This document shows, one piece after another, positions 1 through 64,000 of a stretch of 64,000 nt of DNA (its first letter is position 1; every line of letters begins with the position of its first letter). The translations under genes were made by a program, and so were the position numbers. The notes under the pieces were generated by a model. That model saw nothing but the letters and a program-made list of their open reading frames with translations. It did not search any database and was not told the origin of the DNA. Where the stretch lies: NCBI RefSeq assembly GCF_000744825.1, contig NZ_JQMR01000001.1, forward strand, positions 2,031,501 to 2,095,500, in the 5' to 3' direction. The DNA comes from Carnobacterium mobile DSM 4848 (GTDB lineage Bacteria; Bacillota; Bacilli; Lactobacillales; Carnobacteriaceae).

Positions 1-854
1 CGAATAGCATGTTCTTCTAACTTCTGGTCTTTTTTATAAGCAATACCTATTTCAAAAAAGTTTGCTTTATCTTTTAATGGAATCCATTTTAAATCTTTAA
101 AATTACTAATTTGTTCCAGTGCTTGGGGCATTAAAGCTAGACCTCCGGTTGTTAACGTATTTTGTAAAAGAACTTCCCAGTTCTTATTGGAGAAAATTAC
201 ATTAGGATGGAATCCGAACTCTGCACAGCGTTCATAGAGAATATTCCCAAGCACATAATCATTAGAAAAAGAACAAATAGCGTAGTCTTTTAAATCTTTG
301 ATTTCAATAACCTTTTTCTGAGCAAGAGGGTGATCAAATGGCAAGACAATAGAAACAGAATAGTGAGAATGAGAGGTATTCAAACGTTCTATCTCAATAG
401 ATGGCTCGTAATTAGGAAAAGAAACTAGACCGATATCTATTTTATTTTGTGCTAGTTCTTTTTGGATTTCAACCGATCCGCTTTGAACAAATGTTAGCTC
501 GACTTCTGGATTCATTGTTGTGAAATTAACGATTTGTTCCATGTATTGTATGACGAAAAGAACAGTAATTCCGACTTTTAATTTTTTCTTTCCTGGTTTT
601 ATTTGTTGCATCTCGTCCATTAGTCCTTCAAATTCAGTTAGGACTCTTTGCCCATGTGTAAATAGCTTTTCACCATTTTCTGTTAATTGAAGTCCTTGTT
701 TAGTTTGAAAAAATAAATGAGCATTAAATTCTTCCTCTAATTGTTGAATGTTCCAACTTAAAGTAGGTTGAGTGACAAATAAACTTTTAGCAGCTGCAGA
801 ATAACTTTTAGTATTAGCAATTGTGATGAAATACTTCAATTGACGAAGTTCCAT
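1..854 (-). CDS. LysR-family transcriptional regulator, C-terminus cut by window edge
   Basis: About 284 codons are visible and the frame is still open at base 1, so the 3' end is missing. The product starts MELRQLKYFITIAN and carries an N-terminal winged helix-turn-helix of LysR type (residues 1-60, with AAKSLFVTQPTLS as recognition helix). A periplasmic-binding-like effector domain follows. LysR proteins are DNA-binding regulators whose effector domain senses a small molecule; the ligand here cannot be read. The start is supported by a GGAG-type RBS just upstream on the minus strand. A catabolite-responsive-element-like site lies about 70 bp upstream. No divergent partner is close enough to name the target. 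Confidence 0.9.
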   Translation of the reverse strand, partial: MELRQLKYFITIANTKSYSAAAKSLFVTQPTLSWNIQQLEEEFNAHLFFQTKQGLQLTENGEKLFTHGQRVLTEFEGLMDEMQQIKPGKKKLKVGITVLFVIQYMEQIVNFTTMNPEVELTFVQSGSVEIQKELAQNKIDIGLVSFPNYEPSIEIERLNTSHSHYSVSIVLPFDHPLAQKKVIEIKDLKDYAICSFSNDYVLGNILYERCAEFGFHPNVIFSNKNWEVLLQNTLTTGGLALMPQALEQISNFKDLKWIPLKDKANFFEIGIAYKKDQKLEEHAI

Positions 855-1348
855 TGTTTACTCCTTTCTTTAAATTTTTTTGTGTAATATTTAACAATAA
901 TTCGGATAAACATTACTGAATCCAGAAAGCGTTTACCTTATATAATAAGTTTATCACATATAGGAAGAGAATAGATTAAAAAAGAATGAAACGATTGTAA
1001 AACTTTTAGAAAGATAATAAATTGCTATTGTAAAGAATCTATTTTGAATGAGTTGTTGAGCAGTTTACTTATTTGGCTCGCGAAAAGTTCGTAGAACCTG
1101 AGAATGAAAAATATTATTTATATGGGAAATAACGTATAGTAGTACTATAAAGTTAATCTAAGAAAAGAAAATTAACATAAAGGAGTTAAGTGGTTCGGCT
1201 TTTATCAAGTCGTTTTCAAAAAAGTCTATTTTGGTTAAAGTTTTACGGTATTCTCATCTCATAAAAAGTGATAAGATAGTTATAATTAAAAAGATGAATA
1301 TCGAAGCAACTCTTTAAATAAATGACTAGTGGAGGGAAGTTGTTAAAA
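855..1348. other. Intergenic stretch without a recognised gene
   Basis: Nearly 500 bases without a convincing reading frame. It holds the promoter region of the LysR gene, a cre-like site at 924-937 and, near its right end, a GGAGGG ribosome-binding site for the next gene. I see no RNA gene. Confidence 0.5.
924..937. promoter_or_regulatory. cre-like site (CcpA binding)
   Basis: AGAAAGCGTTTACC matches the low-GC Firmicute catabolite-responsive element TGAAAGCGTTTACA except at the two outer bases. It lies next to a TATTATATA-like stretch that could be the -10 of the minus-strand LysR gene. Catabolite control is inferred from the motif only. Confidence 0.4.
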
Positions 1349-1744
1349 ATGAATATACTATTAAAAGAAGAAAATTATCTTAGTTATCTTTCCGCAGTTT
1401 ACCCAGGTGAAGAGTTTAAAAAAGGAAAAACGATTATTGGACAAAAAATTGGCGAAAACTTTTTCCATTGTATTTACATAGGAAAATCCTTTTTTGTGGT
1501 TACAGCTACCAGCACGGCAACGTTTGATTTTTATGACTCTTTTAAACGAGATCAAAGCGAGTTGTTGAATTTAGATATAAAAGAAAATCTATTTACCTTT
1601 AGGATTTTATTAACACTAAAAGAAAAAATAGAAGGGCAATATACCGTTACGGAACGAAAATTTAAAACGTCCAAACTATTACTGACAGATTTTAATAAAA
1701 AAAACACCAGAGATTTCATGAGTCGTCAAAGAATGAAGGACTAA
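1349..1744 (+). CDS. Hypothetical protein, 131 aa
   Basis: I do not recognise this protein. It is a small basic, lysine-rich polypeptide with no signal peptide, no clear membrane segment and no familiar motif. Upstream ATG and TTG codons at 1322 and 1340 are in frame. The GGAGGG at 1331-1336 is best spaced for the ATG at 1349, so that start is chosen. The gene stands alone between the LysR regulator and the isochorismatase-like gene and is followed by a hairpin with a T-rich arm. The function is unknown. Confidence 0.6.
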   Translation: MNILLKEENYLSYLSAVYPGEEFKKGKTIIGQKIGENFFHCIYIGKSFFVVTATSTATFDFYDSFKRDQSELLNLDIKENLFTFRILLTLKEKIEGQYTVTERKFKTSKLLLTDFNKKNTRDFMSRQRMKD

Positions 1745-1780
1745 AAGAAGAAAATCGATTTAGTCAGGTTTTTCTTTTAG
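1741..1780 (+). terminator. Probable rho-independent terminator
   Basis: CTAAAAGAAGAAAA pairs with TTTTTCTTTTAG around a loop of about 14 bases, directly at the stop codon of the preceding gene. Confidence 0.5.
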
Positions 1781-1858
1781 TTTAAGAATGAATAAAAACC
1801 TTAGATTAAAAATAGAACCTAACTTTTCTAATGTAATTGTGAAAGGGAGATGAATGAA

Positions 1859-2380
1859 ATGCTGTTTATTATCGATATGCAAAATGATTACGTAGATAAT
1901 GAAAAAGGAAAACTTTCAGTGCCTAATGCAACCACAATTGTTCCAAACATTATACAAGAAATAAAGAAACAAGAAGAGCAAGGCGAACCGATTTATTATA
2001 CGTTGGATCAACATGCTACCAATGAAGATGAACGTTCGGAAGAAGAAAAACAATGGGGAATGGAATTGTATCCGGCTTTGAAAAAGGTTTTAAAAAACCA
2101 TAAAGCCATCAAAAAGGATTTTCATTCTATTTCACCAGAAGATGCAGCCGGTTTAAGGGAAAAATATAAGGATGACCCTGATCGAATTATTGAAATTGTT
2201 GGTGTCGAAACAAATGTTTGTGTCCTTTCAAATGCCGTGATGCTCCATAATTCATTTCCTTTAGCTTCTGTTCGGATTTTAAAAGATATGTGTGTTGGAA
2301 CAACTTCTGAACTCCATAAAGAAGCTTTGGATATTATGAAAAGCTTGAAAATGGAAATCAAGTCTTCGAATGAATCGTAA
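1859..2380 (+). CDS. Isochorismatase-family cysteine hydrolase
   Basis: A 173-aa cytosolic hydrolase of the isochorismatase/nicotinamidase superfamily. The expected Asp-Lys-Cys triad is visible: Asp6 in FIIDMQNDYVD, a lysine near residue 86 in the KKDFHS region, and Cys121 in ETNVCVLSNA. The cis-peptide signature GVETNVCV is typical. Such enzymes hydrolyse amide or vinyl-ether bonds (nicotinamide, isochorismate, ureido compounds); the substrate cannot be assigned. An in-frame ATG at 1850 sits directly on the AAAGGGA ribosome site, so the ATG at 1859 is preferred. It appears monocistronic. Confidence 0.85.
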   Translation: MLFIIDMQNDYVDNEKGKLSVPNATTIVPNIIQEIKKQEEQGEPIYYTLDQHATNEDERSEEEKQWGMELYPALKKVLKNHKAIKKDFHSISPEDAAGLREKYKDDPDRIIEIVGVETNVCVLSNAVMLHNSFPLASVRILKDMCVGTTSELHKEALDIMKSLKMEIKSSNES

Positions 2381-2428
2381 AAGGAAGAAATACTGATAAT
2401 AAAAAAACGAAAAGAAAGGTAAGAACTG

Positions 2429-2920
2429 ATGGATTATTATATCAAGCAGAAAATATTTTCTTGGAATGATCAGTTTACTGTAAAAGACAATCAGGGAAAG
2501 GATGTCTTTTTAATAGAAGGCAAACTTTTTTCTTGGGGAAAAAAGCTATATGTATATGATATGGCTGGAAAAGAAGTGTTATATATTGAACAGCAGCTGT
2601 GGCGCTTTTTGCCCACCTATTCGTTGTATATTGAGAATGAAGAAGTAGCTGTTGTAAGTAAAGAGTTCTCCTTTTTTAAGCCGCGCTATACGATCGATGG
2701 TCCTTCTTGGAAAGTAGAGGGTTCTTTTTGGGAACATGATTACCAAATTGTCGAACAAGGAAGAGTGATTGCAGATATTTCTAAAGAATGGCTGACTTGG
2801 GGCGATGCTTATGCCTTGAATATCAAGGATGAAACCAATGCAATAGTGGCTTTGGGAGTAATCATTATTATTGATTGTGTTATAGCAAGTCAACGAGCTG
2901 CTGCAAGCAGTGGGTCATAA
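2429..2920 (+). CDS. LURP-one-related / tubby-like beta-barrel protein
   Basis: A 163-aa protein with the repeated F-x-V-x-D/Y-x-G-K-x-V strand pattern of LURP-one-related (YxjI-type) proteins, for example FTVKDNQGKDVFLIEG and LYVYDMAGKEVLYIE. The fold is a 12-stranded barrel around a central hydrophobic helix, here the C-terminal segment LGVIIIIDCVIA at about residues 140-155. The biochemical role of the bacterial members is unknown; phospholipid-scramblase-like binding has been proposed for the fold. An AAAGAAAGG site precedes the ATG. Confidence 0.8.
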   Translation: MDYYIKQKIFSWNDQFTVKDNQGKDVFLIEGKLFSWGKKLYVYDMAGKEVLYIEQQLWRFLPTYSLYIENEEVAVVSKEFSFFKPRYTIDGPSWKVEGSFWEHDYQIVEQGRVIADISKEWLTWGDAYALNIKDETNAIVALGVIIIIDCVIASQRAAASSGS

Positions 2921-3059
2921 AACTCAAAGGAATTAAAAGAGCACCCTTTAGCAAAAAAATGATTATTATTAAATTTTTTGTACCAAACAGTAATGCAAAA
3001 GGTATAATCAAAGTAGGATTAAAAATAAGAGGAAGCAAATCCGCTTCTTTATTAAATAT

Positions 3060-3075
3060 TGTGATTAAAATCACA
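3060..3075. promoter_or_regulatory. CRP/FNR-type palindrome
   Basis: TGTGATTAAAATCACA has two perfect 6-bp arms around TAAA. It matches the TGTGA-n6-TCACA box of CRP/FNR-family regulators (FLP, ArcR and similar in Firmicutes). It lies 18 bases before the deacetylase start, downstream of a small GAAGC/GCTTC hairpin at 3032-3047. Confidence 0.45.
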
Positions 3076-3092
3076 TGAAAAGAGAGATGACA

Positions 3093-3851
3093 ATGAGTTT
3101 TAATGTTTTAATGTATCATGAGTTCCGCGAATCTGGAGATTTTGATAGTACGAAACCGTCAAGTATTTCAGTCGCCCAACAGTATCAAGATGCTTTACCA
3201 ACAGTCCTTTTCAGTTACTTGGAAAATTTTAAAGCACAAATGGATTATTTGAAAACGGAAGGGTATCATACTTTAACGCTTCAAGAAATAAAAGATTTTT
3301 ATGAGAAAGGAGCAGACCTCCCTGAAAAGTCAGTGTTATTGACATTCGATGATGCTTTTCAATCTGTTCATAAATACGCTTATCCTATTCTAAAAGAATA
3401 TGGCTTCCATGCAGTCTGTTTTGTGGTATTGGGATGGCTGTCGCAAGAAACACAATCTTTTGATCCGAATCGATCCATAGTTATGAGTCAACAAGAGCTT
3501 GAAAAAATGCAAGATGTTTTTGAATGTGCCAACCACACAACTTATTTACATATGAGGTATACAAATGGCACAACGGAAATGCAAGCAGCTTCTCTGGAAG
3601 AATTGAAAAAAGATTTAATGATATGTGGCGAATACGTGGACGTTCCAGATGTATTTGCTTATCCTTTTGGAATTTATCAATCTAATGATGTGAAACGTTT
3701 AGCTGAAAGCGGGATTCGCTATGCTTTTACGACTCTTCCAGGCGTAAATACAAAAGAAACGCCACTTTTAGAATTGCACCGCGATACGGTTACGTTAAAT
3801 TGTACAATAGAAGAATTTAAAACAATTGTAGAAAGAGGAAAAGACAAATAA
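3093..3851 (+). CDS. Polysaccharide deacetylase (NodB-homology) family protein
   Basis: A 252-aa carbohydrate-esterase-4-like protein. Motif 1 is TFDDA, with the catalytic and metal-binding aspartates at residues 86-87. Motif 2 resembles NHTTYLH, and AYPFG is the later substrate-groove motif. Family members remove acetyl groups from N-acetylhexosamine polymers. No signal peptide or membrane anchor is visible (MSFNVLMYHEF), so it may act in the cytosol or on a small intracellular substrate. An upstream in-frame ATG at 3075 precedes the AGAGAG ribosome site, so 3093 is preferred. A CRP/FNR-like palindrome sits just upstream. Confidence 0.85.
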   Translation: MSFNVLMYHEFRESGDFDSTKPSSISVAQQYQDALPTVLFSYLENFKAQMDYLKTEGYHTLTLQEIKDFYEKGADLPEKSVLLTFDDAFQSVHKYAYPILKEYGFHAVCFVVLGWLSQETQSFDPNRSIVMSQQELEKMQDVFECANHTTYLHMRYTNGTTEMQAASLEELKKDLMICGEYVDVPDVFAYPFGIYQSNDVKRLAESGIRYAFTTLPGVNTKETPLLELHRDTVTLNCTIEEFKTIVERGKDK

Positions 3852-3876
3852 ACCAGCTGAAATCAGCGATTCATAA

Positions 3877-3923
3877 AAAACAAGACTGAAAGGGGACGAA
3901 AAAGCCCCTTTCAGTCTTGTTTT
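3877..3923. terminator. Bidirectional terminator
   Basis: A perfect 19-bp stem (AAAACAAGACTGAAAGGGG and its complement) with a 9-base loop and T-rich tails on both strands lies between the convergent deacetylase and MFS genes. Confidence 0.9.
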
Positions 3924-3936
3924 CGTTGATTGAGAT

Positions 3937-5151
3937 TTATGCATTATTTTTAGAAATAGAAGATACTATCTTTAATGAATGTTTGCCGTGTAGGAAGTGG
4001 TAAATCAGTGCGGTAAGTAAAACAACAAAGCCAAGAATGATATAAAGTTTTCGGAATCCAATAATTGGAATAACAAAACCTAATAAATAAGGCCCAAAAC
4101 CTAGGCCACCGTCAAGAAAGATAAAAAAAGTTGAAGTAGCTAATCCCATTCGGTGTGGTTCTGTTAATTTGATAGCAATGGCTTGCGTGCTGGATTGCAA
4201 ATTACCAAAACCGAAACCGATAAAGACACCTGATAATAATAAGGAAAAACTCGCATGTGTAAAACTTAAGGTAATCAACCCAATCACAAAAAACACAAAA
4301 GCAGGGTACATAACATAATTTGCGCCTTTTATGTCCAACAGTTGGCCTGTAAAAGGACGCGAAACCAATACCGCAACGGCATAGACAATAAAGAAGAAGC
4401 TAGCAGTGCTTACAAGATTGATCTCAATCGCATAGCTGTTGATAAAGGAAAGTACACTGGAATAACATAAAGCTACAATAAAAGCGACAAGTGCAATAGG
4501 TAAAGCTTTCGGTTCCACGAAATCAGCAAGCGAAAATTTCTTTTCTTTTGTTGAAGTGGTGAGGATAGGCAAAGCAGGAACCTCTACTAAAAATGCAACG
4601 CTGAAACAAACCACGCTTAATAATGTACAAAGTAAAAAAATCAATTCGAAATTAGTGTGCTGCATCATAAACAGACCAGTGAATGGACCAATAGCAGTTG
4701 CAAGAGCCGCACTCATACTATAATAACCAATTCCTTCTGCTTTTTTTCTATCCGGAATGATTTGCGCTACAATTGTACCAGTAGCTGTACTGGCTATGCC
4801 GAGAGAGACTCCGTGAAGAAAACGGATCAAAAGTAACAGAGGCAATGTAAAGCTGACAAAATATAAAAGGGTGGTAAAAACAAAAGCTGTCAAACCAATA
4901 AACAATGTCTTTTTTCGTCCAATATCGTCAATGACACGACCGATAAACAGCCGACCTAGTAAAGTCCCGATAATGAAAATACCTGTTACTAATCCAGCTT
5001 GACTAACAGAAGCTTGAAATTTATCAGTAGAATAAACAGCGATAATAACTATCAGTAAGTAAAATATTAAGGTTAATAAAAAATTGATCAATGAAACTAA
5101 AATAAAATCCTTCGTCCATAATTTTTCTGCTTGTTTGTTACTCTTTCTCAT
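3937..5151 (-). CDS. MFS transporter
   Basis: A 404-aa integral membrane protein with about 12 hydrophobic segments in two halves and the MFS loop 2-3 motif GRLFIGRVIDDIGRKK near residues 66-81. It belongs to the major facilitator superfamily of proton-coupled efflux or uptake carriers; the substrate is not predictable. It overlaps the upstream marR gene by 14 bases and is surely translated with it, which is the usual layout of a drug or toxic-compound efflux pump under a MarR repressor. Confidence 0.88.
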   Translation of the reverse strand: MRKSNKQAEKLWTKDFILVSLINFLLTLIFYLLIVIIAVYSTDKFQASVSQAGLVTGIFIIGTLLGRLFIGRVIDDIGRKKTLFIGLTAFVFTTLLYFVSFTLPLLLLIRFLHGVSLGIASTATGTIVAQIIPDRKKAEGIGYYSMSAALATAIGPFTGLFMMQHTNFELIFLLCTLLSVVCFSVAFLVEVPALPILTTSTKEKKFSLADFVEPKALPIALVAFIVALCYSSVLSFINSYAIEINLVSTASFFFIVYAVAVLVSRPFTGQLLDIKGANYVMYPAFVFFVIGLITLSFTHASFSLLLSGVFIGFGFGNLQSSTQAIAIKLTEPHRMGLATSTFFIFLDGGLGFGPYLLGFVIPIIGFRKLYIILGFVVLLTALIYHFLHGKHSLKIVSSISKNNA

Positions 5152-5572
5152 GTTTATGTTCTCTCCTTAAAAGATTGTTTCGTATTTTTGGCAATATGTC
5201 GAAAAGCAATTGCTGTTCCTCTAACGTTATGCCGTCTAACATGCTGGCTTCCAAATTTGTAATGGCTTCTCTACATGTTTGATAAAGTGTTTCTCCTAAA
5301 TCGGTTAATTGAATAATTTTTTCCCTTTTATCTTTTCCTGATATATGTTCAATCATCTCTAGCTCCATCAAACGCTTTACCCGTTTAGTTATTGCTGGTT
5401 TTTCCACATGATAATGATTAGAAATATCTACTAAGGAAGAAGGTCCATTTAATTTAATATACAAGACAACTTGCCACAACGAATAAGAAAGCTCATATTG
5501 GCTCAGAAGCTCATTTATTGAACTGATAGATGGGCGATATAAGTTTAAATAAGTTCTAAAAAATCCTTCCAT
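5138..5572 (-). CDS. MarR-family transcriptional regulator
   Basis: A 144-aa winged-helix protein. SLVDISNHYHVEKPAITK is the recognition region, and KDKREKIIQLTDLGE is the wing with the family DxRxxxxxLT signature. MarR proteins are dimeric repressors released by small aromatic or oxidising ligands. It is the first gene of a two-gene operon with the overlapping MFS transporter. An inverted repeat over its own -10 region suggests autorepression. A GGAGG site precedes the ATG. Confidence 0.92.
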   Translation of the reverse strand: MEGFFRTYLNLYRPSISSINELLSQYELSYSLWQVVLYIKLNGPSSLVDISNHYHVEKPAITKRVKRLMELEMIEHISGKDKREKIIQLTDLGETLYQTCREAITNLEASMLDGITLEEQQLLFDILPKIRNNLLRREHKHEKE

Positions 5573-5590
5573 AATTACACCTCCGGAAAT

Positions 5591-5634
5591 TAGTTTACCT
5601 GGTTAACTATATGCGCGTAATATTTTTATGTCAA
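5591..5634 (-). promoter_or_regulatory. marR promoter with overlapping operator
   Basis: On the minus strand TTGACA (5629-5634) and TATAGT (5606-5611) are 17 bp apart. The inverted repeat TAGTTTACC-T-GGTTAACTA (5591-5609, one mismatch) covers the -10 box and start point, as expected for a self-regulating MarR repressor. Confidence 0.7.
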
Positions 5635-5871
5635 GGATTTTTTTCTGAAACTATAAGCTTATAATTTTCAACTGAAAAGTCCATTAAAGAAAAAACGGCT
5701 ATAGTATTTCACGAACTATCGGTAGTTCATGACTTTATTTCTAAAAGGATAACAATTAAGTATAAGTAAATAGCTTAGCGAGTTAAACAGTGGAAAAGTG
5801 CATAAAAATTTGTATACCTATTTTTTTAGATAATGGTATGATTTATTTAAAATCAATGAAGAGGGAAAAAT

Positions 5872-6849
5872 ATGGAAATGAACAATTTAGATACTTTTCT
5901 TGAAGATAGACAAAAGAAAGTTGAATGGAAAGCCATCAAACATGTAGCTTTGGAAGACAGAGAAGTTGTTGATGGAATTGAAGTTTATCGTTTTCGTTTT
6001 AATATGGATAAAAAGTTAGATAAAATAAATGATAGTTTAAATATTTCTCAACAACCATACGGCTCTTTTGTACCTTGGCATTTTCACGATTATATGGAAA
6101 TTATGTATGCTTTTAAAGGTTCTTGTAATGTATTGCTTGTGGATGAAAAAATCTCTTTGACTGAAGGTAATATTCTGATTATTGATAAAAGAACACGCCA
6201 TCGGGTAGAGGAGGTTGAGAAGGGCACTATTATTCTGAACTTGGTCTTAAAAAAAGATTACCTCACCAATCACTTATTGGTAAGACTGTCTAAAAAGAGT
6301 TTAATTACCAATTTTATGTTGCAATCCAGCAAGAAGCAAAAGTTTGAAAAAAGCTTTCTTTTGTTTCTTACCCAAAAAAAAGATGAACCTTGTAGTATTT
6401 TGGCGAAAATTTTATGTGAGTATTACAATATGCGAGAATTTTCTGAAGAAATTATCGATTCTTTGATGATTCTGTTGTTTATCGAGTTGATTCGTGGACA
6501 ATATGTAGAGAAAACAACAGAAAATAAAATAGCAGACAAATATACGACGATTGATTTTTTACAATATATTGAAAAGAATTATCGAGAGGATAATCTTGAA
6601 AAAATGGCGATTTATTTCAATTATCATCCAAATTACCTTTCTCAACGTTTGAAAAATGAAACCGGTAAAAGTTACATGAATTTACTTCAAGTTCAGAAAA
6701 TGACGGTGGCAACAGTCTTGCTGATAAATACAAATTTATCAGTTGAAGAAATCGTGGATGAGATTGGTTATTCATCACTTTCTTTCTTCTACAAAAAGTT
6801 CAAGGAGCTTTTTGGACAAACACCAAAAAAATTCCGTGAGAATCTTTGA
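5872..6849 (+). CDS. AraC-family regulator with N-terminal cupin
   Basis: A 325-aa transcription factor. The N-terminal half has a cupin sugar-sensing fold (WHFHDYMEIMY, with the histidine pair at 70 and 72). The C-terminal ~100 residues contain the two helix-turn-helices of the AraC family, from LQYIEKNYRED through EIVDEIGYSSLSFFYKKFKELFGQTPKKFR. It stands directly upstream of the PTS EIIC-GH1-GH3-pgmB cluster in the same direction and probably activates it in response to a beta-glucoside or its phosphate. GAGGG precedes the ATG, and a hairpin terminator separates it from the EIIC gene. Confidence 0.9.
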   Translation: MEMNNLDTFLEDRQKKVEWKAIKHVALEDREVVDGIEVYRFRFNMDKKLDKINDSLNISQQPYGSFVPWHFHDYMEIMYAFKGSCNVLLVDEKISLTEGNILIIDKRTRHRVEEVEKGTIILNLVLKKDYLTNHLLVRLSKKSLITNFMLQSSKKQKFEKSFLLFLTQKKDEPCSILAKILCEYYNMREFSEEIIDSLMILLFIELIRGQYVEKTTENKIADKYTTIDFLQYIEKNYREDNLEKMAIYFNYHPNYLSQRLKNETGKSYMNLLQVQKMTVATVLLINTNLSVEEIVDEIGYSSLSFFYKKFKELFGQTPKKFRENL

Positions 6850-6874
6850 AAAGAGGAATTTCCTCTTTTTTTTT
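6850..6874 (+). terminator. Rho-independent terminator
   Basis: AAAGAGG and CCTCTTT flank a short loop and are followed by a run of T, right after the AraC gene. Confidence 0.8.
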
Positions 6875-6888
6875 ATGATTATTTTATG

Positions 6889-6902
6889 TGAAAGCGCTTG
6901 TT
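6889..6902. promoter_or_regulatory. cre-like site before the beta-glucoside cluster
   Basis: TGAAAGCGCTTGTT fits the catabolite-responsive element closely, with the final CA replaced by TT. It lies 36 bases upstream of the EIIC start, a typical position for CcpA repression of a sugar operon. Confidence 0.5.
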
Positions 6903-6937
6903 AATATGAGGGTATCATGAAATAGGAGGAAGAAAAA

Positions 6938-8248
6938 ATGAAATGGTTTATGAATTTTATGGAAAAAAAGTTTATTCCAGTGGCAACTAGTATTTCTAAC
7001 AATAAAATTGTTCAAGCAGTCAGTCGTGGGAGTATGAGTTTGATGGCGATTATTATTGTTGGCGCCATCTTTTCATTATTAGGCAGTATTGATTTTTTAG
7101 GTTATCAAGCTTTTCTTAGTTCTACTGGGTTGAAAGATTTCTTCGGATTTGTACCAGCAATGACCATCAACGCTATTGGTCTTTACATGGTATTTTTCGT
7201 AGCGTACCAAGCTTCTAAAATCTATGGCAAAAGCGATGGAGCAGTGAGTGCAGCAATTTTAGCAGTAGTTAGTTTTCTAATTCTTATTCCATTGAAGGAA
7301 ATCATGGAAGAAGGAGCTGTACAACCAACGATTACTTTAGATACGGCTTATATTGGATCTAAAGGTGCATTTGCAGCAATCATCACAGGACTACTTGTTG
7401 CAAAAATATACCAAGTTGTTATTGATAAAAATTGGACGATCAAGATGGGCGGAGAAGTACCTCCGCAAGTATCAAAGTCTTTTACAGATATAATCCCAGC
7501 ATTCATCATATTGACTATTTTTGCATTGGTTCGTTGGGGATTTTCAGTAACTAGTTTTGGCTCAACTACTGACTTTGTTTATACAATTTTACAAACACCA
7601 TTACAAACATTAACTAGCTCTTTACCAGCCTTTATCATTCTTATATTAGTAGCTCAATTACTTTGGTTCTTTGGGATTCACGGTTCTTATACGATTTTAC
7701 CAATTTTAATGCCGATTTGGATTGGTTATATTCAAGAGAATATGGCGGCGTATCAAGCAGGGGAAGCAGTACCGCATGTTTTCAATATTGCCTTATATGA
7801 TTTAACAACAATTGGTGGTGCCGGCTCAACGCTAGGCTTTGTAATTGTTATGGCAATTTTTGCAAAAAGCCAACAATATCGGAAATTTTAGAAACTGGTT
7901 TTAATTCCAGGATTTTTCAATATCAATGAACCACTGATATTTGGATTACCAATTATCTTGAATCCATTGGTTTTTGTACCTTTTGTTTTCACGCCTATAA
8001 TTATTTTAGTTTTAGGTTATGTAGCAATCATCTTAGGACTAATGCCAGCACCTATCGGGATTTTTATTCCCGCCAGTACTCCTTTAGTTTTTTCAGGATT
8101 GATGCAAGGAAGCTGGAAAATAGCCATTTTCCAAGTTTTATCAGTTTTTATTTCCGCAGCTATTTATTATCCATTCTTTAAATTAATGGATAAACAAGCT
8201 TTGGAAAATGAAAAAAAAGTAAATGAAGAAAGTCAGGATGCAGTATGA
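6938..8248 (+). pseudogene. PTS EIIC (cellobiose/lactose type), interrupted by an in-frame TAG
   Basis: The reading frame encodes a CelB-type PTS sugar permease of about 436 residues. It is split by one TAG at 7889-7891 with no change of frame. Upstream lie 317 codons (MKWFMNFMEKKF through KSQQYRKF). Downstream the same frame continues with the family's conserved substrate-site segment IPGFFNINEPLIFGLP and the C-terminal membrane segments. The truncated product would lack the NEP motif and should not transport. The intact paralogue at 13649 has glycine at the matching position. An AGGAGG site precedes the ATG, and the end overlaps the GH1 start as ATGA. No EIIA or EIIB gene is adjacent. Rare stop readthrough or a sequencing error remain possible. 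Confidence 0.85.
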
Positions 8249-9627
8249 AAATGATAAATGAACGAAAAGACTTTTTATTCGGGGCTTCAAGTTCGGCCTT
8301 TCAAATTGAGGGGGCCAACAAAGAAGCAGGCAAAGGATTATCCACCGTGGATACTCGAGTAGTTAAAGAAGGAATCGCAGATACAAGCGTTGCCAGCGAT
8401 TTTTATCATCGCTGGGAAGAAGATTTGGCACTACTAAAAGAGTTAGGGGTGAAATCTTTTAGATTCTCTATCTCTTGGCCACGTATCTATCCAGAAGGCG
8501 AAGGAAAATTAAATCAAGAAGGTTTAGATTTCTACGAAAAAATTATCGATCGATTGCTCGAATACGGCATTGAACCTCTAGTGACTGTCTATCATTTTGA
8601 TCTTCCACAAAATCTTGTAGATAAATACAATGGATGGCTTGGACGAGAAACGATCTATGCTTATGAAAACTATGCTAAGACTCTTTTTGAGTATTTTGGT
8701 GAAAAAGTAAAGTATTGGATCAGCATTAATGAACCTTTGATGGTCATGTATTCGAAAGATTTCAATGGAATCCGCAAACTAAATGACGCAGCGTATCAAA
8801 AGGCAAATTATCAAATGATGTATCATATGGCATTAGCGGAAAAATTGGCTTTTAAATGGTGTCATCATTTGGTGCCAGGTGGAAAGATTGGTCCGGCATC
8901 AGCTTTTCAAAATATTTATCCAGCTTCGGCATCTGCTAAAGATGTTGAAGCTGCGATGACTGCAGAAGAACTATTAAGTTTTACATTGTTGGATCTTTCT
9001 GTTCGTGGAAGTATCCCAAACAGAATTCAAAAAATGCTTAAAGACCAAGATATGTATCCTGAAACAGAAGAGGAAGACGCAGGATTACTGCATTCTGAAA
9101 GTGCAGATTGGATTTGTTTCAATTATTATGCCAGTTTGTGTGCAGAAGAATACCGCGGAAAAGATGATAGCTCTATGCCACCTTTCTTTCGCTCAAAATT
9201 TTATCGAATCGTCTCCAATCCAATGGGAAACCAGTCAGAATGGATGATTTTTGGAACAGATTCCGTTGGTTTGAGACTGTCAATCTACAAACTGTGGCAA
9301 CGATACAATTTGCCGTTGATGATTACTGAAAACGGCTATGCAAATAGTGACGAGCTTGAAGAGACCGGGGAAATTCATGATCAAGACAGAATCACTTATT
9401 TACAGGAGCATTTAGAACAATGTTTCCAAGCAATCGATGAAGGAATCCCGTTATTAGGTTATTCACCGTGGTCTTTTTTAGACTCCTTAAGCGGACGTGA
9501 AGGGTTTGCCAAGCGATACGGCTTTGTCTATGTGAATCGAACAGATCAAGATTTAAAAGATTTAAAACGATATAAAAAAGACAGCTTTTACTGGTATCAA
9601 CAGCTGATCCAAGAAAGTGAGAGATAG
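8245..9627 (+). CDS. GH1 glycosidase, probable 6-phospho-beta-glucosidase
   Basis: A 460-aa glycoside hydrolase family 1 enzyme with a (beta/alpha)8 barrel. The acid/base is Glu163 in SINEPL and the nucleophile is Glu362 in ITENGYAN. Near the C-terminus, SLSGREGFAKRYGF carries the serine, lysine and tyrosine that bind the 6-phosphate in phospho-beta-glucosidases, where plain beta-glucosidases have a Trp-Glu pair. The likely job is to split PTS-delivered phospho-beta-glucosides in the cytosol. It starts inside the stop codon of the damaged EIIC gene (ATGA), so its translation may have depended on coupling. Confidence 0.88.
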   Translation: MKMINERKDFLFGASSSAFQIEGANKEAGKGLSTVDTRVVKEGIADTSVASDFYHRWEEDLALLKELGVKSFRFSISWPRIYPEGEGKLNQEGLDFYEKIIDRLLEYGIEPLVTVYHFDLPQNLVDKYNGWLGRETIYAYENYAKTLFEYFGEKVKYWISINEPLMVMYSKDFNGIRKLNDAAYQKANYQMMYHMALAEKLAFKWCHHLVPGGKIGPASAFQNIYPASASAKDVEAAMTAEELLSFTLLDLSVRGSIPNRIQKMLKDQDMYPETEEEDAGLLHSESADWICFNYYASLCAEEYRGKDDSSMPPFFRSKFYRIVSNPMGNQSEWMIFGTDSVGLRLSIYKLWQRYNLPLMITENGYANSDELEETGEIHDQDRITYLQEHLEQCFQAIDEGIPLLGYSPWSFLDSLSGREGFAKRYGFVYVNRTDQDLKDLKRYKKDSFYWYQQLIQESER

Positions 9628-9629
9628 TT

Positions 9630-11333
9630 ATGCAAGTGTCAGATTTGAGCTTATCACCCTATTTCTTAAGTTCTGAACAAATTAATTCTATTCAGGAAAA
9701 ACTGAAAACTATGTCAATTGAAGAAAAAATTGGACAATTATTTTTTGTGATTGGTCCAGATGATGAACAAGTTGATTTGGAGTACTTCATAAGTAAGTAT
9801 CAACCAGGTGGTGTAATGTACCGGCCAAGTACAGCTGAGAAAATAAAAAGTCAAATCGCTGTTCTCCAAAAGGTATCTAAAATTCCATTATTTACAGCTG
9901 CAAATCTGGAAGCAGGTGGAAATGGTATTCTCACAGAAGGAACCTATTTTTCACAGCCTCTAGGTGTGGCGGCAACAGGTGATTCCAACAATGCTTATCA
10001 ATTAGGAAAAATTGGAGGAGCGGAAGGAAAGTCTGTAGGAATCAACATGGCTTTTGGACCTATTGTAGATATAGATTTGAATTTTCAAAATCCAATCACC
10101 AATACGCGCACATTTGGAAGTAGCCCAGAAACAGTAATAACATTTGCGAAACAGCAAATGGAAGGTTTTAAGGCAGAAGGCGTAATTCCTGTTATCAAAC
10201 ATTTTCCTGGAGATGGAGTTGATCAAAGAGATCAACATCTCTTAAGTTCTGTAAATATTTTATCCACAGATCACTGGGACCAATCATTTGGAAAAGTCTA
10301 TAAATCATTTATTGAAGAAGATATTCCTGCTATTATGATTGGTCACATTTTGCTGCCTGAATACGTTCAGTTGCTAAATCCCGAAAATGATAAAAGCCAA
10401 CTGTTACCAGCGTCTTTATCCTCTGAACTTATTCAAGGTTTGCTTAGAAGGAAACTAGGGTTCAATGGATTAACTATTACTGACGCCACACCGATGATCG
10501 GCTATAATGCAAGTCTTCCTAGAGAAATCGCTATTCCAAGCAGTATTGCTGCAGGGATTGATATGATTCTTTTTAATAAAAATATCGATGAAGATTACCT
10601 TTTCATGAAAAATGGACTAGCGAAAGGACTTGTAACAGAAGAACAAATAAACCAAGCGGTTCTGAGAATTTTAGGAACAAAAGCAGCCCAAGGAATTTTT
10701 GAAACAAAAGTCAGTGAAGGCTCAAGTTCACTGGCAAAAGCCGTGAAAGAAAAGTATTCTTTAGCGACCGTGAAAAATGCTAAAGAAGCAGTGACCTTAG
10801 TGAAAGATACAAAAAATTATCTTCCTTTATCGCCTAAAAAGACCTCTCGAATCAGATTGTATGTACTGGGAGACGAGGACACTGGTGGCTTCAAGCAAGG
10901 TGGGCAAGTAGGAAACCTATTTAAAGAAAAACTAACCCATGAAGGTTTTGAAGTCACTATTTTTGATCCGGAAAATTTGGATTTTCATGAAGTATTTGAA
11001 GAGGGAGTAGCAGATCTAAAAGAAAAATTCGATTTGGCGTTCTATGTTGCAAATGTAGAAACAGCAAGCAATCAAACAACAACAAGAATTAATTGGATCC
11101 CTTTAATGGCAGCAAATGCGCCTTGGTTTGTTCAAGATATTCCTACTATTTTTGTGTCTACGGCAAATCCTTATCATTTGTTTGATGTTCCTATGGTTCC
11201 AACCTATATCAACGCTTATTCATCAAATAAAGAAACAATTGATGCCGTGATAGAGAAAGTAATGGGAAGAGAAGAGTTTGTAGGAAAAACGCCAGTAGAC
11301 CCTTTTCAGAATACTTTTGGTGTCAGATTTTAG
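9630..11333 (+). CDS. GH3 enzyme of the NagZ type (His/Asp dyad), possible retaining phosphorylase
   Basis: A 567-aa cytosolic family 3 glycosidase-like protein starting 3 bases after GH1. The catalytic nucleophile is Asp285 in TITDATP. The loop KHFPGDGVDQRDQH (Lys190-His203) has the Asp201-x-His203 dyad that replaces the usual acid/base glutamate in NagZ-type enzymes. A C-terminal alpha/beta domain follows. GH3 members with this dyad include N-acetyl-beta-hexosaminidases, and some have been described as glycoside phosphorylases. Lying immediately before beta-phosphoglucomutase, it could release beta-glucose 1-phosphate; that is inference. The alternative is an ordinary beta-(hexos)aminidase or beta-glucosidase. 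Confidence 0.85.
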   Translation: MQVSDLSLSPYFLSSEQINSIQEKLKTMSIEEKIGQLFFVIGPDDEQVDLEYFISKYQPGGVMYRPSTAEKIKSQIAVLQKVSKIPLFTAANLEAGGNGILTEGTYFSQPLGVAATGDSNNAYQLGKIGGAEGKSVGINMAFGPIVDIDLNFQNPITNTRTFGSSPETVITFAKQQMEGFKAEGVIPVIKHFPGDGVDQRDQHLLSSVNILSTDHWDQSFGKVYKSFIEEDIPAIMIGHILLPEYVQLLNPENDKSQLLPASLSSELIQGLLRRKLGFNGLTITDATPMIGYNASLPREIAIPSSIAAGIDMILFNKNIDEDYLFMKNGLAKGLVTEEQINQAVLRILGTKAAQGIFETKVSEGSSSLAKAVKEKYSLATVKNAKEAVTLVKDTKNYLPLSPKKTSRIRLYVLGDEDTGGFKQGGQVGNLFKEKLTHEGFEVTIFDPENLDFHEVFEEGVADLKEKFDLAFYVANVETASNQTTTRINWIPLMAANAPWFVQDIPTIFVSTANPYHLFDVPMVPTYINAYSSNKETIDAVIEKVMGREEFVGKTPVDPFQNTFGVRF

Positions 11334-11351
11334 AAGAGGTGGATATAGCTA

Positions 11352-12008
11352 ATGATTAGAGGAGTAATATTTGATTTAGATGGTGTATTAGTCAATACAG
11401 CAAAATACCATTTTTTCGCATGGAAAGAATTAGCAGATGAGTTAGATATCGTTTTTACTGAACAAGATAATGAAAGATTAAAAGGCATATCAAGAATGGA
11501 TTCTTTAGATATCTTGCTATCGCTTGGGAATAAAGGAAAAGTTTATTCTGAAGAAGAGAAAGCAGGACTAGCAGCTAAGAAAAATGATCGATACCTTACG
11601 TATATTGAAACAATGGATAGTTCTGAAATTTTACTTGGTATAGAAGCAACTTTACATGATCTTAGAAACAAAGGAATAAAAGTTAGTTTAGGTTCAGCAA
11701 GCAAAAATGCACCTATTATTTTAAAGCATACTGGATTGGTTAAGTTTTTTGATGCAATTGTGGATGGAAACGAAGTGGCTAAAGCGAAGCCGAATCCAGA
11801 GGTGTTCCTTTTAGCGGCAGAAAAATTAGGATTAAAAAGCGCAGAATGTGTTGTGTTTGAGGATGCAGAAGCAGGTTGTCAAGCAGCCAAGTCCGCTGGA
11901 ATGCCTATAATTGGTGTTGGGAAAAAGGAAAACTTGCCGACTGCAGATTTGCATATTCAAAACTTCGAAGATATGAATATAGAAACTGTTTTTCATTCAT
12001 TCAATTAA
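11352..12008 (+). CDS. pgmB: Beta-phosphoglucomutase
   Basis: A 218-aa HAD-superfamily phosphomutase. The nucleophile and general acid are Asp8 and Asp10 in FDLDGVLVNT. The cap domain has the family pattern HFFAWKELA, followed by SASKNAP and the Mg-binding VFEDAEAG. It converts beta-glucose 1-phosphate to glucose 6-phosphate. It is the last gene of the cluster, 18 bases after GH3, and is followed by a strong terminator. No family 65 phosphorylase, the usual source of its substrate, is in the cluster, which draws attention to the GH3 neighbour. Confidence 0.88.
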   Translation: MIRGVIFDLDGVLVNTAKYHFFAWKELADELDIVFTEQDNERLKGISRMDSLDILLSLGNKGKVYSEEEKAGLAAKKNDRYLTYIETMDSSEILLGIEATLHDLRNKGIKVSLGSASKNAPIILKHTGLVKFFDAIVDGNEVAKAKPNPEVFLLAAEKLGLKSAECVVFEDAEAGCQAAKSAGMPIIGVGKKENLPTADLHIQNFEDMNIETVFHSFN

Positions 12009-12033
12009 GTTTGGCACTTATAGAGTTCAAAAG

Positions 12034-12076
12034 GTTCGAGAAACGCTTAATTAGCAGTGTTTCTCGAGCTTTTTTA
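12034..12076 (+). terminator. Rho-independent terminator after pgmB
   Basis: TTCGAGAAACGC pairs with GTGTTTCTCGAG (with G-T pairs) and is followed by seven T. Confidence 0.88.
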
Positions 12077-12159
12077 TTTTAACAAATTGTAGTAATATTT
12101 TACTTTTTGATTGAGATGTCAAAAGGGTTCTTTGAGAAAACGAGTAGGTACCTTGAAAG

Positions 12160-12350
12160 AAATTTTTCCGGAATGCGTGGGGACGCTTGTGGAAAGCCTG
12201 GAGATTATAGTATCTAGGCTCTCAAGCTTTGTCATGGCTGTTGCTGCTTCAGCAATTTTACAGACATAATACATTTGGGTTCATGTCCGCAATGCTTCCT
12301 TTGAAACATCCTTTTCATGGCTACAAGCAACCCAAATTCCTCCAAAAATT
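12160..12350. repeat. Dispersed structured intergenic repeat, copy A
   Basis: About 190 bp bounded by imperfect inverted ends (AAATTTTTCCGGA at the left, TTCCTCCAAAAATT at the right). It shares several blocks in the same order with copy B at 47658-47835: GCTTG-GGAAAGCC, TCTCAA, CATCCT-TTCATGGCT-CAAGC. Internal GCTTG/CAAGC and AGCC/GGCT blocks are complementary, so both copies can close a long stem. No protein is encoded. It could be a miniature element or a structured RNA; the two copies only partly match. Confidence 0.55.
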
Positions 12351-12473
12351 ACACATCTCAGTTTTCATTGACGACAATGCAAAAAAATGCTAGCAACTTA
12401 AACGTGTGTTGTTATTTTTTCAATCCAGAAAAATCTGATTTTGACACTCCAATCATATAATAGGGCATAACAG

Positions 12474-12535
12474 ACAACTCCTTTTCTTTTGTCGGTTTTT
12501 ATCTTAAACTAAGCATACAAAAGTTTTGGAGTTGT
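12474..12535. other. Long imperfect hairpin upstream of araC
   Basis: ACAACTCC and CTTTTG on the left pair with CAAAAG and GGAGTTGT on the right, with a T4/T4 internal loop. It lies about 90 bases before the AraC start and could be an operator, a leader structure or a terminator. The rest of 12009-12624 holds only the pgmB terminator and repeat copy A. Confidence 0.5.
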
Positions 12536-12624
12536 TTATATTTTTATGTCCTAAAAGATGTAAGAATTTGTAAAGTAGTAAAAGAAGAATATCTAATAAA
12601 CGATTCTTTTAATAGGAGGTGTTG

Positions 12625-13485
12625 ATGATAACTTTTGAACATGAAACTATCCAACCAAGTGAACAAGTTCCTGTTAAATTATTCAGTTTTGAAGCAATTA
12701 GTATAGACCGGATTATACCTAAACATTGGCATAAAAGTGCTGAATTATTGTATTGTATAGAAGGAAAACTGAATGTGTGGATAGATACAGAATTTTATTG
12801 TCTAAACGCTGGAGATTTTTTATTTATTAATTCAAACATTGTTCATTCCACACAAAGTCCGACAAAAAACAAAGTCATTGTTTTACAAATTCCACTTTCG
12901 TTTTTCCAAGAAGCAACCAAGGGCGGTTATAATAATTATTTCACTATCCGTTTGAATACTTTACTAACGTATGAAGTTAACGGAAAAACAAACTATTTTC
13001 CTAAGATAAAACAGCTCCTCTTATCTATGATGAAGTATAACCTTCACAATAATACGCCGGAAAAACTGAAAGTTATAAGTTTATTGTATGAATTGATGTA
13101 TATAATGGTTGGTAATTTTCAGAATGAAAAAAAGCAAGACTCATTCATTGAAACACAAAAATATATAGAACGGATGACTATAATTACTGAATATATTAAA
13201 GAAAATTATAAAGATGAATTACCTCTTGCGACTATTGCTGAAAAATTTAATTTTTCTCCGCCTTATTTTTCTCGTTTTTTTAAGAAATATATGGGTATTA
13301 CGTATTTTGAGTATTTAAATAGTGTAAGAATGGATGAGGCTTACAAAATGCTTATGACTACTGATGAACCTATAATTGACATTGCTCTCTCAGTAGGTTT
13401 TCCTAATACCAAATCTTTTTCTAAATTATTCAAACAAATGTATCATTCAACACCTCATCAACACCGAAAGAAGTACAAAGAATAA
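12625..13485 (+). CDS. AraC-family regulator with N-terminal cupin
   Basis: A 286-aa paralogue of the regulator at 5872. The N-terminal cupin has HWHKSAELLY. The C-terminal double helix-turn-helix runs from ITEYIKENYKDELPLATIA to IIDIALSVGFPNTKSFSKLFKQMY. It precedes an EIIC-GH3 pair and is probably their sugar-responsive activator. GTG, TTG and ATG codons stand in a row at 12619-12627; AGGAGG at 12614-12619 leaves only the ATG at 12625 with usable spacing, so that start is chosen. Confidence 0.9.
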   Translation: MITFEHETIQPSEQVPVKLFSFEAISIDRIIPKHWHKSAELLYCIEGKLNVWIDTEFYCLNAGDFLFINSNIVHSTQSPTKNKVIVLQIPLSFFQEATKGGYNNYFTIRLNTLLTYEVNGKTNYFPKIKQLLLSMMKYNLHNNTPEKLKVISLLYELMYIMVGNFQNEKKQDSFIETQKYIERMTIITEYIKENYKDELPLATIAEKFNFSPPYFSRFFKKYMGITYFEYLNSVRMDEAYKMLMTTDEPIIDIALSVGFPNTKSFSKLFKQMYHSTPHQHRKKYKE

Positions 13486-13648
13486 AAAGATAAAAAATGC
13501 CCTTTTTTTAGATAAATTTCAGGGAGAGAAAGCGGTTTACTTACTTTATACTGAAATTAGGTTAATAATTAATAAAGGAGGGCAGTAAAATTTCATCCTA
13601 TAACGAATAAAAAATTGTTAGTAGATTTATATGAAAGAGAGGAAAACA

Positions 13649-14974
13649 ATGGATAAATTTATGAATAAATTGGAAGGGTTTTTAAACAAGTATATACTGC
13701 CCATTGCCAATCGTGTAAATGATAATAAAGTTATAACAGCAATTAAAGACGGCATGATGTATGCAATACCCGTTATTTTATTTGCTTCTATTGTATTAAT
13801 TTTAACAAATTTTCCGTTTCTAAATGAAGTTGCACCTGGTTTATCAGAATGGTTAAACGAAATATTAGGTTTCGTTAGCAATAGTACTATGGGATTATTA
13901 TCTATATTCGTTATTATTGGAACATCAAATAGTTATTCAAAATCAAAAAATATTGATCCGATCTATGGTCTTTTAGCAGCAATGGGAGCATATTTAATTG
14001 TAACACCTACTTCTTTAGTTGGGGAAGTTTTAATTGATGGAAAATCTGTTAATGGAGCCGAAATAGCTAACGTTATTTCAACAGAATATTTAGGTGCTTC
14101 AGGTATATTCGCAGCTCTTATCATAACGATTGTAGCAATTGCTATTTACGCTAGTATTTATCACAGAGATATTACAATAAAAATGCCAGAAAGTGTACCT
14201 GAAAATGTAACAAAACCATTTTTGTCTATTGTACCTTTTGCGTTGACAATGATAGTATTTATCGTCATTCGTAATCTGATGTCACTAACGATATATGCAA
14301 GCTTACCAGAGGCCATCAGTCAACTTTTAACAAAACCTTTATTGGGATTAGGAAATAATATTTGGGCTTTTCTTTTCTTAATCTTTATTGGACAAATATT
14401 ATGGTTCTTTGGTATTCATGGCACAAATATTACAATAAATGCTATTTGGGCACCTATTGCAACTGTCGCGATGGTTCAAAATCTAGAAGCCTACAGCGCA
14501 GGAGAGCCATTACCATATGTTTTAACAGCCGCTTTTCTTGCCTTTACAGCTCAAGCTAAATTATCTGAAATTATTGCCTTACTTGTTTTAGGAAAATCTC
14601 AACGAGCAAAATCAATTGGGAAAATGTCATTGGTTCCAGCGCTATTCAATATTCATGAGCCATTTATTTTTGGATTGCCGATCGTATTGAATACGACTTT
14701 ATTCCTACCTTTTGTTTTTGTTGAAGTTATCCAAGCTGGATTAGCTTATTTCTTAATGAACCTTACTGGTGCTATCGCAGTTTTTCAAGTTCCTTGGACA
14801 GCTCCGCCTATTATAAGTCAATTAATAGCAACTAACTTTAATCCATGGTCGGTTGTTATTGCGGTCGTTACTTTTGCTGTAGGTTTTATTTTATGGGCAC
14901 CATTTATCAAATTATTAGATAAACAGTATTTAGAAGAAGAAGCGACAGCTAAAAAGGAAGAAACAACAATATAA
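13649..14974 (+). CDS. PTS EIIC sugar permease (cellobiose/lactose type)
   Basis: A 441-aa intact homologue of the broken EIIC at 6938, with about ten membrane segments, FFGIHGTN in the middle and the conserved ALFNIHEPFIFGLP substrate-site motif. In the PTS the EIIC subunit moves the sugar across the membrane while separate EIIA and EIIB proteins deliver phosphate. Neither partner is encoded nearby, so the permease must borrow them from elsewhere in the genome. The ATG at 13631 lies before the AGAGAGG site, so 13649 is preferred. It sits 57 bases before the large GH3 gene. Confidence 0.9.
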   Translation: MDKFMNKLEGFLNKYILPIANRVNDNKVITAIKDGMMYAIPVILFASIVLILTNFPFLNEVAPGLSEWLNEILGFVSNSTMGLLSIFVIIGTSNSYSKSKNIDPIYGLLAAMGAYLIVTPTSLVGEVLIDGKSVNGAEIANVISTEYLGASGIFAALIITIVAIAIYASIYHRDITIKMPESVPENVTKPFLSIVPFALTMIVFIVIRNLMSLTIYASLPEAISQLLTKPLLGLGNNIWAFLFLIFIGQILWFFGIHGTNITINAIWAPIATVAMVQNLEAYSAGEPLPYVLTAAFLAFTAQAKLSEIIALLVLGKSQRAKSIGKMSLVPALFNIHEPFIFGLPIVLNTTLFLPFVFVEVIQAGLAYFLMNLTGAIAVFQVPWTAPPIISQLIATNFNPWSVVIAVVTFAVGFILWAPFIKLLDKQYLEEEATAKKEETTI

Positions 14975-15031
14975 CCACGAATAAAGTTATTGAAACTATG
15001 CTAAAGTTAAATGAAGATAGGATGGATAAAA

Positions 15032-17251
15032 GTGAAGAAAAAGCAATTAAAAGAACTTGTTAATAATATGTCTTTAAAAGATAAAATCTTCCAGTTACTT
15101 CAATTGTCAGGAAGCTTTTATCAAGATGCTCCAGATTTAGTGACAGGTCCTAAAGCAAAACTAGGGATCGAAGACGATGCTATTCAAAATGCAGGCTCAA
15201 TTTTAAACGTACGGGGCGCTGAAAAAACAAAAGCTATTCAAAAAGAATATATGGAAACAAGTCATAATAAAATTCCGTTGTTATTTATGGCAGATATTAT
15301 TAATGGATTCGAAACGATTTTTCCAGTTCCAATTGGTCTAGGTGCCACTTGGAATCCGGAACTTATTAAACAAGCTGCTGAAGTTTCAGCACATGAAGCT
15401 GCTGTTTCAGGAATACATGTAACTTTTTCGCCAATGGTTGATTTAGTAAGAGATCCTCGTTGGGGGCGTGTCATGGAATCAACTGGAGAAGATGCATTTT
15501 TAAATAGTGCCTATGCTAAAGCTTTTGTTAAAGGCTATCAAGGTGATGCTGATGATTTAAGTGATAACAATATTATTGCCTGTGTAAAACACTTTGCAGC
15601 GTATGGTGCTCCTGAAGGCGGACGGGAATACAATACTGTTGATATGTCTGAACGTACTCTAAGAGAATATTATTTACCAGCTTATAAAGCAGCATTAGAT
15701 GCTGGTGCAAAAATGGTAATGACCTCTTTTAATGTAGTGGATGGCATACCTGCAACTGGGAATAAATGGCTTAATAGAGACATTTTAAGAGAAGAATGGG
15801 ACTTCGATGGGATTCTAATCTCAGATTATGCAGCAATCAAAGAATTAGAAGATCATGGAGTAGTAGAAAATGCGAAAGAGGCTGCAAAGTTGGCACTAGA
15901 AGCAGGTGTTGATATTGATATGATGACGTCTGTTTATGCAAACCATTTGGAAGAAGTCATCAATGAGTTACCTGAAACTGAAAAATATATTGATGAAGCA
16001 GTATATAGGGTATTAGAATTAAAAAATGAATTAGGACTATTTGAAAATCCTTATCGAGTTGCGAACGCTGAAAAAGAAGAAGAGGTTATTCTATCGGATA
16101 AACATAGGAACCTAGCTCGAAAAGTAGTCAATGAATCTCTTGTATTGTTGAAAAACAATAGTACTTTGCCTCTTAACTTAAATCAGAAGATTGCATTAAT
16201 AGGTCCATACGCAGAATCAACTTCTTTGTCAGGTTCTTGGTCTTTCAGCAGTGACAAAGACAGCACAGTAACTCTTAAGGATGCTTTCTCAGAATGGTTA
16301 AACAGTGATCAACTATTAGTAGCTACTGGTTCTAGGGTCGTAGAGTCAGAATTTCTTAAAGATAGTCTAGGCAATTATTATTCTGAAGAAGATGATATGA
16401 AGCTGGATGAAGAGGCTGAACTCAAAAAAGCCATTGATTATGCCAAACAGTCTGATGTTGTAGTTATGGCGATTGGAGAACACTATTTACAAAGCGGTGA
16501 AGGCGGAAGCCGGGCTGATATAGAACTTCCTCAAGTACAGAAAAAATTGGTTGATGAAATTTCAAAAATTGGAAAGCCAATGGTTGGAATTATATTTAGT
16601 GGTAGACCATTAGATTTAAAAGCAGAAGTTAACCAGTTTGACAGCTTGCTTCAGGCCTGGTTTCCTGGTACAGAAGCAGGACATGGAATAGCAGATGTAG
16701 TTTTTGGTAAAGTTAATCCTTCAGGGCGATTATCTATGAGTTTCCCATATGATGTCGGGCAAATCCCAGTTCATTACAATGAATTTAATACTGGCAGACC
16801 ACTAGAAGATTCTGGACATAGTAAACGCTACACTTCAAAATATGTTGATATTCCGAATAAGCCCCTGTTTTCATTTGGCTATGGGTTATCTTACACGACA
16901 TTCAATTATACTAATTTTACATTGAGTAATAAAATTCTTCGTAAAAATGAAAAAATAACTGTTTCAGTGGAGATTTCGAATGAAGGAGATTATTCTGGAA
17001 AAGAAACTATACAAATGTATATTCGAGATATGGTAGGAAGTGTAACCAGACCTATTAAAGAACTAAAAGGGTTTAAACAAGTAAAACTTCAACCAGGTGA
17101 AACTAAAACAGTAACTTTTGAAATTGACGAAAGTATGTTGCGATTCTATAATAGAGAAATGTCTTTTGTATCAGAACCTGGAAAGTTTGAAGTTATGATT
17201 GGTTCGAACAGCGAAGATGTACAAACATTAGAGTTTACATTAGAAAAGTAA
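15032..17251 (+). CDS. GH3 beta-glucosidase, three-domain
   Basis: A 739-aa family 3 glycosidase of BglX-like architecture: N-terminal barrel with KHFAAYG and nucleophile Asp265 in ISDYAAI, a middle alpha/beta sandwich with the EHYLQSGEGGSR loop that supplies the acid/base glutamate, and a C-terminal fibronectin-III-like domain starting near the SFGYGLSYTTF motif. It lacks a signal peptide and so acts in the cytosol on imported (possibly phosphorylated) beta-glucosides. An ATG at 15011 is in frame. The ATAGGATGG site favours the GTG at 15032. It forms an operon with the EIIC at 13649. Confidence 0.9.
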   Translation: MKKKQLKELVNNMSLKDKIFQLLQLSGSFYQDAPDLVTGPKAKLGIEDDAIQNAGSILNVRGAEKTKAIQKEYMETSHNKIPLLFMADIINGFETIFPVPIGLGATWNPELIKQAAEVSAHEAAVSGIHVTFSPMVDLVRDPRWGRVMESTGEDAFLNSAYAKAFVKGYQGDADDLSDNNIIACVKHFAAYGAPEGGREYNTVDMSERTLREYYLPAYKAALDAGAKMVMTSFNVVDGIPATGNKWLNRDILREEWDFDGILISDYAAIKELEDHGVVENAKEAAKLALEAGVDIDMMTSVYANHLEEVINELPETEKYIDEAVYRVLELKNELGLFENPYRVANAEKEEEVILSDKHRNLARKVVNESLVLLKNNSTLPLNLNQKIALIGPYAESTSLSGSWSFSSDKDSTVTLKDAFSEWLNSDQLLVATGSRVVESEFLKDSLGNYYSEEDDMKLDEEAELKKAIDYAKQSDVVVMAIGEHYLQSGEGGSRADIELPQVQKKLVDEISKIGKPMVGIIFSGRPLDLKAEVNQFDSLLQAWFPGTEAGHGIADVVFGKVNPSGRLSMSFPYDVGQIPVHYNEFNTGRPLEDSGHSKRYTSKYVDIPNKPLFSFGYGLSYTTFNYTNFTLSNKILRKNEKITVSVEISNEGDYSGKETIQMYIRDMVGSVTRPIKELKGFKQVKLQPGETKTVTFEIDESMLRFYNREMSFVSEPGKFEVMIGSNSEDVQTLEFTLEK

Positions 17252-17291
17252 TTTAAACATTTTCATAGTAAGTTAATGAGTTAAATAAAAG

Positions 17292-17340
17292 GACGGCTAC
17301 AGAGAAATCAATTGCTCTATAGCCGTCTTTGTTTTAATCA
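17292..17340 (+). terminator. Rho-independent terminator after GH3
   Basis: GACGGCTA pairs with TAGCCGTC, with an inner AGAG/CTCT stem, followed by TTTGTTTT. The remaining bases up to the promoter at 17558 show nothing I recognise. Confidence 0.85.
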
Positions 17341-17557
17341 TCTAAGAAAAGCAACCTTTTAATTGCTTCTAGCATATCAAACGGATTCTGCAGAGAATAT
17401 GTAAGTCAAAAGCCAATTTTAAAAAAATTTTGGAGATAGATTAGTTTATTTCCTAATTGTTGATATTTCATTTATAAAATTGTGTATTAAGAAAATACGT
17501 ATAAGTTACTTATTAGAAATGAATTCTAAAGTTGTATGTTTTATGAAAAACACATGA

Positions 17558-17586
17558 TTGAACGCTTTCACTTTCTATGTTATGAT
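17558..17586 (+). promoter_or_regulatory. Promoter of the ABC-F leader
   Basis: TTGAAC and TATGAT are separated by 17 bp. The transcript would start about 25 bases before the leader peptide. Confidence 0.7.
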
Positions 17587-17614
17587 TTCTCCAATAAAGA
17601 AAGGAGGTGAGAAG

Positions 17615-17695
17615 ATGTTTGCAACTGGTTTAGGTACGAATAAAGTAAAAGGTTTTTTGTATGTTATTCGTGCTGAATTTTCCGCACTTGTTTAG
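17615..17695 (+). CDS. Leader peptide upstream of ABC-F gene, 26 aa
   Basis: A short reading frame (MFATGLGTNKVKG...SALV) with a perfect AAGGAGGTGA ribosome-binding site, placed between a strong promoter and a terminator hairpin ahead of the ABC-F gene. ABC-F resistance genes in Firmicutes (for example Bacillus vmlR and Listeria lmo0919) are known to be controlled by ribosome stalling on such upstream frames, which stops premature termination. The peptide itself has no recognisable function and is probably regulatory. A small GGCGT/ATGCC hairpin with a T run follows immediately after the stop. Confidence 0.65.
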   Translation: MFATGLGTNKVKGFLYVIRAEFSALV

Positions 17696-17776
17696 AAATT
17701 GGCGTAGTATGCCCTTTTTTAGATAAATGTATGTGAAAAAAACCAGGACGGAGCATCTTCTTACTTCAACAAGTAG

Positions 17777-17807
17777 GGCGCTGGACTTTGGTCTGTCGCC
17801 TTTTTTT
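17777..17807 (+). terminator. Attenuator terminator in the ABC-F leader
   Basis: GGCG-CTG-GAC pairs with GTC-TGT-CGCC and is followed by seven T. It lies between the leader peptide and the ABC-F ribosome-binding site, so it would block transcription of the gene unless relieved. Confidence 0.75.
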
Positions 17808-17838
17808 GGTGCTTCTTCCATTGTAGGAGGAAGAAGAA

Positions 17839-19464
17839 ATGATTGTTTTTAGTATGCAACAAGTAACGCAACAGTATGGCGCACAAACTATTTTTGAAAA
17901 AATGAGTTTAGAGATACAAGAAAAAACACGAATTGGTTTGATTGGCCGTAACGGAGAAGGAAAAACGACTTTATTAAAATTGATTGCCAATAGCGAACAA
18001 CCTAGTGAAGGCCGTATTTCATGGCGAAAAGGATTGACTGTAGGATTATTGGAACAATCCCCGCAGTTGACTGAGGAGAAAGAAGTTTATGCAGCTTTAT
18101 ATGACAGCTTTGAAGAACTGAAGCAAATGAAAAAACGAATGAACCAATTAGAAATCAGCATGGCCGGGCCGCAGAATGATTTGGAGAAGTTGTTGGAACA
18201 ATATGGCAAACTGCAAGCTCAATTCGAACGTCAAGGCGGTTATGAAATAGACGCTAAAATCCATCAAGTCGCCACTGGCTTGCAAATCGTTTCTTTATTG
18301 GACAAATCATGGCAGCAGTTAAGCGGCGGAGAGCGGACGAAGGTTGGTTTAGCAAAAATACTGTTAGAAAAGCCTGATCTTTTATTATTGGACGAACCAA
18401 CGAATCACCTAGACTTTTCAGCCATTGATTGGTTGACAGCTTTTATCCGTGATTATGCTGGTACTGTCTTGATTGTCTCGCATGACCGTTATTTTTTAGA
18501 TGACGTCACGACAGAGACATATGAAATTGATCAAGGCGAGTTATATACCTATTCAGGAAATTATTCTTATTTTATTAAAGAAAAAGAAGAACGTTTACTC
18601 AATGAATTTCAGCAATACCAAGATCAACAGAAAAAAATTAAGAAAATGAAAGAAACCATCAAGCGCCTGAAAGAATGGGCGAATCAAGCTAATCCGCCAA
18701 ATGCCGGGTTGCATCGACGTGCTAAAAGTATGGAAAAAGCTTTGAAACGTATCGAAATGTTGAAAAAACCAACGATGAATCAGAAAAAGATGTCTTTGCA
18801 GTTGGATGCGACCGAAAGAACAGGCAAAAATGTATTTAAACTTGAACAAGTCGGAAAAATATATGGCGACCGAATTCTGTTTGAAGAGCTCGACTTGCAT
18901 ATCCGTTATCAAGACCGGGTTGCTATTGTAGGAAGCAACGGTACAGGGAAAAGTACGCTATTAAAACTGCTGCTTGAACAAATCGAACCGGATGCAGGAG
19001 AAGTACAAGTAGGCACAAACTTGTCGATTGGCTATTTATCACAGCATACTGTTGAGATGAACCAAAAATTTACAGTCATTGAGGAGTTTCGGGACAAAAT
19101 AAACGTGACAGAAGGTCAAGCAAGGCACCTTTTAGCGAAATTTCTGTTTTACGGCGAAGATGTATTTAAGCCAGTTAATCGGTTATCAGGTGGAGAAAAA
19201 CTGCGATTGCGTTGGGCGCAGATGGTGCATTTGGAACACAATGTTTTGATCTTAGATGAACCGACGAATCATTTAGACATTGATTCAAAAGAAGTGTTGG
19301 AAGAAGCTTTAAGCCAGTTTGAAGGAACCATTATTGCTGTTTCCCATGACCGTTATTTCTTAGATCATTATTTTCAAACAACCTATGTACTAAAGGAAGG
19401 CATGTTGACTCGATTTGAAGGGAATTATACTTTTGCAAAAAAGAAACAACTTTCTATTCAATAG
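17839..19464 (+). CDS. ABC-F family ATPase, likely ribosome protection
   Basis: A 541-aa soluble protein with two ABC domains and no membrane segments. Walker A boxes are GRNGEGKTT and GSNGTGKST, signatures are LSGGERTKV and LSGGEKLRL, and both domains carry DEPTNHLD. The linker between them is long and charged, rich in lysine and glutamine, as in antibiotic-resistance ABC-F proteins. That linker enters the ribosomal peptidyl-transferase region to dislodge drugs. The leader peptide plus terminator upstream supports an antibiotic-inducible role. Which drug class (lincosamide, pleuromutilin, streptogramin or other) cannot be told. AGGAGGAAG precedes the ATG. Confidence 0.88.
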   Translation: MIVFSMQQVTQQYGAQTIFEKMSLEIQEKTRIGLIGRNGEGKTTLLKLIANSEQPSEGRISWRKGLTVGLLEQSPQLTEEKEVYAALYDSFEELKQMKKRMNQLEISMAGPQNDLEKLLEQYGKLQAQFERQGGYEIDAKIHQVATGLQIVSLLDKSWQQLSGGERTKVGLAKILLEKPDLLLLDEPTNHLDFSAIDWLTAFIRDYAGTVLIVSHDRYFLDDVTTETYEIDQGELYTYSGNYSYFIKEKEERLLNEFQQYQDQQKKIKKMKETIKRLKEWANQANPPNAGLHRRAKSMEKALKRIEMLKKPTMNQKKMSLQLDATERTGKNVFKLEQVGKIYGDRILFEELDLHIRYQDRVAIVGSNGTGKSTLLKLLLEQIEPDAGEVQVGTNLSIGYLSQHTVEMNQKFTVIEEFRDKINVTEGQARHLLAKFLFYGEDVFKPVNRLSGGEKLRLRWAQMVHLEHNVLILDEPTNHLDIDSKEVLEEALSQFEGTIIAVSHDRYFLDHYFQTTYVLKEGMLTRFEGNYTFAKKKQLSIQ

Positions 19465-19528
19465 CATTAGAGGTGCTGGAAATAAAAACAAAATAAGTTA
19501 AGCGATAATATAAAGGTCAAAAAATAAA

Positions 19529-19557
19529 TTGACAAGCTAAAATAAGGCTGTTAGAAT
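19529..19557 (+). promoter_or_regulatory. Promoter of the cysteine-rich leader
   Basis: TTGACA and TAGAAT are separated by 17 bp, about 50 bases before the leader peptide start. Confidence 0.7.
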
Positions 19558-19605
19558 AAGTTTACTTTTATTAAACAAGTTAAAAACCCAAAGGAGGAAG
19601 CCAAG

Positions 19606-19710
19606 ATGAAAAAGATGAACTGTGTAAACGCATTGTGTTGTCCATGTTGTATGAACCGCTCATGCGAACAGTTACGATCTTTTAAATTGGCTTCTGATTT
19701 ACTGATTTAA
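19606..19710 (+). CDS. Cysteine-rich leader peptide, 34 aa
   Basis: A short frame with an AAAGGAGG site at good spacing. The first 20 residues (MKKMNCVNALCCPCCMNRSC) contain six cysteines, four of them in the cluster CCPCC. It lies after a strong promoter and before a rho-independent terminator that precedes the OppA-type gene (with an intron between). The layout matches a leader peptide whose translation senses charged tRNA-Cys, by analogy with amino-acid attenuators. A small metal-binding protein is the alternative. Neither is proven. Confidence 0.55.
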   Translation: MKKMNCVNALCCPCCMNRSCEQLRSFKLASDLLI

Positions 19711-19831
19711 TTTTTTCTCTTTTCTAAGGTAGAGGTGCCTATAGTATTTTTAGGTTTCCCAGCTTTTTATAGAGTGGATGAAAAGGATTTCAGTATGGAA
19801 AATAAGTTGAATTTAAAGAGGATTTTTCTGT

Positions 19832-19862
19832 GTGCATGAGTATAGACTCATGCGCTTTTTTT
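19832..19862 (+). terminator. Terminator / attenuator with intron inserted behind it
   Basis: GTGCATGAGT pairs with ACTCATGCGC around ATAG, followed by seven T. The group II intron begins one base after the T run. Confidence 0.8.
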
Positions 19863-19863
19863 G

Positions 19864-21737
19864 GTGCGCCCGGCATGGGTGATAACTTGGTGGTGAAAGT
19901 CCACTACAGGCTTTGCAGTAGGAACTGTTAGCGAATAGCAAGGGTGTCCCCCGTGAGGAGGAATCTGAAGGAAGCTGGACGCAAACACTCGCACTGACGA
20001 ACAGAAATCTCATACAAGGCTGACTGGAGATGGACGAGCTTGCCAAATAAAGTGAAGTCCTATACTGCACGAATCTCCTACAGTAAATGAGGCAGTGACA
20101 TGAGTGGAAGGTTATCATTCTTACCCGGGGAGGTCTCACTAGCGGCAAACACCGTAGTAACAACGAATAGTGAGAAGTCAGCAGATGCCATAGTAGGAGA
20201 ACGCCGTTCTCTGAAGGGCAGAACAATAATAATCTTGAAGAAACAAGGAGGTGAAGTCACTACAAAATCGCAGAAAACATCGTGGTAAAGACCGAAAAGA
20301 TGGCTTCTTACAAAGGGACAAGCTGGAAGCGAAAGAGTATGTAAGAGCGCGTAGTAGTGACAGCATGGAGATGAAAGAACAAGATGGTATCACGTTAATA
20401 GATAAAGTCATAGAGAGTGGTAATCTATGGCAAGCGTATGAAAAAGTACGAAAAAATAAAGGAGCTCCAGGAATAGATGGTATCACGGTCGAAGAGCTAG
20501 AGGACCATATGAAGAAATATTACCCAACGTTAGTACAGAAACTAAAGGACGGTACGTATAAACCTCAACCTGTTCGAAGAGTGCCCATACCAAAACCAGA
20601 TGGTTCTAAACGTTATTTAGGTATTCCAAGTGTACTTGATAGAGTTGTTCAACAAGCTATTTTGCAAGTTATCGACCCAATGATTGACCCCTATTTTTCA
20701 AATAATAGTTTTGGTTTCCGTAAAGGTAAAAGTGCCCATCAAGCCATACAAAAAGCGGAAGAATATTATGAAGAAGGGTATAGAATAGTGGTCGATTGCG
20801 ATTTGAAAAGTTATTTCGATACCATCCACCATCAAAAGCTTAGAGCCTATTTAGAAGAATTTATCCAAGATAAAGTTGTATTAAAGTTAATCTGGAAATT
20901 TCTTCGCTCTGGGATATTAGATAAAGATATCTATATCGAAACAGATAAGGGGGCACCGCAAGGTGGCCCACTGTCACCTTTACTCGCAAATGTATATCTA
21001 AACCAACTAGATCGAGAACTAGAAAGAAGAGGGCATAAATTTATTCGTTACGCGGATGATTTCGTTATCTATGTTAAAAGTCAGCGTGCTGGTGAAAGAG
21101 TCATGGAGAGTGTTACTGAGTATATAGAAAAAGATTTACGACTAACAGTAAATCAAAAGAAAAGCAAGGTGACCACTCCAACAAAAGCGAAGTTTTTAGG
21201 ATTCCATATTATGAACCACATGGGAAAGTTGGATGCCGACCTGCTAAGTCGGCACAACGAAGATTCAAAGACAAACTTCAAAAACTAACTAGTCGTAAAC
21301 GACCAGGAACTTTCCTGAACATTGTAAAAGAGATTAATCAAGTTACCGTTGGTTGGATTAATTATTATGGTATCAGTTATATGAAAACCTTTATAGCAGA
21401 AACACAATCCTGGTTAAACCACAGGCTTCGGCAACTTATCTGGAAACGATGGAAGAAAGTTAAAACACGTTATACTATGTTAAAAAGATATGGTATCCAA
21501 CATGATGACGCATTAAAATTAGCTGCTTCTCGAAAAGGGTACTGGAGAACATCCAAAAACCACATTATTCATACAGCTATAACAAAAGACAGACTCATAA
21601 AGTGGGGATTAAAAGATTTATCCCAACTGTATGCGTCTGCCCAAACAAGATACTCAAGTTATTGAACCGCCGTATACCGAACGGTACGTACGGTGGTGTG
21701 AGAGGTCGGAACCGTAAGGTTCCTCCTACTCGTTTAT
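19864..21737 (+). mobile_element. Group II intron, probably class C
   Basis: The element begins with the canonical GTGCGCCC 5' end and finishes around TACTCGTTTAT. A domain V/VI-like structure precedes the end (GAACGGTACGTACGG, GTGAGAGGTCGG, then the GGAACCG/GGTTCC stem at 21708-21725). It is about 1.87 kb long, encodes a reverse transcriptase without an endonuclease domain, and sits directly downstream of a terminator hairpin, the preferred target of class C introns. The right boundary is uncertain by a few bases. The insertion splits the leader region of the OppA-type gene. Confidence 0.82.
20251..21665 (+). pseudogene. ltrA: Group II intron reverse transcriptase/maturase, frameshifted
   Basis: The first frame (345 codons) carries the reverse-transcriptase fingers and palm: KNKGAPGIDG, KPDGSKRYLGIP, DCDLKSYFD, TPQGG-like APQGGPLSP and the catalytic RYADD. 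At about 21222-21224 one G appears to be missing from a GGGG run. The protein leaves frame after FLGFHIMNHMG and ends at 21288. The next frame continues exactly with GKVGCRP, the maturase X domain (TVGWINYYG) and the C-terminus SSY at 21665. The enzyme is probably inactive for splicing and mobility unless the base is a sequencing error. The GTG at 20251 is uncertain; ATG at 20365 or 20371 may be the true start. Confidence 0.82.
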
Positions 21738-21765
21738 CTTTTTTTAAAGAAAGGAAGTTAACCGG

Positions 21766-21804
21766 ATGTTAGTCAATCGAATTCAGTTATGGGAGCGATG
21801 TTAA
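21766..21804 (+). CDS. Possible second leader peptide, 12 aa
   Basis: MLVNRIQLWERC follows an AAAGGAAG site at eight bases and ends with a cysteine codon before TAA. It lies between the intron and the OppA-type gene. It may be a second regulatory frame or chance. Confidence 0.25.
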   Translation: MLVNRIQLWERC

Positions 21805-21880
21805 CTGTAGTCCAGCTCTTTTAAAAGAAATAAATTGTTTTCATAACTTTAAAAAAAATAGGATAAAAGGGGAAAAACAA

Positions 21881-23515
21881 ATGAAGATAAAAAAGAGTCT
21901 ATTCTTAACAGCTGCGTTATTGGCGGTTCTAAGCGGATGCGGAAACAATACGGACAAAGAAAAATCAGAAAATCCTAAAGAAGAAAAACAAATTTTACAC
22001 TTAGCAGCAGAATCAGAAATGGATACGATGGATACGACCATCTCCACAACGAATTTTACACCGATGAATAATGTTTTTGAAGGCTTAGTTGCTTATGATC
22101 TAAACGGAACTCTTGTCCCCGCAGATGCAGAAAAGATGCCGGAACTTTCTGAAGATGGGATTACTTACACATTCACTATTCGTGAAGATGCGAAGTGGTC
22201 AAATGAAACTCCAGTTACTGCTGCTGATTATGTTTTTGCTTGGCAACGGATGGTTGATCCGGCAAATGGTTCTGGTTATGCATATTTATTCTCTGGCATT
22301 GTTAAAAATGCTGAAGCAATTTTAAATGGGGATAAAGCAGTCAATGAATTAGGAGTAGAAGCTGTTGATGATAAGACATTAAAAGTTACGCTGGAACAGC
22401 CTGTTCCTTATTTCCTTGATGTGTTGACGATTCCTTGTTATTTCCCGCAAAACCAAGAATTTGTAACGGAACAAGGTGAAAATTACGGGTTGAATGCTGA
22501 AAATACCATCTATAACGGTCCTTTTGTGCTTGCTGATTGGAACGCTGCCAAGGGTGATTCTTGGAAATATGTAAAAAATGAACAGTATTGGGACAAAGAC
22601 ACTGTCAAATTGGATGAAATAGAAACCCAAATCGTAAAAGAAGTTGGAACGGGAATCAATTTGTATGAATCAGGCCAACTGGATAGTATTGCTTTGTCAG
22701 GAAATTTTGTTCCTCAATATAAGAATAATCCTGATTTTAAGACGAATAGCAAAGCTTGGATTTATTATATAGAAGTTAACCATGATGTACCGGAATTAAA
22801 AAACAAAAATATTCGAAAAGCATTAATGCTGGCTATTGACCGTCAATCTTTCACTGATAATGTACTTCAAGATGGTTCTCAACCTATTTACGGACATGTA
22901 CCAAACGGACTGGCTAAAAATCCAGAGACAGGTGCTGATTTCCGACAAGACGCCGGCGATATAGCTCAATACGATGTTGAGGAAGCTCAAACGGCTTGGC
23001 AAGAAGGATTAAAAGAACTTGGAACGGATGCCATTTCATTGGAATTGACGACTTCTGACAGTGAAGACAGCAAGAAGTTAGCTGAATTTATTCAAAGTGA
23101 ATACCAAAAGAATTTACCTGGCTTAACGATTAATGTTCGCCAAATGCCCGACAATTCTCGACTGGATAATGTCAAAAAAGGTAATTACCAATTGGCAACG
23201 ACCTATTGGTTAGCAGATTTTGCAGATCCGATTAATTTTGTTGAACGCTTCGATACAGCTATCAACCGTGGAAACTATTCTTTTGAAGACATTGATGCAT
23301 TAGTAGAGAAAAGCAACCAACAATTCGATGACAAATTAGGTAGATGGAATACCTTGATTGAAACTGAAAAAGTTGCGTTAGGCGAACAATATGTAGATGT
23401 GCCGATTTACCAAACAGCGGATGCCTATCTTGAAAAACCGTATTTAAAAGATATTTACCGCCCAGTATTTGGCAGCAGAAGTTTTAAATATGCTTACCTT
23501 GACAATAATAAGTAA
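21881..23515 (+). CDS. OppA-family substrate-binding lipoprotein
   Basis: A 544-aa extracytoplasmic solute-binding protein of family 5. It has an N-terminal lipoprotein signal (MKIKKSLFLTAALLA) with lipobox LSGC, so it should be anchored by a lipidated cysteine. The mature part shows the family pattern EGLVAYD and YTFTIREDAKWSNETPVTAADYVF. Such proteins feed peptides to Opp-type ABC importers; no permease or ATPase gene is adjacent, so it must serve a transporter encoded elsewhere. The cysteine-rich leader upstream suggests a cysteine or cysteinyl-peptide role like Listeria CtaP, but this is inference. Confidence 0.88.
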   Translation: MKIKKSLFLTAALLAVLSGCGNNTDKEKSENPKEEKQILHLAAESEMDTMDTTISTTNFTPMNNVFEGLVAYDLNGTLVPADAEKMPELSEDGITYTFTIREDAKWSNETPVTAADYVFAWQRMVDPANGSGYAYLFSGIVKNAEAILNGDKAVNELGVEAVDDKTLKVTLEQPVPYFLDVLTIPCYFPQNQEFVTEQGENYGLNAENTIYNGPFVLADWNAAKGDSWKYVKNEQYWDKDTVKLDEIETQIVKEVGTGINLYESGQLDSIALSGNFVPQYKNNPDFKTNSKAWIYYIEVNHDVPELKNKNIRKALMLAIDRQSFTDNVLQDGSQPIYGHVPNGLAKNPETGADFRQDAGDIAQYDVEEAQTAWQEGLKELGTDAISLELTTSDSEDSKKLAEFIQSEYQKNLPGLTINVRQMPDNSRLDNVKKGNYQLATTYWLADFADPINFVERFDTAINRGNYSFEDIDALVEKSNQQFDDKLGRWNTLIETEKVALGEQYVDVPIYQTADAYLEKPYLKDIYRPVFGSRSFKYAYLDNNK

Positions 23516-23637
23516 AAAATACACGTGCTGTCTTAAAAGTAAACAAATAACGCAAAAGTTAAACTTATTTCGAAAAATCCAATTGAATTTGATTAAACAA
23601 ATCTTGTTGCGTGCCCTAATGAAGATGCGGTAGGAGC

Positions 23638-23755
23638 CTTAAGTCACGATAAACTTCTTTAAGTGCCCTAACCATTGGGATTGCTTGTCTTTAAGTCACG
23701 TAAAGCTTTTTTACGTGACTTAAAGATTAAAACTTTCTATCGTTATGTCACGATA
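23638..23755. repeat. Cluster of GTCACG-containing inverted repeats
   Basis: CTTAAGTCACGATAAA (23638-23653) is followed by a perfect 16-bp hairpin, CTTTAAGTCACGTAAA at 23689-23704 and its complement at 23710-23725. The palindrome TATCGT-n6-ACGATA (23738-23755) also contains GTCACG. The hairpin lacks a T run, so it is not a classic terminator. The rest of 23516-23997 shows no gene. Confidence 0.6.
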
Positions 23756-23886
23756 AGTCGATTGTTGAGAGAGTTTTTAACATTATATGCTTTTCGATAA
23801 TAACCGAAAAGATTTGATTGGAATTGTAAAAAAAATGGGTATTTTAATACGACATTAATGGTAAAAAATAATTAAAAAATTACGCT

Positions 23887-23951
23887 ACAAAAAGCTTTCC
23901 TTTATTCGAAACAGCGAAAAACCTGTTTATTGAATAAGGAAAGCTTTTTGT
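23887..23951. terminator. Bidirectional terminator
   Basis: ACAAAAAGCTTTCC-TTATTC pairs with GAATAAGGAAAGCTTTTTGT around an inner AAACAG/CTGTTT stem, between the OppA gene and the convergent phosphoesterase gene. Confidence 0.85.
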
Positions 23952-23997
23952 GGTTTCAGAACGAAACTGCTCTAAGATTTGTTGATCTATTCTATCA

Positions 23998-25431
23998 TTA
24001 AATCAACCGGAAAGATTCTTTCATAGGCTGATCATACGTACTGATATCTGAAAGATAGTCTTGCATCGCTTGAACAGCATGTTTTTCTAAGTTCTTATGA
24101 TTCTTGCCGTATTTTTTCGGAACGCCTTGATGAGTTACATAACTGACATGATAAGTCTGCTCTCGATTGATCTCCTTTTCGCCGATAAATAATTTTTGGA
24201 TGCGCAGTCCTTTTGGATTTTCTACTTTTAAATAGGCGTGCAAACCGGCCGCTCGTTTAAGGTAGCCGCCCATTTGATGATAAGGATCACTGGAGTAAGT
24301 GTTTTCCATGTTTTCTTCCAGCATTTCCCAAATTTCATCTCCTGTCAGTTCAGCAGTAGAGATAGGAGGATCCATCGGAATAATTTGATAAAGATCTCTC
24401 AAGGTAATAGTGCCTTTCACGATAGGAGCACCGTAACGCCAGCCATTTGAAAAAGCGATATCGGATCCAGTGTGATGAAGAATGGCATCTAATAAAAAGT
24501 TGTCTAACGGTCCTTCCAAGTTAAGACCGCGATGCAAATTTACAGCTGTTTCTCCTACTTTTGTATCTAGCTGATTACGAAATGGGGAAACAGCTTCTTC
24601 TACTTTCATTTTTAAAGCAGTGTCTTCCGGAATGTCTTCTGTTATCGGAATCAACTGGTGTTCAACCGTTTTTAACCGATCGTTTTCTAAAGTCAGTGCT
24701 AATTTTCCGATAAAAGAGCCTTGGGAACCCGATTGAATGAGTGTTGTTTCACCAATTTTCACGCTTTTCTCCAAACGATTGTGCGTATGGCCGCTCAGAC
24801 AAATATCGACGCCGTCCACTTCAGATAACAACTTTGTGTCTTGCGGAAAACCTAAATGAGATAACAGCACGATTAATTGAACCTTTTGTTCTTTAAGTTC
24901 TTTGATATAGTGTGGCAGTTCCTCTCGTCCCATTGTAAAATAGATGCCTTCACTGAAACTGGCTGGCATCGTTTTGTCAATAATATTACAGGCAATCCCG
25001 ATGACGCCAATAGAGACACCTTCGACTTCAAGGATACGATAAGGTTCAAAAACCAGTTCATTTGTCTCTTCATCAAAAACATTGATAGCTAAGATAGGGT
25101 AGTTCAGTGCTTGTCCGATTTTTTTCAAATTTTCTGGACCATAGCCAGTATCCCAATGAAACGTCATAGCGGAAATGCCTAAATCATTTAGAATCGGCAC
25201 CATATTCCAACCTTTAGTTGCGACAGCTTCATAAGTTCCATGAATTGTGTCGCCATTATCAAGTACAACAACAGAGCCGTCTTTTCGCATTTCTTTCAAC
25301 AAAGACTGAATCCGTGCATAGCCGCCTGCTTTGCGAAATACAAGTTGTTCTCCTTCATAAAAAACTTCATTATGAGTTTCTAAATAGCTGTGGGTATCGT
25401 TTATCTGGACTAAGGTGATGTTCTTTTCCAT
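23998..25431 (-). CDS. 5'-nucleotidase/UshA-like metallophosphoesterase
   Basis: A 477-aa two-domain protein. The N-terminal metallophosphoesterase domain has NDTHS, DNGDTIHGT, LLSHLGFPQD and SGHTHNR. The C-terminal 5'-nucleotidase substrate domain contains AFSNGWRYGAP and QMGGYLKRA. The third metal motif, normally GNHEFDYG, reads TFHWDTGYG, closer to the HWE-x-T-x-G of SoxB-type members. No signal peptide is present, so it should act in the cytosol on nucleotides or a related phosphoester. It is monocistronic on the minus strand. Confidence 0.85.
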   Translation of the reverse strand: MEKNITLVQINDTHSYLETHNEVFYEGEQLVFRKAGGYARIQSLLKEMRKDGSVVVLDNGDTIHGTYEAVATKGWNMVPILNDLGISAMTFHWDTGYGPENLKKIGQALNYPILAINVFDEETNELVFEPYRILEVEGVSIGVIGIACNIIDKTMPASFSEGIYFTMGREELPHYIKELKEQKVQLIVLLSHLGFPQDTKLLSEVDGVDICLSGHTHNRLEKSVKIGETTLIQSGSQGSFIGKLALTLENDRLKTVEHQLIPITEDIPEDTALKMKVEEAVSPFRNQLDTKVGETAVNLHRGLNLEGPLDNFLLDAILHHTGSDIAFSNGWRYGAPIVKGTITLRDLYQIIPMDPPISTAELTGDEIWEMLEENMENTYSSDPYHQMGGYLKRAAGLHAYLKVENPKGLRIQKLFIGEKEINREQTYHVSYVTHQGVPKKYGKNHKNLEKHAVQAMQDYLSDISTYDQPMKESFRLI

Positions 25432-25775
25432 TTGTTTTCCCTGCTTTCATATAGGTTGTTTATTTTAGTATAACAGTCAGCGAAAAAGAGCGGTAATATT
25501 CCGTTTGCTTCGTTTTTATCTTCCCAGCATGCTTATTGTTAGGCACTGTGAAAAAAAGAAAGTATACTTAACGTACAAAAGTCAACTAGAAAACTTCCTC
25601 CTTAGTGAAGTCTTGTAAAGGCTTTACTAGTTCAATTTCAAAACTGCAGCATGTTTAATTTTCAAAAGACACTAAAGTCAATTGCGATTACGTAAAGTCC
25701 AAACGGGAGACACTGTCAGCAGCAAAAACACTTGGGACACGAATAAAATAAGGGAATAGGGAAGGGGAAAAACAA
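25432..25775. other. Divergent intergenic region
   Basis: About 340 bases between the minus-strand phosphoesterase and the plus-strand LapA-domain gene. It must hold both promoters, but I see no structure strong enough to name. An AAGGAGGAAG sequence on the minus strand near 25600 is not followed by a start codon. Confidence 0.4.
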
Positions 25776-26300
25776 ATGGGCGCGATTATAGGAGTCATAT
25801 TGCTTGTGTTGGCCATAGGCGTTATTGCTTTAAACATGAATCCATTAGTACCGATCAATTTGTGGGTTACATCAGTCACTTTGCCAGTTTGGATGATCAT
25901 TGCAGGGGCTTTAGTTTTGGGTTTGTTGATTGCGTGGCTACTGGCTCTCTCCAAAGGAACAAAAAATAGAGAAAACAAGAAAGAACAAGAAGATAAGCTG
26001 AGGGTTGCAGACCTGTCGAAAAAAGAAGCCGTCGAACAGGCGAAACAAGATTCTGAAGCACAACTGATACAACAAAATGCTGAAATTGAAGGCTTAAGAA
26101 AGCAAGTCAGCAGCCTTGAAGAAGAACTGAATAAACACTTAACGACTAGAGGCACCGAAAGCGTGCAAGATACTTCGACTACAAAACAGGCACAAACTGA
26201 CGTTGCTAAGCAAGACTTAAAAAGTGAAAAAGTCACGGATAGTATCCGAATAGAACCTGACGATACTAAACAAACGAGAGTGAGTAAGAATAAAAGATAA
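25776..26300 (+). CDS. LapA-domain (DUF1049) membrane protein
   Basis: A 174-aa protein with two N-terminal membrane segments (residues about 1-20 and 40-62) separated by NMNPLVPINLW, the LapA/DUF1049 signature. A cytosolic coiled coil (residues 75-130, KKEAVEQAKQDSEAQL and EIEGLRKQVSSLEEELNK) and a hydrophilic tail follow. In Gram-negatives LapA takes part in envelope assembly; the role in Firmicutes is unknown. GGGAAGGGGAA precedes the ATG, and a hairpin follows the gene. Confidence 0.82.
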   Translation: MGAIIGVILLVLAIGVIALNMNPLVPINLWVTSVTLPVWMIIAGALVLGLLIAWLLALSKGTKNRENKKEQEDKLRVADLSKKEAVEQAKQDSEAQLIQQNAEIEGLRKQVSSLEEELNKHLTTRGTESVQDTSTTKQAQTDVAKQDLKSEKVTDSIRIEPDDTKQTRVSKNKR

Positions 26301-26319
26301 TATAGGATCATTAAGAGCT

Positions 26320-26352
26320 AAAGACCAGTAGAGAATATTCTTTCTGGTCTTT
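26320..26352 (+). terminator. Terminator after LapA-domain gene
   Basis: AAAGACCAG pairs perfectly with CTGGTCTTT. The T tail is short. Confidence 0.6.
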
Positions 26353-26495
26353 AACTATTGTCCTTTATCTCTTAAAAGAAAAAAGTCATTGTCAGCTGAT
26401 GAACTTAGAGGATAGAAAAAACAATCTGAATCATTTTTTTCAAACTTCTTAATATAATTATTAAACCCGCTTCTATAAAAGCGAAATAATAGAAA

Positions 26496-26517
26496 AGGTA
26501 CTTTGCCAAGAGTACCT
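26496..26517 (-). terminator. Terminator of the PadR-HAAS operon
   Basis: On the minus strand AGGTACT pairs with AGTACCT and is followed by TTTTC. The rest of 26301-26633 appears empty. Confidence 0.55.
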
Positions 26518-26633
26518 CTCTATCCTATCCTATTTATTGAACAAGGTTTGTTTAATAGTGGGTTGCTTGTTGTTGACTATAAAATTCCAGTGAACCAGAT
26601 TCAGACTTGAGTCATTTGCTTTGAGTTTATCCT

Positions 26634-27617
26634 TTATTTTCTGCGTCTTAATGAACTAAGACTCTCGGTGGCAGCTGCAAAAACGGCAAAGAGTATACCG
26701 ACAATTGGAAAGATGATCCAAGCTGTTCCCCAAGTATTAAAAAGGAAACCGGAGATAACATAAACAGCAGCTGCGGTTGGGAAAACAATGCTGGCTACTG
26801 TGTCGGTCAATTTCTCAGCGGCTATTTTTTTAGGAGTATAAGATCCAATGGCTAGTATTTTATGATATGTTGCGTGGATAATTCCAAAAAATACGAATAG
26901 GAATACACCTACAGCAACGAAACTAAGCAAAAAGATCACTGCCCAATAATTATTGTAGCCTAATAATACGAGTGACAACAATAGAACGATAGGAGCGGTA
27001 ATACACAAGATCACCCCTGCAGCAATTGCTTTGGCAAATTGAGGTTTAAAGTTTTTCAGTTCTCTAGTTAATTCTGAACGAGTAGTAGAATCAATCGAAA
27101 TAGCACGGCCTTCAAGCTCATATTGTTGTTCTTTTATACCGAAAAGAATAAATAAACCAACAGCCAGTGCAATCAGCAAGAAGAGGGGAACAAGAGAGAC
27201 GATCACACGTGTGTCTTCTGTTGCCTGATTAATGAATGGTAGAAAGTTTGAAACTTCTTGAACCAGTAGCATGATGGCTGGTGCTAGAATGCAGAGGAAC
27301 ACTCCAGCTGCAATACCTAGGCTGAATTTTGCACGATGAGACATATAATCTTCAACAGCTTCAGGAGATAAAAATAGTACATTATTATCTTCTTCTTGGA
27401 CATCTGTTTCTAAGTTATACGCTTCAATGATCTCATCAATATTGCCGAATTCAGCTAAAACTGTTCCAATGGCTTCATTCTCACTTCGGTTCTCCGCTTT
27501 CAATTGATCGTACTTTTCTTCCATATTCAACAGCATGTCTTCTTTAAGCCTGAGCATTTCAGGTGTTTTTGGCAAATGAACAAAAACCGAGTCCACATAA
27601 TTTACAATGGTATCCAT
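26634..27617 (-). CDS. HAAS/permease-prefix domain membrane protein
   Basis: A 327-aa protein. Residues 1-75 form the helical HAAS-type signalling domain (LRLKEDMLLNMEEKYDQLKAE, AIGTVLAEFGNIDEI). About six hydrophobic segments follow in two similar halves, each starting with KFSLGIAAGVFLCILAPAI or KAIAAGVILCITAPIV. The encoding gene overlaps the stop codon of padR by one base. Such PadR-linked membrane proteins are thought to sense envelope stress; the precise function is not known. Confidence 0.8.
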   Translation of the reverse strand: MDTIVNYVDSVFVHLPKTPEMLRLKEDMLLNMEEKYDQLKAENRSENEAIGTVLAEFGNIDEIIEAYNLETDVQEEDNNVLFLSPEAVEDYMSHRAKFSLGIAAGVFLCILAPAIMLLVQEVSNFLPFINQATEDTRVIVSLVPLFLLIALAVGLFILFGIKEQQYELEGRAISIDSTTRSELTRELKNFKPQFAKAIAAGVILCITAPIVLLLSLVLLGYNNYWAVIFLLSFVAVGVFLFVFFGIIHATYHKILAIGSYTPKKIAAEKLTDTVASIVFPTAAAVYVISGFLFNTWGTAWIIFPIVGILFAVFAAATESLSSLRRRK

Positions 27618-27949
27618 TAGGGCTTCTCCTCCTTGATAAACTGATCAATAATTTCTTTTGTGTCCTTCCATTCTGTTACTTTGTCATAATACGTTTGTTT
27701 GCCCAAAGGTGTGAGGGTGTAATAGGTACGTTGTTTGCCATAAGTTTCTGTACTGGAATAAGATTGAATCAATTCTTGTTTTTCTAACCGATTAAAAGCA
27801 GAATACAGGGTTGTTTCTTTCATCACATAAGCTCCGCCGGTTATTTCTTTGATGGTATTCGAGATTTGATAACCATAAGAATCCCCTTTCATTAAAATGG
27901 ATAAAATAATCAAACTGTTAAAGCCGCGCATGACATCACTTGATATCAA
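27617..27949 (-). CDS. PadR-family transcriptional regulator
   Basis: A 110-aa winged-helix regulator of the short PadR subfamily. Visible features are LSILMKGDSYGYQISNTIKE, the wing segment ETTLYSAFNRLEKQELI and YYTLTPLGKQ. It heads a two-gene operon with the HAAS membrane protein. PadR proteins usually repress their own operon and respond to a ligand or antibiotic. The start is the internal methionine before SSDVMRGF, with upstream GAGGGG. Confidence 0.9.
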   Translation of the reverse strand: MISSDVMRGFNSLIILSILMKGDSYGYQISNTIKEITGGAYVMKETTLYSAFNRLEKQELIQSYSSTETYGKQRTYYTLTPLGKQTYYDKVTEWKDTKEIIDQFIKEEKP

Positions 27950-28091
27950 ATTTATCCCCTCTTTTACTTCATCTATCGTAGTAATTAAAGTATAACCTAT
28001 TTACTACGACAGGTAAAGTAATTTGTTCGTAAACTAATGAAGAAAGTATAGCGTAAATGGAAAGATATCTTTTTTTGAGAAGTCTTTTTCG

Positions 28092-28122
28092 TTGACACTC
28101 AAGCATAAAAAAGTATGCTTGA
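28092..28122 (+). promoter_or_regulatory. Promoter with inverted-repeat operator
   Basis: TTGACA and TATGCT are 16 bp apart. A perfect 9-bp inverted repeat, TCAAGCATA-n6-TATGCTTGA (28099-28122), overlaps the spacer and -10, about 100 bases before the VOC gene. Confidence 0.55.
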
Positions 28123-28223
28123 ATTAAGAAATACAGCGTGTAGATTTAAAAGGCTTTCTTTGTAGGGATAGTTATTTTTCTTGGGGCGATAAGCCATTCA
28201 ATTAAAAGAAAAGAGGAAATATC

Positions 28224-28697
28224 ATGCAAAAAATTGTGACTCATTTATGGTTTGATGATCAAGCACAAGAAGCAGTTGATTTGTATGTCAGTATTTTTGA
28301 AGATGCAAAGATTTTAAGCACGCAGCATTTGGATGCTCCTGGAGAGGGAAACGAAGGTAGTGTACTTGCAATCGATTTTCAGTTAGCAGGTCAACACTTC
28401 CATGCTATTAACGGCGGTCCTTATTTTCAATTTACGCCTGCTATTTCGTTGTATATCAATTGTGAAACACAAGAAGAAGTAGATGAAATTTGGGATAAGC
28501 TAGTGGCTGAAGGGGAGCCTGTAGAATGCGGCTAGCTGACTGATAAATATGGCATTTCCTGGCAAGTGGTTCCTACTATTTTAGAGCAGCTTTTAGCAGA
28601 TGATAATTTAGCCAAACGTACAGCTGTTTCTAAAGCTATGTTCAAAATGAAAAAATTAAACATAAAAGAATTGCAAACGGCATATGATGAAGCGTGA
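28224..28697 (+). pseudogene. PhnB-like VOC-family protein, interrupted by in-frame TAG
   Basis: A 157-codon glyoxalase/bleomycin-resistance superfamily (PhnB, 3-demethylubiquinone methyltransferase-like) gene. The first 103 residues run from MQKIVTHLWFDDQAQEAVDLY to EGEPVECG. Then TAG (28533-28535) interrupts, and the same frame continues with LTDKYGISWQVVP to the true stop at 28697. In this family the interrupted residue is normally tryptophan (CGWLTDKYG), so TGG to TAG by one G-to-A change is the simplest explanation. The truncated product lacks the last beta-alpha-beta elements. The substrate of the family is unknown. Confidence 0.85.
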
Positions 28698-28740
28698 TAA
28701 GTACTTTACCTTAATAAATTTAAATTAAAAGGCTAGACAC

Positions 28741-28789
28741 AAAAACAGGAGAAAGAGCTGGAATTGCATCCAATCTTTCTTCTGTTTTT
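28741..28789. terminator. Bidirectional terminator
   Basis: AAAAACAGGAGAAAG pairs with CTTTCTTCTGTTTTT (one mismatch) between the VOC pseudogene and the convergent DUF438 gene. Confidence 0.8.
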
Positions 28790-28809
28790 AGGTTTTTGAA
28801 TAGGAGAAG

Positions 28810-30129
28810 TTAGTTTTCTTCGTTTAATAGTCGGTTTTCTCCTTGGATTTTTTGTATTTCTGTAATGTCTTGTGTAACTTCTAAACAGCCAAGATAGTCA
28901 TTGGATTCGGTATCGCGAATAGCAAAATAACGAATATAAATAACTTTTCCATGCATGTTGATCCAAAAATCTGCCTCATTTCTTTCTCCGCTTCTAAAAT
29001 CATCAAGAATTTTCTGAACCATATACATACTTTTGTGGGGGTGACAATTGATAACTTCACGTCCAATGACAGAATTTGTACGCGGAAAAATGCGATTCTT
29101 TCCTTCTGAATAAAAACGTACACGATCGTCTTTATCCACAAAAGTTAAATCAACTGGTAAGACTCCAAAAATAGCCGTTAATTCTTTTAGTTGAAGTACA
29201 CCTGTTGGCAAAACGATTTTGCTTTCACTTAGTTGCTCGTCTTGCCACTCATAGGGATCCGCTTCATTCTCAGAAAAATCTTCCGCAATTGCTTCAGTCA
29301 TAGCTGCCGCTTTCTTTGCTGCTTCAGCTCGTTCTTTTTGCTGTCCTATTTCTTGTGACAGAGCATCTTTGCTTGGTTTCCAAGTAAGAGGTTTAGGAAT
29401 AAAAGCAAACCCGATATCTAAACTGTCTTCCGCAATTCTCTGCCAATCTGTCAGTTGAAAAACATCTAAAACCATCGGTATCATAATTTCTTCTTCTTTA
29501 AAAATCATTTCTTCTACTTCTGTTACCACATGATTGATTTTGTCTCCAAGCGGATTGATTGCCAATTTCTCACTAGCTAAATAAGCATTCACATCTTTGA
29601 TCGCATTACGGATATCATCGTCAACGCCCCACATTACTTTTGGCGGTGCAGTAATGCCATACCGTTCCATATAAGCAAAAAACAATGTTTCTTTTCGAGT
29701 GTAATGTTTATCGATTTGCATCAAATCTGATAACGCATGTTGAAGCCGCTGCTTTTGAGAAAAGTTGCCGTTAGCAAACCGCTCAAAAGTTTCAAGAATT
29801 TCGTCTTCTAAAAGCGAACGAATCACTCGGTTCTCTAACTTCAAAGTATGGACAGGATGTCCTGGTTGTTCATGTTCGTAATTGGAACGGTGGATATCCC
29901 GAATGGAACCTTTAAAAACAGCAGCATGTACATTGCAGAGGTGCTGTATTTCTGATGGATCTAAACCACTTGCAATCAATTCTCTTTCTGCAGCAGTAAT
30001 TTCGCTGACGTCTACACCGTCAAAAGATTCATCAAAAAGACGTTTTGCTTCTTCGAACTCACCGCCTTCATGAAGTAAGGTTAGAATTTCGATGATTTTT
30101 TTCTGCCGATAAACAGTATTGTTTTCCAT
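28810..30129 (-). CDS. DUF438 protein with hemerythrin-like and PAS domains
   Basis: A 439-aa cytosolic protein. The N-terminal DUF438 helix bundle is followed by a hemerythrin HHE-like region (HAAVFKGSIRDIHRSNYEHEQPGHPVH and DKHYTRKETLFFAYMERYG hold the histidines). A C-terminal PAS domain ends with YLGCLEVTQDITEIQ. Family members are linked to heme, nitric oxide or redox sensing in anaerobes; the exact role is not settled. GAGGAGTGAG precedes the ATG at 30129. It follows the DUF1858 gene after four bases. Confidence 0.82.
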   Translation of the reverse strand: MENNTVYRQKKIIEILTLLHEGGEFEEAKRLFDESFDGVDVSEITAAERELIASGLDPSEIQHLCNVHAAVFKGSIRDIHRSNYEHEQPGHPVHTLKLENRVIRSLLEDEILETFERFANGNFSQKQRLQHALSDLMQIDKHYTRKETLFFAYMERYGITAPPKVMWGVDDDIRNAIKDVNAYLASEKLAINPLGDKINHVVTEVEEMIFKEEEIMIPMVLDVFQLTDWQRIAEDSLDIGFAFIPKPLTWKPSKDALSQEIGQQKERAEAAKKAAAMTEAIAEDFSENEADPYEWQDEQLSESKIVLPTGVLQLKELTAIFGVLPVDLTFVDKDDRVRFYSEGKNRIFPRTNSVIGREVINCHPHKSMYMVQKILDDFRSGERNEADFWINMHGKVIYIRYFAIRDTESNDYLGCLEVTQDITEIQKIQGENRLLNEEN

Positions 30130-30133
30130 AAGC

Positions 30134-30358
30134 TCACTCCTCAATGATAAATCCTAATTGATTTAATTGGTGGATAATGTTGTTCAGGTCAACTTTTTTC
30201 ATTTTTGCTCCTTTAGGAATGGTCATATATCTTCCTACAGTATTTAACATAGCTGGATTTTGAATATCTTTTAACCCTAAATCGAATAAAACTTGTTGGA
30301 TTTCTGGGTATGCGGTAACCAGCTCATAAACGGAAGATTCTAAGCTAATCGTTTTCAT
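30134..30358 (-). CDS. DUF1858 domain protein
   Basis: A 74-aa protein starting MKTISLESSVYELVTAYPEI, the DUF1858 pattern also found at the N-terminus of some hybrid-cluster and ScdA-type proteins. It is paired with the DUF438 hemerythrin-like gene, a conserved arrangement in Firmicutes that suggests one redox-related complex. It is the first gene of the operon, preceded by GAGGAG. No catalytic residues are recognisable. Confidence 0.82.
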   Translation of the reverse strand: MKTISLESSVYELVTAYPEIQQVLFDLGLKDIQNPAMLNTVGRYMTIPKGAKMKKVDLNNIIHQLNQLGFIIEE

Positions 30359-30520
30359 ATGCTCTCCTCATCTCTCATACAGTCGATTGTTAAATATATC
30401 ACATAATATACCGTAAATCGGATAAAAGAACAAGAAGAAGTGAGGAAACATTATGTACTTTGTTTAACACGAGCAAGTACAGCATTGGAATAAAACTACA
30501 TTGATTTAAAAGCTGGTAAC

Positions 30521-30549
30521 TTTACAACTTATACCCTATAGCGTATAAT
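30521..30549 (+). promoter_or_regulatory. Promoter of the thiol-redox operon with CsoR/CstR-like operator
   Basis: TTTACA and TATAAT are separated by exactly 17 bp that contain ATACCC-TATA-GCGTAT, an inverted repeat with one mismatch. The design is the same as the promoter at 37756-37791, where the repeat is perfect. Confidence 0.65.
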
Positions 30550-30656
30550 GCGTATGGGTCGTTGATCTTATGGAATTTTTAAGGCTATAACATGTTGCGA
30601 TTGTCTTGTTAGGGATAAGAGATGATTTCCAACTGGGTGAATGAGGAGGAAAAAAT

Positions 30657-31394
30657 ATCGGAACTGATTTAACTTTATGGGTAGCTTTTGGCGCAGGAAC
30701 AGTCTCTTTTTTGTCTCCATGTACTTTACCGCTGCTGCCTTTATATATTTCGTACATTACTGGAAAAAACATTCAAGAAGTAAAAGAAAACCAATCGTTT
30801 GGATTTAGGAAAAATGTTTTACTGCATTCGCTGGTTTTTCTATTGGGCGTATCTGTCGTTTATATCAGCTTAGGATTGGGAATGAGTTATTTAGGGGATC
30901 TTTTTAGCGGGTTAATGACAGGGTCGATCAGTCTATTGCTCCAGCGGTTAGCTGGATTGTTGATTGTGTTTATGGGACTTTTGACTATGGGCGTACTTAA
31001 AGTCCCTGCTTTGTTAGGAGAGTATCGTCTCTTGAAAATGAACAAAACAGTTAATTTTGCATCGACGTTTTTAGTAGGGCTTGGGTTTGCTGCCGGCTGG
31101 ACTCCTTGTATAGGTCCAATTTTCTCATCGATATTATTGCTAGGAAATGCAGTGGGTTCGCCGCCGATAGGGTATCTAGTCTTATACATTATCGGATTCT
31201 CGTTGCCGTTTTTATTGGTTTCTTTCTTTATCGGAAAAATAAAAAACATTGTAAAATACAGTAATCTCATTATGAAGATAGGCGGGGGTGTTCTAATCGT
31301 GCTAGGAGTCCTTTTGCTGACAGGAACGCTAGAGAGCCTATCAGAATTTATTGCACATTTATTAGAAGGAACGCGATTTGAATTATTAGGTTAG
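30657..31394 (+). CDS. ccdA: CcdA-like thiol-disulfide membrane protein with ATC as apparent start
   Basis: The frame encodes a six-segment CcdA/DsbD-type membrane protein that carries reducing electrons across the membrane. Its two conserved cysteines are in SFLSPCTLP and GWTPCIGP. The family N-terminus (TLWVAFGAGTVSFLSPC) is fully present, and a strong GAGGAGG stands six bases before codon ATC at 30657. No ATG, GTG or TTG occurs in frame until TTG at 30711, which would remove most of the first membrane segment. Either AUC is used as a rare start or the start codon has been lost by one substitution. The tlpA and thioredoxin genes follow. Confidence 0.75.
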   Translation: MGTDLTLWVAFGAGTVSFLSPCTLPLLPLYISYITGKNIQEVKENQSFGFRKNVLLHSLVFLLGVSVVYISLGLGMSYLGDLFSGLMTGSISLLLQRLAGLLIVFMGLLTMGVLKVPALLGEYRLLKMNKTVNFASTFLVGLGFAAGWTPCIGPIFSSILLLGNAVGSPPIGYLVLYIIGFSLPFLLVSFFIGKIKNIVKYSNLIMKIGGGVLIVLGVLLLTGTLESLSEFIAHLLEGTRFELLG

Positions 31395-31409
31395 AAAAGG
31401 AGGCTATTA

Positions 31410-31982
31410 ATGAAGAAAATTATTTGGGCTATTTTAGGTCTGGCGCTTCTTTGGATTATCGCAGACTTCAGTTACGGTATGATTCAAGAAAAGCAAGCGC
31501 AAAAACAAGCTGAAGAACAAACGCAACAAATAAAAGAAGAAAAACAAGCAGATTTGGAAGAAGGAAACAACACTGGACAGTTAGCTTATGATTTTGAAGC
31601 AGAGGATATGGACGGCAATGCTGTTAAATTATCTGATTACCGCGGAAAAAAAGTGTTTTTAAACTTTTGGGCGAGCTGGTGTCCTCCTTGTAAAATAGAA
31701 ATGCCACACTTAAAGGCTTTTTCTTAAGAACAAGAAGATGTAGTTATTTTAGGTGTGAATGTAACGACTTCGGAAACGGATCTTGACAATGTAACAGAGT
31801 TTTTAAATACCTATGATATTGGTTATACCAATCTTTACGGTAGTCAAAAGATGTTCAATTTATATCGAGTACAGTCTTTGCCAACCTCTTATATCATCGG
31901 AAAAGATGGAGTGATTCATGAAAGAATCGTTGGACCAGTCACTCAAGATGGCTTGACGGAAAAATTTGCTGCAATCGATTAA
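31410..31982 (+). pseudogene. TlpA/ResA-like thiol-disulfide oxidoreductase, interrupted by in-frame TAA
   Basis: A membrane-anchored thioredoxin-fold protein of 190 codons. It has a signal anchor at residues 4-19, a glutamine/glutamate-rich linker and the active site WCPPC at residues 90-94. TAA at 31725-31727 (codon 106) interrupts. The same frame continues with EQEDVVILGVN and the cis-proline region SLPTSYIIG to 31982. A one-base change from AAA, GAA or CAA is the simplest origin. The protein would accept electrons from CcdA and reduce exported thiols. The truncated form lacks the cis-proline loop and should be inactive. Confidence 0.85.
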
Positions 31983-32003
31983 CTAGAAAGAAGGATTAAA
32001 ACG

Positions 32004-32333
32004 ATGAATACATTTCCTCAGGCGCAAACAATAGACGAAGTAGTGCTGTTTATTGAGCAACACCCATTGGCTTTTGTATATGTTTCGAGAAAAAATTGTA
32101 GTGTGTGTCATGCTGTTCAACCGCAAGTTCAAGACATGCTGAAGGAATTTCCACGTATTGAACCCATTCAAGTGAGTGCCGATCAAGTTCCTGAAGTAGC
32201 CAGTCAGTTTACTGTATTTAGCGTTCCGGCGTTGTTGTTATTTGTGGAAGGAAAAGAAGTTCTGCGTGAGGCTCGCTTTGTTGTTATGGACGACTTACGC
32301 GATCAGTTCCAACGAATCTCTGAAAATTATTAA
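32004..32333 (+). CDS. Thioredoxin-family protein
   Basis: A 109-aa cytosolic thioredoxin-like protein with the redox motif Cys32-Ser-Val-Cys35 (RKNCSVC) and the cis-proline region VFSVPALLLF. The CSVC motif differs from the usual CGPC and resembles YtpP/YbbN-like bacterial thioredoxins. It is the third gene of the ccdA-tlpA operon, 21 bases after tlpA, and could supply electrons to CcdA from inside or reduce persulfides. A strong terminator follows. Confidence 0.87.
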   Translation: MNTFPQAQTIDEVVLFIEQHPLAFVYVSRKNCSVCHAVQPQVQDMLKEFPRIEPIQVSADQVPEVASQFTVFSVPALLLFVEGKEVLREARFVVMDDLRDQFQRISENY

Positions 32334-32364
32334 ACTGGGTAAATAGACAAGGTTAAAAAATAAG

Positions 32365-32414
32365 TAACTATAAAAACACCATGCTTAAAAAAGGCATGGT
32401 TTTTTTATAGTTAT
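32365..32414. terminator. Terminator of thiol-redox operon
   Basis: TAACTATAAAAA-CA-CCATGC pairs with GCATGG-TTTTTTTATAGTTA, giving T-rich tails on both strands. The remaining bases to 32645 contain only a TATGAT-like -10 box near 32580. Confidence 0.85.
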
Positions 32415-32645
32415 TCAGAATATTTTTGTACTAAAAGAAGCGTTATAGAAGTTGTTTGGTTTAAATGTATAGGTTCAAAAGAACAGAGCAGTCAAATAGT
32501 AACAAAGTGTGAACGAGATCGTCATAAACAGGGAATAAAAGAACTAACAGCCGGTAAAATAGTAGCTTTTAAAAAAGGGGTATGATATAAAATAACATGT
32601 TAATAAGCTAAAGGCCTAAATCACGGAAATGAGGTATATGTAAAC

Positions 32646-33413
32646 ATGTCAAAAAGAACTTCCTTTTTATCGCTCTTTCTTTCTTTGTTGCTAGTTGTTT
32701 TTCTCTTGCTTTTTCAGTTTACAACAAGTGAGTACCGCTATATCAGTTTTTCAGTTATTTTAATAGCAGCAGTAGCCATGAATTTTTTATCTACTTCTAA
32801 AAATTTTATTTTAATTCTTACAATTATTTTTGGAGTCGGCTTTTCTCTTGCATTTTTATCCGATACGAATATGGTTTCTCAATTGTACTTAATTGAAGAA
32901 TACGCTCTATTGACTGCATCATTGGTTATTATGTGGCTGTTATTTTCAGAAATAAAGAAACTGAATTACGAATTGGAAACATTAAAAGAAAAAGCTGAAG
33001 AACTAGAGAAATATGTAGGATCATCTAATTTATTGACACATTCGGAATTTGCTAACCGGATAAAGTTTATTACAACCGGAACCCAAAGACGAGGGGAAGA
33101 AAATTATTATGTTTCAATCAAGTCGGATCCTTCAGAGAAAACAAAAGAAGCAATGAGTTTTTTATTGATGCAGACGTTATTAAAAACAGTGCGGTCTGAT
33201 TTTGATTTAGTGACTAAATTAGCGGATGATTCTTATTTAATCTTTTTGCAAAATACAAAAAAGGAAGGCTGTTTAAAAGTAGTAGAGCGGCTCTTTCAGA
33301 CTTTAAGAACAGAATTGAATGTGATGCAGATCCCGATCCAATATGAAATTTTTGACCAAGAAAATGGGTTTGACTATTATGAGAATACTAAGGATGGAGA
33401 AGCTAAACAATGA
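32646..33413 (+). CDS. Membrane protein with degenerate GGDEF-like domain
   Basis: A 255-aa protein with about four N-terminal membrane helices (residues 7-100), a short coiled coil (LNYELETLKEKAEELEKY) and a C-terminal domain of about 130 residues that resembles a degenerate diguanylate-cyclase fold without a GGDEF motif. In exopolysaccharide systems such as Pel and Listeria Pss, proteins of this build bind c-di-GMP and switch on the synthase. It overlaps the next gene, a glycosyltransferase, by ATGA, which supports such a receptor role. The assignment rests on architecture and context, not on a clear motif. Confidence 0.6.
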   Translation: MSKRTSFLSLFLSLLLVVFLLLFQFTTSEYRYISFSVILIAAVAMNFLSTSKNFILILTIIFGVGFSLAFLSDTNMVSQLYLIEEYALLTASLVIMWLLFSEIKKLNYELETLKEKAEELEKYVGSSNLLTHSEFANRIKFITTGTQRRGEENYYVSIKSDPSEKTKEAMSFLLMQTLLKTVRSDFDLVTKLADDSYLIFLQNTKKEGCLKVVERLFQTLRTELNVMQIPIQYEIFDQENGFDYYENTKDGEAKQ

Positions 33414-34642
33414 ATTTATTAATGATGATCATCATGGTGTTCTTTTGGTCGATGTTGCTCTTTTATTCCGTTCTGACAGTAGCCGGTGTAACTCAGAGGT
33501 TAACAAAAAAACAACCCATTACATTAACGGATTACCCGTCTGTAGCTGTTTTAATCCCAGCTCATAACGAAGGTGTCGTTATTAAAGATACGTTAGATGC
33601 AATGGTCAAGTTAGAGTATCCGGGAGAGCTGACAGTTTACCTATTGGATGATAATTCAGAAGATGATACGGCGAGTATTGTCCAAGAGTTCAGTCAATTA
33701 TTTGCTCGAATTTGTTACGTTAAAGTACCACCAGGTAAACCAACAGGGAAATCAAGAGTATTGAATTATGGTCTTTCTATTACAGAATCAGATTATTTTC
33801 TAGTATTTGATGCAGATAATCAGCCGAATAAAGATGCTGTGATTGAATTGGTGCATGCAGCAGAAACAACAGAAGATGCTGCAGGAGCAGTTGGTTATGT
33901 CAAAACGGTCAATGCTGATCAAAACTTGCTGACGCGAATGATTGCAATTGAATTCCAAGTATTCCAGCTGCTGATGCAAAGCGGCCGTTGGAAGCTGTTT
34001 AAAGCTGGTTCGCTGGCAGGCACTAATATGTTGCTTAAACGAGAAACTCTTCAAGCAGCCGGCGGATATGATCCTTATGCTTTAGCGGAAGATGCTGAAT
34101 TAACAGTTCGAATAGCTGCAATGGAAAAGACTTTACCTGTTGTTCACCAATCTCATACTTGGGAGCAAGAACCTGAAAACATAAAAATCTTTATTAAGCA
34201 ACGTACTAGATGGTTAACGGGCAATCTGTATTTATTGGAAAAGTCACTGCATGACTGGAGTTTTTGGAAAGGAAAAACTTTTATTTACAGTTTGCAGCAT
34301 ATTTTAACATATTTCTTTTTTGTGGTTTTATTGTTGATTTCAAATATTTGGTTTGTCTTAGGATTAGCAGGGTTCTCAGTTCCTTATTTTGATGTTCCGT
34401 TGCTGTTTATTTGGTTTTTAAGTTATGTTGTCTATACTGCCCAAGTCATTAGTGCAATGGTTTTAGAAAATTCGATTACACCATTCAATATGTTTGTCGG
34501 CTTGATCATGTATTTTACTTATGCTCAATTCTTTTTACTGTTGCTGCTAAGAAGTGCCAGTCAATACATTTGGAGCCGAATGACCAAAACAACGATTACT
34601 TGGGACAAAACAAAACGGTTTAAAAAAGGGGAAACAGAATGA
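33410..34642 (+). CDS. Processive family 2 glycosyltransferase (exopolysaccharide synthase)
   Basis: A 410-aa membrane glycosyltransferase of the cellulose/PNAG-synthase type. It has an N-terminal membrane helix and a GT-A domain with DDNSEDD, the DAD metal motif, the acceptor-site AEDAE and the processivity motif KQRTRW, followed by about four membrane helices. It polymerises a sugar nucleotide and extrudes the chain. It overlaps both neighbours by four bases (ATGA), so the three genes form one translational unit with the GGDEF-like protein and the GH8-like protein. The polymer is unknown. Confidence 0.88.
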   Translation: MNLLMMIIMVFFWSMLLFYSVLTVAGVTQRLTKKQPITLTDYPSVAVLIPAHNEGVVIKDTLDAMVKLEYPGELTVYLLDDNSEDDTASIVQEFSQLFARICYVKVPPGKPTGKSRVLNYGLSITESDYFLVFDADNQPNKDAVIELVHAAETTEDAAGAVGYVKTVNADQNLLTRMIAIEFQVFQLLMQSGRWKLFKAGSLAGTNMLLKRETLQAAGGYDPYALAEDAELTVRIAAMEKTLPVVHQSHTWEQEPENIKIFIKQRTRWLTGNLYLLEKSLHDWSFWKGKTFIYSLQHILTYFFFVVLLLISNIWFVLGLAGFSVPYFDVPLLFIWFLSYVVYTAQVISAMVLENSITPFNMFVGLIMYFTYAQFFLLLLLRSASQYIWSRMTKTTITWDKTKRFKKGETE

Positions 34643-35667
34643 ACAAAAAAAGGTTCTATTTGATCCTGGTTCTTATTTTGTTAATCAGCAGTTTGCTTGC
34701 TTTGAGTTTTCATCAGAAGATAGGAGTTCAAGAAGTGGTAAATAATAAATATGAAAACAACAAAGGTTTAATTAAAAATTATGCTAAAAATGGTAAAGTC
34801 CAATACTTATCTGAAAGTATCGGCCAATATCTTTCTTATTTATTGCTTGTAGAAGATGAAAAGGAATTTAAACAACAAGTAGCTGTTTTGAAAAAGAACT
34901 TTTTAGTGAAACAAGCAGATGGAACATTTATCCAATGGGTAGCCACCAATCAAACGACCACCAATGCATCGGTTGATGATTTTCGCATTATTGCTGTTCT
35001 GAAAAAAGCAAGTGAACAGTTTCAAGAACCTGCTTATCAAATCCTAGCCGATGAATTGGAAGAAACGTTAATTTCTAAACAGCTGACAGATGGCCTCATA
35101 GTTGACTTTTATGACTGGGAACTGCAAAAAAAAGCAGCTGTTCTTCATTTATCGTATATTGATGACCAAATCATAAAGACAGACTCGAAAGTGAATAAAG
35201 CAAAGTACCAAAAAATTTTAATGGAGTCAGTCGATTCAGATACCCCTTTTTTTAAAGAAGTGTATACTCTCGAAGAGCAGACTTACCAATTGGCAGATAA
35301 AAAGTCCGTTAATCTGATTGATCAATTGATGATCGCCATTCAGTATGTGAAACTTACAAACCAAACACCCGCGCAATTTGATCAGTGGCTAAAAGCAGAG
35401 TGGGATGCCAATGGAAAGTTCTTTGGCGGCTATCTTAGAACAGATTTAACACCGGCTGTGCCTTATGAATCAAGTGCGGTCTATGCTTTAGCTACTCTTT
35501 ATTTTAAATTGGTTCACGAAGAAGCTTATGCTGAACAGCTTCACCAAGTACTTTTAAAACAATCTCCTTTTGACAAAAATGCTGACTATGCAACGATTCA
35601 CTTTTTTGATTACATGTGGGTAAAAACTGTCGATGTGTTATATAAGAAAGACTTAATAGACAAGTAA
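34639..35667 (+). CDS. GH8-like exopolysaccharide hydrolase
   Basis: A 342-aa secreted or membrane-anchored protein with an N-terminal hydrophobic segment (residues 5-24, LILVLILLISSLLAL). The rest resembles family 8 glycosidases: LSESIGQYLSYLL holds the likely acid glutamate, and TNASVDDFRIIAVL the aspartate region. BcsZ- and PssZ-type hydrolases of this kind trim the polymer made by the adjacent synthase. The similarity is partial, so activity is uncertain. It overlaps the synthase by four bases. Confidence 0.65.
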   Translation: MNKKRFYLILVLILLISSLLALSFHQKIGVQEVVNNKYENNKGLIKNYAKNGKVQYLSESIGQYLSYLLLVEDEKEFKQQVAVLKKNFLVKQADGTFIQWVATNQTTTNASVDDFRIIAVLKKASEQFQEPAYQILADELEETLISKQLTDGLIVDFYDWELQKKAAVLHLSYIDDQIIKTDSKVNKAKYQKILMESVDSDTPFFKEVYTLEEQTYQLADKKSVNLIDQLMIAIQYVKLTNQTPAQFDQWLKAEWDANGKFFGGYLRTDLTPAVPYESSAVYALATLYFKLVHEEAYAEQLHQVLLKQSPFDKNADYATIHFFDYMWVKTVDVLYKKDLIDK

Positions 35668-35753
35668 TGGATTGGGCATTAAAAAGAGTCTGCTCACTGT
35701 CTTATTTTCCCTTGTAAATGACCGATATGAATAGTATTAAGGGAGGTCTTCAA

Positions 35754-36470
35754 ATGGATGAATTTCAGTTTCATTTCCAGCCTAAAGTCGATGTGCAAAA
35801 CCATCAAATTATTGGATATGAAATTTTATTAAGAAATAAAGAACAAAACCCGTATTATCCAGCAAAGAGAATGGAAAAAATCATAAATTCGAGAGCAAAG
35901 CACGCTTCTTTCTTAGAATGGTTTCAAAGCGAGTTAGTGCAATTGCTGTGTTATTTCCCAACGTTACAATTTTCTATTAATTTTGCACCTAAACAATTAT
36001 TTTATTTGGAAACTCATCTTTTTTTAACCAAAATGAAACCATACGCCGAACAACTGATCGTAGAAGTAACAGAAGACTTGCCCTTGTTTGCAGCTTCAAT
36101 GGAAAACATCGATGCCTTAACTATTGAACAAAACTTGCAGTCTATGTTTGCTTCAATTAAAGCAAAAGGCTATCGTATCGCATTGGATGATGTGGGTTCT
36201 GGGAAAAATTCCTTAGATGAAGTTTTAAAATTCACCTCGTATCTGGATCAAATTAAATTTTCAATCGTTAAATGCAGTAAAAAAAATCTAAAAGAAGAAA
36301 CATTGCATCTTTTCTTACATGCTTGGCAAAGCTTCGCTGAGGATTATCAGCTTGACTTTATCGTTGAAGGAATTGAAGACCAAGCAGTAAGCAACGGATT
36401 AAAAAACCAAGGCATTTTTGTTCAACAAGGCTATCACTTCGGTAAACCGTCAAAATGTATAAAAAGATGA
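35754..36470 (+). CDS. EAL-domain c-di-GMP phosphodiesterase
   Basis: A 238-aa stand-alone EAL domain. The signature reads YEILLR (EIL in place of EAL). The metal and catalytic residues are otherwise kept: INFAPKQL (Asn), EVTED (Glu), LDDVGSG (Asp-Asp), the IKFS lysine, EGIED (Glu) and QGYHFGKP (Gln). It probably degrades c-di-GMP in the cytosol and so limits exopolysaccharide synthesis. An upstream ATG at 35718 is in frame; GGGAGG just before 35754 favours the later start. It sits between the synthase genes and the diguanylate cyclase. Confidence 0.85.
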   Translation: MDEFQFHFQPKVDVQNHQIIGYEILLRNKEQNPYYPAKRMEKIINSRAKHASFLEWFQSELVQLLCYFPTLQFSINFAPKQLFYLETHLFLTKMKPYAEQLIVEVTEDLPLFAASMENIDALTIEQNLQSMFASIKAKGYRIALDDVGSGKNSLDEVLKFTSYLDQIKFSIVKCSKKNLKEETLHLFLHAWQSFAEDYQLDFIVEGIEDQAVSNGLKNQGIFVQQGYHFGKPSKCIKR

Positions 36471-36537
36471 TGATCATACTATAAGAATCAAATTGTTTGC
36501 TTTCTTAATTATAACTGGCTGATCGGAGGAGCTCATA

Positions 36538-37635
36538 GTGTTGACATCTATATTCTTAAATACCATTGCAAATGTTTCAATTCTTAGTATGGCCTCTTAT
36601 ATATTGGTCAAGCTGATTCCTAAGAAAAGACATTACACGCTCGGTCTCAAACAAAAACTATGGATGATTGGAGTATCAAGTGCAACAAGTTTTTTGTTGA
36701 TGTTGTTTTCGGTCGACATGCCTCAAGATGTCAAATTAGATTTGAGACACGTTATTTTTATCTTATTAGTATATTACTTTGGATCATCGATCGCTGTTCC
36801 GACCATTTTTGTGGCGTCTCTGTTGCGTTTTTTACTAGGAGTCAATTCAGCATCGATTCGAGCAGCTGCTATGTATGCTGTGCTGGCATTGATAGTGCCG
36901 ATTTTATCTAAGAAGCTGACAGCTAGGTTTAATCAGTATGCTGTTATGGTCATGCTTAATATGGTATTCGTTTTAGCCTCTGCTTTGAATTTGTATTTTT
37001 TATACTACGATAGAGCAGCAACTATAGCTATTTTTTTCAGTCTGCTGCTGCTTTCGAGCGGAGTAGTGATTATTGTGACCCTCTTCACTGAAGATTTGCG
37101 AAAAAGCTTTTCTCTTTACTTAGATGAACAAGAACATGCCAAAATGGATTTCTTGACTGGTTTGTATAATGTGCGTGAATTTAATAAAAAATGGCAAAAG
37201 ATCCAAATAGATAAATCTATTAAAACTACTGCGTTTATCATGCTGGATATCGATCACTTTAAATGGATCAATGATAATTACGGTCATGCAAATGGTAATT
37301 TTGTTTTACGGCAATTAGCAACGATTCTGAAAATCGAAGCACCGGATAATGAGTTGGTCTATCGCATAGGCGGAGAGGAATTTTGTTTGATTTTAAACGA
37401 CTTGTCGTATACTGACCAACAGAAAGTAGCTGAACAAATTAGAGCTAAAGTAGCGGAGAAAGAGTTTTTATTAGAAAACGGTAACGGCATCCAATTGACG
37501 GTCTCAGTGGGGCTAGCTGCATCTGCCCAAAATAAAGATATGAAAAAATTGTTTCGGTTAGCTGATCGTTGCTTATATGATGCTAAAAATCAAGGCAGAA
37601 ACCAAGTGGTTGGATCAACAATGGAGACAGAGTAG
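36538..37635 (+). CDS. Membrane diguanylate cyclase (GGDEF)
   Basis: A 365-aa protein with five to six N-terminal membrane helices of 5TM-LYT type (residues 1-185) and a C-terminal GGDEF domain (MDFLTGLYNVREFNKKW at its start, catalytic GGEEF at residues 278-282). It should make c-di-GMP from GTP. The RxxD inhibitory site expected just before GGEEF is absent, so feedback inhibition is unlikely. The start is GTG with GGAGGA seven bases upstream. It closes the exopolysaccharide module, and a terminator follows. Confidence 0.9.
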   Translation: MLTSIFLNTIANVSILSMASYILVKLIPKKRHYTLGLKQKLWMIGVSSATSFLLMLFSVDMPQDVKLDLRHVIFILLVYYFGSSIAVPTIFVASLLRFLLGVNSASIRAAAMYAVLALIVPILSKKLTARFNQYAVMVMLNMVFVLASALNLYFLYYDRAATIAIFFSLLLLSSGVVIIVTLFTEDLRKSFSLYLDEQEHAKMDFLTGLYNVREFNKKWQKIQIDKSIKTTAFIMLDIDHFKWINDNYGHANGNFVLRQLATILKIEAPDNELVYRIGGEEFCLILNDLSYTDQQKVAEQIRAKVAEKEFLLENGNGIQLTVSVGLAASAQNKDMKKLFRLADRCLYDAKNQGRNQVVGSTMETE

Positions 37636-37685
37636 AGATGTAAGCTGCAACAAATTAGATGTTCACCCATACTTATCTTGATCAA

Positions 37686-37725
37686 AAAACGGAAAAGATG
37701 TATCTTATGATACTTCTTTTCTGTT
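37686..37725 (+). terminator. Terminator after diguanylate cyclase
   Basis: ACGGAAAAGATGTATC pairs with GATACTTCTTTTCTGT (some G-T pairs) and is followed by a run of T. Confidence 0.7.
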
Positions 37726-37755
37726 TTTTTGATTTATTAGAAAATAAACAAAAAC

Positions 37756-37791
37756 TTTACAAATTATACCCTGCAGGGTATAATTTGTAAA
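37756..37791 (+). promoter_or_regulatory. 36-bp perfect palindrome containing promoter and CsoR/CstR-like operator
   Basis: Two 16-bp arms around TGCA form a perfect palindrome. It contains TTTACA (37756-37761), a 17-bp spacer and TATAAT (37779-37784), with ATACCC-TGCA-GGGTAT in the centre. ATACCC-n4-GGGTAT is the type of site bound by CsoR/CstR/FrmR repressors. It stands 120 bases before the rhodanese operon. Confidence 0.8.
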
Positions 37792-37910
37792 TGTATTGAA
37801 GAATAAGAAAAAAGTGTCTGGATGAACTACAGCCTTCTATTAATAAATACAAAAATATTCAGTAGAATCAATGTTTACAATAAGAAATTATCGTGGATAG
37901 GAGAAATAAG

Positions 37911-38216
37911 ATGTTTTTTAAAAGAACGCCCTCGATTTCGACAAATGAGTTAGAAAGCAAGTTAGCTGAAAGACCTTCAATTATTGATGTACGTGAACCG
38001 CATGAGTTCTCTAGCGGTCATATTTCCGGGGCGAAAAATGTGCCTTTAAGAAAAGTTGACAAATACCTGCCTAAAGAAACGACCTATGTGATTTGCCAAT
38101 CTGGTATGCGCAGTAAACGTGCTACTAAGATATTGTTAGCTAACGGATATGATGTTATTAATGTGCGAGGTGGAATGTCAGCCTGGACAGGCGCAATCAG
38201 AGGAGGAAAAGGATAA
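37911..38216 (+). CDS. Rhodanese-like sulfurtransferase
   Basis: A 101-aa single-domain rhodanese with active-site Cys62 in the loop VICQSGMRSKR. Such proteins carry a persulfide on cysteine and pass sulfane sulfur between partners in the cytosol. GTG at 37893 is in frame, but the AGGAG site lies after it, so ATG at 37911 is the start. The stop overlaps the start of the CoA-disulfide reductase gene by one base. It is the first gene of a three-gene persulfide operon behind the CstR-like operator. Confidence 0.9.
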   Translation: MFFKRTPSISTNELESKLAERPSIIDVREPHEFSSGHISGAKNVPLRKVDKYLPKETTYVICQSGMRSKRATKILLANGYDVINVRGGMSAWTGAIRGGKG

Positions 38217-39868
38217 TGAAAATTGTGATTATTGGCGGAGTAGCTGGTGGAATGTCTGCAGCTACTCGCTTAAGACGTTTGAATGAAAAAGCTGAAATTA
38301 TTGTGCTGGAAAAAGGGCCTTACGTATCTTTTGCGAATTGTGGATTGCCTTATTATATAGCAGGAGAGATTGAAGAACGCAGTGACTTGCTGGTTCAAAC
38401 ACCTGAGCAGCTCCAGGCTCGTTTTGCATTGGACGTTCGTCCAAATAGCGAAGCAATTTCTATCGATGCGGAAAAGAAAGAAGTGCGCGTTAAGTCATCT
38501 GAGGAAGAATACGCATTGTCTTATGACAAGTTGATTCTTTCTCCTGGAGCAAAACCAGTTGTTCCGCCAGCTGATGGAATAGAAGAAGCTAAAAACATTT
38601 TTACGTTGCGCTCTGTGCCGGATGTTGATGGAATCACAGAATTTATTGAACAGCATCAGCCTAAAAAAGCTGTTGTGATTGGAGCAGGTTTTATTGGTTT
38701 AGAAATGGCAGAGAGTTTGGTCAGTCGCGGCTTAGAAGTAACAATCGTTGAAAAAGCACCGCATGTCTTGCCTCCTTTTGATGAGGAAATGGCAGCCTAT
38801 ATCACAAAGGAATTAAAAACTCATGGAGTCCAGTTGTATACTGGATTGGGAGCAACAGCTTTTGAAGATGAAGGTAAAACGGTTGTTTTAGAAAATGGCG
38901 AACGCTTAGTAAGCGATTTGACTTTGATGTCTGTCGGTGTTTCTCCAGAATCAGCACTAGCTAAAACGGCAGGAATAGAAACGGGTCTTCGCGGAGGAAT
39001 CTTAGTAGATGAACAATATGAAACCAGCCAAAAAGATATCTATGCAGTCGGCGATGCCATTATTGTGAAACAACAAGTCACTGGCGAAGATGCATTGATT
39101 GCTCTTGCTTCACCAGCAAACCGACAAGGAAGACAAGTGGCAGATGTGATCAGCGGCTTGCCGCGCAGAAATAAAGGCAGCATCGGAACAGCCATTGTCC
39201 GTGTGTTCGATTTGGCAGCTGCTTCAACAGGATTAAATGAACGCCAATTAAAACAAGCTGATAAAACATATGATGTCATCCATATTCAAGGAAAGAGCCA
39301 TGCTGGCTACTATCCAAACGCGAGCACGATTTTATTGAAATTATTATTCCATCCAGTAAACGGGAAAATATATGGTGCACAAGCAATTGGAAAAGACGGT
39401 GCCGATAAACGGATCGATATTATTGCAACAGCCATTAAAGCAGGACTGACTGTACAAGACTTGCCGGAATTAGAATTTACCTATGCGCCGCCATTTGGTT
39501 CAGCTAAAGATCCAGTTAATATGGCTGGATATGCAGCACTCAACGTGATTGAAGGAATTTCTGAATCCATTCAATGGTATGAACTAGAAGAAAAACAAAA
39601 AGAAGGGCATCTGCTATTAGATGTTCGGAATGAAAGTGAACTAGAAAATAATGGCCGACTAAAAGGGGCTGTTAACATCCCGTTAGACAGCTTGCGGGAA
39701 CGGATGACAGAGATACCAAAAGACCGTCCTATTATTGTTAGTTGTCATAGCGGGTTGCGCAGTTATATTGCAGAACGCCTATTAAAACAAGATGACTACA
39801 CTGTTAAAAATCTAGATGGAGCTTTTGCTCTTTACTCAACAATAAATGCAGAAAAGGTGGAAAAATAA
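38216..39868 (+). CDS. CoA-disulfide reductase with C-terminal rhodanese domain
   Basis: A 550-aa flavoprotein fusion. The FAD-binding motif GGVAGGMSAA is at the N-terminus, the redox Cys42 in SFANCGLPYY, and the NAD(P)H-binding GAGFIGLEMA near residue 160. The C-terminal rhodanese domain has Cys510 in VSCHSGLRSY. Fusions of this kind reduce CoA persulfide/polysulfide and CoA disulfide, linking sulfane-sulfur detoxification to NAD(P)H. Overlaps of one base with rhodanese genes on both sides show tight coupling. Confidence 0.92.
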   Translation: MKIVIIGGVAGGMSAATRLRRLNEKAEIIVLEKGPYVSFANCGLPYYIAGEIEERSDLLVQTPEQLQARFALDVRPNSEAISIDAEKKEVRVKSSEEEYALSYDKLILSPGAKPVVPPADGIEEAKNIFTLRSVPDVDGITEFIEQHQPKKAVVIGAGFIGLEMAESLVSRGLEVTIVEKAPHVLPPFDEEMAAYITKELKTHGVQLYTGLGATAFEDEGKTVVLENGERLVSDLTLMSVGVSPESALAKTAGIETGLRGGILVDEQYETSQKDIYAVGDAIIVKQQVTGEDALIALASPANRQGRQVADVISGLPRRNKGSIGTAIVRVFDLAAASTGLNERQLKQADKTYDVIHIQGKSHAGYYPNASTILLKLLFHPVNGKIYGAQAIGKDGADKRIDIIATAIKAGLTVQDLPELEFTYAPPFGSAKDPVNMAGYAALNVIEGISESIQWYELEEKQKEGHLLLDVRNESELENNGRLKGAVNIPLDSLRERMTEIPKDRPIIVSCHSGLRSYIAERLLKQDDYTVKNLDGAFALYSTINAEKVEK

Positions 39869-40164
39869 TGTACAATTCTATATCAATGCCAGAATTTGAA
39901 CAAAAATGGAAAAAAGAAACGATCCCTTTGATCGATGTCCGTGAAACGGATGAGTGGGAAAATGGACATGTCGAAGGGGCTGTTCATGTGCCGTTGAGCG
40001 AGTTTCCGGCTGCAACAGAACAGTTAGATAAAAACCAAGAGTATTATGTAATGTGTCATTCTGGTGGACGCTCTGCCATGGCTTGCCAGCAATTAGCACA
40101 AGAAGGTTATCAGGTAGTAAATGTGATGGGCGGCATCTCCGCTTGGAAAGGCGAAGTTATTTAA
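39868..40164 (+). CDS. Rhodanese-like sulfurtransferase
   Basis: A 98-aa single-domain rhodanese with active-site Cys63 in VMCHSGGRS and the typical DVRETDEWENGHVEGA strand-helix region. It is the last gene of the operon, overlapping the reductase stop by one base, and is followed by a terminator. Two rhodaneses plus a rhodanese-fused reductase suggest a relay for persulfide sulfur. Confidence 0.9.
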   Translation: MYNSISMPEFEQKWKKETIPLIDVRETDEWENGHVEGAVHVPLSEFPAATEQLDKNQEYYVMCHSGGRSAMACQQLAQEGYQVVNVMGGISAWKGEVI

Positions 40165-40172
40165 GAAATCGA

Positions 40173-40206
40173 AAAGGGGTTGGGACAATGTCCTAATCCC
40201 TTTTTT
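40173..40206 (+). terminator. Terminator of persulfide operon
   Basis: AAAGGGGTTGGGAC pairs with GTCCTAATCCCTTT around AAT, followed by T. Confidence 0.85.
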
Positions 40207-40309
40207 TAGGTTTCAAAAAAAATATAAGGAAATATATGTTAAAATTAAGCGAATAAGAATAGAATGGTGAACTTTTAATCACTATTGTACAAGAAAGAGG
40301 AGGAAAAAA

Positions 40310-40969
40310 GTGAGTGAACCGATTATTAACCTCACCCAACTTGGTTTTGAAGTAAAAGACCAAACTATTTTGAAAGGTATTGATTTTTTTGTTGAAAAAG
40401 GTGAATTTGTGACAATCACTGGACCATCCGGAAGTGGGAAGAGCACTCTTTTAAAAATGATTGCTACAATGCTTTCTCCAACAACGGGAATAGTAGAGTA
40501 TCAAGGAAAATCTTTAACAGAGTATGATCCAATCGAATATCGAAAAGAGGTTTCTTATTGTTTTCAAACAGCTGTTTTATTTGGGCAAACGGTCCAAGAA
40601 AATTTAGCTTTTCCATATATTATTAGAAACAAAGAATTCGATTCTAAAAAAGCTATCGATTACTTAAATAAAGTTGGATTGGACAAAATATATCTGACAA
40701 AAAATATCAATGAGTTATCTGGCGGAGAAAAACAGCGCATTGCTTTGATTCGCAGTCTATTGATCACCCCAAAAGTTTTGTTATTAGATGAAGTAACGAG
40801 TGCATTAGATGCAAAAAATCAGCAGATCATTAAGCGTTTAATTCAGGAAATGAATCAGAAAGAACAAATTACGGTTTTATGGGTGACACACAATCCTGCT
40901 GAAATTTCAGCTGCTAACCGGATAATAGAAATTGTCAATGGAGAAGCGGAGGAGAAAAGATGCAGTTAG
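40310..40969 (+). CDS. fetA: ABC transporter ATPase, FetA-like
   Basis: A 219-aa ABC ATPase with Walker A GPSGSGKST, signature LSGGEKQRI and Walker B LLLDEVTSALD. It pairs with the FetB-type permease, whose gene overlaps it by ten bases. The E. coli FetAB pair is linked to iron export and oxidative-stress tolerance, and the same family has been reported for other roles in Firmicutes. The start is GTG with GAGGAGG seven bases upstream. It is not close to any substrate-binding gene, as expected for an exporter. Confidence 0.85.
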   Translation: MSEPIINLTQLGFEVKDQTILKGIDFFVEKGEFVTITGPSGSGKSTLLKMIATMLSPTTGIVEYQGKSLTEYDPIEYRKEVSYCFQTAVLFGQTVQENLAFPYIIRNKEFDSKKAIDYLNKVGLDKIYLTKNINELSGGEKQRIALIRSLLITPKVLLLDEVTSALDAKNQQIIKRLIQEMNQKEQITVLWVTHNPAEISAANRIIEIVNGEAEEKRCS

Positions 40970-41718
40970 AGATCAGTAACACGTCTTTATTATTTGCCAC
41001 AGGTCTGGTCTTAGTCGCACTAGGAGTAGTTTATAAAGAAAAATTAGATATAGGAAAAGATATTTTATGGGGTGTTTTCCGCGCTGTCATTCAGTTAGTA
41101 ATCGTAGGGTATGTACTGGGCTATGTTTTCAAATTAGACAATGTGTTCGTTACCTTGATGATGGCACTGGTTATCGTTTTTAATGCTTCATATAATGCAG
41201 CTAAAAGAAGCCAAGGGATCCCCAAAGCTTTTACCATTTCTTTTCTAGCTATTATGACAGCTACGGCTTTAACCTTAGTTATTTTGCTGCTGTCTGGTTC
41301 AGTAGTCTTTACACCATCTCAAGTTGTACCTATCTCAGGAATGATTGCCAGTAATTCTATGATTGCTATTGGGATTTGTTACCGAAATTTGAATAGTAAA
41401 TTTACAGACCAACGCCAGCAAGTTTTGGAAAAATTGGCTTTGGGGGCTGATTTAAAACAAGCTTCAATTTCTATTGTACGAGACAGCATCAAAGCTGGAA
41501 TGTCCCCAACTATTGATTCAGCTAAAACAGTAGGATTAGTGAGTTTGCCGGGAATGATGTCCGGCTTAATGTTTGCAGGTGTAGATCCGGCTCATGCAAT
41601 AAAATACCAAATCATGGTGACGTTCATGCTTCTTTCAACAACAAGTATAGCTTCAGTTATTGCTAGTTACTTAGCTTACAAAGGGTTTTATAATGAAAGA
41701 AAACAATTGATGGATTGA
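40960..41718 (+). CDS. fetB: FetB-like ABC permease (UPF0014)
   Basis: A 252-aa membrane protein with about six to seven helices and the UPF0014 signatures VALGVVYKEKLDIGKDILWG, VPISGMIASNSMIAIG and SLPGMMSGLMFAGVDP. It is the membrane half of the FetAB-type exporter. The ribosome site lies within the end of the ATPase gene, and a 15-bp terminator follows. Confidence 0.88.
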   Translation: MQLEISNTSLLFATGLVLVALGVVYKEKLDIGKDILWGVFRAVIQLVIVGYVLGYVFKLDNVFVTLMMALVIVFNASYNAAKRSQGIPKAFTISFLAIMTATALTLVILLLSGSVVFTPSQVVPISGMIASNSMIAIGICYRNLNSKFTDQRQQVLEKLALGADLKQASISIVRDSIKAGMSPTIDSAKTVGLVSLPGMMSGLMFAGVDPAHAIKYQIMVTFMLLSTTSIASVIASYLAYKGFYNERKQLMD

Positions 41719-41764
41719 GTAAGAATTAAAAAACTAGCGCATATTCTTAATGATGATAAAAAAC

Positions 41765-41800
41765 AATCCGTCTCACTTCAGTATAGAAGTGAGACGGATT
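41765..41800. terminator. Bidirectional terminator
   Basis: Perfect 15-bp stem AATCCGTCTCACTTC with a six-base loop between fetB and the convergent aldolase gene. Confidence 0.9.
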
Positions 41801-41808
41801 TGCTATTT

Positions 41809-42702
41809 TTATTTTTTATTTACAGAAGCATCATAAATGGCTTCGATGGCTTCTTTAAGTGTTTCATTAAATTCTTCATCGGATTGATCGACATTTAAGT
41901 TTTCGCTCAATGCTCTTGAGAAGCTGGCAATCAAATCTTTATTTTCTTTTAATTTTTCATTAGCTTCGTCACGTGAATAACCACCGGATAAAGCCACAAC
42001 GCGGACAACACGAGGGTGCTGAGCTAATTTTTCATACGTGTTAGCTACTGTTGGAATAGTAACCTTCAGCATCACGTTATCTTCTTCAGGCAATTCATCC
42101 AAATGTTTTTTCAACTCTTCACAAAGAATTGCTTCAGCTTTTTCTTTTTCTTTACTATAAATATCTACTTCTGGTTCAATGATCGGAACTAAACCAGCAG
42201 CAATGATTTGTTTTCCAACTTCAAATTGTTGGTCAACAACTGCTTTAATGCCTTCTGGGTTAGCTTCTTTGATTACAGAACGCATTTTCGTACCGAAAAT
42301 ATGACGTTCATTCGCTCTTTTGAGCAATTCATCTAAATCAGGCATTGGTTTCATTAATTGGACACCATTTGAGCTGTCTGCCAAACCTTTATCGACTTTT
42401 AAGAATGGAGCGATTCCCTTTTTCTCAGCCAAGTAATCGGCAGTGTACATACCTTCGATTTTGCGATCCATTGTTTGTTCAAAAAGAATAGCACCAAGAA
42501 TGTAATCAGAACTAAAAGCTGGTGCAGTAATGATACGCGTTCTCATTTCGTGTACCAGATCAAACATTTCATCTTCAGATGAATAAGCATCTTCCATGAC
42601 ACCGTAAATTGCTAAAGCTTTTGGAGTACTGCCGCCGCTTTGATCAAGTGCTGCAATAAAACCTTTACCATTTCTGACTTTTTCTAATTGACTTTCTTGC
42701 AT
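41809..42702 (-). CDS. fda: Fructose-bisphosphate aldolase, class I
   Basis: A 297-aa class I aldolase of the bacterial type, starting [30 protein letters not shown], with the family motif [13 protein letters not shown]. It splits fructose 1,6-bisphosphate into two triose phosphates in glycolysis through a Schiff-base lysine. A longer frame opens at 42756, but GGAGTGGGAAG directly precedes 42702. Class I enzymes of this type occur in staphylococci and some Lactobacillales and do not need zinc. It is monocistronic. Confidence 0.9.
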
Positions 42703-42974
42703 TCTTCCCACTCCTTCATATATAGTTCTTGCGAATTTCTTTTGCCAAATCAACATGCAAAAATGAAACTCTCTATACTTAGTGTAACACCAAAAGGAAA
42801 GAAAGTAGAAGTGATGTGCTTTATTTTCGTCAATTCAATAAGGGACCCAACACGATTAACGCGACACGACGGGAATCATAGACTCTGATTTTTTCAATAA
42901 TGCTTGACAAACAGGAACAGCATCACTCATGCTAAGCTTAATAAGCACACAACCGTGCATGAAGAGGTGCCAAA

Positions 42975-43925
42975 ATGAAACCACTCCTGAAAATGGCTTT
43001 AAAGTTATTGTCTTCTCCTAAAATCAATATGAAAGAAGATTACCTTTGGGTTCGGAAAATGCAGCAGATTTTTGCAAGAAAGCCGCTGATAACCAGCTAT
43101 CGCATCTTAGATCGAAAAATCTATTCAGCAGACCAAAGTCACGATATTCCAGTCCGAATTTTTCAGCCTGTAGAAAAAAAACACGAAGATGTATTGTTAT
43201 TTTTTCACGGAGGCGGATGGGTGATCGGCGATATCAATACGTATACAAAGCCTTGCATGAATATGGCTGACTTGACTGGAAGGACGGTCTATTCAGTCGA
43301 TTACCGCCTGGCTCCTGAACACCCTTATCCAGCAGGACTAGAAGACTGCTATCGAGTTGCAGAGATGATGCTGGATCACCTAGCACTGATTGGATTGTCA
43401 GATGCGTCCCAAATCACGTTGATCGGAGACTCTGCGGGCGGCAATTTAGCGGCGGCGGTTTCTTTAATGCTGCGTGACAACCATAAAATCGTTCCGAAAC
43501 GGCAGATCCTGCTTTATCCTGTGACGTTTTGGGATCATACAAAAAACTCGCCTTATGAATCGATTCGAACTAAAGGCAACGATTATGGACTAACTGCTAA
43601 AAAGGTCAGCGATTATATGGAAATGTATCAACCTGATACAGATAAAAGAAAAAGTTCGTATGTTGCTCCGCTAATGGCTGAAGATCTCACTGACCAGCCC
43701 GATACGCTGATTCTCACTTCAGAAAATGACCCTTTGAGAGATGAAGGGGAAGCTTATGGGACAGCATTAAAAGAAGCTGGAAACCAAGTAGTTGTTCATA
43801 GGGTCAATGAAAGTGTCCATGGATTTATTACCTATCCTAAAGGATCAAAGTTAGTGACAGAAGCCTATCAAGAAATGAATCAGTTTTTAGAAAAAACGAA
43901 TCAAGAAAGCAATCAGATCCGATAA
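42975..43925 (+). CDS. Alpha/beta hydrolase (hormone-sensitive-lipase type)
   Basis: A 316-aa cytosolic esterase-type hydrolase. The oxyanion motif is HGGGWVIGD, the nucleophile Ser153 in GDSAGGN, and the other triad members are Asp252 in ENDPLRDE and His282 in SVHGF. Members cleave short acyl esters. It is the first gene of a tight trio with an acyltransferase-like protein (12-base gap) and a DUF6320 membrane protein, so it may act on the product of that enzyme. GAGGTGCC precedes the ATG, and a TTGACA box is at 42904. Confidence 0.88.
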   Translation: MKPLLKMALKLLSSPKINMKEDYLWVRKMQQIFARKPLITSYRILDRKIYSADQSHDIPVRIFQPVEKKHEDVLLFFHGGGWVIGDINTYTKPCMNMADLTGRTVYSVDYRLAPEHPYPAGLEDCYRVAEMMLDHLALIGLSDASQITLIGDSAGGNLAAAVSLMLRDNHKIVPKRQILLYPVTFWDHTKNSPYESIRTKGNDYGLTAKKVSDYMEMYQPDTDKRKSSYVAPLMAEDLTDQPDTLILTSENDPLRDEGEAYGTALKEAGNQVVVHRVNESVHGFITYPKGSKLVTEAYQEMNQFLEKTNQESNQIR

Positions 43926-43937
43926 AGGAGGAGCGAG

Positions 43938-45332
43938 ATGAGACGAGAGACATGGGTACGGTTAGACAATGCTTCTAACATATTTTTGGCTGCGATGAAT
44001 GACAGAGATACAAAGGTTTTTCGTTTGACTGCTGAAATGACCGAGTTAGTGGACCCTGATATATTGCAGCAAGCTCTAGAAAAGACCTATGAGCAATCTC
44101 TCTTGTATCATAGCGTACTGCGGCGCGGGTTTTTCTGGTATTATTTAGCAATGAGTGAACTAAAGCCCGAAGTTGCAGTTGAAGGGTTGTCTCCTTGTGC
44201 ACCTATTTATCATTTTGATCAAAAAGAGCTTTTGTTTAGAGTCATTTATTGGCAAAAACGGATCCACTTAGAAGTTTTCCATGTTTTATCGGATGGAACA
44301 GGTGCCATGTGGTTTTTTGAAGACTTGATCAAGGAATACATTTTCATTCGATACAATGAACGAACTGAAAATGAGCACAAAAAGACTTCTATTCAATGGG
44401 AAAAACAATTAGAAGACAGCTTTAACCAGCATTTTAGACAGCAAAGACAAGAACCTTTTGCTGAAGCGGCTCGTTCTGCTTTTTTTTCGGTCGTTGAAAC
44501 AAGCAAACGTGCGGGAAAAGTTGCTGTCCAATATGGAAAAAAAACGTCTTCTTGGTTTACATCGTCTTTGGAAATGGATTCAAGCAAAAAACGTGTCTAC
44601 CAGATAAAAGGCAAAAAAACACCGGACAATCGTCCTCGAATAGTAGAGCTGAATCTGCCGCTTGGCGCTGTTCTGTCATTGGCGAAAAAACAACAGGTGT
44701 CGCTGACCGTTTATTTGATCGCTTTGTTTTTTGAATCCATCCGAAAAGCAGAGCCTCAATTTCAATTAACCGATACATTAGCAGTGTCTGTTCCGGTGAA
44801 TTTAAGACAGTTTTTCCAATCTTATTCTGCACGCAACTTTTTCAGCACCGTTCGATTAGAATATACTTATGGCGAAGACGGAAATTTTGACGATCTGTGC
44901 CGCAGCTTGAATGAGCAATTACAAGAGCACTTAAAACAAGAAAAGCTGAAAGAACGGTTAAGCAAATTAATCAAAGCTGAGTACCATCCAATAGGCCGAG
45001 TTGTTCCAAGGCCATTGAAAGACCTTATTTTGAAAGGCATCAATCGGCAAAATAACCGGAAACTGACAGTCGCAATGTCTAATTTAGGGAGTGTTGCTTT
45101 TTCTCAACCGGTCAACCAGCATATACAACACTTTTTCTTTCAAACGTCTGCTGTCAGGCCGCAATTTTGTATGATCAGCTTTAAAGACACCTTGACTATC
45201 AGTTTTACCTCGCCTTTTGTAGAAACAGCGATTCAAAAAGAATTTGTCCGCTTGCTGACTGCCGAAAGTGTTCCCGTTGTTGTTGGGGTGAATCAAGTAA
45301 CAAACGCAGAGTTGAAAGGAGAAACGGCATGA
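43938..45332 (+). CDS. Alcohol acetyltransferase / condensation-domain-like protein
   Basis: A 464-aa protein of the CoA-dependent acyltransferase superfamily (PapA, condensation domain, alcohol acetyltransferase). The catalytic motif H-x3-D-G is seen as His115-VLS-Asp119-Gly in FHVLSDGTGAMWF. The N-terminal half ends with a poorly conserved linker, and the second half shows SVPVNLRQFF and the late strand CMISFKDTLTISF. It would transfer an acyl group to an alcohol or a lipid. It lies between an esterase gene and a DUF6320 gene, overlapping the latter by four bases. Confidence 0.8.
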   Translation: MRRETWVRLDNASNIFLAAMNDRDTKVFRLTAEMTELVDPDILQQALEKTYEQSLLYHSVLRRGFFWYYLAMSELKPEVAVEGLSPCAPIYHFDQKELLFRVIYWQKRIHLEVFHVLSDGTGAMWFFEDLIKEYIFIRYNERTENEHKKTSIQWEKQLEDSFNQHFRQQRQEPFAEAARSAFFSVVETSKRAGKVAVQYGKKTSSWFTSSLEMDSSKKRVYQIKGKKTPDNRPRIVELNLPLGAVLSLAKKQQVSLTVYLIALFFESIRKAEPQFQLTDTLAVSVPVNLRQFFQSYSARNFFSTVRLEYTYGEDGNFDDLCRSLNEQLQEHLKQEKLKERLSKLIKAEYHPIGRVVPRPLKDLILKGINRQNNRKLTVAMSNLGSVAFSQPVNQHIQHFFFQTSAVRPQFCMISFKDTLTISFTSPFVETAIQKEFVRLLTAESVPVVVGVNQVTNAELKGETA

Positions 45333-45994
45333 GTTGTTGTCTTGAATGCAAAGCAGCTGTCAAAGGCAGTTGGGTCAATTGTCCGTTGTGCGGCTGTAAC
45401 TTAGAACGCCGCACAACAAATACTGAGCAGAATCCATTTCCTTTTGTACCTTTGCGTTTTAACCGAGAAAAAGGATTTAGGTTATTGATGATTTTTACTC
45501 TCATCAGCGGCATCCTGTTTTTAGGAATAGAAGCACTGTGGCTGGATCAAAGCCAAGTCTTGCAACTCGCTGTTTTCGGCATAATGAGCTTGTGGATCGT
45601 TGTGGCAATCCTGATTCGAAAGAGGAGAAACATTGCTAAAAGTATTCTATATTTATTAGTAATGGTTTCATTGATCAGTGTCTATTTGGACTACTCATTA
45701 GAATGGAATGGATGGTCAACAACATATGTCATCCCGGTCATTTGCATCTTTACTGACTTGGCCTTGTCCATCTCTGTTAACATTATATTCCCGGAAGTTG
45801 CTGACTATATTTTGTACTTGTTGATCGTTGCAGTAATAGGCCTTTTGCCAGCTCTTTTTCTTATCTTTGATTGGACTACGAATTCAGTGCCGTCTCTGTT
45901 GTCGATAGCTGTCAGCACCGTGATGTTTGTTTCTCTGCTCATCCATTATCGAAAAATCGTGTTATACGAATGGAAAAAGCGCATGCAATTTTGA
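45329..45994 (+). CDS. DUF6320 membrane protein with zinc ribbon
   Basis: A 221-aa protein. The N-terminus has a Cys4 zinc-ribbon pattern, CCLECKAAVKG and CPLCGCN. Six hydrophobic segments follow from residue 50 onward. The architecture matches DUF6320, found beside acyltransferase-hydrolase pairs in Firmicutes. The function is unknown. The start overlaps the acyltransferase stop by ATGA. Confidence 0.8.
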   Translation: MSCCLECKAAVKGSWVNCPLCGCNLERRTTNTEQNPFPFVPLRFNREKGFRLLMIFTLISGILFLGIEALWLDQSQVLQLAVFGIMSLWIVVAILIRKRRNIAKSILYLLVMVSLISVYLDYSLEWNGWSTTYVIPVICIFTDLALSISVNIIFPEVADYILYLLIVAVIGLLPALFLIFDWTTNSVPSLLSIAVSTVMFVSLLIHYRKIVLYEWKKRMQF

Positions 45995-46050
45995 TAAAAA
46001 GCATGATTTAAAATCAAAAGCGTATCATTAGTTTATGATGAATGTTTAAA

Positions 46051-46078
46051 AAGTTGCTGATAGAGCAGCTTTTTTTTT
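46051..46078 (+). terminator. Terminator after DUF6320 gene
   Basis: AAGTTGCT pairs with AGCAGCTT (with G-T pairs) and a run of nine T. Confidence 0.75.
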
Positions 46079-46122
46079 GGTTCAAACGGTAAAAAGAATA
46101 GTCATTTAAATATTTGTGATGA

Positions 46123-47613
<1,491 letters not shown>

Positions 47614-47657
47614 TAGTTGCTGCTTTTTGCGGCTCTTCATTTTCTGGCGTTGGTAAG

Positions 47658-47835
47658 AAAATTTCCTCCGGACTACGGAGTTGCTTGCGGAAAGCCATGG
47701 GACCGTTTTGAGCCGAACACGTCTCAAAACTTGCAAGCGTCAAACTTAACGTAGCGGCTAAAGCCGAACGCTAAGTAATTCTCATTGCATCCTCTTTCAT
47801 GGCTGCAAGCTCCTCCTATTCCTCCGAAAATTTTT
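47658..47835. repeat. Dispersed structured intergenic repeat, copy B
   Basis: About 180 bp between AAAATTTCCTCCGGA and CCTCCGAAAATTTTT, an imperfect terminal inverted repeat. Blocks shared with copy A at 12160-12350 in the same order are GCTTG-GGAAAGCC, GTCTCAA, GCATCCT-TTCATGGCT-CAAGC and CCTCC-AAAATT. The end blocks GCTTG/CAAGC and AGCC/GGCT are complementary. Both copies directly follow a beta-glucoside gene. Confidence 0.55.
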
Positions 47836-47977
47836 GAAACGTTTTAAAAGAAACTCAATTAATTACTGACCAATGTTAAATGTTGTAGAACCATTTAAAT
47901 AAGTTTCTTTATAAGTTCATTTTTAAAAAAACAAGACCATAAAATCTTCATGCTAACAAAAAGAATAGTGACGAAAA

Positions 47978-48018
47978 CAGACTGAAATTCAGTAAGTACT
48001 ACGCTGAATTCCAGTCTT
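47978..48018. terminator. Bidirectional terminator
   Basis: AGACTG-AA-ATTCAG pairs with CTGAAT-TCC-AGTCT, followed by TTTTATT, between copy B and the convergent channel gene. Confidence 0.75.
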
Positions 48019-48022
48019 TTTA

Positions 48023-48814
48023 TTATAATTTTTCTCCACAGTGCGGACAGTAATTGTTGCTTTTTTTATGTTGGATCACAGTTAATTGTTCCACAAAACC
48101 TGCAGATAAAATACCGGTGGGGATAGCAACCATTCCGACACCTAAAAAAGTAATTACCATTCCAAAGAATTTTCCGGCTAACGTTACAGGATAAATATCG
48201 CCATAACCGACAGTCAGCAAGGAAGAAGAAGCCCACCAGAAAGCAGAAAAAGCATCTGTAAAAACATCAGGCTGAGCATCGTGTTCAAGATTATACATCA
48301 CTAATGAAGCAGCAGTCATCAACACTAAAATAATAAAAATAGATGAAAGCAACTGTTGCCGTTTGCTTTTAAGAACATCAGTAATGAGATTCAAGGAGTC
48401 ATAGTAATTGTTGATTCGGAATAAGCGGAAGATACGAATGACTCGGAACACACGAAAGGCTACCGTACCGCTTGGGAAAAAGAACGGCAGATAAAACGGA
48501 AAAAAAGAAAATAAATCAACCAGTCCTGTAAATGAGATGGCATATTTTAATCTTGCACTGCCTTTCGAAAGAACAGGATACAGGTAATTAGCGGTCCATA
48601 ATCTCAAACCATATTCAATTGTGAATAAAACGACACTGACAGTTTCGATTTTATGAATAATAGGCATATAATCAATTGAACGGTCAAAAGTAGAAAAAAT
48701 AGCTAATCCCAAATTTAATAAAATAGCTGAAACAATGGTAAAGTCAAATAGCCGGCTGACAATGTCAGCATGCCTTCCGATTTGAATAATTTCAAATATT
48801 CTTTTCTTTTTCAT
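48023..48814 (-). CDS. Voltage-gated-type potassium channel
   Basis: A 263-aa membrane protein with six segments. The fourth segment FRVFRVIRIFRLFRI has regularly spaced arginines like a voltage sensor. The pore loop contains the potassium filter TVGYGD. The C-terminus ends in a small cytosolic Cys-rich motif, YCPHCGEKL, possibly half of a zinc site shared between subunits. It should pass K+ across the cytoplasmic membrane. It is divergent from mntH. Confidence 0.88.
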   Translation of the reverse strand: MKKKRIFEIIQIGRHADIVSRLFDFTIVSAILLNLGLAIFSTFDRSIDYMPIIHKIETVSVVLFTIEYGLRLWTANYLYPVLSKGSARLKYAISFTGLVDLFSFFPFYLPFFFPSGTVAFRVFRVIRIFRLFRINNYYDSLNLITDVLKSKRQQLLSSIFIILVLMTAASLVMYNLEHDAQPDVFTDAFSAFWWASSSLLTVGYGDIYPVTLAGKFFGMVITFLGVGMVAIPTGILSAGFVEQLTVIQHKKSNNYCPHCGEKL

Positions 48815-48841
48815 TTTAAAAACCTCATTTTTTACATTTTA

Positions 48842-49016
48842 ATTTAGAAACAATAGGTCAAGTTTAACCTATATTTTATCAACTGTGTAGACCTGTTTCT
48901 AAATCAACTAGTATTTCTTTCTTCTGTTTTTGGTATCAACTGCTATTCTCAGCTGTTTTGTGTGTAGAAGAAGTCAGACTGATAAGCTTTACAAAAGAGG
49001 GCATACATTCTAAAAT
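48842..49016 (+). promoter_or_regulatory. Channel-mntH intergenic region with inverted repeat and mntH promoter
   Basis: ATTTAGAAACA-AT-AGGTC (48842-48859) pairs with GACCTGTTTCTAAAT (48890-48904), with TAGGT/ACCTA nested inside; its role is unknown. Further on TTTACA (48988-48993) and TAAAAT (49011-49016) are 17 bp apart and fit an mntH promoter. Confidence 0.5.
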
Positions 49017-49094
49017 GAAGTTAATGTAGGCAAGAAAAAAATGATAAGAAAAGAATAAAAGAAATAAAACCAAAGAGAGGTGGGCGAGTAAGAA

Positions 49095-50438
49095 ATGGGA
49101 AATAAAAAAAAGCCGTCCACAAATGGATGGATAAGAAGAGTTGATAATGTAAGTTTAGAAGAAGCAAACAGCTCGATAAAGGTTCCAGCATCAAATGCAT
49201 CTTTCTTACGAAAACTGCTTGCTTTTATGGGCCCAGGTTCATTGATTGCTGTAGGATATGTTGATCCTGGTAATTGGGCAACGTCAATAGCAGGCGGTTC
49301 AGAATTCGGCTACACTTTATTGAGTGTGATCCTGATCGCTAGTTTGATCGCCATGTTGATGCAAGAGATGGCGGCTCGGCTTGGGATTGCTACAGGCAAG
49401 GACTTAGCACAGGCCACGAGTGCCTCAGTTGGAAAGAAAACCTCTTTCTTCTTATGGATTTTAACAGAATTAGCTATTATTGCGACTGATATTGCTGAGG
49501 TGATCGGTTCAGCAATTGCCTTGAAATTATTATTCAATATCCCTTTATTACTGGGCGTTACGATTACCACACTAGATGTTTTATTGTTATTGTTGCTGCA
49601 AAAGCGAAACTTTCGAATCATTGAAAGCATCGTGACTGTATTGATGGCTACAATTTTTATAATTTTCGGCTATGAAATCTTTTTGTCCCATCCGAATGCA
49701 GTGCAATTATTAAAAGGGTACTTGCCGCAGACTGAGATTGTTACCAATACCAATATGCTATTCATGGGTCTAGGTATTTTAGGAGCCACGGTTATGCCGC
49801 ATAACTTATACTTACATTCTTCTATTATTCAAACAAGAAGTTACGAACGGACAGAAAAAGGGAAAAAAGAAGCCGTTACTTTTGCGCGGATCGATTCCGT
49901 ATTCTCTTTAACGATTGCGTTCTTTATCAATTCGATGATTTTGATTTTAGGCGCGGCGGCTTTTTATAAAAGTGGACAAGTTATCGGCGGGATTGAAGAC
50001 GCGTATGCTTTGTTGGCACCGGCTGTGGGAGCATCGATTGCCAGTACATTATTTGCCATAGCTTTGCTGGCTTCTGGACAAAATTCAACCATTACTGGAA
50101 CTTTAAGCGGTCAAATCGTCATGGAAGGTTTTATCCATCTTAGAGTCAAACCATGGATACGTCGTGTCATCACTCGGCTGATAGCAGTGATTCCAGTGTT
50201 TATTGTTACGCTGATTGCTGGAGAAAACGGAACAGCTGATTTGTTGATATTAAGCCAAGTTATTCTGAGTATGCAATTGCCGTTTGCACTTGTGCCACTC
50301 GTTCTTTACACCAGCGATCCACATAAAATGGGAAGCTTTGTAAACTCAATGTGGGTTAAAGTCTTAGCCTGGATCGCTACGGTGATTATTATTATTCTAA
50401 ATATTTACCTTGTTGTTTACACAATAGTGGGCAATTAG
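49095..50438 (+). CDS. mntH: Nramp-family manganese transporter
   Basis: A 447-aa proton-coupled divalent-metal transporter with 11 membrane segments. The metal-site motifs are clear: DPGNWATS in helix 1 and MPHNLYLHS in helix 6. It imports Mn2+ (and possibly Fe2+). Lactic acid bacteria often rely on manganese for oxidative defence and carry several copies. A GAGAGGTGGG site lies upstream, and a strong terminator follows. It appears monocistronic. Confidence 0.92.
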   Translation: MGNKKKPSTNGWIRRVDNVSLEEANSSIKVPASNASFLRKLLAFMGPGSLIAVGYVDPGNWATSIAGGSEFGYTLLSVILIASLIAMLMQEMAARLGIATGKDLAQATSASVGKKTSFFLWILTELAIIATDIAEVIGSAIALKLLFNIPLLLGVTITTLDVLLLLLLQKRNFRIIESIVTVLMATIFIIFGYEIFLSHPNAVQLLKGYLPQTEIVTNTNMLFMGLGILGATVMPHNLYLHSSIIQTRSYERTEKGKKEAVTFARIDSVFSLTIAFFINSMILILGAAAFYKSGQVIGGIEDAYALLAPAVGASIASTLFAIALLASGQNSTITGTLSGQIVMEGFIHLRVKPWIRRVITRLIAVIPVFIVTLIAGENGTADLLILSQVILSMQLPFALVPLVLYTSDPHKMGSFVNSMWVKVLAWIATVIIIILNIYLVVYTIVGN

Positions 50439-50510
50439 TTCAGAACGAGAATGTGTTTCCTTGAAAGCTGTTCATTCTGGAAACTTACTTAAATAAACAC
50501 TAGAAACCAA

Positions 50511-50553
50511 AAAGCTGTCTTTTCAATTACTGAAAAGGCAGCTTTTTTTTGGG
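50511..50553. terminator. Terminator between mntH and aldo/keto reductase genes
   Basis: AAAGCTG-T-CTTTTCA pairs with TGAAAAG-G-CAGCTTT and a long T run. It probably also serves the convergent aldo/keto reductase gene. Confidence 0.88.
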
Positions 50554-50571
50554 GTTTTTAAAAATAGAAAA

Positions 50572-51390
50572 TTACTTATTGCGCACGTCTTCAATAGCGT
50601 TTAATTGTTTCATGTCTTCATCTGAGATATGAAAATCCAATTGGCTGTTTTCGATGATCCGTTCTTCATGTGTTGATTTTGGAAGCGGCAAGGTTTCACG
50701 TTCTAAACAATAACGAATGCACAACTGAGCTGGTGTAACGTTATATTTTTGGGCTATTTCTTTGATTTCTGAGCTGTTGAGTATTTCTCCTGTTGCTAAA
50801 GGCGAATAAGCTTCAACAACAATTTTATGTTCTTTACAATAGTTCAACAGACTTTCTTGGTCACGACCAATATAAAACGGAATCTGATTGGCCATTGGAA
50901 CAACTTCGCAAGCATCGATCAATGCTTGGATATCCGACTCTGAAAAGTTAGAAACACCAATAGCTCGAATTTTACCCTCATGATACAATTTTTCCATTGC
51001 TTTCCATGTTTGAATATTTTCTGCTGTGCAATCTTTTCCTTTTTCATCCCATGGCCATGGTGCATGGATGAGGTAAAGGTCTAGATAATCCATTCCCAGA
51101 TTTGTAAGAGTTTCCTCAAAAGCTTTTAAAGTTTCGTCATAGCCTTTGATTTGTGCAGGAAGTTTACTAGTTAGAAAAATATTTTCCCGGGAAATATCAA
51201 AGTCTTTGATGGCTTTCCCAACATTTTCTTCATTATGATAAGCTAAAGCGGTATCGATATGAGTATAGCCATTTTTAAGCGCCATTGTTACGGCATCATA
51301 AGCTTCTTCATTAGGAATTTGCCAAGTACCAAAACCGATATGTGGGATTTCAACGTCATTGTGAAATACAAATGTTTTTTCTTTCATCAT
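50572..51390 (-). CDS. Aldo/keto reductase
   Basis: A 272-aa NADPH-dependent reductase with a TIM-barrel fold. The tetrad is visible in HIDTALAYHNEENVG (Asp, Tyr), FLTSKLP (Lys) and YLIHAPWPW (His). The cofactor end has LPLPKSTHEERI. It reduces aldehydes or ketones such as 2,5-diketo-gluconate or methylglyoxal; the substrate is not defined. A longer frame opens at 51432, but GAGGAGG precedes the ATG pair at 51390-51385, so a start there is chosen. Confidence 0.9.
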   Translation of the reverse strand: MMKEKTFVFHNDVEIPHIGFGTWQIPNEEAYDAVTMALKNGYTHIDTALAYHNEENVGKAIKDFDISRENIFLTSKLPAQIKGYDETLKAFEETLTNLGMDYLDLYLIHAPWPWDEKGKDCTAENIQTWKAMEKLYHEGKIRAIGVSNFSESDIQALIDACEVVPMANQIPFYIGRDQESLLNYCKEHKIVVEAYSPLATGEILNSSEIKEIAQKYNVTPAQLCIRYCLERETLPLPKSTHEERIIENSQLDFHISDEDMKQLNAIEDVRNK

Positions 51391-51524
51391 TAAAAAGTTC
51401 CTCCTCTGATCTAATGTATTGTGCGCTTTCATTTTAATACAAATAGCTATGGAAAAATAATAATAACGCTTATTTTTTCGATTTGACTAGCTGTTACACT
51501 AGAATACTCTTAGTAATAAATAGC

Positions 51525-51977
51525 CTAATCAGAACTTTCAAGATCTTTAATCAATTCTTTCATTTGTTTAATTTCATCACGTTGTGCTTCGCTAATTTTT
51601 TTAGCAAGCTCTTGAACCCGCGGATCTGACAGATGGGCCCGTTCACTAGTGAGTATCGCAATCGAGTGATGTGGAATCATGGCTTTTAGCCAAGAAGAGT
51701 CTTCAATCGTTGCTTGGCTCCGTACAAGACCAAGAGATCCTCCAAAAACAACTAGACTTACCAATAAAATCAACATATTTGCCTTTTTATTTGTATACAT
51801 ATTCCACATAAATAATAGCATAATAATGGCCATAGCAGCCCCCATCATGAATGCCATGTACAACCGCGTTTCGCTGAAAAAGATATGATCCAATTGAAAG
51901 ACATTGAAAAACATCATAGCGTACATAACTAGAGTAGAAGTAGCAATCATTAAGCCAAACTTAAGATACTTGTTCAT
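51525..51977 (-). CDS. DUF305 membrane protein
   Basis: A 150-aa protein with three to four membrane segments in the N-terminal 90 residues and a C-terminal DUF305 helix, WLKAMIPHHSIAILTSERA, whose PHHS and later Asp/Glu residues resemble a ferritin-like metal site. The function is unknown; relatives are linked to copper or metal stress. GGAGG precedes the ATG at 51977, while a longer frame starts at 52007. Confidence 0.82.
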   Translation of the reverse strand: MNKYLKFGLMIATSTLVMYAMMFFNVFQLDHIFFSETRLYMAFMMGAAMAIIMLLFMWNMYTNKKANMLILLVSLVVFGGSLGLVRSQATIEDSSWLKAMIPHHSIAILTSERAHLSDPRVQELAKKISEAQRDEIKQMKELIKDLESSD

Positions 51978-52177
51978 TCGATTCCTCCTAAAGTTGAAGT
52001 GATACATTTAGCATAACAAAGAAAAAGAATGGAATAAAACAATAAGGTCCAAAGTAAAAAAATACTTTTTAGCTGCTTTTTTTACTATTTTCCAGCAAAT
52101 GTATCATAGGAATGAATTAGTATATGGTATGATAGAGAAGACAAAAACGAAACTGATAAAAAGTGAGGAAAGAAATA

Positions 52178-53191
52178 ATGAGCAAAGTTATTTTAACAGG
52201 CGACAGACCAACCGGAAAACTGCATTTAGGACATTACGTCGGCTCTTTAAAGAACCGTGTCATGTTACAAAATGATCCAGACAATCAAAATTTTATTATG
52301 ATTGCAGACCAACAAGCGTTGACCGATAACGCCAAGAACCCTAAAAAAATTCAAGACAGTTTACTTGAAGTAGCGTTGGATTATTTGGCAGTCGGACTAG
52401 ACCCGGCTAAATCAACTATTTTTGTGCAATCTCAAATTCCACAATTGTCAGAATTGACGATGTATTATTTGAATTTAGTGACCGTTTCGCGCTTGAAACG
52501 GAATCCGACGGTTAAATCGGAAATCAATGAAAAGAACTTTGGAGAAAGTATTCCAGCGGGCTTCTTTATGTATCCAGTTAGCCAGGCAGCAGATATCACG
52601 GCGTTTAAAGGAACACATGTGCCAGTCGGTGAAGATCAAAGTCCGATGATTGAACAAACAAGAGAAATTGTCAGAGATTTTAACCGCATTTACAATACAG
52701 ATGCATTAGTGATGCCTGAAAGTATTCTGCCGGATAAAGGCCAAGAAAGATTGGTCGGCATTGATGGTAAAGGCAAAATGAGTAAATCTTTAAACAATGG
52801 TATTTACTTGTCTGACTCGTCAGACGAAATCAAGAAAAAAGTTATGAGCATGTACACAGATCCAGATCATATCCATGTAAACGATCCAGGTAAAGTAGAA
52901 GGCAATGTAGTTTTTACGTATTTAGATGTTTTTGGAACAGATAAAGCTAAGATCCAATCTCTAAAAGAGCATTACCAACAAGGTGGTCTAGGAGATGTAA
53001 AAATCAAGTTGTACCTGAATGAAATTTTACAGGATTTCTTGAAACCCATCCGAGAAAATCGGGAACAGTTCGCTGCAGATAAAGAAGAAGTGCGCCGAAT
53101 GTTGAAAGCTGGCAGTGAGTCTGCTGAAAAAGTGGCGGCTCAAACCTTGTCAGAAGTTAAATCAGCTATGGGAATCAACTACTTTAAGTAG
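52178..53191 (+). CDS. trpS: Tryptophanyl-tRNA synthetase
   Basis: A 337-aa class I aminoacyl-tRNA synthetase that charges tRNA-Trp. The ATP motif [17 protein letters not shown] (HIGH variant) is at residues 8-24, and KMSKS is seen in [12 protein letters not shown]. The length is normal for the bacterial enzyme. An upstream in-frame GTG at 52163 is less likely than the ATG preceded by GAGGAAAG. No T-box leader is visible upstream, only a TATGAT box near 52128. Confidence 0.95.
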
Positions 53192-53241
53192 TCCGGGTAT
53201 TTTTAAACAAGTAAATTTTTTTAACCGAATAGTTCATTAGG

Positions 53242-53286
53242 AAAACTCTTCAGCCATTGGGACAGATACAATGACTGAAGAGTTTT
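53242..53286 (+). terminator. Terminator after trpS
   Basis: AAAACTCTTCAG pairs with CTGAAGAGTTTT, followed by T. Confidence 0.85.
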
Positions 53287-53443
53287 TCGATTTCTAAATT
53301 GAATTGTATTTCGCAGGGGATATAGTGCATTTCATCTTGGAATAAAGTCATTTCAACTGGAAATTCCTCTTTGGAAATCTTCTTTTAGTACAATAGAGAC
53401 ATCAAATGTAAAGGGTTACAAAAAGTTTAGAAGGAGGAAAAAA

Positions 53444-54928
53444 ATGATAACGTTAGTTGGAGGCATTATATTATTGGTTTTAGGTTATTTTACGTATGGT
53501 AAGTACATTGAAAAGAATTTTTCAATTGATCCTGACCGTGAAACCCCGGCAGAAGTGTTAAAAGACGGGTATGATTTTGTTCCCATGTCGAAAGCGAAAA
53601 ATGCTATTATTGAATTATTGAATATTGCCGGTACTGGACCGATTTTTGGACCAATCATGGGAGCCTTATATGGACCAGTAGCTTATATCTGGATTATTAT
53701 CGGCTGTATTTTTGGTGGAGCTGTACATGACTATATGGTTGGAATGATCTCACTGCGTAATAACGGTGCACAACTGCCAGAATTAGCCAGCAAGTATTTA
53801 GGTAAACCAGTCAAACATGTGGTCAATATTTTTGCTATGCTGCTTTTAATGTTAGTGGGTACTGTATTTGTTACGTCTCCTGCCAGCTTGATTGAAAGCA
53901 TTACACCTAGTTGGTTAACAGGAGGAATAGTCGTCTTACTGATTTTTGTGTATTATCTTATTTCAACAATTTTGCCAATTGATAAAGCAATGGGAAAGGT
54001 ATATCCTTGGTTTGGTGGTATTTTAATTATCAGTACAATTGCAATCGGACTTAGTTTGCTGTTTGGAAATCATACGATTCCAAATCTCACTTTAAATACA
54101 ATGCAAAACTTTCATCCAGAAGGAACTCCTATTTTCCCGGCAATTTTCTTTACCATTTCATGTGGAGCACTATCAGGATTTCATGCTACACAAGCTCCAA
54201 TGGTATCAAGAACCAGTACAAACGAAAGGGAAGGACGGTTCACTTTCTATGGCATGATGATTGCAGAAGGTGTGATTGCTATGATTTGGGCCGCAGCTTC
54301 TATGTCGCTTTTTGATGGACAAACACTCAGCCAAATGATCAATACTGGTACTCCATCTGCAGTGGTTAACCAAGTATCTGTACTGCTATTAGGCAATGTA
54401 GTGGGGACCGTGGCGATTATTGGGGTAATCGTATTACCGATTTCTTCTGGTTTATCTGCTTTCAGAAGTTTGCGTATTATTTTATCTGACTACTTGCATA
54501 TTAAACAAGATACGATCAAAAAAGTTCTTATGGTCACGATTCCCTTGTTTGCCATATCTTTTATCTTGACCAATATGGATTTCAATATTTTATGGAGATA
54601 TTTTAACTGGGCTAACCAAGTAACAGCAGTGATTGCTTTATTGGTTTCTACTCGTTACTTGTATCTAAAAAATAAAAATTATTTAGTAACCTTAATTCCA
54701 GGAACATTTATGTTGTATGCTTGTGTGGTTTATATTTTCAGTGAACCTATTGGCTTTAAAATGGGCTTAACAACCCTCACTTACGTGCTTAGTCTGGTCT
54801 TGTCATTAGCTATCTTGGCTATATTTTGGAAAACTGGTCAAAAGCAAAAAGAGAACCTGGATCCAAATGGAGAATTGATCAATGATCAGCTGCCTATTGG
54901 GACATTTACAACAGAACAACAATCCTAA
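53444..54928 (+). CDS. cstA: Carbon-starvation (CstA-type) peptide/pyruvate transporter
   Basis: A 494-aa membrane protein with about 14 hydrophobic segments and the CstA signatures NIAGTGPIFGPIMGALYG, GGAVHDYMVGMISLRNNG and ALSGFHATQAPMVSRT. CstA proteins import pyruvate or peptides when carbon is short. The length fits the compact Firmicute form. AGAAGGAGG is placed seven bases before the ATG, and a perfect terminator follows. Confidence 0.9.
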   Translation: MITLVGGIILLVLGYFTYGKYIEKNFSIDPDRETPAEVLKDGYDFVPMSKAKNAIIELLNIAGTGPIFGPIMGALYGPVAYIWIIIGCIFGGAVHDYMVGMISLRNNGAQLPELASKYLGKPVKHVVNIFAMLLLMLVGTVFVTSPASLIESITPSWLTGGIVVLLIFVYYLISTILPIDKAMGKVYPWFGGILIISTIAIGLSLLFGNHTIPNLTLNTMQNFHPEGTPIFPAIFFTISCGALSGFHATQAPMVSRTSTNEREGRFTFYGMMIAEGVIAMIWAAASMSLFDGQTLSQMINTGTPSAVVNQVSVLLLGNVVGTVAIIGVIVLPISSGLSAFRSLRIILSDYLHIKQDTIKKVLMVTIPLFAISFILTNMDFNILWRYFNWANQVTAVIALLVSTRYLYLKNKNYLVTLIPGTFMLYACVVYIFSEPIGFKMGLTTLTYVLSLVLSLAILAIFWKTGQKQKENLDPNGELINDQLPIGTFTTEQQS

Positions 54929-54940
54929 AAGTTCCTAACT

Positions 54941-54986
54941 AAACGAACCAGCCGTTCTTTCTTAAAAAAGAGCTGCTGGTTCGTTT
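54941..54986 (+). terminator. Terminator after cstA
   Basis: AAACGAACCAGC pairs with GCTGGTTCGTTT, followed by T. Confidence 0.9.
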
Positions 54987-55067
54987 TTGATGTGAGCCTT
55001 TTAATTTGACTGGAAAAGAGCTCGATCGTCTACCAAGGCTAATCATTAGTTAAAGGAGGGTAACCTA

Positions 55068-55233
55068 ATGGCAGATAAGAAAAAAAGAACGCGAAGACAA
55101 GCCAGTTTTTATTACTGATTCAAAATCAAAAGCTGCGGACGAAGCTAACCGATTAGCAAAAGAAGCGGGTACGATTGCTATTATTCATAGCGAACACGGA
55201 AAAATTGAAGAACAAAATAATTATGAAAAATAA
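55068..55233 (+). pseudogene. DUF2188-like small protein, poly-A frameshift
   Basis: The ATG after AAAGGAGGG opens a frame that ends after 16 codons. Removing one A from the seven-A run at 55080-55086 restores a 54-aa protein ending KEAGTIAIIHSEHGKIEEQNNYEK. That end matches the DUF2188 pattern (IIH-x3-GKI-x-x-NxY). DUF2188 proteins are small and of unknown function. One extra base in a homopolymer could be a real lesion, a phase switch or a sequencing error. Confidence 0.6.
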
Positions 55234-55302
55234 GAAAACTCCTCTTAAGCAAACAGAGCAAAAAGTAAGGCTCTGGCAGCTTAAAGGGTCTTTTTATGTA
55301 CA

Positions 55303-55340
55303 TGGGACAAACTACTGGTAAAACCATTGAGTTTGTCCCA
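55303..55340. other. 11-bp perfect inverted repeat
   Basis: TGGGACAAACT pairs with AGTTTGTCCCA around 16 bases, without a T run, between the DUF2188 gene and the SDR gene end. It could be a weak bidirectional terminator. Confidence 0.45.
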
Positions 55341-55372
55341 AGAATAGAGTGCGGTTCTTAAAATTAGGATTT

Positions 55373-56124
55373 TTATCTGCCGACAGTCCAACCGCCGTCC
55401 ACTTTGCTTTCAGTACCTTGAATATAGTCCGATTCATCTGAAGCTAAAAACAAAGCTACTGCTGCCACTTCTTCAGGCTTTCTAGCACGTTCAGCTGGAA
55501 TGTCTTTCAAGCGCGGATCATCAATTCCTTCTGTCATTTTGGTATCAATAAATCCGGGAGCAATTAGGTTAGCTTTTATACCTTGGCTGCCAAAGTCATA
55601 AGCCAATTGTTTGGTGAAATCGACGAGTGCATGCTTTGAGGTAATTTGAGGTAACATAAGCTGCTCCGCCGGGACCGACAACAAAACTGCCTTGGGATTC
55701 AACATTAATAATGGTGCCTTTTCCTTTTTCTAATAATATTGGTAAAACAGCTTTAGACATTAAAAAGGCCCCCCTTAACATTTACAGTCATTAATTTATC
55801 CCAAGCTTCTTCATCGGTTTCGATTACATGTTGATAAGAATCGTGAATGCCGGCACTGTTAAATAAAATATTGATCGTGCCATAGGTATCTAACACTTTA
55901 GAGACACAGTTTTTGATTTCTTCATTGTTTGTCATGTCTGTCTGGATAAAAAGCGCTTCACCATCTGCATCTTTAACCGCTTTTACTACTTCTTCGCCTC
56001 GTTCTTGATTTCGGCCGACTACAGCAATTTTTGCCCCTTCTGCCGCAAATAACTTCGCAGTTGATTCACCGATTCCAGAAGTGGCACCTGTAACGATAGC
56101 TACTTTTCCTTTTAATTTACTCAT
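55373..56124 (-). pseudogene. Short-chain dehydrogenase/reductase, two frameshifts
   Basis: Read on the minus strand, three frames join into one SDR protein. The first has the Rossmann motif TGATSGIGES and the NSAG motif. The second begins GAFLMSKAVLPILLEKGKGTIINVES. The third has ALVDFTKQLAYDFGSQGI and DGGWTVGR. The first shift is an extra base in the six-C (plus strand) run at 55769-55774. The second is a 10-bp tandem duplication at 55635-55654 that falls where the YxxxK catalytic motif should be (AAYVTSK). The gene is surely inactive in this copy. A normal SDR is about 250 residues. Confidence 0.88.
55635..55654. repeat. 10-bp tandem duplication inside the SDR gene
   Basis: TTTGAGGTAA is repeated exactly twice. 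Deleting one copy restores the frame and the catalytic TSKHALVDF sequence. Confidence 0.9.
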
Positions 56125-56270
56125 ATAAATCTGCTCCTTTTCTTACATAATAGGTTGCTCAACTCAAGTATATTAAAAAGAAATCTCACAAGAAAACGGT
56201 TTATCTTACTAGAACTTATGTTAAATAGCGATTTTTAAATGGTTCTTTTTAAAAAGTATAAAAAAGCGCT

Positions 56271-56296
56271 TAAAAAAAGAATAAATTGACCGATAT
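56271..56296 (+). promoter_or_regulatory. Sigma-D (FliA)-type promoter before mcp
   Basis: TAAA (56271-56274), 14 bp, then ACCGATAT (56289-56296) matches the motility-sigma consensus TAAA-n15-GCCGATAT except one base and one spacing position. It lies 130 bases before the chemoreceptor gene. The remainder of 56125-56425 shows nothing else. Confidence 0.65.
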
Positions 56297-56425
56297 AAGA
56301 GAGAGCGAATTAACGCAAAAATAAACAGGTTTTTGCAATAGCTAAAAAGAAGAGAATGAATTGAAAAAAAGACAAACTCTAACTAATGCATTGTTGAGAA
56401 CCGATTATAAGAGGAGGATTTTAAA

Positions 56426-58519
56426 GTGGTCCGTAAAGAAAGAAAAAACAAAGTTAAAAGAATGAAGTCCCGGAAAAAAAGTATCGGCATGAACGTTGGT
56501 TTGACATTATTTTTTGTTGTGATCATACCTGTTATCATTGTTCTATTGATGAGCTACAACAGTACAAAAGCTTCACTGACACAACGTGTTGAGTCTAGCG
56601 AAAAAAGCAGCACGATGCAATTTGCCACTCAGTTGGATTGGGCCGGACAAGAAGTAGAAGATGCATTAGAAGTACTAGCGCAAAAAGATGAATTTTGGCA
56701 GCTAAAAACAGATGCATCACTTGAAGAAGACATCTTAGAAGATTTGATGTTTGTGAAAACAAGCAGTTTATACATAGGAGACGCTTATTATACGCCAATA
56801 GGAGAAAATTTGATTGGTGAAGACTCAGACCCTGACTTTGACAGCACGACGAGAGAATGGTATCAGCGGGCAGTCGAGCGGCATGGTGCACTCTATTGGA
56901 GTGAAATTTATACAGATGCAGTAACGGGAAAACCTGTTATGACAATTTCGAAAGCGGTTGTTCATGATGGCGAAGTTTACGGTGTGCTAGGTTTGGATTT
57001 AAGTTTTGAAAAAATCAATAAGTTGATTACTTCTTCTCAAGTTGGAAATACTGGCGAATTTTTTGTGCTTTCAGATAAAGGAACGTATTTGATGGCAAAA
57101 GATGCTGCAAAAATTGGGAAAAATGTGTCGAATAGTCCTTTATTCGAACAAGCAGACGACCAAGCAGGATTTGTCCATGATAATGCTTACAATAAAAATA
57201 TTGATGTTTATTATAAAGTAGTCGACAGGCTCGGAATGATCGTATATGGAGCCGTTCAACCAGATGAAATGGCAGCAGAAAACAAAGCAAGTCTTAATAG
57301 CGCATTAGTTGTTTTACTGATTGCTTTAGTAGTTGCCTTAATTACAGCTATCTTGTTCTCGAGATACATTAAGAAACTAACGACTGCGTTGACGAATGCT
57401 TTCAGTAAAGTTCAAGAGGGAGATTTAACAGCTCAAATGATGGCAAAAGATCTGATCATCTTGCCGAGAATAAAATGGTTTAAGAACAAAAAAGAATCTA
57501 GAATAAAAGAAAAAGAAATTGATCCAAATGGAAACGAATTGAACCAAATCGCTTTTTCATTTAACGAAATGGTGCGCAATTTCAGAACAATGGTCAATGA
57601 GATACAACAAAACAGTCACAAGATAATCGATATGTCGACTACTCTAACGGAAATTGCGAAACAAACAAGTTCAGCTACTGAAGAAGTTTCAGATACGATC
57701 ACAGGCATAGCTGAAGCAACAAGCGTCCAAACGCAAGATGCAACAGAAACTTCAGGTAAAATGGAAGAACTATCAAATGTCTTAGAAGAAGTAGGACAAA
57801 ATATTCAAAAAATGGGTCAAAGTGCAGATGATACAACAGTGGCGAATGGACGCAATAGTGAAAAGATGTTCCACGTTTATGAAAACTGGCAAGCAAATAT
57901 TGAAATGATGGTTCAATTAACTGAAAGTATCAATGCAGTAGATGCAGAAATCCAAAGCATTGAAAACATCAGTCAAGTAATCAGCGGCATTTCAGCACAG
58001 ACCAACTTATTAGCGTTAAATGCTTCGATTGAAGCTGCTCGTGCGGGAGAATCTGGCAGAGGCTTTGCGGTAGTAGCAGATGAAGTCAGAAAACTGGCTG
58101 AACAAAGTGCTCAATCAACTAAAAATATTGGAGATATTATTAAAACAGTTCAAAAGAGCTCACAAACGATGATCGCTAAAATGAATCAGTCATTTGAGGA
58201 AAGTGAAAAACAAACACGCACGATTGATGAAGCAATCGATTCAGCTAACACGGTAACGGATCAAATGGAAGTATTAGTAGAAAATATTATCAGCGTAGCC
58301 GGTTTAAGCGGACAAATTGAAACGCATAAAGATGAAGCAGTTGCGGCTGTTGAAAACATTGCTGCGTCAGCGCAAGAAAACTCTGCCGGTACAGAAGAAG
58401 TTTCTGCAAATGCAGAAGAAATTTTAGCAACGATGGAAGAATTCTCTGCTAGTATTGCAGATCTAGACAATATTGCGAAACAATTAAATGAAGAAGCCAA
58501 ACAGTTTAAGATCAACTGA
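56426..58519 (+). CDS. Methyl-accepting chemotaxis protein
   Basis: A 697-aa membrane chemoreceptor. The N-terminal membrane helix (about residues 17-40) leads into a dCache-type sensor domain (to about 285), followed by a second membrane helix, HAMP and a methyl-accepting signalling domain. The hairpin tip is visible in [19 protein letters not shown]. It binds a ligand outside the cell and controls CheA through CheW. The start is GTG with GAGGAGG eight bases upstream. A sigma-D-like promoter stands at 56271, and cheW follows after about 200 bases. Confidence 0.92.
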
Positions 58520-58717
58520 TTTTGAACTATAAAAAGCAATTAAAAGATTATTCACTTAATGAACAATAGCTGAAAAACAGTGGCGACTCGGTCATCCAAG
58601 CAGAAGCAACCTCTGTTTTCTGTCTGGATACAAGATCTCCTGCTGTTTTTCTGTTGTTTAAAGAAAACTGCATCAGTAGTAACACAACTAGTGCTAGTTT
58701 AAATAAGGAGCGAAAAC

Positions 58718-59167
58718 ATGGAAAAATTTATTGTATTTACAAGCAACCAGCAAAATTTTGCAGTTCCGATAACAGATGTCGAAAAAATCATCCTCATGGC
58801 ACAGCCTACAAAAATTCCAGATACATCCTCTTATTTATTAGGGGCTATTCCATATGATGAAACACTTTTGCCAGTCATTGATTTAAGCGAACGCCTTTTT
58901 AAACAAGCTACTACCATCACTGCAACCACTAAGGTCATTGTGGCCGAGTGGAATCAACTAAAGATAGGATTAGCTGTTGAAGATGTTCTTTCGGTCAGCA
59001 ACTTTGAAGAAATTCAAGCTGAAGAAACTGTAGATGATACACAAGGATCTGCTAAATACATCCGCGCACTATTTAAAACAGAAGCTGGGATCGTATTGGC
59101 GTTAGATATTGATGCACTCTTCTCCACAGAAAACGAAACAGAATTGATTGCCTTGATCAACAAATAA
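58718..59167 (+). CDS. cheW: Chemotaxis coupling protein CheW
   Basis: A 149-aa CheW-domain protein with two five-stranded subdomains, starting MEKFIVFTSNQQNFAVPI and containing GAIPYDETLLPVIDLSERLF. It bridges chemoreceptors and the CheA kinase in polar arrays. AAGGAGCG precedes the ATG. It is followed by cheD after 17 bases, so it is the first of a run of che genes: cheW, cheD, cheB, cheR, cheA. Confidence 0.85.
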   Translation: MEKFIVFTSNQQNFAVPITDVEKIILMAQPTKIPDTSSYLLGAIPYDETLLPVIDLSERLFKQATTITATTKVIVAEWNQLKIGLAVEDVLSVSNFEEIQAEETVDDTQGSAKYIRALFKTEAGIVLALDIDALFSTENETELIALINK

Positions 59168-59184
59168 GGAACGGTGGAAGAGAT

Positions 59185-59667
59185 ATGTCAAATGAGATAA
59201 AAGTAGGCATTTCAGATTATAAAGTAGCACGGATGCCTAACACACTAATGACAATTGGGTTGGGTTCTTGCGTTGGAGTAGCTATCTATGATCCGAAAAC
59301 AAAGATAGGCGGCCTAAGTCATATTATGCTGCCGGATAGCGAGTCATTCAAAACAGTTAATAAAATAGAAAAATTTGCTGATTTGGCCATTCCTCAAATG
59401 GTTTCAGAAATTAGAAATCAAACGAAAAACCAGAAACTGATTGCTAAAATAGCAGGAGGAGCAAGCATGTTCCAACTGTCCGATGACGCTTACCATGGCA
59501 GCATCGGAGAGCGAAATGTGCTAGCAGTAGAAAAGAGTCTGAAGAAATTAGGCATTCCGCTTTTGGGCAATCATACAGGCGGAAATATGGGGAGAACGAT
59601 GATCGTAGATTTAGAGACCTTTACGGTTAAGATTCGAATGGTCAATCGAGAAATTATTTTATTATAA
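59185..59667 (+). CDS. cheD: Chemoreceptor glutamine deamidase CheD
   Basis: A 160-aa CheD. The catalytic Cys29 lies in GLGSCVGVAIYD and His46 in GGLSHIMLPDS; the third residue is in the following strand. It deamidates receptor glutamines to make them methylatable and, in Bacillus, also binds CheC. It is preceded by AACGGTGGAAG and lies between cheW and cheB. The length is typical. No cheC is visible in this window. Confidence 0.93.
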   Translation: MSNEIKVGISDYKVARMPNTLMTIGLGSCVGVAIYDPKTKIGGLSHIMLPDSESFKTVNKIEKFADLAIPQMVSEIRNQTKNQKLIAKIAGGASMFQLSDDAYHGSIGERNVLAVEKSLKKLGIPLLGNHTGGNMGRTMIVDLETFTVKIRMVNREIILL

Positions 59668-59687
59668 AAAGAGCAGGAGATAAAAAA

Positions 59688-60716
59688 ATGGGGATTAACG
59701 TATTAGTTGTAGATGATTCTCCATTTATGAGAAAAATCATAACCGAAATGATAGCAGAAGTACCAGGTTTGGAAGTTCAAGGAACGGCTAGGAATGGTCG
59801 AAATGCTTTAAAATCCATTCCGCTTTTAAAACCAGATATTGTTACATTGGATATTGAAATGCCGGGTTTGAATGGATTAGAAACATTAAAACTCATTAAA
59901 CAAGATTTTGATATCCCAGTAGTGATGATGAGTTCCCATAGTGGGGAAGCCATTACGATTGAAGCGTTGGAGTTAGGGGCAATGGACTTTATTGAAAAGC
60001 CGATTGACCTGAAAAATCAAAAAGAAGAGTTTAAAAAAGAAATAGAAAAGAAAATAAAAGCTTTATTTGAACCTAACAGTTTCTCGGCTGTAGAAAAAAT
60101 ACCTGCAAGTAAACGCATTAGGAATGAATTGAAAAAAGAGATACCGGATAAGATAAAAGCGATCGTTATTGGAGCCTCTACTGGGGGGCCAAAAGCTTTG
60201 CTGCATCTGGTTGAACGTTTTCCTGAAGAGTTGAATATACCTGTTTTTATTGTTCAGCATATGCCTAAAGGATTTACAGCTTCATTTGCTGAACGGTTAA
60301 ATATGAAAGCTAAAGTACCAGTCGTTGAAGCCCAAGCTGGAATGGAAATACAAAAAGGCACCGTTTATTTAGCTCCAGGCGATTACCATATGACGCTAGC
60401 CCAAAGTAAAATCAAGTTGTCAAGTACGCCTAAGATTTTGGGTGTTCGTCCAGCAGTGGATTACTTATTTCAATCAGCAGCCGAGAACTATGGGGCTGAA
60501 CTAGTGGGCGTTATTTTGACAGGGATGGGACACGATGGAAGTCAAGGAATGGTGGAAATAAAAAAAAGAGGCGGGTTTACGCTCGCCCAAGATCAAGAAA
60601 CATCGGTAGTTTACGGTATGCCTGGAAATGCAGTTAAAAAAGGTGTGGTTGATCAAATCGCCAGCTTGGCAGAACTGTCCGAGATAGTAAATTGGATAAT
60701 AAGGATGAGACAATAA
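59688..60716 (+). CDS. cheB: Chemotaxis methylesterase CheB
   Basis: A 342-aa two-domain response regulator. The receiver domain has VVDDSPFMR and the phosphorylation aspartate in VTLDIEMPG. The C-terminal methylesterase domain has the triad in GASTGGP (Ser), VQHMPKGFT (His) and GMGHDGSQGM (Asp). It removes methyl groups or deamidates receptor glutamines for adaptation. The stop overlaps the cheR start by one base. Confidence 0.95.
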   Translation: MGINVLVVDDSPFMRKIITEMIAEVPGLEVQGTARNGRNALKSIPLLKPDIVTLDIEMPGLNGLETLKLIKQDFDIPVVMMSSHSGEAITIEALELGAMDFIEKPIDLKNQKEEFKKEIEKKIKALFEPNSFSAVEKIPASKRIRNELKKEIPDKIKAIVIGASTGGPKALLHLVERFPEELNIPVFIVQHMPKGFTASFAERLNMKAKVPVVEAQAGMEIQKGTVYLAPGDYHMTLAQSKIKLSSTPKILGVRPAVDYLFQSAAENYGAELVGVILTGMGHDGSQGMVEIKKRGGFTLAQDQETSVVYGMPGNAVKKGVVDQIASLAELSEIVNWIIRMRQ

Positions 60717-61489
60717 TGGAACTTAACTATGATTTTTTTTATGACTGGACTAAAAAAAATTTAAATATCAATCTGAACGGCTACAAAGAAAAACAGTTGC
60801 AAAGACGTATCGCTAGTGTAATGAAAAATTCAGGGGCGGCCACTTTAGAGGAATACTCACGCAAAATCCAAAAAGAACCAGCTGTAAAACAAGAGTTTCT
60901 AGATTACATTACCATCAATGTGACGGATTTTTTTCGGAATCAAGATATTTTTGAAGAATTTGAAAAGCAGCTGGTTACCTATTTGTCACCTCGGTTTTCT
61001 AATTTAAAAATCTGGAGTGCTGCTTGTTCGACTGGAGCAGAAGCTTACTCTATGGCTATGATTCTTGATAAACATGCAATCCGCTCTGCAGAAAAAATAC
61101 TAGCTACCGATATTGATGAGACCATTTTAAAACGAGCCAAAGTAGGGAAATACAAGTCCCACGAAATGAAAAATGTGACAGAAATGGATCGGAGTCGTTA
61201 TTTTCATGAAGAAGATGGCGTATTCTGCTTGACACCGGGCATTAAAAATAGAGTACAATTTAAAAAGCATGATTTGATAGCGGACCGGTTCAGTTCTGGC
61301 TTCCATGCAATTGTTTGCCGCAACGTGACCATTTACTTTAAAAATGAAGTGAAAGAAGAACTTTATCAAAAATTTAGCGATTCCCTTATGCCGGGCGGTC
61401 TCTTTTTCACTGGAGCAACCGAAGCTATCTACAATCCTGAAGCCTATGGGTTCCAAAAAGTAGCTCCATTTATCTATAAAAAATTATAA
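60716..61489 (+). CDS. cheR: Chemotaxis methyltransferase CheR
   Basis: A 257-aa S-adenosylmethionine-dependent protein-glutamate methyltransferase. The N-terminal helical domain contains KEKQLQRRIASVM. The catalytic domain has the SAM-binding WSAACSTGAEAYSMAM, the ATDID motif and CRNVTIYF (usually CRNVLIYF). It methylates chemoreceptor glutamates. A longer frame opens at 60692 with TTG; the ATG at 60716 overlapping the cheB stop is preferred. The tandem repeats follow ten bases after the stop. Confidence 0.94.
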   Translation: MELNYDFFYDWTKKNLNINLNGYKEKQLQRRIASVMKNSGAATLEEYSRKIQKEPAVKQEFLDYITINVTDFFRNQDIFEEFEKQLVTYLSPRFSNLKIWSAACSTGAEAYSMAMILDKHAIRSAEKILATDIDETILKRAKVGKYKSHEMKNVTEMDRSRYFHEEDGVFCLTPGIKNRVQFKKHDLIADRFSSGFHAIVCRNVTIYFKNEVKEELYQKFSDSLMPGGLFFTGATEAIYNPEAYGFQKVAPFIYKKL

Positions 61490-61498
61490 GGATGCAAA

Positions 61499-61990
61499 AA
61501 AACAGGATGCGGAGTGCTCTCGCCCAGCTCAGACAGAAAATTAGAAAAATTCCCGCAAAAGGCCGTAAGCCTTGAGGACAATTTTGTCTATTTTCCGATG
61601 AGCTAGAGCACGCAGCTCAACTAAAACAGGATGCGGAGTGCTCTCGCCCAGCTCAGACAGGAAATCAGAAAAATTCCCGCAAAAGGCTGTAAGCCTTGAG
61701 GACAATTTTGTCTATTTTCCGATGAGCTAGAGCACGCAGCTCAACTAAAACAGGATGCGGAGTGCTCTCGCCCAGCTCAGACAGAAAATTAGAAAAATTC
61801 CCGCAAAAGGCCGTAAGCCTTGAGGAAAATTTTGTCTATTTTCCGATGAGCTAGAGCACGCAGCTCAACTAAAACAGGATGCGGAACGCCACATGGGAGT
61901 TTCGATTCAAAATTAGGAATCTTGTCGGAAATGTTTCATTTCCAGAAAGATTATCTATTTTGACGATAAACTGTGGCGTGCAGCTCAACT
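61499..61990. repeat. Tandem 124-bp hairpin repeats between cheR and cheA
   Basis: Three near-identical 124-bp units (61499-61622, 61623-61746, 61747-61870) are followed by a diverged 120-bp unit (61871-61990). A partial fifth start (AAAAAGGATTCGGAAC) continues to about 62030. Each unit begins AAAACAGGATGCGGA and ends GCAGCTCAACT. In units 1-3 GTGCTCT and AGCTCA pair with TGAGCT and AGAGCAC, with an inner AAGGC/GCCTT stem. In unit 4 the arms are different (ACGCCACA/TGTGGCGT, TCAAAAT/ATTTTGA, GGAAATG/CATTTCC) but the long hairpin is kept. No gene is encoded, and nothing else is seen in 61490-62059 except the cheA ribosome site. Confidence 0.9.
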
Positions 61991-62059
61991 AAAAAGGATT
62001 CGGAACACTGTCCGGACCAACCGATCTAACTAGGAATCTATGAAAGGGAGGGATATCGT

Positions 62060-64000
62060 ATGGATGAAAACAGTAAATATCTCGAATTATTTTTTGAAGA
62101 AACAGATGAGCATTTACAAAGCTTGAATGAACAAGTCCTTGAATTGGAGCAACATCCGGAACAGTCAGAAATTGTAGATGTGATGTTTAGATCAGCTCAT
62201 ACCATCAAGGGAATGGCAGCGACTATGGGATTTGATACCCTGTCAAAGCTAACGCATAAAATGGAAAATATCTTTGATTTGCTTAAAAATAAAACCATCC
62301 AAGCAGAATCAGACACAATTGCTTTGATATTCGATTGTTTGGATACATTATCAGATTTAGTAGAAGACCTAAGAGAAGAAAATGATGTGGAACGCGATAT
62401 CAGTGCCTTGGTTGACCGCTTAAACGAAGCGGCTGAAGGAAAAGCTGCATCAGCTGATGTTCAAAGTGAAGAACAAACAGATGAAACAGATGAAATATTT
62501 AACTTAAGCTTACATAATCTGGAAGATTCTGATCGGCAAGTGATTGAGAATGCGAAGGAAAACGGATTTCAAGCGTATGTATTGGCGATAAAAATCGATG
62601 AAGACAGTGGTATGAAAAATGCGCGTGTTTTTCTTGTCATGAGCAAGCTCGAACAACAAGGAGATATCTTATACGTAGAGCCGCATGCTGAGGTAGTAGA
62701 AAATGAAGACTTCGGCTCTGTGTTCAAACTTATCTTTCTCAGCAAATTAGATGAAGAAACGGTCAAAAACTTAGCGCTAGATAATAGTGAAATTGAGAAT
62801 GTCTTGATTCATACCATTAAAGACGATGATCAACTAGTAGCAGTTGCTGAAGAGGAAGAAATAGAAAAAACAGCAATGACCGAATCACCAGAAAAAAAAG
62901 CTGAAGCAGAAAAACAAGAACAAATAAGTAAGCAGCCAGAACCCATTCAGAAGACAGCCGCTAAGACTTCTCACAAACAAGCTATGAATCATTCTGTTCG
63001 TGTTGACATTGATAAATTAGACTCTTTTATGAACTTGGTTTCCGAATTAGTCATTTACCGCACGCAATTAATGGATATCAGTACTCAGCTACAAGCCAAT
63101 GAACTGACAGAACCGTTAGAACAAGTCGGCCGAATCAGCGCTGATTTGCAAGAATTGGTGTTAAAAATCAGAATGCAGCCGGTCAGTGCGGTTATGAGCC
63201 GTTTTCCAAGAATGGTCCGAGACCTTGGCAACGATCTTGGAAAAGAATTTGAATTGGTCATCGAAGGTGAAGATACAGAATTGGATCGAACAGTCGTTTC
63301 CGAATTAGGCGAACCGTTGATCCATTTGATTCGCAATGCAGCAGACCACGGGGTAGAAATGCCTGAAAGAAGAACGGAAATCGGCAAAAATCCAAAAGGG
63401 CAAATCAAGATTACGGCTTATCAAGAAGGCAACCGGGTTGTTTTAACGGTTTCAGATGATGGAAAAGGGTTAGACCCGGCAGCTATAAAAGCTAGTGCAG
63501 AAAGAAAAGGAATCGAAACAGAAGGATTAAACGATAAAGAACTGCAGCACTTGATCTTTCATCCAGGATTTTCAACAGCGAGCGAAGTCACCAGCATTTC
63601 TGGACGGGGCGTAGGAATGGACGTTGTAAAGCAAAAGATCAATACGCTTGGCGGAACCATTGAGATCAACAGTGAAATCAATAAAGGTACCACGTTTAAA
63701 GTCAATCTGCCGCTTACGTTATCGATCATCCAAGCGTTAATGGTGAAAGTCGGAAGTGAAACGTTCGCACTGCCACTGGGAGTTGTACAAAAAATCATTA
63801 AACCAGAAGCAGCAGAGATCGTTCAAGTTCATGATAGTGAAGTTTATTTGTTTGAAGAAGCAGCAGTTCCTGTCATCCACTTAAACGAAGTACTGGGTAT
63901 TGAAGCAACCAATAGCAGCAACCTGCATTTGGTATTGGCAAAACAAGGAGACAACCATTATGCGTTAGCAGTCGATGATATTATTCGGCAACAAGAAATT
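62060..64000 (+). CDS. cheA: Chemotaxis histidine kinase CheA, 3' end beyond window
   Basis: The first 647 codons of CheA are present and the frame is open at the window edge. P1 carries the phospho-accepting His47 in RSAHTIKG. A P2 CheY/CheB-binding region and an acidic linker follow. P3 begins near SVRVDIDKLDSFMNLV. The P4 ATPase has HLIRNAADHGVE, SDDGKGLD and GRGVGMDVV. P5, the CheW-like domain, begins around ALMVKVGSETFALPLG. It autophosphorylates and passes phosphate to CheY and CheB. AAAGGGAGGG precedes the ATG. The tandem repeats separate it from cheR. Confidence 0.95.
   Translation, partial: MDENSKYLELFFEETDEHLQSLNEQVLELEQHPEQSEIVDVMFRSAHTIKGMAATMGFDTLSKLTHKMENIFDLLKNKTIQAESDTIALIFDCLDTLSDLVEDLREENDVERDISALVDRLNEAAEGKAASADVQSEEQTDETDEIFNLSLHNLEDSDRQVIENAKENGFQAYVLAIKIDEDSGMKNARVFLVMSKLEQQGDILYVEPHAEVVENEDFGSVFKLIFLSKLDEETVKNLALDNSEIENVLIHTIKDDDQLVAVAEEEEIEKTAMTESPEKKAEAEKQEQISKQPEPIQKTAAKTSHKQAMNHSVRVDIDKLDSFMNLVSELVIYRTQLMDISTQLQANELTEPLEQVGRISADLQELVLKIRMQPVSAVMSRFPRMVRDLGNDLGKEFELVIEGEDTELDRTVVSELGEPLIHLIRNAADHGVEMPERRTEIGKNPKGQIKITAYQEGNRVVLTVSDDGKGLDPAAIKASAERKGIETEGLNDKELQHLIFHPGFSTASEVTSISGRGVGMDVVKQKINTLGGTIEINSEINKGTTFKVNLPLTLSIIQALMVKVGSETFALPLGVVQKIIKPEAAEIVQVHDSEVYLFEEAAVPVIHLNEVLGIEATNSSNLHLVLAKQGDNHYALAVDDIIRQQEI

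What the first reader, a model, noticed from the sequence alone, without database searches (positions are those of the whole stretch)
61499..62030. Tandem hairpin units between cheR and cheA, one with re-written arms but the same fold
Three 124-bp units are nearly identical. The fourth has the same flanks (AAAACAGGATGCGGA and GCAGCTCAACT) and the same nested hairpin, but completely different arm sequences that still pair. Conservation of shape with change of sequence suggests selection for the structure, as an RNA (processing, stability or attenuation inside the che operon, tuning CheA against CheR) or as a palindromic mobile unit. The fifth copy is a truncated left half. I do not recognise the family.
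Basis: seen in the sequence. Interest (0 to 1): 0.8.

Follow-up and report, generated by a model that had tools for sequence, protein, structure and literature searches.

The report
Shape-conserved hairpin repeats at gene ends
Four hairpin units between two chemotaxis genes belong to a family of small repeats, seemingly mobile, found in many Bacilli, in which the folded shape is kept while the sequence of the arms is rewritten, and which often sit right at the end of a gene.

Summary
Four tandem units (61504-61991) lie between the cheR stop codon and cheA; units 1-3 differ by 1-4 bases, unit 4 has other arms with the same fold. They belong to a dispersed family: 38 model matches in this genome; matches in 16 of 18 genomes of its family, 139 of 395 of its order, 48 of 398 of its class, and 4 of 398 of its phylum, all four in the class. 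End sequences, a 7-bp stem, a one-sided 4-5-nt bulge, a 6-bp stem and a coupled GA/GA loop persist while the arms are rewritten: 23 of 27 pairs change on both sides, covariation 0.647 against 0.185 shuffled. In this family the 5' end mostly sits at a stop codon; in one other genus it often sits beside the antisense Shine-Dalgarno of a divergent gene. The element's own strand usually folds better even there, so the structure seems to serve the element. Relatives read lack units at cheR-cheA, so a che-specific role is not supported. Best reading: a non-autonomous mobile element recognised by its folded single strand; the enzyme is unknown. No Rfam match; no description found in the papers searched.

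The parts
60692..61489 (+). cheR, upstream host gene; its stop codon is 61487-61489
   Evidence: ORF; Pfam CheR 8.7e-51
61490..61495 (+). remnant of a unit (GGATGC) directly after the stop codon
   Evidence: sequence
61504..61623 (+). unit 1 (arm type A): flank 61504-61513, stem1 61514-61520 / 61605-61611, 5' bulge 61521-61525, stem2 61526-61531 / 61599-61604, 3' flank 61612-61623
   Evidence: model R1 114.1 bits
61628..61747 (+). unit 2 (arm type A)
   Evidence: 111.8 bits
61752..61871 (+). unit 3 (arm type A)
   Evidence: 115.5 bits
61876..61991 (+). unit 4 (arm type B): stem1 61886-61892 / 61973-61979, 5' bulge 61893-61897, stem2 61898-61903 / 61967-61972 (5 of 6 pairs)
   Evidence: 96.5 bits
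61993..62014 (+). truncated left end of a fifth unit; right limit set by eye; no significant fold
62060..64000 (+). cheA, downstream gene, open at the window end

Best explanation
The array is four copies of a small non-autonomous mobile element of Bacilli. Shown: it is dispersed, its presence at a given site differs between species, it forms tandem arrays of mixed arm types, and it keeps a precise fold while its arms are rewritten. Inferred: an enzyme acting in trans recognises the folded single strand (RNA, or single-stranded DNA of that strand) by its end sequences, bulges and internal loops, so that any arm sequence that pairs is accepted; it places the 5' end of the element at a gene edge (in this lineage mostly at a stop codon) and further units at the junctions of older ones. 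At this locus the units would be read within any cheR-cheA transcript as a row of hairpins; an effect on cheA level is possible but secondary.
For: Dispersed copies: 38 model matches at E up to 0.01 in the own genome, 16 of 18 family genomes, 139 of 395 of the order, 48 of 398 of the class, 22 of them outside the order. Structure: on the MAFFT alignment of 50 units 93.2% of cells pair, 23 of 27 pairs change on both sides, covariation 0.647 against 0.185 shuffled and at most 0.159 slid. Non-helical features persist: the one-sided bulge is 4 or 5 nt in 216 of 220 rows (rows under 90% identical within each of four alignments, two of which share units and three of which are fitted to the model), with nothing opposite in all 220; GA/GA in the inner loop is coupled (p 3e-4, 1e-12, 6e-10, 0.011). 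Strand: G-T exceeds A-C (28 v 8; 42 v 11; 59 v 11; 21 v 8), and the own strand folds better as RNA in 36 of 42, 20 of 21 and 71 of 93 distinct units. Occupancy: cheR-cheA and tdk-prfA lack units in the relatives read; pcrA-ligA, mnmE-mnmG and rpoB-rpoC are filled in some and empty in others, with differing arm types. Gene-edge placement: 5' end within 10 nt of a gene edge, or overlapping it, in 55 of 107 clusters against 8 of 107 for the 3' end; uniform placement of 12 own clusters has product probability 1.6e-25, remnants counted as the start and one cluster left out. Orientation follows the gene edge and not replication: 98 of 117 listed clusters run against replication in one genus, 52 of 52 listed strong clusters run with it in Carnobacteriaceae.
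Against: No mobilising enzyme, autonomous copy, excision product or transposition event was seen. No constant target duplication could be fixed: TA at both ends fits several sites, but pcrA sites lack it on the 5' side. The window array has no blastn match in plasmids or phages, nor have a unit array of f2 g22 and one of f11 g149 in plasmids; exact patterns found no complete unit in viral contigs, and the two flank-pattern hits there do not match the model. Some sites (pcrA, mnmE, rpoB) are filled in several species, which inherited function would also give. For unit 1 of this window the antisense strand folds better than the sense strand (-45.4 v -37.9 kcal/mol); for unit 4 it is the reverse (-34.2 v -37.4). 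In the 2-Mb genus f3 g8 there is no G-T excess (7 v 6) and no clear edge preference (medians 240 and 366 nt). Two of five weak own-genome matches run against replication.
Confidence: 0.65

Rival explanations
1. A host regulatory RNA in mRNA: the hairpins stabilise, process or attenuate transcripts at operon junctions, and selection on host expression keeps the fold.
For: Clusters of the own genome lie mostly directly after stop codons of co-oriented genes, several between co-oriented gene pairs such as mnmE-mnmG, rpoB-rpoC, pcrA-ligA and cheR-cheA. Several sites are filled in many species. In Bacillus cereus 84 of 165 and 62 of 155 intergenic repeats (bcr1-bcr18) were found in mRNAs, though only bcr3 correlated with decay rate (PMC3446304, passages).
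Against: In genus f2 g22 many units lie antisense beside the start of the neighbouring gene (16 of 27 clusters have CCTCC just 5'), yet the own strand still folds better in 36 of 42. Copy number, arm type and occupancy change between related species, and full units at the che site occur in this genome alone among those read.
Confidence: 0.18
2. No selection on the fold: template switching inside an imperfect palindrome keeps making the arms match, so covariation is a by-product of DNA replication.
For: Compensated arms within one type (for example GTGCTCT/AGAGCAC and GTACTCT/AGAGTAC) are what such correction would give.
Against: Correction should erase the one-sided bulge, but one of 3-5 nt is there in 219 of 220 rows. 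The G-T over A-C excess and the coupled GA/GA loop are not expected.
Confidence: 0.07
3. A folded recombination site like an integron attC site: it follows stop codons in fixed orientation, and its shape is conserved rather than its arms.
For: Stop-codon position and orientation in Carnobacteriaceae; structural recognition with extrahelical bases (attC features recalled).
Against: The two ends (AGGATGCGGA and GCAGCTCAACTA) are not the paired R boxes of attC, the 3' end is not kept in other families, and units stack without genes between them. An integron integrase was not searched for.
Confidence: 0.04

Closest known systems
BOX, RUP and SPRITE repeats of Streptococcus pneumoniae (PMC3049150, abstract part and passages seen)
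   Same: Short, interspersed, predicted to fold into hairpins, thought to be parasitic; BOX is modular with repeatable units.
   Different: Found in S. pneumoniae, less in S. [quoted passage not shown] suis; the word covariation does not occur in the text. Their sequences were not aligned with ours here.
bcr1-bcr18 repeats of the Bacillus cereus group (PMC3446304 and PMC6542083, passages seen)
   Same: 100-400 bp intergenic repeats; bcr1-bcr3 MITE-like, often in mRNAs; bcr10 and bcr18 have conserved secondary structures.
   Different: bcr1 is described as restricted to the B. cereus group, with mobility tied to a TTTAT motif; not compared by sequence here.
Small bacterial MITEs as reviewed in PMC2229807 (passages seen), and ERIC as described in PMC2267715 (passages seen)
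   Same: Under 200 bp, non-coding, often TA-ended, mostly intergenic; ERIC is one long stem-loop.
   Different: Most carry terminal inverted repeats; here the ends are not inverted repeats beyond a short basal stem and the paired arms vary freely.
Efa-1 of Enterococcus faecalis (PMC2267715, passages seen)
   Same: Repeated stem-loop family in a lactic acid bacterium.
   Different: 163 nt and a pair of adjacent stem-loops, against one long nested hairpin of about 120 nt.
Integron attC sites (recalled)
   Same: Folded single strand recognised by shape; placed after stop codons in fixed orientation.
   Different: No paired R boxes and no gene cassettes.

Membership tests
MITE with terminal inverted repeats | terminal inverted repeats of fixed sequence | tested here: not met
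   Ends AGGATGCGGA and GCAGCTCAACTA pair only over a four-pair basal stem with a bulged T; the arms next to them are rewritten
MITE with terminal inverted repeats | target site duplication | tested here: inconclusive
   TA at both ends at some sites, absent 5' at pcrA
MITE with terminal inverted repeats | insertion polymorphism between relatives | tested here: met
   cheR-cheA, tdk-prfA, mnmE-mnmG and pcrA-ligA without units in some genomes, filled in others; between species, not within one
attC site | conserved RYYYAAC / GTTRRRY pair at the two ends | tested here: not met
   alignment A1 and sequences of other families; the box definition is recalled
attC site | integron integrase in the genome | not tested
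   no search was made
Rfam families | score above gathering threshold | tested here: not met
   no match over the array; for seven loci at E up to 5 the only match above its gathering score is a PyrR site in L175 outside the unit, which is at 301-421
intrinsic terminator | hairpin followed by a T run | tested here: not met
   no + strand terminator-like site in the array; one - strand site at 61894-61879; 2 found in the region against 1.8 in shuffles
REP/REPIN | GTAG or CGTC tag and a RAYT transposase | not tested
   PMC3733652 seen in the search listing only
BOX, RUP, SPRITE | sequence similarity to their profiles | not testable with these tools
   their profiles are not held here
bcr1-bcr18 | sequence similarity to the bcr consensus sequences | not tested
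   consensus sequences not at hand; only passages of two papers were seen

The most novel reading that the evidence does not exclude
A bacterial counterpart of a SINE: an RNA element of Bacilli whose transcript is recognised by shape and copied back into the chromosome at positions set by translation signals (at the stop codon in one lineage, beside the Shine-Dalgarno in another).
Probability: 0.13. Interest if true: 0.95.

Novelty: new variant of a known kind. Interest (0 to 1): 0.74.

Why it matters
Small repeats are usually recognised by fixed end sequences. Here a family spread over a bacterial class keeps bulges, loops and helix lengths but not helix sequence, and in the lineages looked at most closely its position relative to stop codons or ribosome-binding sites is near exact. 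That points to an enzyme that reads folded nucleic acid and finds gene edges, and it offers a large stock of natural variants to test what such an enzyme needs. It also adds a structured element to what are probably many transcripts of lactic acid bacteria and other Bacilli; Rfam does not mark it.

Tried and rejected
Rejected: a role special to the che operon; an intrinsic terminator; a named RNA family; a plasmid- or phage-borne element, as far as the queries reach (the window array against plasmids and phages, one array each of f2 g22 and f11 g149 against plasmids only); insertion into the lagging-strand template as a general rule, since orientation to replication is opposite in two lineages. 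A CsrA site in the 5' flank (ACAGGAUG, recalled motif) was considered and not pursued, because the flank differs in other families that keep the fold. Literature searches gave nothing that I recognised as this family; I saw listings and, for six papers, passages; the library holds only open-licence PubMed Central papers.

Rows and limits: of 54 candidate units, four with four flank mismatches were dropped by eye as chance matches, partly because they do not pair; 50 were aligned. Alignments A2, A3 and A4 are fitted to the model; A1 is not. In A4 one of five measures does not clear the shuffles (pair types 64 against 59.6, reached by 40 of 500). E-values of R1 rest on a shortened calibration. 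In the order, class and phylum searches only 9 candidates per genome were scored with stricter filters, so their counts are lower bounds. Loci for the context counts are the best-scoring matches, not a random draw; genes are open reading frames of 80 codons or more; 149 clusters gave 147 after removing repeated flanks, of which 107 had a gene on both sides and no overlapping frame. Replication counts use only listed places: 150 of 393 units in three f2 g22 genomes, and 52 Carnobacteriaceae clusters of eight genomes that include orthologous sites. The pattern scan of genome contigs gave 58 stretches; only those of three Carnobacteriaceae genera were used, the rest being other phyla or unchecked. 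Family and genus labels other than those three are numbers; I have no names for them.

Full report
Observation. Between the cheR stop codon (61487-61489) and cheA (62060) lie four units of 116-120 nt in tandem, their starts 124 nt apart, flanked by a remnant GGATGC directly after the stop codon and a truncated unit on the right. Units 1-3 differ by 1-4 bases. Unit 4 shares the flanks but has other arms. Each of the four beats all of its 200 shuffles in folding energy.

It is a dispersed family. A DNA search with unit 1 found 17 places in the own genome, and a pattern for the 3' flank found 30 forward and 5 reverse sites against 1 and 1 for the reversed control; several of these 35 lie in coding sequence without a unit. 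Several arm types occur with the same flanks. Named relatives with units are Pisciglobus halotolerans DSM 27630, Carnobacterium jeotgali MS3 and Desemzia sp. RIT 804. A covariance model from 50 units (R1) gave 38 matches in the own genome at E up to 0.01; 16 of 18 genomes and 6 of 6 genera of the family; 139 of 395 genomes and 20 of 80 genera of the order; 48 of 398 genomes and 15 of 146 genera of the class, 22 of the 48 outside the order; and 4 of 398 genomes of the phylum, the own genome among them and all four in the class. Most sequences read from other families show the same outer anatomy by eye, while the inner part is more variable; examples are AAAAGCGGA...GCAGCTAGATA in genus f2 g22 and AAGATACTAAGG...GAGTTCAATTA in genus f3 g8. 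Three single-contig f2 g22 genomes hold 128-133 matches each, with the 150 best candidates scored. Five weak matches of the own genome, read last, are further members or fragments: one is a shortened unit with the usual flanks, and others carry the AGC...GCT end type seen in f2 g22.

Anatomy and covariation. From the ends inward: a four-pair basal stem with a bulged T; GGA; a 7-bp stem of free sequence; a 5'-side bulge of 4-5 nt with nothing opposite; a 6-bp stem that mostly starts AG and ends CT; an inner loop, usually GA...GA; an A/T-rich stem with one bulged base; an apical stem and loop. On the 50-unit alignment, 93.2% of 1350 cells pair, 23 of 27 pairs change on both sides, and covariation is 0.647 against 0.185 (shuffled) and at most 0.159 (slid). 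In 17 rows under 85% identical, the flanks are 94% (5') and 99% (3') identical per column, GGA 86%, the first two pairs of stem 2 94-97%, but stem 1 only 54-55% and the rest of stem 2 38-43%. Outside the family: 95.4% of cells paired and 27 of 27 pairs changed on both sides in 133 distinct rows; 89.2% and 23 of 27 in 38 distinct rows, where one of five measures does not clear the shuffles. Both of these alignments are fitted to the model. GA on one side of the inner loop goes with GA on the other (in A2 61 both, 2 and 6 single, 20 neither; p 1e-12). Of the 50 units, 39 have all 7 pairs of stem 1, 46 have at least 5 of 6 of stem 2, and a few look like joins of two arm types and pair badly.

Which strand. 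G-T pairs exceed A-C in all four alignments, as expected if the written strand is the one that folds. As RNA, the own strand is the more stable in 36 of 42 (f2 g22), 20 of 21 (f3 g8) and 71 of 93 (all others) distinct units. Against this: f3 g8 taken alone shows no G-T excess (7 v 6), and unit 1 of this very window folds better in antisense (-45.4 v -37.9), unit 4 in sense.

Where it sits. The 13 clusters of the own genome first studied (one of them a partial unit) all begin at the end of a co-oriented reading frame: 10 within 3 nt of the stop codon, 2 through a remnant directly after it, and in 1 the frame runs 41 nt into the unit. Of the five weak matches, four begin within 12 nt of the end of a co-oriented frame or overlap it, and one lies 67 nt from a divergent frame. 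Host genes include mnmE, rpoB, pcrA, thymidine kinase, fliY, purB and a mechanosensitive channel. Over 107 usable clusters of all groups, 55 have the 5' end within 10 nt of a gene edge (or overlapping it) and 8 the 3' end; the 5' end is the nearer one in 86 (p 1.6e-10). In Carnobacteriaceae 41 of 47 clusters with an upstream gene have its stop codon within 14 nt. In f2 g22 the edge is different: 16 of 27 clusters have CCTCC, the complement of a Shine-Dalgarno, in the 21 nt before the unit, against 0 of 52 in Carnobacteriaceae; in 12 of the 17 f2 g22 clusters with a called neighbour the start of a divergent gene is 12-22 nt away. In f3 g8 there is no such preference. In a genome of the class outside the order a unit again follows what by its last codons is mnmE (L328). 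Clusters run with replication in 52 of 52 listed Carnobacteriaceae cases, 50 of them on one chromosome arm, but against it in 98 of 117 listed f2 g22 cases, on both arms. The five weak own matches all lie on that same arm by their coordinates; three run with replication and two against it.

Comparison of orthologous sites, read by eye. cheR-cheA: empty in G005, G006, G007, G009 and in the piece of G012 read; a remnant in G004. tdk-prfA: empty in the three relatives read. mnmE-mnmG: units in G004, G009, G011, G012 and G013, remnants in G008, G010 and G017, empty in G005 and G006. pcrA-ligA: units in G005, G006, G007 and G009-G013, a remnant in G008, empty in G004 and G017. rpoB-rpoC: units in G004, G005 and G017, degenerate in G006 and G007, none seen in G008 and G011-G013. 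Arm types at one site can differ between species. In several species the pcrA frame now ends inside the unit. These look like insertions that come and go, with preferred sites.

Interpretation. The shape is under strong constraint, mainly on the element's own strand, both in lineages where host mRNA would carry that strand and in one where it would often carry the other. The simplest reading is that the constraint comes from the element's own propagation by a machinery that reads folded nucleic acid. Whether that nucleic acid is RNA or single-stranded DNA, and what the enzyme is, remains open. The near-exact gene-edge placement, different in two lineages, is the strangest point and has no explanation here beyond targeted insertion plus selection against damage.

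Novelty. No Rfam family matched. The open-licence literature searched gave BOX/RUP/SPRITE, bcr, other small MITEs, ERIC and Efa-1 as nearest kinds; in the passages seen none has rewritten arms over a class. I therefore call it a new variant of a known kind.

Noticed in passing
window 19947-21734: Group II intron matches (RF02001, RF01998, RF00029) in the same window.
   Followed up: no
L015 downstream of 1536; L012 downstream of 1699; L220: Another tandem repeat of about 50 bp with GGACAAA...TTTGTCC arms lies next to or interrupts units, in the own genome and in G008 (sequences).
   Followed up: no
L012 1395-1577; L117 after 1858; L218 381-558: A similar insert of roughly 60-68 nt sits at the same point inside some units, in two genera; a nested element or a variant with an extra branch.
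   Followed up: partly
L212-L220 and L109: Units supply the stop codon and new C-terminal residues to pcrA in several species, and about 13 residues to another gene of the own genome (a SIS/RpiR-like regulator by recall, not tested).
   Followed up: partly
G241 C1 1129154-1130620: A unit starts about 40 nt upstream of the dnaA match, on the opposite strand.
   Followed up: no
G000, G004-G006, G009, G011-G013: 50 of 52 listed clusters lie on one chromosome arm, the one dnaA does not point into; sites are partly orthologous; no explanation.
   Followed up: partly
L335-L339 (own genome 2235444, 22716, 224881, 2453166, 129092): The own genome also holds units with other ends (AGC...GCT type), as in f2 g22, and a miniature unit of 39 nt.
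   Followed up: partly
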